This document shows positions 1-45,312 of a DNA stretch of 45,312 nt, piece by piece (positions within the stretch are counted from its first letter, which is position 1; each line of letters opens with the position of its first letter). The translations under genes and the position numbers were made by a program. The notes under the pieces are model-generated. The model was not told where the DNA came from. It did no database searches and worked only from the letters and a program-made list of their open reading frames with translations. Source of the stretch: Opitutia bacterium Tous-C8FEB (GTDB lineage Bacteria > Verrucomicrobiota > Verrucomicrobiia > Opitutales > Opitutaceae); contig NEUZ01000005.1 of NCBI GenBank assembly GCA_002304435.1, positions 1 through 45,312 on the forward strand, written 5' to 3'.

Positions 1-2760
1 ATGCCCCTGCCCCGCCTCGTTCGTACCCGTGTCGCCTGCGCCGCCCTGCTTCCGGCCGCGCTGTCCGCCCAAACCGCGCCCCCGGCCGCTCCCGCTGCCC
101 CCGCCTCGACCGTCAAGCTGGAGGAGTTCGTGGTCACCGGCGTGTTCAACGCGACCGAGGCCAAGAAGGCCACCACCGCAATCACCGCCGTGGATATGGC
201 CGTGATCGCCGACCAAGTGCCCATCAGCGCGGACGATATCCTGCTTAACGTCGCCGGGGTCTTCGTGAACTCGTCCCTCGGCGAGATCCGCGGGATGGTC
301 TACTCGCGCGGCATCTCGGCCGACAGCAGCGACGGCGCGACCGGCCAGTACTATGTGTCGATGCAGGAGGACGGCCTACCGCTGACGAACGTCAATTTCG
401 GCAACTACAACGCGAGTTACTTCAACCGCCCCGATGGCACGCTACAGCGGGTCGAGGCGGTCCGCGGGGGCAGCGCCTCGATCACTTCCTCCAATTCCCC
501 CGGCGGCGCCTTCAATTACATCAGCCGCGTGGGTTCCTCCACGTTTGGCGGCGAGCTGCGCACCCGCTATGGCCTTGAGGGCCGCGGTTCACCGCACCTC
601 CGCGTCGAAGGCGTGGTTGGTGGCCCGCTGGGCCGCAAGGGCTGGAATTACAGCGTGGGCGGCTTCTACCGCTACGCCGAGGGCCACCGCCCGCCCGACG
701 GCTACCCGATGAACCACGGGTTCAACCTCCGCGGCAACCTCTACAAGGACTACGGCCGCGGCTCGGTGAAGATCTACGGCAAGTACCTCGACGACCGGAA
801 CCACTGGTACGAGTACCTGCTCGCCCGGGACCCGCAGGACCCGAAGCAATACCCCGGCCTCAGCCGCTACAGCACCAACCTGTTCCCGAAGACCAAATTC
901 CAGTACCCGCGCGAGTCCGACGCTACTTTCGCCACCTTCGATTCCGCCGACGCGGTCCGCTCCCGTCAGCGTTACGGCGGCGTCGAATGGAAACACGACT
1001 TCGGCGGCGGCTGGTCCGTGAACCACAACATAAAGGCCAGCCGCAGCTGGGCCGACTGGAACTCCAGCTCGGGCGTCACGCCGCGCTCCCTCAACTGGCC
1101 AAATTTCTTCAGCACGATGGGCATTCAGTTCAGCGGCGGCGGCGCGACACTCAACGGCCGCGTCCCGCCCGGGCTGTACCAGTTCTACGACCGCCAGACC
1201 GGTTCCGTCGTCGGCGAGGTGACCTCGAACGGCTCCTACACCGTCAACGCCAATGCGATGGTCCAGGCCGGCCAAGTGGTGCGCTTCGCCAACCTGCCGA
1301 ACCAGCAGATCGTCCCCAACGCGCTTTGGACCAACAATGGGCGCGTCGCCAACGAGCATATGGACGAGCTGATGGAGCGGCTCTCCATCACCAAGAAGCT
1401 GGGCTCGATGTCGTTCACCTTCGGTGGCTACTTCGGCTATTCGGACATCTCCGACCGCCAATCGAGCGGCGGCCGCACCGCCTCGCCGCTGACCGAGCAG
1501 CCCCAGCCGCTCGGCATCCGCTGGATCCCGGCCACCGCCGCCACCGCGCCCGCCGGCACCCCCGCCGCCACCCTCGCCGCCGTAACCCCTTGGAACGGCC
1601 GGACCGTGCAGCTCACGAACCCGGAGGGCTTCACCGCGCTCGGCGTGGGTTACGTGCGCAACGAAGCCATCGCCCGGCAACTGGCCTACTTCTTCGGCCA
1701 CAAATGGGACATCACGGACCGCTGGGGCGTCGACTGGGGCTTCCGCGGCGAGAAGTTCCGGGTCGTCGGCTTCAACCAATCCGGCACCCAGAACCCGCGC
1801 GGCAACTGGGACCCGACCTATGGCGGCGCCGACGGCGACCCTTACACGATGTTCGATAACCGTTTCCAAGTGCCCAACGCGGCCGCGAAATGGTTCTTCG
1901 ACAAGGATGTGCGCAGCTTCTCCTGGTCGGTCGCGACCAACTACGTGATCGATAACGAAAACTCGTTCTACGTCCGCTTCGCCGACGGCGAGAAGGCCCC
2001 CGATTACGGGTTCTTCCGGAACTACAACTCCGTCTTCCGCCTGAACAACTTAAAGCCGCGGCCGCAGACGGTGGAGCAGTGGGAACTGGGCTACCGCTGG
2101 AAGCGCAAGGACCTCACGCTCACCGTCACGCCCTTCTGGAGCCGCCTCGCCAACATCAACAGCAACCCGCAGGCCACCGAGGCCGATGGCGCCACCCTCT
2201 ACTACCCCGATCCAATCTATAATATGGTCACCTCCTATGGCATCGAGCTGGAGGGCGAGTACCGCCTGACCGAACGCCTGCGCCTGCGCTCGGTCTTCAC
2301 CACGCAGAAGTCCACCAACACGATCTGGAAGGTGTTCGTGGCCGGCGTGAACGGCCGCGACGACGACAGCTACCTCGATTTCTCCGGTAAGCCGGCCGAC
2401 AACAATCCGGACTTCATCCTCAACACGACGCTCGATTACCGCACGCGCTCCTGGTTCGGCAACGTCTCCTGGCGTCATATGGGCGAGCGCGCCGGCAACA
2501 TCGCCAACGTCATCACCCTGCCCCGCTTCAACCAGTTCAACCTCACCGCCGGCTACACGATCTCGCGGACCCGCTCGGTGAACCTGAACATCAACAACGT
2601 CCTCGATAGCGAGGGCGTGATGACGTGGCGCGGCTGGGGCGTGAACCCCGGCGACCGCCAGAGCTACCGTTCCCTCCCGGAAACCGGCCGCGACACGATG
2701 CTCCAGTACGTGCCCGTCCAGCCCCGCGCCTTCTTCCTTACCTACACCCAGAAATTCTGA
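1..2760 (+). CDS. TonB-dependent receptor (outer membrane, plug + beta-barrel)
   Basis: 919-aa ORF; signal peptide, 'VKLEEFVVTG' start, plug-like 'VEAVRGGSASITSSNSPGGAFNYISR', C-terminal aromatic 'FFLTYTQKF'. Confidence 0.9.
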   Translation: MPLPRLVRTRVACAALLPAALSAQTAPPAAPAAPASTVKLEEFVVTGVFNATEAKKATTAITAVDMAVIADQVPISADDILLNVAGVFVNSSLGEIRGMVYSRGISADSSDGATGQYYVSMQEDGLPLTNVNFGNYNASYFNRPDGTLQRVEAVRGGSASITSSNSPGGAFNYISRVGSSTFGGELRTRYGLEGRGSPHLRVEGVVGGPLGRKGWNYSVGGFYRYAEGHRPPDGYPMNHGFNLRGNLYKDYGRGSVKIYGKYLDDRNHWYEYLLARDPQDPKQYPGLSRYSTNLFPKTKFQYPRESDATFATFDSADAVRSRQRYGGVEWKHDFGGGWSVNHNIKASRSWADWNSSSGVTPRSLNWPNFFSTMGIQFSGGGATLNGRVPPGLYQFYDRQTGSVVGEVTSNGSYTVNANAMVQAGQVVRFANLPNQQIVPNALWTNNGRVANEHMDELMERLSITKKLGSMSFTFGGYFGYSDISDRQSSGGRTASPLTEQPQPLGIRWIPATAATAPAGTPAATLAAVTPWNGRTVQLTNPEGFTALGVGYVRNEAIARQLAYFFGHKWDITDRWGVDWGFRGEKFRVVGFNQSGTQNPRGNWDPTYGGADGDPYTMFDNRFQVPNAAAKWFFDKDVRSFSWSVATNYVIDNENSFYVRFADGEKAPDYGFFRNYNSVFRLNNLKPRPQTVEQWELGYRWKRKDLTLTVTPFWSRLANINSNPQATEADGATLYYPDPIYNMVTSYGIELEGEYRLTERLRLRSVFTTQKSTNTIWKVFVAGVNGRDDDSYLDFSGKPADNNPDFILNTTLDYRTRSWFGNVSWRHMGERAGNIANVITLPRFNQFNLTAGYTISRTRSVNLNINNVLDSEGVMTWRGWGVNPGDRQSYRSLPETGRDTMLQYVPVQPRAFFLTYTQKF

Positions 2761-2807
2761 CGTCACCGCGGCCCCGCCGCGATCGTCTCGCCTCATCACC
2801 CCCTTCC

Positions 2808-5516
2808 ATGCGCCTGCTGCCCGTCCTCCTCGCCCTGACCGCCGCCGCCCTGCCGGCCGCGGAGCAGAAGAAAGCCAATCCGATCCGCCCCAACCCGGCC
2901 GAGCTGCCGCCGCCGGCGGATCCCGCGGCGATCAACGTTCCGCCCGGGTTCAAGGTCGAGATGCTCTACAGTGTCCCGCGCACGGACCAAGGCTCGTGGG
3001 TCTCGCTGACCCCGGACCCCAAGGGCCGCCTCCTCGCGTCCGACCAATACGGCGGCATCTACCGGATCACCCTCCCGCCCCTCGGCACCAGCACGGGCCT
3101 GCGGGTCGAGAAGCTGGACATCGACCTGAACCGGGTGGCCGTGGCCGCCCCGCCGACTGAGGAGCCGCGGAAGGGTAAGAACGAGAAGGCTAAGACCGAG
3201 AAAGCCGGACCCGTCGAACGGCTCGAGGTGGGCGCCCACGGCCTGCTCCACGCCTTCGGCAGCCTCTATGTGATGGTTAACGAGAACCGCGCCCGCGCCG
3301 GGCTCTGGCGCCTGCGGGACACCAACGGCGATGACCAATATGACGAGGTGAAATACCTCCGCCCACTCAAGGGCACCGGCGAGCACGGCACCCATTCGCT
3401 CGTCCTCTCCCCGGATGGCCAGACCATCACGGCGTCGTTCGGCAACTTTACCGACCTGCCTGCCACGGTGGAAAAAACCCGCCCGACGGCCTGGGACGAA
3501 GATCACCTCCTGCCCCGGATGTGGGACGCCCGCGGCCACGCCCGCGGCCGGATGGCCCCCGGGTCGCACATCGTACGCTTCGACCCCGAGGGGAAGGTCT
3601 ACGAGCTCTTCTCGATCGGCTTCCGCAACCAGTTCGACATCGCCTACGATCAGAACGGGGAACTGTTTACCTTCGATTCCGATATGGAGTGGGACCAGGG
3701 CACCCCGTGGTATATGCCCACCCGCATCAACCACGCCGTGAGCGGCGGCGACTTCGGCTGGCGCAGCGGTGCCGGCCGCTGGCCCGAATATTACGCCGAT
3801 AGCCTCGGGACCGTCGTCGATATCGGTCCGGGCAGCCCCACCGGCGTCGCCTTCGGCACCGGCGCGAAGTTCCCCGCCAAGTACCAGCGGGCCTTTTTCG
3901 CCGCTGATTGGACCTACGGCACGCTCTACGCGATCCACCTCCAGCCCGAAGGAGCTGGTTTCCGCGGCGAGCGCACCGAGTTCATCACCGGCAAACCCCT
4001 CCCGCTCACCGACGTGATCATCCACCCCGGCGACGGTGCGATGTACTTCGCGGTCGGCGGCCGCCGCACCCAGTCCGCCCTCTACCGCGTGACCTACACC
4101 GGGACGGAGAGCACCGCCCCGGTCGGCGCCCTGCCGCCCACGGCCGAGGCCAAGGCGCGCCGGGCCCTCGAGGAATTCCATCGCGAGGGTGCCCCCGCCG
4201 CCGCGATTGACACCGCCTGGCCGCACCTCGCCAGCCGCGACCGCAACCTGCGCTTCGCCGCCCGCGTGGTGCTGGAACGCCAGCCGTCCGCCCGCTGGGC
4301 CGAGCGCGCCCTCGCCGAACTCCAGCCGCAGGCCCTGATCGAGGCGATGATCGGCCTCGCCCGCACCGGCGACAAGGCGCTGCAGCCGCGGCTGATCGCG
4401 GCCCTCGGCCGACTCGACCTCCGCACCGTAGAGCCCAGCCTCCGCCTCCCCCTCCTGCGCGCGTGGCAACTGGTGTTCACCCGGCTGGGTAAACCCTCGG
4501 CCGAGGTCTGCGCGACCATCGCCGCCAAGCTCGATCCGATCTTCCCCCATGCCGACCCGCTGGTGAACCGGGAACTGCTGCCGCTACTCGTGTTCCTCGA
4601 TTCCCGCCAGGCCGTCGCCAAGGCGGTCCCGCTGCTCAGCGTCTCAGAGCCCGTGACCGTCACCGGGGAGGAGATCGGCGGCGCGGCCCTCATCGCCCGC
4701 AACGACCGCTACGCGGCCGCCGTCACCGGCGTGAAGGCGACCCGCCCGGACCGCCAGCAGATCGCGCTCGCCTACACCCTGCGCCACGCCACCGCCGGCT
4801 GGACCCCGCGCCTGCGCACGGAGTTCTTCTCCTGGTTCCCGCGCACCGCCACGTGGAAGGGCGGGAACAGCTTCAGCGGCTTCATCCAGAACATTCGCAC
4901 TGAGTCCCTCGCCAACGTGCCCGACAAGGCCGAGCGGGCCGCGCTCCAGACGCTCTCGCAGCCGCCCCCGCCCTCCTTTGCCGCCCCCTCCGTGCTTCCC
5001 CAAGGCCCGGGGCGCCCCTACAGCCTCGCCGAGGCTGCCGGGCTGATGCCCGCCAAGCTCTCCGGTCGCGACTTCGCCCGCGGCAAGGCGATGTACACCG
5101 CCACCGCCTGCATCCTCTGCCACCGCTTCGGGGACGAGGGCGGCAGCGGCGTCGGCCCCGACCTCACGGGCGCGGGCGGCCGCTACTCGATCCGCGACCT
5201 CCTTGAGAACATCCTCGAACCCTCTCAGGTCATCAGCGATCAGTTCGGCGCCGAGCAGATCGAGCGCCGCGAAGGCGACCCGCTGATCGGCCGCGTCGTG
5301 GGCGAGGAGAACGGGGAACTGCTCGTGATGGCCAATCCCTTTATGCCCGACGAAAAGGTGCGGGTGAAGGCGACCGACATTACCGCCCGCCGCCCCTATG
5401 CGACCTCGCTGATGCCCGCTGGCCTGATCAACAGCCTTAATCCCGAGGAGATCCAAGACCTGCTGGCTTACCTGCTGAGCGGCGGAAACCCGCAGGATCC
5501 GATGTTCAAGCGTTGA
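2808..5516 (+). CDS. PVC-type haem-binding protein: sugar dehydrogenase-like beta-propeller, HEAT-like region, C-terminal cytochrome c
   Basis: ATG at 2808 begins signal peptide MRLLPVLLALTAAALPAA; 'VPPGFKVEMLYSVP'; C-terminal CILCH haem motif with 'GVGPDLTGAGGRYSIRDLLENILEPSQVISDQF'. Confidence 0.88.
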   Translation: MRLLPVLLALTAAALPAAEQKKANPIRPNPAELPPPADPAAINVPPGFKVEMLYSVPRTDQGSWVSLTPDPKGRLLASDQYGGIYRITLPPLGTSTGLRVEKLDIDLNRVAVAAPPTEEPRKGKNEKAKTEKAGPVERLEVGAHGLLHAFGSLYVMVNENRARAGLWRLRDTNGDDQYDEVKYLRPLKGTGEHGTHSLVLSPDGQTITASFGNFTDLPATVEKTRPTAWDEDHLLPRMWDARGHARGRMAPGSHIVRFDPEGKVYELFSIGFRNQFDIAYDQNGELFTFDSDMEWDQGTPWYMPTRINHAVSGGDFGWRSGAGRWPEYYADSLGTVVDIGPGSPTGVAFGTGAKFPAKYQRAFFAADWTYGTLYAIHLQPEGAGFRGERTEFITGKPLPLTDVIIHPGDGAMYFAVGGRRTQSALYRVTYTGTESTAPVGALPPTAEAKARRALEEFHREGAPAAAIDTAWPHLASRDRNLRFAARVVLERQPSARWAERALAELQPQALIEAMIGLARTGDKALQPRLIAALGRLDLRTVEPSLRLPLLRAWQLVFTRLGKPSAEVCATIAAKLDPIFPHADPLVNRELLPLLVFLDSRQAVAKAVPLLSVSEPVTVTGEEIGGAALIARNDRYAAAVTGVKATRPDRQQIALAYTLRHATAGWTPRLRTEFFSWFPRTATWKGGNSFSGFIQNIRTESLANVPDKAERAALQTLSQPPPPSFAAPSVLPQGPGRPYSLAEAAGLMPAKLSGRDFARGKAMYTATACILCHRFGDEGGSGVGPDLTGAGGRYSIRDLLENILEPSQVISDQFGAEQIERREGDPLIGRVVGEENGELLVMANPFMPDEKVRVKATDITARRPYATSLMPAGLINSLNPEEIQDLLAYLLSGGNPQDPMFKR

Positions 5517-5557
5517 GCCTCCTCACGGCCGCCCGCCCCCTCCGGGGGCGCGGCGGC

Positions 5558-5632
5558 TGGTGCGAATGCCGGGAGTCGAACCCGGATCAATGGCTTCGGA
5601 GGCCACTACACTATCCATTGTGCTACATTCGC
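5558..5632 (-). tRNA. tRNA-Arg (anticodon CCG), CCA encoded
   Basis: Reverse complement GCGAATG...GTGGC CTCCGAA GCCAT...GGTTCGACTCC...CATTCGC-A-CCA gives a cloverleaf. Confidence 0.93.
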
Positions 5633-5758
5633 AGGGCCGAAGCTCGGCGATGAAGCGCGGCGCGCTGCCCACCGTCAAGCAACGAAACGGCCCGCCGCGC
5701 GGTTCCCTCGCAACTGCGTCGTTGCCTCGGCCGGCGCCGGCCCGCAGCCTCGCCCCCA

Positions 5759-7561
5759 ATGTCCGCCGAGTCTCCCGCCTCCGGGGCCCCCGCCGCACCC
5801 ACCGACTTCATCCGCGACCTCGTCGCCGCTGACGTCGCGGCCGGCCGGCACGCCCGGATCATTACCCGCTTTCCCCCGGAACCCAACGGCTACCTCCACA
5901 TCGGCCACGCTAAGTCGATCTGCCTCAACTTTGGCATCGCCCGCGAGTACGGCGGGGTCTGCCACCTCCGTTTCGACGACACCAACCCGGCCAAGGAGGA
6001 CATCGAGTACGTCGAATCGATTTCCCGCGACGTCCAGTGGCTGATCGCCGGCTGGGCCGACCACTGCCTCGGCCTGAAGCCCCGCGGCGCTACCCTAGCC
6101 GCCACCCCCAGCTCCGGCATCCCCGACTATCACCTCGCGGCCGCTCCCGCCGGGACCGGCGAACGCGAGGCCTTCTTCGCCAGCGATTACTTCGACGCCC
6201 TCCACGCGTACGCCGTCGAGCTGATCCGCCGCGGCAAGGCCTACGTCTGCGACCTCTCCCCCGAGGAAACGGACGCCTACCGGGGCTCCCCCGACCAGCC
6301 CGGCCGCGACTCGCCCTACCGCAACCGCAGCGTGGCGGAGAACCTCGACCTGTTCGCCCGGATGCGCGCCGGGGAGTTCCCCAACGGGGCCCGCAGCCTC
6401 CGCGCCCGCATCGATATGGCGTCGCCCAACGTGTGGCTGCGCGACCCCCTGCTCTACCGGATCCGCCACACCGCCCACCACCACGCCGGAGACCGCTGGT
6501 GCATCTACCCGCTCTACGATTTCGCCCACTGCCTGAGCGATTACATCGAGGGCATCACGCACAGCATCTGTACCCTGGAGTTCGAGGTGCACCGCCCGCT
6601 CTACGATTGGATCCTCCAGAGCCTCGACCTACCCCGCCCCCTTCCGCACCAGTACGAGTTCGCTAAGCTGAACATCAGCTACTTTGTCTTCAGCAAACGC
6701 CGGCTGCTGCAGCTCGTGGAGGACAAGCTCGTCGCCGGCTGGGATGACCCCCGGATGCCCACGCTCTCCGGCGCCCGCCGCCGCGGCATCCCCGCCGCCG
6801 CCATCCGCCGCCTCGCCAGCCTCGTCGGGGTGACGAAATACGACAGCCTCACCGACATCGCCCTCTTCGAACACGCGATCCGCGAAGAGCTCAACCCGCT
6901 CGCCCTCCGCCGCCTCGCCGTCCTGCGCCCCCTGAAGATCGTCCTCACCAACCTCGCCCCCGGGGAGGAAATCCCCTGCACCGCCACGAACAACCCGCAG
7001 GACCCGGAGCCCACGACCCGCCCCCTCGCCCTCACCCGCGAACTGTTCATCGAGGCCGAGGACTTCGCCGAGGTCCCGCCACCCAAGTTCTTCCGCCTCA
7101 AGCCCGGCGGCGAGGTCCGCCTCAAGTACGCCTGCATCATCAGCTGCCAGGAGGTGGTCAAGGACGCCTCCGGCCAAGTCACCGAGCTGCGCTGCACCGC
7201 CGACCTCACCACCCGCTCCGGCCACCCCAACGCCGACCGCAAGGTCAAGGGCACGCTCCACTGGGTCAGCGCCACCCACGGCGTGCCCACCGAAGTCCGC
7301 CTGTACGACCGGCTCTTCACCGTCCCCGAGCCCGCCGCCAGCGACGACTTCCGGGTGCACCTGAACCCGCGTTCGCTCGAGACGATCACCGCGGTGGTCG
7401 AACCCGCCCTCGCCGCGGCCCAGCCCGGCGATTGCTTCCAATTCGAACGCCTCGGCTACTTCGTACCTGACTCCCGCGACAGCGCCCCCGGGCGCCCCGT
7501 GTTCAACCGCACCGTCACCCTCAAGGATGCGTGGACGGCCAAGGGGCCGGCCCGCGCCTGA
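5759..7561 (+). CDS. glnS: Glutaminyl-tRNA synthetase
   Basis: RFPPEPNGYLHIGHAKSICLNFGIA, RFDDTNPAKEDIEYVESI, LYDFAHCLSDYIEGITHSICTLEFE, GWDDPRMPTLSGARRRG. Confidence 0.95.
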   Translation: MSAESPASGAPAAPTDFIRDLVAADVAAGRHARIITRFPPEPNGYLHIGHAKSICLNFGIAREYGGVCHLRFDDTNPAKEDIEYVESISRDVQWLIAGWADHCLGLKPRGATLAATPSSGIPDYHLAAAPAGTGEREAFFASDYFDALHAYAVELIRRGKAYVCDLSPEETDAYRGSPDQPGRDSPYRNRSVAENLDLFARMRAGEFPNGARSLRARIDMASPNVWLRDPLLYRIRHTAHHHAGDRWCIYPLYDFAHCLSDYIEGITHSICTLEFEVHRPLYDWILQSLDLPRPLPHQYEFAKLNISYFVFSKRRLLQLVEDKLVAGWDDPRMPTLSGARRRGIPAAAIRRLASLVGVTKYDSLTDIALFEHAIREELNPLALRRLAVLRPLKIVLTNLAPGEEIPCTATNNPQDPEPTTRPLALTRELFIEAEDFAEVPPPKFFRLKPGGEVRLKYACIISCQEVVKDASGQVTELRCTADLTTRSGHPNADRKVKGTLHWVSATHGVPTEVRLYDRLFTVPEPAASDDFRVHLNPRSLETITAVVEPALAAAQPGDCFQFERLGYFVPDSRDSAPGRPVFNRTVTLKDAWTAKGPARA

Positions 7562-7577
7562 AACCCACCTCTCCGCG

Positions 7578-8291
7578 ATGAACGTCGGTTTTCTCCTCTT
7601 CCCGAAGCTCACCCAGCTGGACCTCACCGGCCCCTACGAGGTGCTCGCCCGCGCCCCCGGCGCCAAGCTCCACCTGATCTGGAAGTACCCGGATCCAGTC
7701 GAGAGCGACCGCGGCCTCCAGCTGACCCCGACCACGACGTTCACCGATTGCCCGCCGCTCGACATCCTGTGCGTCCCGGGCGGGCCGGGGCAGGTCGACC
7801 TGATGGACGATCAGGAGACCCTCGACTTCCTCCGCCGCCAGGCCGAGGGCGCCAAGTGGATCACCTCCGTCTGCACGGGCTCACTCCTGCTCGGTGCCGC
7901 CGGCCTGCTGCAGGGCTACCGCGCCACCTCGCACTGGGCCTCGCGCGACCAACTCAGCCTATTCGGCGCGGTGCCGGAGGATTCCCGCGTGGTCCTCGAC
8001 CGGAACCGGCTCACCGGGGCCGGGGTGACGGCCGGGCTCGACTTCGCCTTCCAACTGGTAGGGGCCGCCTGCGATGAACGCACTGCCCAGGCGATTCAAT
8101 TGGCTCTCGAATACGAGCCGCAGCCCCCCGCCTGGGCTGGCACCCCGCACCACGCGCCCGCGGATGTGCTCGAGGAGGCCAAGCTGAAGATGGCCGCGTT
8201 TATGGAAAAGCGCCTCGCCGCCAGCAAACGCGCCGCCGCCCGCCTCGCGCCGCCCGCCGAGGGCGCGGCCGCTGAACCCTGGCTCACCTGA
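7578..8291 (+). CDS. DJ-1/PfpI family protein (isonitrile hydratase-like)
   Basis: ATG at 7578; MNVGFLLFPKLTQLDLTGPYEVL; nucleophile elbow SVCTGSLLLGAAGLL; TSHW. Confidence 0.85.
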   Translation: MNVGFLLFPKLTQLDLTGPYEVLARAPGAKLHLIWKYPDPVESDRGLQLTPTTTFTDCPPLDILCVPGGPGQVDLMDDQETLDFLRRQAEGAKWITSVCTGSLLLGAAGLLQGYRATSHWASRDQLSLFGAVPEDSRVVLDRNRLTGAGVTAGLDFAFQLVGAACDERTAQAIQLALEYEPQPPAWAGTPHHAPADVLEEAKLKMAAFMEKRLAASKRAAARLAPPAEGAAAEPWLT

Positions 8292-8301
8292 GCGCCCGGC
8301 A

Positions 8302-8904
8302 ATGCAGCAATCGATCGTCACCCTCGATATGGAGGGCGTCCTCACGCCCGAGATCTGGATCGCCGTGGCCGAGGCCACCGGTATCCCCGACCTTCGCCGC
8401 ACCACCCGCGACGAGCCGGACTACGACAAGCTGATGGGCGAACGCATCGCCATCCTCGACCGGCACGGCATCACCTTGCCGCGCATCCAAGAGGTCATCG
8501 CCGGATTGCCCCTGCTGCCCGGAGCCGCCGACTTTCTCACGGCCCTCCGCGGCCAAACGCAGGTCATCATCCTCTCCGATACCTTCGAGCAGTTCGCCCA
8601 GCCGTTCCTGCGTCAGATGAGCTGGCCCACGATCTGGTGCCACCGGCTAGTGGTGGAAAACAACCGCATCGCCGGCTACCGGCTGCGCCTTCCCGACCAG
8701 AAGCGCCGCGCCGTCGCCGCCCTCCAGTCGCTCAACTACCGGGTGATCGCCGCCGGGGATTCGTACAACGATACCACGATGCTCGGCCAAGCCGACCACG
8801 GGTTCCTCTTCCACGCCCCGGAGAACGTCGTGCGCGAGTTCCCCCGCTTCCCCGCGCTCAACACCTATCCGGACCTGCTCGCGCGGATCACGGCCTGCCT
8901 CTGA
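8302..8904 (+). CDS. thrH: HAD-family phosphoserine phosphatase / homoserine phosphotransferase ThrH-like
   Basis: VTLDMEGVLTPEIWIAVAEATG, ILSDTFEQFAQPF, AAGDSYNDTTML. Confidence 0.85.
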   Translation: MQQSIVTLDMEGVLTPEIWIAVAEATGIPDLRRTTRDEPDYDKLMGERIAILDRHGITLPRIQEVIAGLPLLPGAADFLTALRGQTQVIILSDTFEQFAQPFLRQMSWPTIWCHRLVVENNRIAGYRLRLPDQKRRAVAALQSLNYRVIAAGDSYNDTTMLGQADHGFLFHAPENVVREFPRFPALNTYPDLLARITACL

Positions 8905-8915
8905 ACCAACGTTGG

Positions 8916-8942
8916 CCGGCGCCGCCCGCGGGGGCGCGCCGG
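8916..8942. terminator. Possible bidirectional GC-rich terminator hairpin between convergent thrH and gltX
   Basis: CCGGCGC...GCGCGCCGG imperfect inverted repeat in the 39-bp convergent gap; no clear T tract. Confidence 0.35.
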
Positions 8943-8943
8943 A

Positions 8944-10335
8944 TCACAGCGCGGCCCGCAGGCGCTCTAGGCGGGCGCGGACGCGTTCGCGGCTCAGGAC
9001 GCGCATCATCCCGGTCAGACTGGGGCCCACATTGGAGCCCGAGACCGCCAGCCGCACGACCGCCTGGTAGTCGCCAAAGGCTAGACCGCCCCGCGCGGCG
9101 AGGGCCTTGATGCCCTCCTCGAGCGCCAAGTCGGTGCCGAAGTCGAGCCCCGGCAGGGCCGCGAGGACCTCGTCCAACCGCGCGCGCGGGTCGCCCTTGG
9201 CCAGCACCTTCTCGCGCACCTTGGCATCAATTGGGAACTCCTCGGTGAAGAAGTGCGCCGCGTAGGCCGGCAACTCCTCCAGTCCCTTGAGCTTCGGCTG
9301 GCAGAGCAACGCCACCTCGCGGAAGTACCCCGCCTCCGCAGCCAACCCGGCCGCGCCCGTAGCGCCCGCCCGCGTGTGTTGCTCCCGCGCCCGCGCCACG
9401 AAGGCGTCCGCCGGCAGCTCAAGCAGGTAAGTCTGGTTCATATGCGCCAGCTTCCGGTCATCGAAGCGCGCGTTGCTCTGGTTCACGCCCGGCAGGTCGA
9501 ACAGCCGCACGATCTCGGCCAGCGGCAGCTTCTCGCGGTCGTCGCCCGGGTTCCAACCCAGCAGGCAGAGAAAGTTCACCAACGCCTCAGGCAGGTAGCC
9601 GCGGCGTTGGTACTCCTCAATCAGCGCGCCCTGGTCTCGCTTCGACATCTTGCCCGGGCCGTTCTGCTTCAGAATGAGCGGAATGTGGGCGAACACCGGC
9701 GGCGGCGCACCAAAGCCTTGGTACAGGTGCACGTGCTTGCTCGTGTTCGAAAGGTGATCCTCACCCCGGATCACGTGCGTGACCCGCATCGCGATGTCGT
9801 CGACCACGTTCACGAGGTGAAAGACTGGGTTCCCGTCCGAACGCACGATCACGAAATCCTCGTCCTCCACCCGCTCCACCCGGCCGCGGATCCGGTCGTC
9901 GATCACCACCGGCGCCGCCGCCACCTTGGTCACGGTCTTGCCGCGGTGCTCATCAAACACCTCGCGCCGCTCGCCCTCCAAGCGGAACCACACGGCACCG
10001 TCCTTCTCATAGGCCCGACCGAGATCGCGCAGGCGATTGACGTACTCGCGGTAGATCTCCGTCCGCTCGCTCTGCCGGTACGGACCACAATCCCCGCCAC
10101 CGCTGGCCCCGAAGCGCGGACCTTCGTCCCAGTTCAAACCTAGCCAGGTGAGGCTCTCGTAGATCAGCCTCAGGTACTCGTCGCTATTGCGCTCCTTGTC
10201 CGTGTCCTCGATGCGCAGAATGAAGGTCCCGCCGGTGTGGCGGGCGTACAGCCAGTTGAATAAGGCCGTGCGGGCGCTCCCGATATGGAAGAAACCGGTC
10301 GGACTGGGCGCGAAGCGAACGCGGACGGGAGACAT
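8944..10335 (-). CDS. gltX: Glutamyl-tRNA synthetase
   Basis: [56 protein letters not shown]. Start MSPVRVRF preferred; ORF extends to 10356. Confidence 0.95.
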
Positions 10336-10474
10336 AAGGTCGAGGAAGGCCGGCACCGGGAAAGGGCGATCAGCCTCCGCATTCCCCGCGACCCCCGGCC
10401 GGGGCTCAATGCCGAAATCGCCCGAATTTCACTTGTCGCTGCCACCGGATTGGGGAACTCGTGTCAGGTTACCG

Positions 10475-13400
10475 ATGAAGCCGCTCAAGCTCGTCCTCTT
10501 TCTCCTCGGTGCCGGACTCCTGCTCGCCGCCGGACTCGTCGCCCTTGCCCTGCTCCCCTCCGTTCAAACCTGGGTGGCCCGCCGGGCTTTGGAGGGCTCA
10601 CCCCTCGCGGTCGAACGCGTCGCCGCCGGGATGGGCGCGGCGCGCCTGGAGGGAGTCACCTTCCGTCAACCCGGCCTCGTCGTCCGGGTCGGCTCCCTCG
10701 AGACGCGGCACTCCCTCGGCGCCTGGCTCGGCTCCCGCCGCTTGGACGCCGAGGAAATTACCGTCCGGGACGTGGTGGTCGAACGCACTCCCGCGCCCGC
10801 CGACGCCACCGCCCCCGCCAACCCGCCTGTCCCGGCGGTCACGGCCCCCGGTTCCGCCATCCCGCCGGCCTCCGGCAAGGCCGACGCACCCCCCAAGGCC
10901 TTCGCCGGCCTGCTCGACCCGGCCCGCCTCCCGTTTGACCTGCGCGTCGGCCGCCTGAGCGTGGCGGGACGGGCCAGCCTCGGGAACGGCCAGACCGCCA
11001 CGTTCGACCTCCAGGGCACCAATCTGGCCACCGGCGGCGACGGCCGACTCGAGTGGACCCTCGATTTCGCGGACGCCACCCCCGCCGCCGCCCTCCGCGG
11101 GCTTCGGTCCACTGGCACCGCCACCCTGACGCTCGCCGCCGATCGGGCACTGACCGCGGTGGGTTTGGAGACTACCCTCGCCGCCCTCGGTCCGGCGCTG
11201 CCGCCGGACCAAGTCACGCTCAGCGCGCAGGCGAACCGGGATCCCCAAGGCAAGGAAGCCTACACGATCCGGCTGGGCCTCCTCCGTCGCGGGCAGGCGG
11301 AAACCCTCCTGCAGGCCAAGGGCGGCTTCGCCCCAGCCCAAGCCGACCTCAGCGGCACCTGGGACGTGGCCCTGCGCAGCGAGCAACTGGCGGCCCTGCT
11401 CGCCGGCTTCGGCTTGCCCGAGGTCGCCGCCACGGGCGAAGGCCAATTCTCCGTGCGTCCCGACGGGACGGCCGGCGCCACGACCGGGCGCCTCCAAGCC
11501 ACGGTCTCGCGGCTCGGACAGATCTCCCCCACCCTCGCCGCCATCGGTTCGATTCAGGTGGCCGCCACCTTCGACGTGGGGCTGCAGGACCACGCGGCGC
11601 AGCTGAAGGCCTTCGATGTGGACGTCAGCGAGGCCGGCGGGCGCCGCTTCGCCCGCCTCCAACTTACCCAACCCGCGACCTACCGCCTCGCGGAGCGCCA
11701 GCTCTCCCTCGCCAACCCGCAGGCCGAGGCCGCCCGGCTCGTGCTGGACGCGGTCCCGCTCGCCTGGGCCCAACCGCTGGTCCAGCCGCTCCAGATCGCG
11801 CAAGGCACGCTCTCCCTGGAACTCGCCGCCGTCGCCGAACCCGACGGCAGCCGCATTCGTCTGCAGAGCCCCGCGCCCGTCGTACTCCAGAACCTCGTGC
11901 TCCGCGAGGCCGGCGGCCGCCCGTTGGTCGAGGGCCTGACGATCTCGGCGCGCCCCACGGTCGACTACACCCGCGAGCAACTGCGCGCTTCGCTGGCGGA
12001 ATTCAGCGCCCGCTTACCCGCCGGCGACGCGGTGCAGGGGGAACTCCGGACGGAGACACGCCCCTTGACCGGCAAGCCCGCGACGACGTTCCAGGCCAAC
12101 CTCGAAGCGAAGGTGGCGACCCTGTTGCGCCCCTTCCTCGCCTTCGATCCGGGCGCCATCGAGGCCAAGGTGAACCTCGAGGGCCGCCACGAGGGGGATG
12201 CGCTGACCGTGTCTCGCGCGGAGGCCGGGGTGACGCGCGCTGGCGGCGCCCCACTGGCCCGGGTGGCGCTGCTGCAACCCGTGCGCGGCGATCTCCGGGC
12301 GGGGACCTTCTCCGCGGAAAACGCCGCCAACCCCGCTCTTCGCGTCGAGTTGGGCGAAATCCCCCTCGCTTGGGCCGGGGCCTACGTGCCCAACAGCCTA
12401 CTCACCGGTAGTCTGAGCGGCGCCGCCCTTACCCTCACTTGGGCGAACGATGGGGCCGCCACCCTGCACACCGCCTCCCCGCTCGGCCTCCGCGGGGTCA
12501 ACCTCGCCCTCGGCGGGCAGCCGCAGGTGAGCAACCTGGACCTCAGCCTAGACGCCACCGCCGTGCGGCGCGGGCAGACGCTCGGGTTCACCGTCCGCCG
12601 GCTCGAGGCCCGCCAAGGCGAGGAAGCGCTGCTGCTGGTCGAGGCCGAAGGGGAACTCACCCCAGGGCCCAAACCGGCGGGCAAAGTCAAAGGATCCGTG
12701 CAGGCCGAGGCGCTCCTCTTCCGCCAGCCGGCCCTCACCGCCCTCGTGCCGGTCGCCCAGGGCCGCATCCGCACCACCTTCGATACCACCTTCAAAGTCG
12801 GCGACGCCCTCGCGGCCAAGCTCTCCCTGACCACGAAAGGCCTTGGCGTCCGCGGCCAACCTGCCCTCGGCGATGCTGAACTCTCCTTGACCGCGCAGGC
12901 CAAGGCGGACGGCTCGGCCACCTTCGCACTGCCGCTCACAGTCACCGCTGCCGGCCGCAAGTCCGACCTCACGCTGGAGGGCTCCGTCAGCGCGGCCGCC
13001 AAGGATCAGCCCCGCACCTTCAACCTCCGGGCGACAAGCACCAACCTGGTGATCGACGACCTGCAGGCCTTTGCCGCCCTCGCACCCGCATCGTCCGGCA
13101 CGCCGGCCGCCACGGTCGCTCCCGCCGCCGCTAAGCCCACGGGCAACCGCCCCGCGGCCGCCTCCAGCTCCCGGCCCCAGACCACGGCGCCCGCGAAGTC
13201 CCCCGCGCCCGCGGCCGTCACCCCCGACCGCGCTCCGCCCTGGCGCGGCCTGCAGGGTCGGCTCGAAGTTGACCTGAAGCGGGTACTTTATGGCCGCGAC
13301 TACACCGGCCGCGGGCTCAAGGGCACCGCCACCCTCACGCCCTCGCGCTTCGCGCTGGATTCGTTGCAGGGGAGCTTCCGTGACCAGCCGTTCAATATGG

Positions 13401-14125
13401 GCGCCGCCCTCACCTTCACCCCGGGGCAGGCGCAACCCTACGCCCTGACGGGCCAGGTCGACATCTCCGGGCTCGCGATCGGCGAGGTACTCCGGGCCGC
13501 CAATCCCGGGGAAAAGCCGTTGCTCGAAAGCACCGTGAAGGTCGCCGCCAAGCTCTCCGGCCGCGGTGCGACCGTGCCCGACACCCTCGCGCGCGCCTAC
13601 GGGCAGTTCGAGGTCACCGGCGGCCCGGGGGTCCTCCGCGCCCTCGGCAAGAAAGGCCAGACGGTCAGCGCGGCCTCCACCCTGCTCGGCGTGGCGGGTG
13701 CGCTCGCCGGCTCCGGCAACACCCTCGCGCTCAGTCAACTGGGCCGGGAACTCGAGGAGATGCAGTTCGACCGCTTCAGCCTCAAGGTGGAGCGGGACGC
13801 CGCGCTGAACTTCCGCGCGACCACCATCGAGTTCCTTTCGCCCTCCAAGCGCCTCACCGGCCGCGGCGCGATGACCTACCGCGAGGGCGCCCCCTTCGAC
13901 GCGTGGCCGCTGGAGCTGGAGTTCCGCCTGGCCGGCAAGGACTTCATGGCCCGGCTGCTGAACGAGGCGCGGGTGCTCTCCGGTGAGCAAGATGACCAGG
14001 GCTACTTCCCGATGGCCGTACCCTTCACGGTCAACGGCACCCTCGCGGGCGTGAACAACTCGCTCTGGAAGGTGCTGGCCGGCTCCGCCGCCCGCGCCGG
14101 CCTCGAGGGCCTGCTCGGCCGTTAG
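10475..14125 (+). CDS. Large AsmA-like envelope protein
   Basis: ATG at 10475; N-terminal TM helix LKLVLFLLGAGLLLAAGLVALALLPSVQTWVAR; long beta-rich repeats; C-terminal AsmA-like region. Confidence 0.7.
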   Translation: MKPLKLVLFLLGAGLLLAAGLVALALLPSVQTWVARRALEGSPLAVERVAAGMGAARLEGVTFRQPGLVVRVGSLETRHSLGAWLGSRRLDAEEITVRDVVVERTPAPADATAPANPPVPAVTAPGSAIPPASGKADAPPKAFAGLLDPARLPFDLRVGRLSVAGRASLGNGQTATFDLQGTNLATGGDGRLEWTLDFADATPAAALRGLRSTGTATLTLAADRALTAVGLETTLAALGPALPPDQVTLSAQANRDPQGKEAYTIRLGLLRRGQAETLLQAKGGFAPAQADLSGTWDVALRSEQLAALLAGFGLPEVAATGEGQFSVRPDGTAGATTGRLQATVSRLGQISPTLAAIGSIQVAATFDVGLQDHAAQLKAFDVDVSEAGGRRFARLQLTQPATYRLAERQLSLANPQAEAARLVLDAVPLAWAQPLVQPLQIAQGTLSLELAAVAEPDGSRIRLQSPAPVVLQNLVLREAGGRPLVEGLTISARPTVDYTREQLRASLAEFSARLPAGDAVQGELRTETRPLTGKPATTFQANLEAKVATLLRPFLAFDPGAIEAKVNLEGRHEGDALTVSRAEAGVTRAGGAPLARVALLQPVRGDLRAGTFSAENAANPALRVELGEIPLAWAGAYVPNSLLTGSLSGAALTLTWANDGAATLHTASPLGLRGVNLALGGQPQVSNLDLSLDATAVRRGQTLGFTVRRLEARQGEEALLLVEAEGELTPGPKPAGKVKGSVQAEALLFRQPALTALVPVAQGRIRTTFDTTFKVGDALAAKLSLTTKGLGVRGQPALGDAELSLTAQAKADGSATFALPLTVTAAGRKSDLTLEGSVSAAAKDQPRTFNLRATSTNLVIDDLQAFAALAPASSGTPAATVAPAAAKPTGNRPAAASSSRPQTTAPAKSPAPAAVTPDRAPPWRGLQGRLEVDLKRVLYGRDYTGRGLKGTATLTPSRFALDSLQGSFRDQPFNMGAALTFTPGQAQPYALTGQVDISGLAIGEVLRAANPGEKPLLESTVKVAAKLSGRGATVPDTLARAYGQFEVTGGPGVLRALGKKGQTVSAASTLLGVAGALAGSGNTLALSQLGRELEEMQFDRFSLKVERDAALNFRATTIEFLSPSKRLTGRGAMTYREGAPFDAWPLELEFRLAGKDFMARLLNEARVLSGEQDDQGYFPMAVPFTVNGTLAGVNNSLWKVLAGSAARAGLEGLLGR

Positions 14126-14667
14126 GCCGGCCGCCGCCCCGCGCCGGCGAGGCAGCCTTGCCACAAGGCTTCCTCGCCGGGGTGACCCACGGCCCGCAGC
14201 CCGGCGGCGATCGCGTCTCCCGTCGGCTCCTCCACCGCGTGCCGCGGATCCCCCGGCCAGTCGGGCCGCACGCAGCGCACCAGCGCCCAACACGCCCACG
14301 CCCGCCAACGCCGCTGCTCGCGCCGGGGCTCGTTCATCCGGTCCGCGTAATGCTGGAAATGCACCCGCGGGTTGCCGATGAACACCCCCGGCGGCACCCG
14401 CCCGACCATCCACGCCGTCGCCGCATACGGGAGCGGATAGTCCCGCAGCACGGGTTCATCTCCCCGCAGGTCCGCGCCAAATGCACGGTCGAGGCACAAC
14501 AAGGCCCGCGCGGCGAGGCCGCGTTGCCACAGGAACTGGCCGTACTCGAGGCAGTCCCGGTAAAACACCTCCCCTCGGCCGGCTTCCCGGTGCCGGTGCA
14601 GGCTCCGCCAATCCAGTTCCGGCCGCGCGGCAGGCAATTGGGGACAGGACGGTAGCGCGGGAACCAT
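14122..14667 (-). CDS. Hypothetical protein
   Basis: ORF 14122..14724; start at ATG 14667 (MVPALPSCPQLPAARPELDWRSLHRHREAGRGEVFYRDCLEYGQFLWQRG) leaves room for the divergent neighbour. Confidence 0.6.
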   Translation of the reverse strand: MVPALPSCPQLPAARPELDWRSLHRHREAGRGEVFYRDCLEYGQFLWQRGLAARALLCLDRAFGADLRGDEPVLRDYPLPYAATAWMVGRVPPGVFIGNPRVHFQHYADRMNEPRREQRRWRAWACWALVRCVRPDWPGDPRHAVEEPTGDAIAAGLRAVGHPGEEALWQGCLAGAGRRPA

Positions 14668-14733
14668 CCCTGCCCAGTTGGTCCCAGCGCGCCCCGGCGT
14701 CAATGCCGCCGGGACCGCCGCCAAGGGTTTGGC

Positions 14734-15456
14734 TTGGCGCCCGCCCAGGTTTCTCCGAAAACGCCGGCGCTGAACGCTCCGTCCACCGCTCCCGCCACCC
14801 CGCCCCCGCCGCCGCTAGTGCACGAGGTCTCCGGCTGGCGGCGCGCGCTCCTGTGGCCCGCTGGGCTCTTGCTCCGCCTCTGGGGGCGCTCCCTGCGGTT
14901 CGAGGTCACCCCAGAGGACTTCGCCCGCTACACCAAGTGCGACGAACCGGTTGCCATCGTGCTCTGGCACAACCGGCTCTTCCTCGCCGCCGAAATCGTC
15001 CGCCGCTTCCGCACCGGCCGGCCCGCCTACGCCCTCGTCAGCGCCAGCCAAGACGGGGCCTGGCTCTCCGCGTTCTTCCATCTCGTCGGAATGCGCACGG
15101 TCCGCGGCTCCAGCAGCCGCCTCGGGCGCGAAGCCGCCACCGCCCTCGTCGACACCCTGCGCGCGGGCCACGACGTCGGGATCACGCCCGACGGCCCCCG
15201 CGGCCCCCTCTATGCGTTCAAGCCGGGCGCCCTCATCGTGGCGCGCCGCACCCACGCCCCGCTGCTGCTGGTCGGGGCGGAATTCGCGTCCGCGTGGCGC
15301 CTGCGCAGCTGGGACCGCTTCCGCGTGCCCCTACCGTTCTCCCGCGTGCGGATGCGCTGCGAGATCATCCCGGCGACCGCTCTGGCCGACCGGGACGAGG
15401 CGCTGCTCCAGATCCAGGCGCGCCTGCTCGCGCTCAACCCGGATTCGGCGGACTGA
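14734..15456 (+). CDS. Lysophospholipid acyltransferase family protein, DUF374-like
   Basis: TTG start; IVLWHNRLFLAAEI, ASQDGAWLSAFFHLVGMRTVRGSSSRLGREA, DVGITPDGPRGPLYAFKPGAL. Confidence 0.85.
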   Translation: MAPAQVSPKTPALNAPSTAPATPPPPPLVHEVSGWRRALLWPAGLLLRLWGRSLRFEVTPEDFARYTKCDEPVAIVLWHNRLFLAAEIVRRFRTGRPAYALVSASQDGAWLSAFFHLVGMRTVRGSSSRLGREAATALVDTLRAGHDVGITPDGPRGPLYAFKPGALIVARRTHAPLLLVGAEFASAWRLRSWDRFRVPLPFSRVRMRCEIIPATALADRDEALLQIQARLLALNPDSAD

Positions 15457-15466
15457 ACGTCCAGAA

Positions 15467-16000
15467 CTAGGGGAACACCGGGGTGAGGTTCACCACCCCG
15501 CCGCTCGCGACCGTGTAGTCGGGCCCGCTGTTCCAGGTGAGGTCGTTGACCAGCACCTTGAACGTGTACCCACGGGCGGATTCCCCAAGGTTCAGACGCC
15601 ACAGGTCCGCGGCGATGCACTCCATCGGCACGCCCCGATCCCAGCTTAGCCCCGGTCCCTCGCCGCGCAGGTGCAGAGCGTTACCGAAACCAATGTTGAT
15701 GCGCGCCGTGATGGTAGTGACCACCGGCCGCCGCGCCGCGGGCAGCACGGGGGCCGGGACGGGAGCAGGAGCCGCCAGCGCGGCCGCGGGGCGGACCGGC
15801 GAAGCTGCGGGAGGGGGAACGGAGGCCGGCGTCACGGCCGGCTTCGCGGCGGGCGCTAGGGCCGCCGCCGGAGCCGGCTTGGCCACCGGGGCCTTGCGCT
15901 TCGGAGGAGCCTTCTTCGCCGGCGCCTTGGCGGCGGGGGCGGGCACGGGTTTCGTCGCTGGGGCGGGCGACACCTTGGACTTGGCAGTGGTTTTCTTCAT
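15467..16000 (-). CDS. Pro/Ala/Lys-rich protein with C-terminal carbohydrate-binding-module-like domain
   Basis: Start MKKTTAKSKV at 16000; ~95-aa low-complexity tail, then ITARINIGFGNALHLRGEGPGLSWDRGVPMECIAADLWRLNLG...GYTFKVLVNDLTWNSGPDYTV. Confidence 0.65.
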   Translation of the reverse strand: MKKTTAKSKVSPAPATKPVPAPAAKAPAKKAPPKRKAPVAKPAPAAALAPAAKPAVTPASVPPPAASPVRPAAALAAPAPVPAPVLPAARRPVVTTITARINIGFGNALHLRGEGPGLSWDRGVPMECIAADLWRLNLGESARGYTFKVLVNDLTWNSGPDYTVASGGVVNLTPVFP

Positions 16001-16159
16001 GGGTGTCGATGAAACGTCCCCCACCGAGCTGGCGGAGGGTACGGGCAAAACCATAGCAAGAGCGGGGCCAACTGGCCAGTCGCCTTTTGCCCTGTCACCC
16101 GGATGTGACGCGCCCCGCCATCCTTCCCCGCCGGACCGACCGGCGGGGAGCGGATCCCA

Positions 16160-17533
16160 TCAAAGGCCGCGGCAGACCGAGTCGACCGCTTCCTCAAACA
16201 CGGCGACCGACTCGCGCAGGCAATCCTCGTCGATGCTCAGCGGGGGCGAAATCTTCACGCACTCGCCACCCACGCCCACCGGCGCGAACATCAGCAGCCC
16301 GCGATGCATACACCCCACGTTGATCCGCGTCGCCAAGTCCGGGTCCGGCGTACGCGTGCCCGGCTTAACCACCTGAATGCCCGCTACCAGGCCCTGTCCC
16401 GTGCAGCAGCCCAGCACCGCCGGATACTTGCGCTGGATGCGGTGCAGCTCCGGGTTGAACCACGCGCCCAACCGAGCGGCCCGCTCCACCAACCGCTCGT
16501 CCTCAATCACCTGCAGGTTGGCGATCGCCGCCGTCACCGCGAGGGGCGAGGCCGAATGGGTCGAGGTCATCGAACCCGGCGCATACAGGTCCATAATGTC
16601 GCGGCGCCCAATCACCGCCGCCAAGGGCAGCGAGGAGGAGATCCCCTTGCCGCAGGCAATGAGGTCTGGGGTTACGCCGTAGTGCTCAAAGCAGAACATC
16701 TTACCGGTACGGCCGAAGCCCGCCTGCACCTCGTCCATCACCAGGACGATGTCGTGCTGGCGGCACCAGGCCTCCAGCTTGCGCGCGTACTCGACGGGCA
16801 GGAAATCCGGGCCGACGCCCTGGTAGCTCTCGGTCATCACGCCCGCGATCCGGTCCGGCGTCACCCCGCGCTGCGCCAAACTGGAGAGGAACAGATCGAA
16901 GGAGGTGTCCGGATTCTTGTAGCCATCAGGAAACGGGACCTGGACGAACTGCGGGCAACACGAGCCGAGCCAGCGCTTGCCCTTGGCCATCCCGCCCGCC
17001 AGCTGGGCGCCCATCGTCCGCCCGTGGAAGGCGTTCTGGAACGTGACCATAATCGACTTGCCCGGGCCGTGCTTCTCCAGCGCGTAGGTCTTGGCCAGCT
17101 TGATGCAGTTCTCGGTCGCCTCGCTGCCCGTCGAAAGCAGGAAGACAGTCGCCCGCTCCAGCTGCGGCGCGAGGGCGCTCAGCATCCCGGTCAGCCGCGC
17201 CCGCCCCTCGTGCGGGAAGACGTACGTCGCCAGTAGCGGCCGCTCCACCGCCTCCTTGAGCGCCGCCACGATCCGCGGATGGCCGTGGCCTGCATTGGTC
17301 ACGAGCACGCCCGAGGACCAGTCAATCCAGCGGTTGCCCCAGCGGTCGGCGATGGTCGCGCCCTCCGCGTGGTGCCAGACGACGGGCGGCTGGCCGGACA
17401 TCGACCGCGGCTCGCTCCGGCGCAACTCCTCGAAGAGGGGCAGCGACTCCGGCACCGGCAGCGCGGTCTGGATGGTCCGCCAGCGCGTCTGCACGGGCGG
17501 GACGGAAACGGGGGTGAGGTTGTATTCGGCCAT
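16160..17533 (-). CDS. Class III PLP-dependent aminotransferase (4-aminobutyrate aminotransferase-like)
   Basis: Start MAEYNLTPVSV at 17533; GSEATENCIKLA, DEVQAGFGRTGKMF, PLP-Lys region CGKGISSSLPLAAVIG. Confidence 0.88.
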   Translation of the reverse strand: MAEYNLTPVSVPPVQTRWRTIQTALPVPESLPLFEELRRSEPRSMSGQPPVVWHHAEGATIADRWGNRWIDWSSGVLVTNAGHGHPRIVAALKEAVERPLLATYVFPHEGRARLTGMLSALAPQLERATVFLLSTGSEATENCIKLAKTYALEKHGPGKSIMVTFQNAFHGRTMGAQLAGGMAKGKRWLGSCCPQFVQVPFPDGYKNPDTSFDLFLSSLAQRGVTPDRIAGVMTESYQGVGPDFLPVEYARKLEAWCRQHDIVLVMDEVQAGFGRTGKMFCFEHYGVTPDLIACGKGISSSLPLAAVIGRRDIMDLYAPGSMTSTHSASPLAVTAAIANLQVIEDERLVERAARLGAWFNPELHRIQRKYPAVLGCCTGQGLVAGIQVVKPGTRTPDPDLATRINVGCMHRGLLMFAPVGVGGECVKISPPLSIDEDCLRESVAVFEEAVDSVCRGL

Positions 17534-17538
17534 GATGA

Positions 17539-18807
17539 TTAGCTCCGGAGGCGCACGTGCGGATGCTCGCCGTGCACAATGTCGCACCAGTCGCCGTCCG
17601 CGAGGATGGAAAGGCGCGCCGCCTCCACCACCAGCTCGTTGTCGGCGGAATTCGCGGGCGTCGCCAACAGGCCCGCCCGGTCAATCTCCTGCATGATCGC
17701 GCGCCGGCGTTCCAGCGCCGCTACGGCGTCGAGGCCGGCGGTCTCCCCTTCCAGCCGCCGCATCGCCTCCAAATGGGCGGCCACAGACTCGAACCCGTAC
17801 CCCGCGGGACGATACCCCGGCCCAGTCCACGGCACCAACCGATAGAAGTCCGGGCTGCAGTAATTGTAGCGCGAGCCGCCGCAGCCGATGTTGTCCAGGT
17901 ACGAGTGGCGCACGCCGCGGTCCTGGTCGTTGTGCTGGATCATCCCGCCCCGATCCTTGCCCTCGCAGTACATCAGCAGGCCCTGGTCATTGCTGCCCGC
18001 CGCATCATCCGGGTAGCCGAGGCCGTCGATCACGGACAGGATCGCCCCGTTCTCGTAACGAACGCGCCCATTGGCCCACATATAGCCCTCGTTGCCGTTG
18101 GGGAACCGGCCCTTCACCCCGCTTACGGAGACGCCCACGGGGCGCAGTCCGGTGATAAACTGCACGAGGTCGAAGTAGTGGCAGCCCACATACACAAACG
18201 GATCGGTCTGGTCGGTCGTGAACCAGTTCTGGAAATTGGAGCGCCGGTAATAGTAGGGCTCGATCATCCGGGCCTCGCCGATGCGGAACTCCCCGAAGTG
18301 CCCCAGCCCATACTGCCGCCGCGCCATCAGCGCACGCGTGTCGAGCCGCTTATGGTACTCGACGCCCACGAACAGGCCCCGCGCCCGCGCCTCGCGCTCA
18401 ATCTCCACTGCCTGCGCGTGCTGTAAAACTAGGGGCTTCACGCACAGCACGTGCTGCTCGCACCGCAGCGCCTCCATCACCATCTCGAAGTGCAGCTGGT
18501 CCGGCGTCGCGATAATCACCGCCTGCCGCGGCCGCGCCTCCGCCAGCAGCCGCCGATACAGGTCCGGCTGCCGCTCGGTCTCCGGCGCCCGCACATCCGG
18601 GTACGCCTCGAAATCCTGGCCCGGGAACGCCGCCTGCAAATCCGCGCCCTCCTTCAGCGCCCGGATGCGCGCCGAACTCTGCGCACACACCCGGATCCGG
18701 GAGACCGCGCCGAGGCGCTGCAGGTGGTAAACCGAGGGGAGGATCAGATCGTAGGTGATCATCCCCCCGCCGATGATCAAGACGTCGAGGGCGGGTTTGG
18801 GCGGCAT
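17539..18807 (-). CDS. Gfo/Idh/MocA family oxidoreductase
   Basis: N-terminal Rossmann region DVLIIGGGMITYDLILPSV; ATPDQLHFEMVMEALRCEQHVLCVKPLVL. Confidence 0.88.
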   Translation of the reverse strand: MPPKPALDVLIIGGGMITYDLILPSVYHLQRLGAVSRIRVCAQSSARIRALKEGADLQAAFPGQDFEAYPDVRAPETERQPDLYRRLLAEARPRQAVIIATPDQLHFEMVMEALRCEQHVLCVKPLVLQHAQAVEIEREARARGLFVGVEYHKRLDTRALMARRQYGLGHFGEFRIGEARMIEPYYYRRSNFQNWFTTDQTDPFVYVGCHYFDLVQFITGLRPVGVSVSGVKGRFPNGNEGYMWANGRVRYENGAILSVIDGLGYPDDAAGSNDQGLLMYCEGKDRGGMIQHNDQDRGVRHSYLDNIGCGGSRYNYCSPDFYRLVPWTGPGYRPAGYGFESVAAHLEAMRRLEGETAGLDAVAALERRRAIMQEIDRAGLLATPANSADNELVVEAARLSILADGDWCDIVHGEHPHVRLRS

Positions 18808-18861
18808 AACGAAAGGGGAAGCACGGGGCGGAAGGACGCGGGAAGCGAGCGGGAAGCGGTT

Positions 18862-19863
18862 TCAGGCGGATTCCCGCACCACGAGTTCTCCCGGCAGCAA
18901 GACCTGCGGCGCGGTCCCGGCGCGAGCCGGGCCGGCCCCCGCCACCCACGCGAAGGCGGTCCGCGCCAGCTCCGCCACCGGCTGACGGATGGTGGTCAAA
19001 GCCGGAGTCAGCGCTTCCGCCAGCGGCAGGTCATCGAACCCAGTCACCGCCATCGCCTCAGGCACCGCGAGCCCGCTCTCCTGCAAGGCGCGCAACACGC
19101 CGATCGCGATCGCGTCACCCGCGGCCAGCAGGGCCTGCGGCCGCTCACCGCCGCGGCCCAGCAACTCACGGGTGGCCTGCAAACCCGCCGCCGCCCCCGA
19201 CTCGGACCGCGTGACGCCCCACTCCGGCCGCGACCCGAAGCCCAGCGCCGCCGCCTGCTCCTCGAACACGCGCCGCCGCTCTCGGTGCGCCGGCAGGGCA
19301 TCGGCGATGAACCCCACCCGCCGGATCCCGCGACTGCTCAGGTGCCTCAGCAGCGCCGCGATGCCCCGCGCGCTATCCACGGCCACCGTCGCGTGCGTGG
19401 CCCCCGGACTCGTCCCAATGCGCGCCACCGGCAGCCCCCGGGCCAGAAAAGCCTCCAGCCAGTTCTCCCGCCCGCCGCTGCCCACGATGATCAGCCCGCT
19501 GATGCCGTGCTTGGCCAGCGGGCGCAGCGCGTCCGGATCCTCCCGCCGCTGCTCGAACCCCGTCAGCACCAACGTGTGGTCCTCCCGGTGCGCCAGCCGC
19601 TGCAACGCACCAATCAGCGCGCCCAAAAACGGGTCCTCGAAGTCGTACACCACCACCCCCAGCGTCCGGCTCGACACTCCCCGCAAAATACGCGCCGTCG
19701 CATTGGGCACGTACCCCAGGTCCGCCGCCGTCCGGCGAATCGACGCCACCGTCGTCGCCGCCGCCCCGATCTCCTCCGCCTTCCCCCCCAAGACCCGCGA
19801 GACCAACGTCACCGACACCCCCAGCCGGGAGGCGATGTCCTTTTGGGTGATCGTGGGCGTCAC
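18862..19863 (-). CDS. LacI family transcriptional regulator
   Basis: GTG start at 19863; HTH TITQKDIASRLGVSVTLVSRVLGGKAEEI...LGYVPNATARILRG; periplasmic-binding-like effector domain. Confidence 0.9.
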   Translation of the reverse strand: MTPTITQKDIASRLGVSVTLVSRVLGGKAEEIGAAATTVASIRRTAADLGYVPNATARILRGVSSRTLGVVVYDFEDPFLGALIGALQRLAHREDHTLVLTGFEQRREDPDALRPLAKHGISGLIIVGSGGRENWLEAFLARGLPVARIGTSPGATHATVAVDSARGIAALLRHLSSRGIRRVGFIADALPAHRERRRVFEEQAAALGFGSRPEWGVTRSESGAAAGLQATRELLGRGGERPQALLAAGDAIAIGVLRALQESGLAVPEAMAVTGFDDLPLAEALTPALTTIRQPVAELARTAFAWVAGAGPARAGTAPQVLLPGELVVRESA

Positions 19864-19898
19864 AGCGGCAGGAGGCCGCCAGCCCCCCTCCAAGTCGT

Positions 19899-19920
19899 CA
19901 ATCTCAAACGTGTGAGATTG
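19899..19920. promoter_or_regulatory. Candidate LacI-family operator
   Basis: CAATCTCAAACGTGTGAGATTG: 22-bp inverted repeat with 10 of 11 matching pairs and a central CG, between divergent regulator and TonB receptor. Confidence 0.7.
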
Positions 19921-20035
19921 AGATTTGGCCGGCTTTGAGGGCTCCCTTGACCAATTGCTGCCGGGTTCGCCAAGGATTGCGGATTGCCGGGCGAATCCTC
20001 GGGCGGATAGCCTTCGCCCCTCACCCTGCGGAACC

Positions 20036-22912
20036 GTGCCCCACACCCAACTCCTCCCCACCGTCCTCGCTTCCCTTGTCCTCGCGCTCCTAGCGGCCTC
20101 CGCCGACGCCCAGACGGCTCCGGCCCCGGCCTCTTCCGCGGCGCGTTCCCCTACCACGGGCACCAGCGAGGCACCCATCGCCCTCTCCCCCTTTGAGGTC
20201 CGCCCCGAAGAGGACTCCGGCTACCAGGCGGCCAACACGACCAGCGGCTCGCGCCTCAACGCCAAGCTGAAGGACACCCCCGCCGCGGTCTCGCCCTTCA
20301 CCAAGGAGTTTCTCTCCGACATCGGCGCCACCGACCTCGAGTCGATGCTGGCCTACGCCACCAACGTCGAACGCGAGGTCGAGGACTCCTCGAATGGCTT
20401 CAACAACCCGCCCGGCCGCGATTCCACCGGCAATGACTTCCGCTTCCGGGTTCGCGGCGTCGCCGGATCCTCCTCGGTCAACTACGCCCAGTCCGCCGTC
20501 CCCGTGGACTTGTACAACATCGAGCGCGCCGAGATCGCGAGCGGCCCCAACTCCATCCTCTTCGGCCTCGGCGCCCCCGGCGGCACGGTCGCGCTCTCCA
20601 GCAAGTTCGCCCAACTCCGCCGCAACGCCACGAGCGCCAAGACGGTCGTAGGCTCCTGGGACTACTTCCGGCACGAAGTGGACCACAACCAAGTGCTCAT
20701 CCGCGGCCAACTCGGTCTCCGCCTGCTCGGCCTCTACCAGGACGCCAAGGGCTGGCGCCAATGGGACTTCAATGAACAGCGCCGCCTTACCGCCGCCTTC
20801 AGCTATCAGCCGTGGGCGCGGACCGCGATCCGTGGCAGCTACCAAGGCGGCGACTCCGCCAACAACACCTCCCTGCCTTGGAACGCCGCCAATTCCGTCA
20901 CCTCTTGGCTCGACGCCGGCCGGCCCGTCGCCGACGGCGCCGCCATCCCCACCACCACGGCCTTCGGCACCGGGAACCGCTACACCTTCGTCGGGCAGGA
21001 CAACGCGGTCTACAATCTCCGCTCGGAACTGTTCAGCCAGCGCGCCCCGAGCAACACCCTCGTTTCCCCCACGCTGATGGGCTATGCCTACAACCTCACC
21101 GGCCCGGGCGGCGTCCGCACGCAGAACTTCAACGAGTGGCAGCTCAAGGTGGAGCAGCGCTTCTCCCGCACCGTCGTCGCGGAGTTCGCCTATTTCCACA
21201 ACGTGAACCGCATCCTCACGCGCGGGAACGTGAACCCCAACCTCTTCCTCACCGGCGACCCCAACCCCAATATTCCCACCTCCGCGCTCACGGTCGTGCC
21301 TAACCCGCGCGTGCGCCAACTCTACTTGGAGGACAACTGGAGCCGCGATCCGTTCAAAGACCGCAACGAAATCTATCGCCTGAGCGCCGCCTGGGAGCCC
21401 GACTTCGGCCGCTGGTTCGGCCGCCACCGCCTCGCCGGCCTCGCCGAGTTCACCCGCCAGGACCGCGTCCGCCGCTGGCAGAACGAGATCTTGGTCAACC
21501 AGGACAACCTCGCCATCTCCAATGCCGCCAACCCCGAGGCCGCCGCCAACCAGCCTTGGCGGCGCCGCTACGTCACCGAGGGCCGCTTCGAGACCTACTT
21601 CGCCGGCGACCCCACCCAGACCATCCCGGAGTTCACCCTCGGCGCGAACACCTACCGCTCGCACTTCGCGTCCCGCACCCGCTCGAACTCCCACACCATC
21701 CAGGAGGCGCGCTCGCTGATGTTCGCCGCGCAGAGCTTCTGGCTGCGGGAGCGCCTCGTCACCACCCTCGGGTACCGCGTCGACCCGATCGAGTTCCAGA
21801 CCTACGACCAAGCACGCATCACCGACCCCCGCGACCCGCGCTACACCTCGCGCCGCTTCGCCCTCAACGAGTGGGACTTCAACGGCGTCATCGCGGTGAA
21901 CAAATACCGCCCCACCACCTTCACCGCCGGCGCCGTGCTGCACGTGCTCCCACGGGTGTCCGTCTTCTACAATGAATCGCGCAACAGCGGTACGCCGCGC
22001 CTCGACCGCACGGTCCTACCCACCGGCAAGACGCCCCCGCCCACCGAGGGGCTCGGTCAGGACTTCGGCCTGATGCTCGATGTGCTCGGCGACGACCGCC
22101 TCTTCTTCCGCCTCGGCGCCTACGAGACCCGCCAGACCAAGGACGCGGCGATCATCCCCGACGGCCTGTCCGTCAACACCTCGACCTCCCTCGGGGGCAC
22201 GGCGATGGTCAACATCTACAACGCCCTCCTCGCCGCGGGGCGCATCACGCAGGCCCAGTTCGATTCCGAGCTGAAGTTCTACAACGCGGCCACCATCGAC
22301 GCGGTCACCAAGGGCTGGGAGGCGGAATTCATCGCCAACCCGACCAAGGCGCTCACCCTCCGCCTCGGGGTCTCCTACTCCAAGCGGCGGCGCGAGAATT
22401 TCTTCGCCGAGGTCTATGGCTACTTTGCCGAGTGGGAACCGCGCTGGCGCGCCGCCGCGGCGGGGGATGCCTCCCTGCTCGCGACGGTGAACCAGCAGTT
22501 GGCGACCGCGTACGAGAACATCGACAGTATGGCCGCGCTCCAGAACAGCGGCTTCGGCACGCGCCCCTACAAGGCCAACCTGACCGCGCGCTACCGCTTC
22601 GCCGAGGGCCGGCTGAAGGGGGCCTTCGTCGGCGGCGCCGGCCGCTTCCAGAGCCGCAACCTCACGCGCATCTCCCAAATTGACGGCCGCCAGATCTGGG
22701 GCACCCCCACCCTCTTCGCGGACGCCTTCGCCGGCTACCGCTTCCTCGTCCCCGGTCGGCGGCTCCCGATGAACGTGCAGCTGAACGTACGCAATGCGTT
22801 CAACAGCTACCTGGTCGGGATCGGTCGCCTGAACGCCCGGGAGAACGGCTACCTCCGGGTCTACCTCAACGAGCCCCGCAACTACCGCCTCACCGTCAGC
22901 GCGGACTTCTGA
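20036..22912 (+). CDS. TonB-dependent receptor
   Basis: GTG start at 20036 with signal peptide HTQLLPTVLASLVLALLAASADAQ; 'SPFEVRPEEDSGYQAANTTSGSRLNAKLKDTPAAVSPFTKEFL'; C-terminal LTVSADF. Confidence 0.88.
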   Translation: MPHTQLLPTVLASLVLALLAASADAQTAPAPASSAARSPTTGTSEAPIALSPFEVRPEEDSGYQAANTTSGSRLNAKLKDTPAAVSPFTKEFLSDIGATDLESMLAYATNVEREVEDSSNGFNNPPGRDSTGNDFRFRVRGVAGSSSVNYAQSAVPVDLYNIERAEIASGPNSILFGLGAPGGTVALSSKFAQLRRNATSAKTVVGSWDYFRHEVDHNQVLIRGQLGLRLLGLYQDAKGWRQWDFNEQRRLTAAFSYQPWARTAIRGSYQGGDSANNTSLPWNAANSVTSWLDAGRPVADGAAIPTTTAFGTGNRYTFVGQDNAVYNLRSELFSQRAPSNTLVSPTLMGYAYNLTGPGGVRTQNFNEWQLKVEQRFSRTVVAEFAYFHNVNRILTRGNVNPNLFLTGDPNPNIPTSALTVVPNPRVRQLYLEDNWSRDPFKDRNEIYRLSAAWEPDFGRWFGRHRLAGLAEFTRQDRVRRWQNEILVNQDNLAISNAANPEAAANQPWRRRYVTEGRFETYFAGDPTQTIPEFTLGANTYRSHFASRTRSNSHTIQEARSLMFAAQSFWLRERLVTTLGYRVDPIEFQTYDQARITDPRDPRYTSRRFALNEWDFNGVIAVNKYRPTTFTAGAVLHVLPRVSVFYNESRNSGTPRLDRTVLPTGKTPPPTEGLGQDFGLMLDVLGDDRLFFRLGAYETRQTKDAAIIPDGLSVNTSTSLGGTAMVNIYNALLAAGRITQAQFDSELKFYNAATIDAVTKGWEAEFIANPTKALTLRLGVSYSKRRRENFFAEVYGYFAEWEPRWRAAAAGDASLLATVNQQLATAYENIDSMAALQNSGFGTRPYKANLTARYRFAEGRLKGAFVGGAGRFQSRNLTRISQIDGRQIWGTPTLFADAFAGYRFLVPGRRLPMNVQLNVRNAFNSYLVGIGRLNARENGYLRVYLNEPRNYRLTVSADF

Positions 22913-22970
22913 CCGCCGCCGCGGCCCCGGCCGGGGAGGACCGCGAACCCGCTCGGCGGGTTCGGGAAAT

Positions 22971-23045
22971 TGGAGGCGCGGGCCGGAATTGAACCGGCGC
23001 ATAGAGGTTTTGCAGACCTCGGCCTTACCACTTGGCTACCGCGCC
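22971..23045 (-). tRNA. tRNA-Cys (anticodon GCA), CCA encoded
   Basis: Reverse complement GGCGCGG...GAGGT CTGCAAA ACCTC...GGTTCAATTCC...CCGCGCC-T-CCA. Confidence 0.93.
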
Positions 23046-23115
23046 CTTTCGGGAATGGGGAAATTCGCGCGGCGGTCGCGGCACCGCAAGCCGAAACACG
23101 ACTCACCGCCCCGCT

Positions 23116-23340
23116 TCAGAACCGCAGCGGCGGGTTCGGATGCCCGCAGCGCGGGCACCGCGTGCCCCCCCCGGCCCGGGGCGCCCCGTAAACCGCATCG
23201 CACCGCACGCAGTGGTGCGCCGCAGGCCGGGCCGCGGACCCTCCCCGCCGCTCCCAGCGCTCGTAAAACACCCATAGCACCCCAAGGACGCCGAGGCTCA
23301 GACCCGCGAGCACGGCCATTCCGGTGGAGAGGGGAAACAT
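23116..23340 (-). CDS. Small membrane protein with one TM helix and a C-terminal zinc ribbon
   Basis: 74 aa: MFPLSTGMAVLAGLSLGVLGVLWVFYERW...CVRCDAVYGAPRAGGGTRCPRCGHPNPPLRF. Confidence 0.6.
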   Translation of the reverse strand: MFPLSTGMAVLAGLSLGVLGVLWVFYERWERRGGSAARPAAHHCVRCDAVYGAPRAGGGTRCPRCGHPNPPLRF

Positions 23341-23378
23341 CTGCCAGCGCTACCGCTGCCCTCGCCCCCGCGCGAACC

Positions 23379-23411
23379 AAAAAAAGGCGCCGGACCACAC
23401 GGTCCGGCGCC
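23379..23411 (-). terminator. Intrinsic terminator of the ribosomal protein operon
   Basis: Minus strand GGCGCCGGACC-GTGT-GGTCCGGCGCC followed by TTTTTTT; perfect 11-bp stem shortly after the rplQ stop. Confidence 0.93.
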
Positions 23412-23434
23412 CGGGAAACCAACGTGAGCTCGAC

Positions 23435-23953
23435 TCAGGCCTTCGTCTCGCCCGCGGCCGGAGCCGGGGCGTCCGCGGCGGGGGCGGCGGTCTCGGCCGG
23501 CGCGCTCGCCTTGGCCTTGCCCTTGCCCTTCGCGGCACGGCGACCGGAGGACTTCTTGTAGCCCGGATCGTCCGCTTTCACGAACTCGATCAAAGCCATC
23601 TCCGCGGCATCGCTGATGCGGCGCTGGCCGAGCTTGTAAATGCGGGTGTAGCCGCCCGCCCGCTGCGCGAACTGCTGGTGCAGCTCGTTGAAGAGCTTGG
23701 TCACCGCGGTCTCGTTGCGGATGTCCGCGAGGGCGAGACGGCGCAGATGGATCGCATCCTTCTTCTCGGCCTTGGCCGCGGCGCGCTTGGCCTTGGTAAC
23801 GGCCTTCTCGATGAAGGGACGCAGGGCCTTGGCCTTGGTCAGCGTGGTCTCGATCCGCCCGTGCTCGATGAGCGAGGCGGCGAGGTTGGAGAGCATCGCC
23901 CGGCGATGCTCGCGGGTGACGCCCAGGGAGGCGTGGTGCTTATTATGACGCAT
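23435..23953 (-). CDS. rplQ: 50S ribosomal protein L17 with Ala/Pro/Lys-rich C-terminal tail
   Basis: MRHNKHHASLGVTREHRRAMLSNLAASLIEHGRIETTLTKAKALRPFIEKAV. Confidence 0.96.
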   Translation of the reverse strand: MRHNKHHASLGVTREHRRAMLSNLAASLIEHGRIETTLTKAKALRPFIEKAVTKAKRAAAKAEKKDAIHLRRLALADIRNETAVTKLFNELHQQFAQRAGGYTRIYKLGQRRISDAAEMALIEFVKADDPGYKKSSGRRAAKGKGKAKASAPAETAAPAADAPAPAAGETKA

Positions 23954-24039
23954 GGTGGGTTGGGTTTAACCCGCCTCCGATCGGCAATCCGGCCGCAGCG
24001 TAGGGCGGCGACGGACGGCGCGCAGGCGGGGAAAGGGGT

Positions 24040-24076
24040 GCTCTCCGGCCGGACCGACGAGGTTCGGCCGGAGAGC
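24040..24076 (-). other. Strong inter-cistronic RNA hairpin between rpoA and rplQ
   Basis: 16-nt arms GCTCTCCGGCCGGACC / GGTTCGGCCGGAGAGC around a 5-nt loop; no downstream T tract. Confidence 0.75.
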
Positions 24077-24084
24077 GGGAGGGA

Positions 24085-25086
24085 TCAGGCTTCCTTCTTC
24101 GCCTCGAGGAGGCGCTCGTCGAACTTCATTCCGAGCGAGAGCCCGAGCGCCTCGAGCTTCTCCTTGATCTCGTTGAGCGACTTCTTGCCGAAGTTACGGT
24201 ACTTGAGCATCTCCTGCTCCGTCTTCATCGCGAGCTCGCCGACCGTGGTGATGTTCGCGTTGTTCAGGCAGTTGGCGGCGCGGACCGATAGCTCGATCTC
24301 GTTCACCGACATATTGAGCAGCTTGCGGAGCTTATTCTGCTCCTCGCTGACCTCGGAGTGCTGGTTCTCGAACTCGTACTGCTCCTCGCTCACCCGGTCG
24401 AAGACGTCCAAGTGATGCTTCAGGATCGAGGCCGACTGCTTGAGGGCGTCGTCCGGCGTGATGCGGCCGTCGGTCCAGACCTCCAGGATCAGCTTGTCGT
24501 AATCGGTGATCTGACCGACGCGGGTGGCCTCGACGGCATACTTAACCAAGCGCACCGGGGAGAACAGCGAGTCGATCGGGATCACACCGATCGCCTGGTC
24601 CTCCTTCTTGTTGGCTTCGCCGGGGAAATAACCGCGGCCGGTCTTGATCTCGATCTCGGCCTCGAAAGTCCGCTTGTGGTCGAGCGTGCAGATCACCTGC
24701 TCCGGGTTCATCACCTTGATGTTGGCGTCGGACTGAATGTCCGCCGCGGTGACCGCCCCGGCCTTGGTGGCACGGATGAGCAAGGAGATCGGCTCGCGCT
24801 TCTGCGAGACGATGAGGATCTTCTTTAGGTTAAGGACGATGTCGGTGACGTCCTCGACGACCCCGTCGATGGACTGGAACTCGTGGTTCACGCCGTCGAT
24901 CTTGATGGAGGAGATGGCGGCGCCCTCAATGGAGCTGAGCAGCACCCGCCGAAGGGAGTTCCCGATGGTGTGGCCGTAGCCGGCCTCAAAGGGCTCCGCG
25001 ATGAACTTCGCATAGGTGGGCGTAGCGCCCTCCTCGACCTTGGTGAGCTTGCTGGGGAGTTCGAACTTTCCGAGGCGTTTTGGCAT
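24085..25086 (-). CDS. rpoA: DNA-directed RNA polymerase subunit alpha
   Basis: EPFEAGYGHTIGNSLRRVLLSSIEGAAI; alpha-CTD LSVRAANCLNNANITTVGEL. Confidence 0.98.
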   Translation of the reverse strand: MPKRLGKFELPSKLTKVEEGATPTYAKFIAEPFEAGYGHTIGNSLRRVLLSSIEGAAISSIKIDGVNHEFQSIDGVVEDVTDIVLNLKKILIVSQKREPISLLIRATKAGAVTAADIQSDANIKVMNPEQVICTLDHKRTFEAEIEIKTGRGYFPGEANKKEDQAIGVIPIDSLFSPVRLVKYAVEATRVGQITDYDKLILEVWTDGRITPDDALKQSASILKHHLDVFDRVSEEQYEFENQHSEVSEEQNKLRKLLNMSVNEIELSVRAANCLNNANITTVGELAMKTEQEMLKYRNFGKKSLNEIKEKLEALGLSLGMKFDERLLEAKKEA

Positions 25087-25137
25087 GGCGGGGGAGTTCT
25101 GCAGGTGAAGAAACGTGGGTGGGACCGGAGGCCGCGC

Positions 25138-25749
25138 TTAGAACCGCGAGTAGAACTCGACGATCAGCTGCTCGTTGACTTCCTGCGTCATCTCCTCGCG
25201 GGTAGGGAGGCGGACGACGGTGGCCTTAAAGGCCTCGGGATTCATCGTGAGCCAGCCCGGAACATTCCGGATGCGGCTCTCTTCGAGGCAGCGGGTGGCC
25301 AGCTGGCGGGAGGCCGGGGTGTTCTTCACCTCGATCTCATCGCCGGCCTGAACATTGTAGCTCGCGATGTCGACCTTGTGGCCGTTCACGCGGATATGGC
25401 CGTGGTTGACGAACTGGCGGGCGGCCGCGCGGCTCTTGGCGAGACCGAGCAGGTAGACCGTGCTGTCCAGGCGGGTCTCGAGGAGCTGCAGGAAGCGCTC
25501 GCCAGTGACGCCGCGCTCGCGCTTCGCGATCTCGAAGACGCGGCGGAACTGGCGCTCCAGCAGGCCGTAGATGTAACGGAGCTTCTGCTTCTCATTGAGG
25601 CCGACGGCGTATTCGGAGACTTTCCGGCGCAGCTTCGGGCCGTGCTGGCCGGGCGGATAGCCGCGGCGCTCGAGCGCCTTGCCGGAGCCGAGCAGGTGCT
25701 GGCCAAAGCGGCGGCTGATGCGGGTGGTGGGGCCGGTGTAACGAGCCAT
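25138..25749 (-). CDS. rpsD: 30S ribosomal protein S4 (no zinc CxxC motif)
   Basis: MARYTGPTTRISRRFG; RLDSTVYLLGLAKSRAAARQFVNHGHIRVNG. Confidence 0.97.
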   Translation of the reverse strand: MARYTGPTTRISRRFGQHLLGSGKALERRGYPPGQHGPKLRRKVSEYAVGLNEKQKLRYIYGLLERQFRRVFEIAKRERGVTGERFLQLLETRLDSTVYLLGLAKSRAAARQFVNHGHIRVNGHKVDIASYNVQAGDEIEVKNTPASRQLATRCLEESRIRNVPGWLTMNPEAFKATVVRLPTREEMTQEVNEQLIVEFYSRF

Positions 25750-25791
25750 GGTAAATCCTGGTGCGAAGGGTTGTGGAGGAGGCGCGCGGGC

Positions 25792-26436
25792 TTAGACGCG
25801 GCGGCGCTTGCGGGGACGGCACCCGTTGTGCGGGATGGGCGTCACGTCGACGATGGAGGTGATCTCCAAGCCGATGGCCTGGAGCGCGCGGATGGCCGAA
25901 TCGCGGCCGAGGCCGGGACCGGACACGCGGATCACGACATCCTTGAGACCGTGGGACATCGCGTTGCGCGCGGCGTCTTGGGCCACCACCTGGGCGGCGT
26001 ACGCGGTCGACTTGCGGGAGCCGCGGAAGTTGCACTTGCCGGCGGAGGACCACGCGATCACGGCGCCCTTCTGGTCGGTGATCGAGACGATCGTGTTGTT
26101 GAAGGAGGCGAGGACGTTCGCGACGCCGGAAATGACGTTCTTCGAACCCTTAGCCTTGCGGACCTTAATGGCACCCAGCTCCTCCTTGAGGAGTTCCTCG
26201 GCGGTCGGCTGGCGGGCCACGCCGTGGATCATCTCCACGGCCTTGGCGGGCGCGGCGGCCTCGGCGGGCGCACCGGCCTCGGCCGGGGCGGCGCCCTCGG
26301 TACCAGGCTTCGCCGCCTTATCAGCGGCGGCCTTCGGGGCCTTCGCCTTCTTCTCGGCGGGGGCGGTAGCCGGCGCGCCTTCGGCGGCGGGCTTGGCGGG
26401 CTTCTCTTTCTTGGGAGCGGACTTTTCTTCGGCCAT
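25792..26436 (-). CDS. rpsK: 30S ribosomal protein S11 with long Ala/Pro/Lys-rich N-terminal extension
   Basis: Core [40 protein letters not shown]...[15 protein letters not shown]; ~90-aa N-terminal extension. Confidence 0.96.
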
Positions 26437-26448
26437 GACGATAAGGGA

Positions 26449-26829
26449 TTAAGCTTCCTTGGCTTTCGTGACGCCAACGGTCTTGCGCGGGCCCTTGCGG
26501 GTACGAGCGTTGGTGCTGGTACGCTGACCGCGCACCGGGAGGCTGCGCCGGTGGCGGATGCCCCGGTAGCAATTGATCGCCTGCAGGCGCTTCAGGTTCG
26601 CCGCGATCTCACGACGAAGGTCGCCCTCCAGCACCCACTTGTGGTCGGTGATAAGGTGCAGGATCTTGTTCAGCTGCTCCTCGGTCAGGTCCTGCGCCCG
26701 CATATCGGGGTTCAGGCCTGCTTCCTTGACGAGCTGATCGGCCCGCGTGGGCCCGATCCCGTTGATGTAACGCAGGGAGTACGCGACTTTCTTCTTCGCG
26801 GGAATTTCAACGCCGAGGAGACGAGGCAT
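26449..26829 (-). CDS. rpsM: 30S ribosomal protein S13
   Basis: [63 protein letters not shown]. Confidence 0.97.
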
Positions 26830-26894
26830 GATGAGGAACGGATGGGTTAGGTGGAAACAGTGGAAGGAAAAGGGAGGTGAATCTTGAAGGCGGT

Positions 26895-27674
26895 CTAGAC
26901 GCCGGGAAGCCGAGGGACGGTAAGAATCTCGGGGCCCGCATCGGTCGTCAGCACGGTATGCTCAAAGTGAGCGGAAGCAGAACCATCGGAGGTCACGACC
27001 GTCCAGCCGTCGTCGAGGGTTTTGGTGCGGTACCCGCCGGCGTTGACCATCGGCTCGATCGCCAAAGTCATCCCAGGACGGATCCGGTCGCCGGTGCCCC
27101 GGCGGCCGAAGTTCGGGATCTCCGGAGGCTCGTGCATCCGCACGCCCACCCCGTGACCGACCATTTCCCGCACCACGTTGAAGCCCGCGGCCTCTACGTG
27201 CTGTTGGATCGCCGCCGAAATGTCGCCGATGCGCTGGCCCACCCGCGCCTGCTGGATGCCGCGGTCAAGGGCCTCGCGGCTGACCTGCAGCAACCGGGCG
27301 CGCTCCGGGGAGATCAGCCCCACCGGTACGGTGCAGGCGTTGTCCCCGACGTAACCCTCGTGCCAGACTACAATATCCAGCGAAACGATATCCCCGTCGC
27401 GCAACACCCGCCGCAAGGACGGTATACCGTGCACCACCTCCTCGTTGACCGAGATGCAAGTGTGCGCCGGATAACGCCGGGATCCGTGTTGATAACCATA
27501 GCAGGCGCTGCGGGCGCCCAGACGGGCGATCGCTGACCGGCCCGCTTCTTCCAAGTCCTGCGTCGCGACGCCCGGCCGGACCAGCGGCTTGAGTTCCTCA
27601 AGCACGGTGGCGGCGATGGCGCACGCGGCACGCATCCGGGCGATCCCCTCGGCGTTCTTGAGCGGGATCGTCAC
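26895..27674 (-). CDS. map: Methionine aminopeptidase, type I
   Basis: GTG start; [64 protein letters not shown]. Confidence 0.95.
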
Positions 27675-28105
27675 GATTGCGCGGGGACGGCGGCCTCCGG
27701 GAGGAGACCGAGCGTCCCATAGTGTTCGACCAGCGCCTCAGGGGCGCCAGGTCCGGCAAGGACGGCGCTGAGCGCTTCCCCGCGGGTTTCTAACCATTCG
27801 TCGAACACCTTGGCTTGGAGCAGCGTAGCCGGGAAGTCCGTGAGGACAAAGCCCGCATCAGGTTTGCGCGCGAAGAACCACCGGCGCATCAGCGCCAGCA
27901 AGGCCACTTCATCCTTCCAGCCCGGAGAGGCCGAAAGGGGCGAAATCCCCCGCCCCTTCAGGAGAGCGGGAGAGACGTGCTCAAGATTCAAAGAACGAAA
28001 AAAGGAAAGGGACCCTTCCTCCCCGGACGAACCGAGGAGAACGACCTTGGCCTGAGCGGTAGGGCTGAAACCCACCGAGTGGTTGGGGATGCCAGCCTCG
28101 GCCAA
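27671..28105 (-). CDS. Degenerate adenylate-kinase-like protein in the adk position
   Basis: AKVVLLGSSGEEGSL where Adk has (R)IILLGxPGAGKGT; DAGFVLTDFPATLLQAKVFDEWL where Adk has GFLLDGFPRTxxQAxxL; lies between secY and map; TTG or internal GTG start uncertain. Confidence 0.7.
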   Translation of the reverse strand: MAEAGIPNHSVGFSPTAQAKVVLLGSSGEEGSLSFFRSLNLEHVSPALLKGRGISPLSASPGWKDEVALLALMRRWFFARKPDAGFVLTDFPATLLQAKVFDEWLETRGEALSAVLAGPGAPEALVEHYGTLGLLPEAAVPAQS

Positions 28106-28118
28106 GGAAGTAAAGGTC

Positions 28119-29624
28119 TTATTTCAAAAAGGCCTTGTAGGCCCAGATCGCGGTGCCGAGAACGAGCAGGCCGAGCATCGGCAGGGCCAGCTTCATCACC
28201 GCCTCATGGCTGAGGGCCTCGCCAGCCGAAGCTTGCTGCGGGCTCGCGCTGCGCGCCCGGATCCGACCCTTCTTCAGGAAGCCGTCGTAGTGACGCTGCA
28301 GGAGGAAGGTCTCGATCTGGCGCATCGTGTCGAGGATCACGCCGACCGTGATCAGCATCCCCGTGCCGCCGAAGAAGTACGCGATGCGCGTCGGCACGTT
28401 CAGCTCGAAGAGCAGCACGTCCGGCATAATCGCAATCACCGTCAGGAAGATCGCGCCAGCCAAGGTCAGGCGCGTCATAATGAAATCCAAAAACTGCGCC
28501 GTCGGCTCACCCGGGCGCACGCCCGGGACGTAGCCACCGTACTTCTTCAGGTCGTCCGCAATCTGGATCGGCTTGAACATCACCGAGACCCAGAAATAGC
28601 TGAAAAACAGGATCAGGGTCGTGTAGAGCGCGTAGTAAGTCCAGTGGCCACGCAGCAGGTTCTGCGAGAACTCCGTCAGGAACTTCAGGTTATAGGTCGC
28701 GCCAATCCACGAGAAGATCTGCTGGGGGAAGAGCAAAATGGCGCTGGCGAAGATGACGGGCATCACGCCCGAATAGTTGACCTTGAGGGGCAGAAACGAG
28801 CTCTGCCCGCCCATCACCTTATTGCCGACCACCCGCTTGGCATACTGTACCGGAATCTTCCGCTGGGCCTGCACCACCGCGATGATCCCCATCGTGACCA
28901 CGATGAACAGGGTCAGCATCACTACGGCCTGCGGCACGCCGAGGCTCGTGCCGGTGCCCACCGGCTTAAAGAAGAGGCTGTAGGTCTGCTGGGCGGCGCC
29001 AGGAATGTCCGCCAAAATGCCCACCGTGATCAGCAGGGAAACGCCGTTGCCGATGCCCCGCTGGGTGATCTGCTCGCCTAGCCACATCAAAAGCATCGTG
29101 CCCGCGGTCATAAAGATGACCGACGTAAGGATGAAGCTCCACTTGCTGATGATCACGATCGGGCCGTAGGTGGAGACGTCGTAGCCCGGGAACAACTGCC
29201 CGGGGTTGTTGAGCGCGAGGATCAGCAGCGTCCCCTGGATCAGACAGATCAACACCGTTGCGTAGCGGGTGTACTGGGTCAGCTTCTGCCGACCGACATC
29301 ACCCTCCTGCTGCAGGCGACTGAGCGCCGGGACAACGGCGGTCATCAGCTGGAAGATGATGGAAGCGCTGATGTACGGCATAATGCCCAGCGCGGCAATC
29401 GCCCCCTTGGTCAGGGCGCCACCGGTGAACATATTGTACAACCCGATGAGGTTGCCCGCGCCCGTGGCGGCCTGCTCGGAAAAGAACTTCTGCAGGGGCG
29501 CCGGATCGATGCCCGGCAGCGGGATGATCGAAGCGACCCGCGAGACAAAGAGCAGCGACAGGGTGTAGAAGATGCGCGAGCGCAGCTCCGGGATCTTCAG
29601 GGAATTCGTGAAGGCGGAAAACAC
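28119..29624 (-). CDS. secY: Preprotein translocase subunit SecY
   Basis: GTG start at 29624 (VFSAFTNSLKIPELRSRIFYTLSLLF); IPLPGIDP; LTVIAIMPDVL; FFGGTGMLITVGVILDTMRQIE. Confidence 0.95.
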   Translation of the reverse strand: MFSAFTNSLKIPELRSRIFYTLSLLFVSRVASIIPLPGIDPAPLQKFFSEQAATGAGNLIGLYNMFTGGALTKGAIAALGIMPYISASIIFQLMTAVVPALSRLQQEGDVGRQKLTQYTRYATVLICLIQGTLLILALNNPGQLFPGYDVSTYGPIVIISKWSFILTSVIFMTAGTMLLMWLGEQITQRGIGNGVSLLITVGILADIPGAAQQTYSLFFKPVGTGTSLGVPQAVVMLTLFIVVTMGIIAVVQAQRKIPVQYAKRVVGNKVMGGQSSFLPLKVNYSGVMPVIFASAILLFPQQIFSWIGATYNLKFLTEFSQNLLRGHWTYYALYTTLILFFSYFWVSVMFKPIQIADDLKKYGGYVPGVRPGEPTAQFLDFIMTRLTLAGAIFLTVIAIMPDVLLFELNVPTRIAYFFGGTGMLITVGVILDTMRQIETFLLQRHYDGFLKKGRIRARSASPQQASAGEALSHEAVMKLALPMLGLLVLGTAIWAYKAFLK

Positions 29625-29724
29625 AGCGGGGAGGATTGCGAGGGAGGGCGCTGGGAGCCGCCCCACCCCGCCGCGACCTTGGGGGCCGGGACGGAGGGAA
29701 CGGGAAGAGGAACGGTACAGTGAA

Positions 29725-30171
29725 TCAGGCCACGATGGCCTGGCCACCGGCCTTTTCAATCTTGGCCTTGGCCGAGCCGGAGAACCGGGCCGCCGTGACC
29801 TTCAGAGCGCGGCTCAGCTCGCCGTCGCCCAGAACCTTGACGGACTTCTCGCCCGCCCGGATCAGGCCGTGGGTCGCGAGCACCCCGGCGTCGACCTCGG
29901 TCACCGCCGCATCGAGGCCCGCGAGGGCGCCAATGTTCACCACGGCGATCTCCACCCGGTGGTTATAGTTGTTGAAACCGCGGTGCGGAAGTTTGCGGTA
30001 AAGGGGCATCTGGCCGCCCTCAAAGCCAGGGCGGATACTGCCGCCGGAACGGGCGGTCTGACCCTTGCCACCCTTGGTGCTAGTCTTGCCGTGACCGCCG
30101 CCTTCGCCGCAGCCAACGCGCTTCTTGCGGTGCACCGCACCGGGGACGTTCTTCAGTTCGTGGAGCTTCAT
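29725..30171 (-). CDS. rplO: 50S ribosomal protein L15
   Basis: MKLHELKNVPGAVHRKKRVGCGEGGGHGKTSTKGGKGQTARSGG. Confidence 0.97.
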   Translation of the reverse strand: MKLHELKNVPGAVHRKKRVGCGEGGGHGKTSTKGGKGQTARSGGSIRPGFEGGQMPLYRKLPHRGFNNYNHRVEIAVVNIGALAGLDAAVTEVDAGVLATHGLIRAGEKSVKVLGDGELSRALKVTAARFSGSAKAKIEKAGGQAIVA

Positions 30172-30254
30172 AGGATTTCCTCAGGGCGCCGCCCCGGCAG
30201 TACAGGGCCGGGGCGACTCGGATAATAAAGGTACAGGGAGGGAGCGAGAACGCC

Positions 30255-30914
30255 TCAGGCGGTCTGACGGACCTGGGCGACGTCCGCGGCGAGGCGGAGC
30301 TTGCGCAGGCCATCGAGGGTCGCGTGGACCACCGCGATATGATTGGAGGAGCCCATCGACTTGGTGAGGATGTTCTTCACCCCCGCCGCCTCGAGGACAG
30401 CGCGGACACCGCCACCGGCGATCAGGCCGGTGCCGGGGGAGGCCGGGCGCAGGAGCACCTTACCGCCGTCGTACTGGCCAAACACATCGTGCGGGATCGT
30501 GTCTCCCTTGAGCTTCACGTTCACGAGGTGCTTGTGGGCGTTGGCGGTGCCCTTCTTGATCGCGTCCGGAACCTCGTTGGCCTTGCCGTAGCCGATGCCA
30601 ACGCGGCCCTTGCCATCGCCGACTACGGCGAGCGCCGCGAAGGAGAAGCGGCGACCGCCCTTTACGACCTTGGCGCAGCGGTTAATGAAGACGACCTTCT
30701 CGATCATCGAGGGACCGTCGCCCTCTTGGGGCTTGTCCCGCGAGTCGCGACGGCCGCCATCGCGGCGGGGACCGCGCCCGCCACCGGGGCCACGGAAGCC
30801 ACCGCCACCCCCACGACCCTCACGCGCCGGGCGCTCGGGCGCAGGCGCGGGCGCGGGCGCCGGAGCGGCCGCCGCCGGGGTCACAACAGTCTCGGAAGAA
30901 TTTTCGGTGCTCAT
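30255..30914 (-). CDS. rpsE: 30S ribosomal protein S5 with Gly/Arg-rich N-terminal extension
   Basis: Start [11 protein letters not shown] at 30914; core [41 protein letters not shown]. Confidence 0.96.
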
Positions 30915-30921
30915 GCGGTGC

Positions 30922-31284
30922 TTAGAATTGGAGCCCACCCTCGCGGGCGGCCTCGGCGAACGTCTTGACCTTGCCGTGATAGGGGGCGCCGCTGCGGTCG
31001 AAGACCACCGCGGTGATCCCCGCCGCCTTGGCCTTGGCGGCGAAGGCCTGGCCCAGCGCCTTCGCGCCCGCCAGATTGGCCTTCAGCTTCTGCTCGCGCA
31101 GCGTGGAATCGAGGCTCGACAGGAAGACCAGCGTGGCGCCGGCCTCGTCGTTGATCGCCTGGGCGTACACGTGCTTCGAAGTGAAACGAACCGCGAGACG
31201 CGGACGGGCTGCCGTCCCATTCACCTTCTTGCGGATGCGCCAGCGACGGTTCTGCAGCAGGCGGGCTTTGTTGATAGTTTTCAT
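30922..31284 (-). CDS. rplR: 50S ribosomal protein L18
   Basis: [33 protein letters not shown]...[28 protein letters not shown]. Confidence 0.96.
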
Positions 31285-31301
31285 TCTGGATTCTCCCGGC
31301 C

Positions 31302-31838
31302 TTAGGCCACGGTCTTACCTTCCTTACGACGCACCCGCTCGCCGACGATGCGGACACCCTTGCCCTTGTACGGCTCCGGCGGGTAGTAACTGCGGATCTC
31401 CGCCGTCACCGCCCCCACCAGTTGCTTGTCCGCGCCCTCGACCTTCAGCTTCGTCTGATCGGTCACGGTCACCTTGATCCCCTCCGGGATCGTCATCAGG
31501 ATCGGGTGCGAGTAGCCCAACGCGAGATCCAGCTGGTTCCCCTTGAGGTTGGCCTTGAAGCCGACCCCCTGAATCTCGAGTTCCTTGACGTACCCTTCGG
31601 TCACGCCCTTGACCATTCCAGCCACCACGGAACGCGCGGTGCCGAACATTGCCCGGGCGAAGCGGGTCTCGTCAGTCGGGGCGAAGGTGATCGTCTTGTC
31701 GGCCACCGTCACTTGGACGGCGGAGGCGAAGGCTTTCTGCACCTTGCCCTTGGGGCCCTCGACGAGCACGGTCCCGCTATTGACGGAGACCTTGACCTTG
31801 TCGGGGATGGAAACGGGTTGTTTGCCGATGCGGCTCAT
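31302..31838 (-). CDS. rplF: 50S ribosomal protein L6
   Basis: MSRIGKQPVSIPDKVKVSVNSGTVLVEGPKG...PPEPYKGKGVRIVGERVRRKEGKTVA. Confidence 0.97.
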   Translation of the reverse strand: MSRIGKQPVSIPDKVKVSVNSGTVLVEGPKGKVQKAFASAVQVTVADKTITFAPTDETRFARAMFGTARSVVAGMVKGVTEGYVKELEIQGVGFKANLKGNQLDLALGYSHPILMTIPEGIKVTVTDQTKLKVEGADKQLVGAVTAEIRSYYPPEPYKGKGVRIVGERVRRKEGKTVA

Positions 31839-31862
31839 AGATAGGATTAGGTCAGCAGCGGC

Positions 31863-32255
31863 TTACCAGACGTTGCAGAGGAGCTCCCCGCCGGCCTTCT
31901 GGCGACGGCAGTCAGCGTCCTTCAACACGCCCTTGGAGGTGGACACGATCGCGATCCCAAGGCCGTTCAAGACCCGGGGAACCTCGGTGTAGGCGTAATA
32001 GAGGCGGCGACCCGGCGTGGACACTCGGGTCAGACCGGTGATTGCGGGGGCGCCAGCCACGTACTTCATCTTCGCCACCAGCGTCGGGTGGCCTTGGGCG
32101 TCGGTGCCCTTGCTGAAGTCGGCCACATAGCCCTCGGCCTTGAGGATGCCCAGGATGTTCTCCTTGAGCTTGGAATGCGGGATCACGCAGTCCTCCAGAC
32201 GCGCCTTGGAGGCGTTCCGGAGCCGGGTGAGGAAGTCGCTGATCGGATCGGTCAT
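31863..32255 (-). CDS. rpsH: 30S ribosomal protein S8
   Basis: Start MTDPISDFLTRLRNA at 32255; STPGRRLYYAYTEVPRVLNGLGIAIVSTSKGVL. Confidence 0.96.
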   Translation of the reverse strand: MTDPISDFLTRLRNASKARLEDCVIPHSKLKENILGILKAEGYVADFSKGTDAQGHPTLVAKMKYVAGAPAITGLTRVSTPGRRLYYAYTEVPRVLNGLGIAIVSTSKGVLKDADCRRQKAGGELLCNVW

Positions 32256-32336
32256 GATGGATGGAGGTCGGGAGGCGGTCGGCGGGTCATATCCGGGGGA
32301 CCCGAAGGTCCACACCCCCGCCGGCCAAAAAGGAAA

Positions 32337-32642
32337 TCACCAAGAGGACTTGGTCACCCCGGGAATCTTACCGGCGAGGGCGAGTTCACGGAATTGGATA
32401 CGGGACACGCCAAACTTGCGGATGTAGGCGCGGGGGCGACCGCTGAGAGAGCAGCGGTTGCGGACCCGCACGGAGGACGAGTTGCGGGGCAGCTTCTGCA
32501 GCTTCTTCTGCGCCGCGAAGAACTCATCGTCGGTCGTGGCGGGGTTGATCAGGGCAGCCTTCAGTTCAGCACGCTTCGCGGCGAACTTGGCGACGAGGCG
32601 GATGCGCTTCTGGTTGCGCTGGAGGGCGGAGGTCTTCGGCAT
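32337..32642 (-). CDS. rpsN: 30S ribosomal protein S14, zinc-independent type
   Basis: [54 protein letters not shown]. Confidence 0.96.
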
Positions 32643-32658
32643 AACGGAAAGGATCGAA

Positions 32659-33225
32659 TTAGGCGGCCTTGGCGGCGGATTCCACGCGGCGGAACGGCAT
32701 CCCGAGCAGCCGCAGGAGTTCGCGACCCTCGTCGTCGGTCTGGGCTGTGGTCACCAGAGTAAGGTCTAGCCCGATGTGCTTCTTGACGTTCTCCACCGTG
32801 ATCTCCGGGAAAATGGAGTGGTCCGTGATGCCAAGGTTGTAATTGCCCTGGCCGTCGAACTTGCTGGGAACGCCGCGGAAGTCGCGGATCGTCGGCAGCG
32901 CCACCGCCAGCAGGCGACAGAGGAACTCCCACATCGCGTCGCCGCGCAGCGTCACGTGGCAGCCCACGACCTGACCCTGCTTCAGCTTGAAATTGGCGAT
33001 CGCCTTGCGCGAGCGAGCGAGCACCGGCTTCTGGCCGGCGATCTGGGCGATGTCGCGCTGGATGTCCGCGATCTGGTTCTTGTCGGCATCGGCATCAATG
33101 CCGGTGTTGATCGCGATCTTCACCAGACGCGGCACTTGGTGCCGGTTTTTGTAGCCCCGGGTGCGGGTGAGCTCGGGGATCACCTGCTCGACGTAAAGCT
33201 TCTTCAGACTAGGAACGTAGCTCAT
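32659..33225 (-). CDS. rplE: 50S ribosomal protein L5
   Basis: [51 protein letters not shown]. Confidence 0.97.
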
Positions 33226-33232
33226 GGGAGGT

Positions 33233-33255
33233 GTCCGGGATTACCGACCCCGGAC
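33233..33255 (-). promoter_or_regulatory. Hairpin immediately upstream of rplE start; candidate translational control element
   Basis: GTCCGGG-ATTACCGAC-CCCGGAC perfect 7-bp stem in the rplX-rplE gap. Confidence 0.45.
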
Positions 33256-33334
33256 GAAAGGATTGCGAAGGGAGGAGGGAAAAGGGCGGAGAATCGCGGG
33301 GCAGAACCGGGGATGGCAAGCGCCGTCTCGGCGA

Positions 33335-33607
33335 TCAGGCGGTCGCGGCAGCCGGCTTACGGCGGCGGCTGGCTTCAAAGTCCTTCTGCAGCATCAGGTT
33401 GCTGATATGGATCGAGCCCTCACGTTCCGTGATGGAACCCTGCGGATGCTCCTGAGACTTCTTGAGGTGGCGCTTGATCATCGCCAGACCCTCGACCCGC
33501 GCCCGCTCTTTGACGGCGAGGATCTCGAGCACCTTGCCGGTCTTGCCCTTCTGGGAGCCAGCGATGACGACCACCTGGTCGCCGCGTTTGACGTGGAACT
33601 TCTGCAT
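33335..33607 (-). CDS. rplX: 50S ribosomal protein L24
   Basis: FHVKRGDQVVVIAGSQKGKTGKVLEIL. Confidence 0.95.
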   Translation of the reverse strand: MQKFHVKRGDQVVVIAGSQKGKTGKVLEILAVKERARVEGLAMIKRHLKKSQEHPQGSITEREGSIHISNLMLQKDFEASRRRKPAAATA

Positions 33608-33608
33608 G

Positions 33609-33974
33609 TTAGAGGACCTCCGGGGCGAGCGAGATGATCTTCATAAAGTTCCGCGCGCGCAGCTCGCGGGCGACGGGGCCGAAGATGCGGGTGCCCTTGG
33701 GGTTGTTGGTCGCGTCGATGATGACGATCGCGTTGCTGTCGAACCGCAGGTAGCTCCCGTCCGCCCGGCGGATCGGGGCCTTGGTGCGGACGACGACCGC
33801 CTTCGCGACCTCACCCTTCTTCACCGTGGCGTCGGTCGTGCTCTCCTTGATGTGCACGGTGACGACGTCCCCGACGTGGGCATAGGGGGTGTTCTGCCCC
33901 ATCCGTTGGATGAGGGCGGCCTTGCGGGCGCCGGTATTGTCGGCGACCTCGAGAATGGAACGCAGTTGGATCAT
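33609..33974 (-). CDS. rplN: 50S ribosomal protein L14
   Basis: [23 protein letters not shown]...[28 protein letters not shown]. Confidence 0.97.
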
Positions 33975-34000
33975 AGCTCTTCCTTCGGGACGGGGCGGGT

Positions 34001-34375
34001 TCAGCCCTTCGTCGAGGCGGCGGGGGCGGCCTCGGCGGGCTTGGTGGTCTTGGTGGGCACGGCAGCGGCAACATCCGCCTCACTGATCGCGGCACCCTCG
34101 GCCGTGACGACCTTCTGGATCACGGCGACGACGCGCCAGCGCTTCAGCCGGCTGAGGGGACGGGTCTCCATCACCTCCACCTTGTCGCCCACGCGGGTCT
34201 CGTTCGCCTCGTCGTGGACGTGGAGGACGGTCTGGCGGTTGACGACCTTGTGGTAGAGAGGATGGGGGGTCTTGTAGGCGACGGTGACCTTGATGGACTT
34301 GTCGCCCGAGCGGCTCGAAACGAAGCCGACCTGGGTCTTGCGCGTGCTACGCGCGGCGGGAACGGGAGAGGACAT
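34001..34375 (-). CDS. rpsQ: 30S ribosomal protein S17 with C-terminal Ala/Pro/Lys tail
   Basis: [70 protein letters not shown]. Confidence 0.95.
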
Positions 34376-34397
34376 GGCGGGGGGGCGGATGGGCGTC

Positions 34398-34604
34398 TCA
34401 GGCAGCCTTCGGCGCCTGGGCCTTCTTCTGGTTGAGGATGGTCTCGAGGCGGGCGATGTCCTTGCGGAGGGCGCGCAGCTCGTGGGTCTTCTCGACTTGG
34501 CCGGTCTGCTTGCGCAGGCGGAGCTGGAGCAGCTGGCCGCGGATGTCGCGGAGCTTGGTCGAGATCTCGGCGGGCGCGAGTTCGCGGATTTCCTTGGAAG
34601 TCAT
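34398..34604 (-). CDS. rpmC: 50S ribosomal protein L29
   Basis: Start [14 protein letters not shown] at 34604; [40 protein letters not shown]. Confidence 0.94.
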
Positions 34605-34626
34605 AACGGCGGAACGGGTTGGGGGC

Positions 34627-35049
<423 letters not shown>

Positions 35050-35085
35050 AGGAGAATTCTCCGGTTAAGTGGTTGGGCGGACGGC

Positions 35086-35718
35086 TCAGGAGTTGTCGGA
35101 CTCCTGCTTGCAGATCCAGCACTTGACGCCGATCTTGCCATAGACGGTGAGGGCCTCGGCGAAGCCGTAATCGATGTTCTCGCGGAGGGTATGCAGGGGC
35201 ACGCGGCCCTTGCGCTGCCACTCCCGGCGGGCAATATCCGCCCCACCGAGGCGGCCCGAGCACTGGATCCGGATGCCCTCGGCGCCCAAGGCCATCGCCA
35301 TCTCCACGGCCTTCTTCATCGCGCGGCGGAAGGCGATGCGGCGCTCCAGCTGCAGAGCCACGTTCTCGGCCACCAGCGCGGCTTCGATCTCGGGCTTCTT
35401 GACCTCCTGGATGTCCAGCAGGATCTCCTTGCCCGTCAGCTTGGCCAGCTCCTCCTTGATCTTCTCGATCTCCTGACCCTTGCGGCCGATGACGATGCCA
35501 GGCCGGGCGGTGTAGATCTTAACCCGCACCCGGTTCGAGGCGCGTTCAATGAAGATGCGCGGCACGGAAGCCTGCTTCAGCTTCTCCATCAGCTTGGAGC
35601 GGATCAGTTGATCCTCGGCCAGCAACCGGCCGAAATCCTTCTTGCCCGCGTACCAGCGGGACTGCCAGTTGCGGCGGACGGCGAGGCGAAAACCAACGGG
35701 ATTTGTCTTTTGGCCCAT
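35086..35718 (-). CDS. rpsC: 30S ribosomal protein S3
   Basis: [26 protein letters not shown] region [26 protein letters not shown]. Confidence 0.97.
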
Positions 35719-35730
35719 GGGAAAAGGGTA

Positions 35731-36075
35731 TTAGGCGTTGTCGGTGCCGTCCGAGAGGATGATGCGGATGTGGGACATCTTCTTGCGCCGGGGCATCGCG
35801 GTGCCGCGCGCCCCCGCCTTGAAGCGCTTCAGCACGGGACCGTTCTCGATCACGGCGCTGCGCACGGTCAGACTGTCGGCGGAAAGATTCCGGTTGTTCT
35901 CGGCGTTCGCGATCGCGCTCTTGAGCGTCTTCGCGATCAGGCGCGCGGACTTGCGCGGCACGAGACTCAGGAACTCGACCGCCTCCGTGGCCGGACGGCC
36001 TTGGATGGTGCGGGCGACTTCGCGCATCTTTTTGGGCGACATGCGCGCGTAGCGAGTAAGGGCTTGAACTTCCAT
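35731..36075 (-). CDS. rplV: 50S ribosomal protein L22
   Basis: MEVQALTRYARMSPKKMREVARTIQGRPATEAVEFLSLVPRKSARLIAKTLKSAIANAENN. Confidence 0.96.
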   Translation of the reverse strand: MEVQALTRYARMSPKKMREVARTIQGRPATEAVEFLSLVPRKSARLIAKTLKSAIANAENNRNLSADSLTVRSAVIENGPVLKRFKAGARGTAMPRRKKMSHIRIILSDGTDNA

Positions 36076-36090
36076 GGTAGCTTGAGGATT

Positions 36091-36126
36091 CCGGCGGAGC
36101 CGCCGGCGATAACGGCGCGAGGCGCC
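36091..36126 (-). other. Two tandem hairpins upstream of rplV
   Basis: CCGGCG-GAGC-CGCCGG (36091-36106) and GGCGC-GAG-GCGCC (36114-36126). Confidence 0.5.
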
Positions 36127-36152
36127 TTACCCTTTGGTTGGTCGGATCTAGG

Positions 36153-36470
36153 TTAGGATTTAAGGAGCTTTAGGAGGGCGACGTCCCCGGGGCGGACCGC
36201 TTGGTCCCCCGCCAGACGGGTGATGAGGGCGGCACTGACCGCGGGGCGCAGCGCGACGAGGATGACCTCGCCGATCTCGCGCCCATCGCGGACCAAGCGG
36301 CAGAGCATTCCCTGCCGCAGGCCACCCTCGAACCCGGCATCGAGGACCACGAGGTCCGCGACGCTCCCCGCCTCCACCGCCAGCACGGTGCCAGCACGGG
36401 GTGCCGCCGCGGCCGCGTGAGCCGCGACCGGGAGCAGACCCGCCAGGAAGAGAGGAAGCAGACGACGCAT
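36153..36470 (-). CDS. Small secreted/periplasmic hypothetical protein embedded in the S10 operon
   Basis: 105 aa; signal peptide MRRLLPLFLAGLLPVAAHAAAA; LVVLDAGFEGGLRQGMLCRLVRDGREIGEVILVALRPAVSAALIT; 7 bp after the rpsS stop. Confidence 0.75.
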   Translation of the reverse strand: MRRLLPLFLAGLLPVAAHAAAAAPRAGTVLAVEAGSVADLVVLDAGFEGGLRQGMLCRLVRDGREIGEVILVALRPAVSAALITRLAGDQAVRPGDVALLKLLKS

Positions 36471-36477
36471 CGCGGGA

Positions 36478-36753
36478 TTAGATTTCCTTGCGGGTCATTC
36501 CGCCGTGCGACTTGAACACGCGAGTCGGGGCGAACTCCCCGAGCTTGTGCCCGACCATATTCTCGGTGACGTACACCGCGACGAAGGCCTTGCCGTTGTG
36601 CACGCTGAACGTTTGACCGACGAAGTCGGGGGTGATGGTCGACCGGCGGGACCAGGTCTGGATCGGCTTCTTATTACCGGCCTTGACCGCCTTCTCGATC
36701 TTCTCGAGCAGGTGGTAGTCGACAAAGAAGCCCTTCTTGATGGAACGTGCCAT
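36478..36753 (-). CDS. rpsS: 30S ribosomal protein S19
   Basis: [22 protein letters not shown]...[46 protein letters not shown]. Confidence 0.97.
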
Positions 36754-36771
36754 GGTGCGAGGGGGGCTGGA

Positions 36772-37641
36772 TTACTTCTGACCGCGCGGCTTGCGGCCGT
36801 TGTGGTGGACGATGATCTGGGCGTTCGACGGCTTGGAGCGGCGCCGGGTCGGGAAACCCTTCGCCAGCTGGCCCCAGGGGGAAACCAGCTGCTGACGGCC
36901 GCCACCGCCCTTGGACTTGCCTTGGCCACCACCGTTGGGGTGATCGACCGGATTCATCGCCATACCGCGGACCGTCGGGCGGATGCCGAGCCAGCGGGAG
37001 CGGCCAGCCTTGCCGAGGGACTGCTGGTTATGGTCGCCGTTGCCCACCTCGCCAATCGTGGCGCGGCACTTGGCGTTAACGTAGCGGAGCTCGCCCGAGG
37101 GCATCTTGAGCGTCGCCTGCCCGTCCTCGATCGCCACCAGCTCCAAGCTGGCCCCAGCGCTGCGGGCGATCTGCGCGCCGCGACCCGGCACGAGCTCGAC
37201 GCAATGCAGGCGCGTCGACGGCGGGATGATCGCGAGGGGGAAATTGTTGCCGACCGTGTAGTCGTTGGTCGTGGCCTTGTTGGAGGTGATGATCGTGTCG
37301 CCAACCTTGAGCCCCTTCGGAGCCAAAATGTAGGCCTTCACGCCATCGTTATAGGAGATCAGGGCGAGGTTGGCCGAGCGGTTCGGATCGTACTCGAGGG
37401 CCTGGACCCGGGCCGGCTGGTCGAGCCGGGAACGCTTGAAGTCAACGATCCGGTACAGCTGCTTGTGACCGCCGCCGCGATGGCGGGAGGTCACGCGCCC
37501 GTAGACGTTACGGCCGCCGGACTTGTGCTTTGACTCGGTGAGGCCGCGCTCGGGGCGCTTGCGGGAGAGCTGGCCCGAGGTCTTATTCAGGGCCGTGAAG
37601 CGGCCGGCGGGCGTCAGCGGACGAAAGGAATGGATAGGCAT
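36772..37641 (-). CDS. rplB: 50S ribosomal protein L2
   Basis: GRVTSRHRGGGHKQLYRIVDF; RSRWLGIRPTVRGMAMNPVDHPNGGGQGKS. Confidence 0.97.
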   Translation of the reverse strand: MPIHSFRPLTPAGRFTALNKTSGQLSRKRPERGLTESKHKSGGRNVYGRVTSRHRGGGHKQLYRIVDFKRSRLDQPARVQALEYDPNRSANLALISYNDGVKAYILAPKGLKVGDTIITSNKATTNDYTVGNNFPLAIIPPSTRLHCVELVPGRGAQIARSAGASLELVAIEDGQATLKMPSGELRYVNAKCRATIGEVGNGDHNQQSLGKAGRSRWLGIRPTVRGMAMNPVDHPNGGGQGKSKGGGGRQQLVSPWGQLAKGFPTRRRSKPSNAQIIVHHNGRKPRGQK

Positions 37642-37669
37642 GGGGGGATCTCCAGAGGAGGGCGCGGGC

Positions 37670-37951
37670 TCAGACCAATTCGATCTTGTCGCCGGCCTTG
37701 AGGGTCACGATCGCCTTCTTGTAGTCGGAACCGACGCTGGGCCGGCCCTGGCGGCTGCGCTTGTTCTTGCCGCGGTAGTTCTGGGTGTTCACCCGGCGCA
37801 CGGTGACCTTAAAGGTCTCCTCCACCGCGACCGCGATCTGGTCCTTGGTGGCGTGACCGTACACCTCGAACGTATACTGGCCCAGCTTCGAGGAGAGCTG
37901 GTTCGACTTCTCCGTGAGGCGGACGAGTTTGAGGATCTTGTCGGCTTGCAT
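37670..37951 (-). CDS. rplW: 50S ribosomal protein L23
   Basis: Start MQADKILKLVRLTEKS at 37951, overlapping the rplD stop; YTFEVYGHATKDQIAVAVEETFKVTVRRVNTQNYRGKNKR. Confidence 0.94.
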   Translation of the reverse strand: MQADKILKLVRLTEKSNQLSSKLGQYTFEVYGHATKDQIAVAVEETFKVTVRRVNTQNYRGKNKRSRQGRPSVGSDYKKAIVTLKAGDKIELV

Positions 37952-38586
37952 TAGTTCTTTCCTCCATTGGCGCGGGCCAGGATCGCCTCGAGCGCCTTCG
38001 TGCTGACGATGATCTTCGCGTACTGGGCGAGATCCAGGGTGTTGAGCTGGGCCGCGTCTTGGAGCGACACGCGCTCCAGATTGCGCGAGGCGCGGGAGGT
38101 CACCGCGTCGAAACCGGCATCCACGAGCAGCACCCGGCCCTTGGGGGCGATGCGGGTGACGACCTCGTTCATCGCCTTGGTCTTGGCGACGCCGGCTTGG
38201 AAGGCCTCGATGACCGCGAGTTCGCCCGCGGTGCAGCGGTCGAAGAGCGCGCGGCTGAAGGCGAGTCGACGGACGCGTGCGTTCACCTTCTTGGAATAGT
38301 CGCGGGGCTTGGGGCCGAAGACGACGCCACCGCCAACCCACAGCGGGGAGCGGATGGAGCCGGCGCGGGCGCGCCCGGTGCCCTTCTGGCGCCACGGCTT
38401 CTTGCCGCCACCGCGGACCTCGCCCCGGGTCTTGGTCGAGTGCGTGCCTTGGCGGTTATTCGCGTTGATCGCGACGATGACCTCCTTGACCGCCTGGAGG
38501 CCCTTATCGCCCTCAAAGGTCGGCACGGTCGCGAAATCGCGCTCGCTGCTGGTCTTGCCGTCGGAACTAAAGACTACGAGTTTCAT
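37951..38586 (-). CDS. rplD: 50S ribosomal protein L4
   Basis: NNRQGTHSTKTRGEVRGGGKKPWRQKGTGRARAGSIRSPLWVGGGVVFGPKPRDY. Confidence 0.97.
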   Translation of the reverse strand: MKLVVFSSDGKTSSERDFATVPTFEGDKGLQAVKEVIVAINANNRQGTHSTKTRGEVRGGGKKPWRQKGTGRARAGSIRSPLWVGGGVVFGPKPRDYSKKVNARVRRLAFSRALFDRCTAGELAVIEAFQAGVAKTKAMNEVVTRIAPKGRVLLVDAGFDAVTSRASRNLERVSLQDAAQLNTLDLAQYAKIIVSTKALEAILARANGGKN

Positions 38587-38600
38587 CTCAGGGTTCTCCT

Positions 38601-39320
38601 TTACTTCTTGGCTGCAGCCTTGGCTTCCTTGGCCGGCTTCGCGTCCTTCGCGGGAGCCGGGGCGGCCGCCGGAGCGACCACCGCGCGCTGGCCCTTGATG
38701 GCCGAACGCACCAACACGTCGTCGCCATTGGCGCCTGGAATGGCGCCCTTCACGAGGATCAGATTACGCTCGGCGATCACCCGCACCACGCGCAGGTTCT
38801 GCACCGTACGGCGCTCCGAGCCCATATGACCGGGCATCGCCTGGTTCTTCCACGAACGGCCGGGCGTCTGGCGCATACCGATCGAGCCAATGCGGCGGTG
38901 GAACATCGAACCGTGGGTGGCCGGACCACCGGCTACCCGCCAGCGCTTGACCACGCCTTGGAAGCCCTTGCCCTTGGTCACGCCGATCACGTCGACCAGC
39001 TGGCCCTCCGTGAAGGCCGCGGCGGTGACGACGTCACCCACCTTCAGCTTGGCTTCCGCGTCGAGGCGGACTTCGGCCAGCACCCGGGGGGCGGCGTCCA
39101 GCCCGGCCTGCTTCGCGTGGCCGAGCTCGCCAGCGGAGCTGTTCTTTTCCTTCTGACGGGCGAACCCGAGCTGCACGGCGTGGTAGCCATCGCGGGCGGC
39201 GGTCTTGACTTGGACCACGGCGCAGGGGCCGGCCTCGACCACGGTGACCGGCACGAGCACATTCTGTGCGTCGTAAACCTGGGTCATCCCGAGTTTCTTA
39301 CCTAGAATTTCGGAGATCAT
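38601..39320 (-). CDS. rplC: 50S ribosomal protein L3 with Ala/Pro/Lys C-terminal tail
   Basis: ILGKKLGMTQVYD; VTKGKGFQGVVKRW; GSIGMRQTPGRSWKNQAMPGHMGSERRTVQNLRVV. Confidence 0.97.
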   Translation of the reverse strand: MISEILGKKLGMTQVYDAQNVLVPVTVVEAGPCAVVQVKTAARDGYHAVQLGFARQKEKNSSAGELGHAKQAGLDAAPRVLAEVRLDAEAKLKVGDVVTAAAFTEGQLVDVIGVTKGKGFQGVVKRWRVAGGPATHGSMFHRRIGSIGMRQTPGRSWKNQAMPGHMGSERRTVQNLRVVRVIAERNLILVKGAIPGANGDDVLVRSAIKGQRAVVAPAAAPAPAKDAKPAKEAKAAAKK

Positions 39321-39341
39321 TGGGCTAAGCGGTAGGTGGAT

Positions 39342-39397
39342 TAGGTTCCGTTGGACGGACCTACTTTAGCGGGGCCGGGAGGTTCCCCGGGGGGAAC
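39342..39397 (-). promoter_or_regulatory. Structured leader between rpsJ and rplC (two hairpins)
   Basis: TAGGT(T)CCGT-TGG-ACGGACCTA at 39342-39363 and GTTCCCCGGGGGGAAC at 39382-39397 in a 153-bp gap. Confidence 0.5.
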
Positions 39398-39473
39398 ATC
39401 GGCGTCTGCTAACTGTAGAGAGACGAATCCGGGCGGAGGGAAAAAGCAGGGTGGAGGGTGAAGGCCGGGCGGC

Positions 39474-39782
39474 TCAGACGTTGATGGTGATGTCCACGCC
39501 CGACGGAAGGTTGAGCTTCTTGAGCTCGTCCACCGTCTGCGCCGTCGGCTCGATGATATCGATGAGCCGCTTGTGCGTGCGAGTCTCGAACTGCTCCATC
39601 GACTTCTTGTCGACGTGCGGGGAGCGGTTGACCGAGAGCTTCTCGATGCGCGTGGGCAGCGGGATCGGGCCGGAAACCCGGGCGCCCGACCGCTTGGCCG
39701 TCTCGACGATGTCCTGGGCCGACTGGTCGATGACGCGATAGTCGAAACCCTGGAGTTTGATGCGGATGCGCTGGCCTTTCAT
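39474..39782 (-). CDS. rpsJ: 30S ribosomal protein S10
   Basis: [72 protein letters not shown]. Confidence 0.97.
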
Positions 39783-39802
39783 GGCGGAAGAGGGACTGGG
39801 GG

Positions 39803-41992
39803 TTACGTGCGGGCGGGAGCCCGGACGGACGACTCGACGATCTTGGTGAGGAGGGAACCGGGCACCTGCTCGAAGTGCGACGGCGTGATGGAAGCCGAGG
39901 CACGACCCTTGGAGAGCGAGCGGATGTCGGTGACGTAGCCGAAGAGCGTTTCCAAGGGAACGTGCGCGTTGATGATGCAGGCGCCCGCCTTGTTCTCCAT
40001 CCCTTGGATCTGACCGCGGCGGCGATTGATGTCACCCATCAGGTCGCCTTGGTACTCCTCGGGGGTGGTCACCTCGACGCCCATAATCGGCTCCAGCAGA
40101 ATCGGGTTCGCCTTCTTCATCGCGTCCTTGAGGGCGAAGATGCCCGCCATCTTGAACGCGAGTTCGGAGGAATCAACCTCGTGGAAGGAGCCGTCGGTGA
40201 TGCGGACGATGATGTCGACCACGGGATAACCCGCGACCACGCCATTGTTGGCACCCTCGAGGATGCCGTCCGTCGCCGGCTTGATGAACTCCTTGGGAAT
40301 CGTGCCACCGACGACCTCGTTGACGACCTCAACGCCCTTGCCCTTTTGATTGGGCTCCAGCTTGACGATCACGTGGCCGTACTGGCCCTTGCCACCCGAC
40401 TGGCGGATGAACTTGCCCTCGCCGTCCGCGGCGCGGACCACGGTCTCGCGGTACGCGATCTGCGGCTTCCCGGCGGTCGCCTCGACCTTGAACTCACGCT
40501 TCATCCGGTCACGGATGATGTCGAGGTGCAGCTCGCCCATCCCCGCCAGAATGATCTGGCCGGTGTCCGGATCGGTCTTCACGCGCAGCGTCGGGTCCTC
40601 GGCCACCAAGCGCTGGAGGGCCGTACCCATCTTCTCTTGGTCGCCCTTCGAGTTCGGCTCGATGGACATCGAGATCACGGGCTCGGGGAAGGACGGCGGC
40701 TCCAAGCGAATGTCGAGGTCCTCGTCCGCGAAGGTATCACCCGTGATGACATCCTTCACGCCCACCACCGCGCAGATGTCGCCGGCGTAGGCCACGTCGA
40801 TTTCTTCGCGTTCGATCGCCCGCATCAGCACGAGGCGGGACACGCGCTCGGACCGGCGGGTGCGGGGATTGTACACGGTCATCCCCTTGCGGAGCTGGCC
40901 GGTGTAGACCCGGAAAAACACGAGCTTGCCGACGAACGGATCGGTCCAGAGCTTGAACGCTAGGCCCGCCATCTTGCCCTTGTCGTCCACCACGGCCTCC
41001 ACCTCGGTGCCATCCGAGTTCACGCCCTTCATCGGGGGAACATCGATCGGGCTGGGGAGATAATTGACGACGCAGTCGAGCAGGCGCTGCACGCCCTTCT
41101 TCTTGAAGGCAGAACCGGGGACCACGCCGGTGAACTGAAGGGAAATGGTGGCTTTGCGGATGCCCAGCATCAGCTCATCCACCGTCACTTCTTCACCGCT
41201 CAGGTACTTTTCGGCGATCACATCGTCGAAATCAGAGACGGCCTCGATCAGCTTATCGCGGTACTCCTTCGCCTGGGCGCGGTAGGCCTCGGGCACCTCC
41301 GAAGTGATCGGGTTCATCCCGAGCGGATCGGTGGTGTCGTCGAAGACGTAGGCGATATTCTGGACGAGATCGACGAGGCCGGAGAAGTTCTCCTCCTTGC
41401 CGATGGGAATGAACAGCGGGTGGGCGTTGGCCTTCAGCTTCTCGCGCATCTCGCTAATCGCGCGGAAAAAGTCGGCGCCAGTGCGGTCCATCTTGTTGAT
41501 GAACGCGATCCGGGGAACCTTGTACTTGTTGGCCTGCCGCCAGACCGTCTCGGACTGGGGCTGGACGCCAGCGACCGCACAGAAGACGGCGACGGCACCG
41601 TCGAGCACGCGCAGGGAGCGCTCCACCTCAGCGGTGAAGTCCACGTGTCCCGGGGTGTCGATAATGTTGATCCGCTGCTTAATCCCCTTCCACGGGCCGC
41701 AGGAGGCATTCCAGGCGCAGGAAATGGCGGCGGCGGTGATCGTGATCCCGCGCTCGCGCTCCTGCTCCATCCAATCGGTCACCGTCGAGCCCTCGTGGAC
41801 CTCACCCATCTTGTGGACGGCGCCCGAGTAAAACAGGATGCGCTCGGTGGTCGTCGTCTTCCCGGCGTCGATATGAGCCGCGATGCCGATGTTCCGGGTC
41901 CACTCCAGCGGGAACGGGCGGTCCTTGGCGTTGACCGGGGAGATCTTCGCCTTGTCGGTGACGATGGTGATGACGGGGGCGGCGGAAGCCAT
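39803..41992 (-). CDS. fusA: Elongation factor G
   Basis: [62 protein letters not shown]. Confidence 0.97.
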
Positions 41993-42011
41993 GGTCGGGT
42001 ACGGCGAGAGG

Positions 42012-42485
42012 TTACCAGCGCAGGTGGGCGAAGGCGCGGTTCGCCTGGGCCATCTTGTGCGTGTCTTCCTTCTTCTTCACCACGGAGCCCGTGTTGTTGT
42101 AGGCGTCGACAATCTCGGCCGCGAGGGCATCGCGCATCGGGATGCCCTTGCGGGCGCCAGCGGCGGCGACGATCCAGCGGAGGGCGAGCGACTCCTGGCG
42201 CTCAAAGGAAATCTCGATCGGCACCTGGTAGGTGGCGCCACCGACGCGGCGGCTCTTCACCTCAAGGCGAGGACGGGCGTTCTCGAGCGCGCCCAGCAGG
42301 AGGTCGACCGGGTCGCCCTTCTGCAGCTTCTCGGAGACCTTCTCAAAGGCTCCATAAACGATGCGCTGGGCAATGTTCTTCTTGCCCCCCTTCATAATCA
42401 CATTGACGAGGTGCGCGACCAGGGGGCTCTGGTAGCGGAGATCGGGCTGAACCTGACGCTTCTCTGCGCGGTGACGGCGGGACAT
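42012..42485 (-). CDS. rpsG: 30S ribosomal protein S7
   Basis: [46 protein letters not shown]. Confidence 0.97.
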
Positions 42486-42512
42486 GGCGGGAGTGGCGGG
42501 GGACGGAAGGGA

Positions 42513-42893
42513 TTACTTGGCGGCCTTCGGGCGCTTAACGCCGTACTTGGAGCGGGAACGGCGGCGCTTCTCGACGCCGGTGGCGTCGAGGGTGCCGCGG
42601 ACAATGTGGTAACGGACGCCGGGAAGATCCTTCACGCGGCCGCCGCGGACGAGCACGATCGAGTGCTCCTGCAAGTTGTGGCCCTCGTCCGGGATGTAGG
42701 AGATCACTTCGTTGCCGTTCGTGAGGCGGACCTTGGCGACCTTACGGATGGCCGAATTCGGCTTCTTCGGGGTGCGGGTCATCACCTGGACGCAAACGCC
42801 GCGGCGGAAGGGGTTGCCCGCCAGGGCCGGGGACTTCGACTTGGAGGTCACCTGGCGGCGGCCTTTGCGCACGAGTTGGTTGATGGTCGGCAT
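42513..42893 (-). CDS. rpsL: 30S ribosomal protein S12
   Basis: [70 protein letters not shown]. Confidence 0.97.
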
Positions 42894-43103
42894 ACGCGGA
42901 GGGAATTCTTACGAGGGAAAAGGGACGAAAAGAGGAAAACGCTACCGGCGGCGAAACCGCCGGCAAGCACAATCTGGATCAAACTGCGGGAAATGGCGTC
43001 CGTGGTCGGACGACGGAACGGATCAGCGCATCGACCCGCGTCCCGCCGGACAAGCGTAAAATCGCGCTCGCTTCCCGGAAGAAGCCGGTTTCCCTCCGCC
43101 CGA

Positions 43104-44114
43104 ATGCGCGCCGGCTGGATGAAACTCCGCTCCGACCTTCCGGGTTCCCTCGGGCTCGCCCTGCTGCTCGCCGGTGGCTTTATGCTCTTCACCGCCTGGG
43201 ACCAGTCTCACTGGTGGCGCGTGAAGCAGGACTACTCCTTCGGCTGGCTCGTCCCGCTCTTTGTCGCTTTTGTGGTGCACGACCGCTGGCCCCGCATCCG
43301 CGCCGCCGCGGCTGCCTGCGCCGCGCCGGACAGCCCCCGCGCCGCCGGTTGGCAGGGATGGTTCCTCGCCACCGTCACCGGCGCCGCCCTGCTGCTAGGC
43401 GCGGCGTTTTTCCTGCTCGGCTCCTTCTATCGGGCCGGCGCCGGCACCTCCCAACCGGGCACGCTCGCCATCACCCTCGGGATGGCCGGGATCACCGCCG
43501 CCCTGCTGGTGCTCAACGCCCCGGCCAGCCCCGCCCCCACCCGGGCCGGCCTCACCACGGACGCCCGCCTGCGCCTCGCCAGCCTCTTCCTCTTCCCCGT
43601 GCTGATCTGGCTCGTCTCCGCTCCGATGGTCTCGGCCGTAGAATCCCAGCTCAACCTGCTCCTGCTCCGGCGCGTGGTCGCCGTGGTGGCGTTCGTCTTC
43701 GACGCGCTCGGCCTGCCCATTGAGCAGCGCGGCAACGTGCTCGCCCTGCCCCCGGTCAACGGTCAGCCCAACCTGGTCGGCGTCGAGGATGCCTGCTCCG
43801 GCATCCGCTCCCTCACCGCCTGCCTCTTCGCGGGTTCGTTCCTCTCCGCGGTCTTCGTCCAGCAGGCCTGGAAGAAGGTCGCGCTCGTCGTGGCCGCCCT
43901 GCTACTAGCCTTCGTGACCAACCTCGGCCGCAGCCTCTTCCTCACCGCTTGGGCCTACCGCTACGGCCACGCTGCGATCGAGGGCACGGTGCACGACGTC
44001 GCCGGCTACGCGGTCCTCGGCGGCACCGTCCTCGGCCTGCTCGGGCTCCTCCCGCTGCTCAACCTCCGGCTGCTGCGCGCGGGGCGCCCGCCCCCGGCCG
44101 CCCCGCGCCCGTGA
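43104..44114 (+). CDS. Exosortase/archaeosortase family protein
   Basis: ATG at 43104; multi-TM; catalytic triad context VEDACSGIRSL / TNLGRSLFLT / GTVHDVAGYAVL. Confidence 0.85.
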   Translation: MRAGWMKLRSDLPGSLGLALLLAGGFMLFTAWDQSHWWRVKQDYSFGWLVPLFVAFVVHDRWPRIRAAAAACAAPDSPRAAGWQGWFLATVTGAALLLGAAFFLLGSFYRAGAGTSQPGTLAITLGMAGITAALLVLNAPASPAPTRAGLTTDARLRLASLFLFPVLIWLVSAPMVSAVESQLNLLLLRRVVAVVAFVFDALGLPIEQRGNVLALPPVNGQPNLVGVEDACSGIRSLTACLFAGSFLSAVFVQQAWKKVALVVAALLLAFVTNLGRSLFLTAWAYRYGHAAIEGTVHDVAGYAVLGGTVLGLLGLLPLLNLRLLRAGRPPPAAPRP

Positions 44115-45312
44115 CGTCCCCGCTGCTCTGGCTCTACCGGGCTCTGTTCACGCCGGCGCTGGTCGCCCTCGCCCCCCGGTACGGCCTCCGGATGATCCGC
44201 CGCGGCGGCTACGGCGCCGGATTCTCCCAGCGCCTCGGTTGGCTCGCCCCCCTCCCCCCGCCCACGCCCGGCCGCACCCGCGTCTGGGTCCAAGCGGTCA
44301 GCGTCGGCGAACTGCTCGCCCTCGGACCGGTGCTCCGGGGCCTCCACGCGGCCGGAGCCGAGATCGTGCTCACGACCACCACCAGCACCGGCCGGCGCCT
44401 CGCCGCGGAACGCTACGGTACGCTCGCCTCCACCCTCGCCTATTTCCCCCTCGACGCCTGGCCCTGCTCGGCCGCCGCGTGGCGCGCGCTGCGCCCCCAG
44501 CTGGTGGTGCTCGCCGAGGGCGAACGGTGGCCCGAACACGTCCACCAGGCCGAACGCCGCGGCGTGCCCGTCGTCTGCGTCAACGCGCGCCTCAGCGACC
44601 GCTCCTTCCGCCGGCTCAGCCGCGTGCCCGGGCTGGCGCCGCTGGTGCTCGGACGCCACACCCGGTTCCTCGCCGCTTCGGCCCTCGACGCCACGCGCCT
44701 CGTGCGCCTCGGCGTTGGCGAGGACCGGGTCAGCCTCACCGGCAACCTCAAGCTCGACGTCACGCCCCGCCCCTGCCCGCCCGCGGAACAGGCACGGTTG
44801 CGCGGGGAACTGGGCCTGGGCGCGGGACCATTACTGCTCGGCGCCTCGACTTGGCCCGGAGAGGAAGCGGCACTCCTCGCGGCCTGGCGCCACGCCCGCG
44901 CCCAAGGTCTGGAGGCCCAATTGCTCCTGGTGCCCCGCCACGCCGAGCGCCGGGCGGAGGTGCAACAGACCCTCGCGGCCGCCGGGGTGCGCAGCCACTT
45001 CCGCACCCACGGGCCCGCCCCGGCCCCGGTCGAAGTGGCGGTCGCCGACACCACGGGCGAACTGGCCCTCCTGACGCACCTCGCGGACGTCGTCTTCGTG
45101 GGTAAAAGCCTCCCGCCGCACACGGAGGGCCAGAGCCCGGTGGAGGCCGCGGCCCTCGGCAAAACCCTCCTGCTCGGTCCCGGGATGAGCAACTTCCGCA
45201 CGGTCGCCGGGGAACTGCTCGCCGCCGGCGCCGCTGAGACGGTCGCCACGCCAGCCGCGCTCGCCGCCGCCGCGACCCGGCTGCTGGCCGATCCCGCCGC
45301 CCGCGCCACCCG
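44111..45312 (+). CDS. waaA: 3-deoxy-D-manno-octulosonic acid transferase (Kdo transferase), truncated by window end
   Basis: GTG start overlapping the exosortase stop (GTGA); manual translation has no stops to 45312; VWVQAVSVGELLAL, VPVVCVNARLSDRSFRRL, LTGNLKLD, GASTWPGEE, LVPRHAERR, HTEGQSPVEAAALGKTLLLGP. Confidence 0.88.
   Translation, partial: MTSPLLWLYRALFTPALVALAPRYGLRMIRRGGYGAGFSQRLGWLAPLPPPTPGRTRVWVQAVSVGELLALGPVLRGLHAAGAEIVLTTTTSTGRRLAAERYGTLASTLAYFPLDAWPCSAAAWRALRPQLVVLAEGERWPEHVHQAERRGVPVVCVNARLSDRSFRRLSRVPGLAPLVLGRHTRFLAASALDATRLVRLGVGEDRVSLTGNLKLDVTPRPCPPAEQARLRGELGLGAGPLLLGASTWPGEEAALLAAWRHARAQGLEAQLLLVPRHAERRAEVQQTLAAAGVRSHFRTHGPAPAPVEVAVADTTGELALLTHLADVVFVGKSLPPHTEGQSPVEAAALGKTLLLGPGMSNFRTVAGELLAAGAAETVATPAALAAAATRLLADPAARAT

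Follow-up and report, generated by a model that had tools for sequence, protein, structure and literature searches.

Here we describe a gene for a small, predicted exported envelope protein that lies directly before rplV in the S10 operon of Opitutia bacterium Tous-C8FEB, and whose place there is kept across most of the phylum Verrucomicrobiota. The S10 operon is one of the most conserved gene orders of bacteria. It is unexpected that an exported-protein gene should persist within it throughout a phylum, and stay beside rplV after rpsS has departed. We consider it likely, with a probability of roughly 60%, that the ORF is a short form, specific to its order, of an ancient exported family that became fixed in the operon before rplV, and that its product would act as an envelope scaffold or adaptor made together with the ribosomal proteins. 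In the open literature searched, we found no account of a gene inserted between these two positions, rpsS and rplV, in this phylum.

The gene and its operon

The window, which is the whole stretch of 45,312 nucleotides that was analysed (contig NEUZ01000005.1), carries the S10 operon on its minus strand in the order rplB-rpsS-ORF-rplV-rpsC:

36772..37641, minus strand: rplB (uL2)
36478..36753, minus strand: rpsS (uS19), the upstream neighbour, assigned from its sequence and the conserved S10 order
36153..36470, minus strand: the ORF, with an ATG start, between rpsS and rplV, for a predicted exported protein of 105 aa (short form), backed by homologues and dN/dS
35731..36075, minus strand: rplV (uL22), the downstream neighbour, which opens the second half of the operon
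35086..35718, minus strand: rpsC (uS3)

A sequence-only reading of the window had drawn attention to the ORF as 105 codons on the strand of the ribosomal genes, starting 7 nt past the rpsS stop and dividing rpsS from rplV, and these coordinates proved exact. The ORF and rplV are 77 nt apart. A promoter and terminator scan of 35600-36900, which is a weak kind of evidence, returned no promoter-like sites, and all terminator-like sites that it found lay on the plus strand, so that it gives no hint of an operon break here. Since the ORF is co-directional with the ribosomal genes and close to them, it is likely to be co-transcribed with the S10 ribosomal genes.

Conservation, loss, and selection within the order

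Homologues were matched in 39 genomes when 57 relatives were searched at a loose threshold. The 29 strongest relatives, which span the genus and family of the window and nine further families of the order, were taken for locus comparison. All 29 carry a co-directional homologue in the rpsS-rplV interval, so that ten families of the order are represented; for one of them (L018) this holds for the rplV side only, as its contig stops before rpsS and the rplV flank alone is visible. One extra locus from a separate collection (L031) duplicates the contig of L005, and a wider profile search added one further family of the order with the gene. The sequence-only reading had conceded that its case would fall if no relative carried an orthologue at this position, and the presence of one in all 29 relatives clearly settles that point in its favor.

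It had also proposed that rpsS-rplV spacing be compared across Verrucomicrobiota. In ORF-less genomes of the same family or order the interval is just 8-218 nt, with no comparable ORF. These short intervals suggest that the gene has been cleanly lost several times. Such loss is seen in several members of the family and genus of the window and leaves ribosomal gene order undisturbed. The gene is thus not universally essential.

Purifying selection on the ORF is strong, and dN/dS points to the mature protein as its target: among close relatives, the value is 0-0.21 for the mature part and 0.08-0.37 for the whole gene. In addition, the pairwise identity of the domain follows that of four ribosomal proteins encoded beside it (r = 0.87, 27 loci, 351 pairs), and none of 2000 Mantel shuffles gave a correlation as high. 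The gene behaves as an old resident of the operon, vertically inherited with the ribosomal proteins. A chance ORF is ruled out by conservation at this position together with dN/dS, and a recent insertion or mobile gene by vertical inheritance together with the spread across the phylum described below.

Distribution across the phylum and attachment to rplV

A first profile, built from 27 sequences, matched 143 of 291 genomes of the phylum. A second domain profile (A5), based on a varied set of 35 sequences, found matches in 217 of the 291 at a threshold of E <= 0.001, some of them perhaps via paralogues alone. The gene is phylum-wide, and not the oddity of a single lineage. In this regard the sequence-only reading, which took the co-expression of an exported protein with ribosomal proteins as a sign of a link between growth rate and an envelope function, understated the case. 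It was right that a real, selected gene for a predicted exported protein lies in the S10 operon, in the direction of the ribosomal genes and close to them, but it missed the spread across the phylum, the coiled-coil forms of other lineages, the attachment to rplV, and the structured RNA in the spacer, all described below.

Placement was judged from the position of each match relative to the positions of rpsS and rplV in the same genome. Among the 150 matches listed (of the 217 genomes), 110 lie next to rpsS, rplV, or both in the same direction, 34 are without placement, and six lie away from both genes, all of them in genus g78. Also among the matches listed are 16 genomes in which the gene is directly before rplV although rpsS is far off or on another contig. 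In two of these genomes (G061 and G199), rpsS and rplV lie on one contig, 0.66 and 0.9 Mb apart, which is a true split of the operon. Because the gene is found beside rplV even where rpsS has moved, it belongs to rplV more than to rpsS.

It could be argued that the position is simply frozen, that is, that the protein has an ordinary envelope function with no relation to ribosomes, and the gene stays where it is only for the strong, constitutive expression that the operon provides and for the cost of rearranging essential genes. The clean losses, which do not upset ribosomal gene order in the several genomes concerned, would agree with this, as would the relocation in genus g78 without a common neighbour. 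However, the 16 genomes that keep the gene beside rplV after the separation of rpsS and rplV, and vertical co-inheritance over the entire phylum, argue against it, and we regard this explanation as possible though somewhat doubtful. An exported family fixed before rplV, which is probably made together with the ribosomal proteins and would act as an envelope scaffold or adaptor, is the reading that we prefer.

The relocated genes of genus g78 (L175-L180) lie outside the ribosomal operon, at sites that differ between species. Their contexts have no shared neighbour, and such varied surroundings do not point to a functional partner. Paralogues that likewise join a membrane anchor and a coiled coil to a domain of this kind were seen in another family of the class (L115, L116, and L118). 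They occur alone or as tandem copies, close to dnaX or to a gene for an ABC transporter, and no partner of known relevance was found beside them. A separate observation concerns the operon itself. Several lineages of the phylum have it split after rpsS, and there the gene for the predicted exported protein stands first in the part that begins with rplV (L125-L136; G061, G199, G068, G338, G280, G295, and others).

Protein architecture and relation to known families

The 105-aa protein consists of two parts:

36405..36470, minus strand: predicted signal peptide, about residues 1-22, MRRLLPLFLAGLLPVAAHAAAA, recognized by hydropathy and its n-region, with a predicted cleavage point
36156..36404, minus strand: mature C-terminal beta domain, about residues 23-105 (~80 residues), backed by alignments A1, A2, and A5

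The signal peptide proposed in the sequence-only reading recurs in every sequence tested. By a simple hydropathy measure the N-terminal hydrophobic signal is over threshold in 36 of 36 sequences, with K/R ahead of it in 35. The same three alignments give a phylum-wide pattern for the domain, ..DLVVL..Gf..GlR.GM...V.R....e...V..R...AA.I......pGD....K. That the mature part is beta-rich agrees with the predicted strands, but AlphaFold models of one or two sequences were of low confidence (pLDDT 56 and 58), and a Foldseek search of the PDB with these models gave nothing at E <= 0.001, only noise.

Forms outside the order of the window are longer, mostly 164-368 aa. They combine a signal peptide, membrane anchor, or lipobox with a coiled coil that precedes the same beta domain at the C-terminus. 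Their genes, too, separate rpsS from rplV or, where rpsS lies elsewhere, directly precede rplV. The 105-aa form is an order-specific version that lacks the coiled coil. The long form may well be ancestral because it is so widely spread, an argument from distribution and not from a rooted tree. Lipobox-like N-terminal ends are present in L096 and L098. In alignment A1, a single cysteine, Cys57 of the window protein (in GMVCR, about 36300-36302), is kept in most members of the order and not in other lineages, which is puzzling for a predicted periplasmic protein.

Pfam and NCBIfam have no family for the window protein, and the long forms matched only generic coiled-coil models and, below threshold, FlgT_C. 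The search of the mature domain recommended in the sequence-only reading yielded weak profile similarity to TsaP, MreC, and FlgT_C, but no family over its curated cut-off. Identity with a known family was rejected, as the matches in Pfam, NCBIfam, and the PDB are all sub-threshold.

TsaP, which is associated with the type IV pilus secretin (PDB 3jc8/3jc9, 6ve2), stands alone among PDB families in giving a profile match below E 0.05 (3jc8, E 0.004-0.011 over about 40 residues). Similar to the predicted ORF product, it is exported and has a small C-terminal beta domain. TsaP differs in having an N-terminal LysM domain and in acting with pilus secretins, whereas the ORF has ribosomal neighbours and Pfam scans detected no LysM domain in the window protein or in six long forms. 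FlgT_C (PF16538) is likewise a periplasmic beta domain, of about 75 residues. It was matched weakly by 5 of 30 members (best E 0.0021), and on the long forms it scored 12.8-14.2 bits against a gathering cut-off of 27. None of 59 phylum genomes had FlgT_C over the curated cut-off and, in contrast to FlgT_C, the ORF has no flagellar context.

MreC (PF04085) resembles the long forms in having a membrane anchor or signal, a coiled coil, and a C-terminal beta part in the same order. The family might therefore be an MreC-like scaffold of cell-wall elongation, with a coiled coil and a periplasmic beta domain, and weak matches lean the same way (PDB 9dvb, E 0.36; Pfam PF04085, E 0.0075, in one member of A2). 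We find this improbable. The domain of the ORF family is shorter, about half as large as the barrel core of MreC, and no member of the family reached the PF04085 cut-off, which was passed only by canonical MreC at other loci. Such loci were found in 10 of 12 genomes tested, including carriers of this gene, and replacement of MreC by this protein is ruled out by them.

A possible envelope function

Under the preferred reading of a scaffold or adaptor, the function that we infer would begin with the N-terminal signal, whose sequence pattern suggests passage of the protein through the inner membrane. In the periplasm, the small beta domain would dock onto another envelope component or scaffold it, in a manner comparable to the beta domains of FlgT_C, TsaP, and MreC. 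The coiled coil present in most other lineages would space the domain from the membrane, and members of the window's order have the domain without such a spacer. Transcription with the ribosomal proteins would render the amount of protein proportional to growth. A supply of this kind would fit a structural envelope component that is needed in step with cell expansion.

The place of the gene points to a possible link of ribosome making with envelope building in this phylum. The gene could provide a handle on how envelope building scales with growth in a large and poorly understood group of bacteria, and it is directly testable in cultured members.

An RNA element before rplV

The spacer directly upstream of rplV holds one further feature:

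36087..36135, minus strand: two-hairpin RNA core, AAAGGGYAG-hairpin-CTRTCGCC-hairpin-GGAATC, identified by covariation

The covariance-model match, at 36073-36145, extends to the rplV start codon. The conserved motif is located in the ORF-rplV spacer or, in ORF-less relatives, in the rpsS-rplV spacer. Alignment of 32 spacers (A4) defined two helices with 15 pairs, 10 of which show compensatory changes on both sides. With these partners 93.1% of cells are paired, compared to 34-58% with slid partners, and the covariation score was reached in 0 of 500 shuffles. The covariance model (R1) identified the element in 29 genomes of the window's family, with one copy each and always directly before rplV, and did not find it in other families of the order. 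Two extra weak matches (E 0.02 and 0.08) are probably due to chance.

SecM is an exported leader protein that sets the translation of secA. In the window's family, where an ORF for a predicted exported protein immediately precedes rplV and the spacer holds a structured RNA, a similar arrangement comes to mind, in which translation and export of the ORF would set translation of rplV and the spacer RNA would be the switch. This is very unlikely. The RNA element is retained in ORF-less relatives (L062-L069 and L071), and in other families the element is missing although the ORF is there, with ORF-rplV spacers of 3-46 nt. As the RNA is found both with and without the ORF, the two features are independent and the RNA is a separate finding. 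Moreover, conservation covers the whole domain and not a C-terminal arrest motif, Trp and Pro residues of the SecM type are absent from the family alignment, and dN/dS indicates selection on the mature protein.

The element resembles r-leaders in being a small covarying structure directly before a ribosomal-protein gene, present as a single copy per genome. It differs from them in its absence from the entries of Rfam 15, a search of which gave no credible match. A survey of 20 r-leaders does not mention the phylum or describe the element, and the only motif there that names rplV is an alphaproteobacterial rplB-rpsS-rplV-rpsC leader (PMC7247131). As a check for rRNA mimicry by the element, a simple motif search did not find its conserved motifs in a 5.4-kb stretch that holds most of the 23S rRNA.

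Taken together with the gene, the element allows a broader and more tentative proposal, namely that an undescribed phylum-wide exported family couples envelope growth to ribosome synthesis via the S10 operon, and that, in the window's family, an unlisted RNA leader ahead of rplV exerts separate control over the operon's second half. As a whole, we rate this as rather unlikely. On its own, the element is probably a leader controlling rplV, to judge from its structure and position, and it is a new candidate for the control of ribosomal-protein synthesis. The GG of GGAATC, which may serve as an initiation signal of rplV, is paired within the second helix, and this pairing makes control of rplV translation the likely role of the element.
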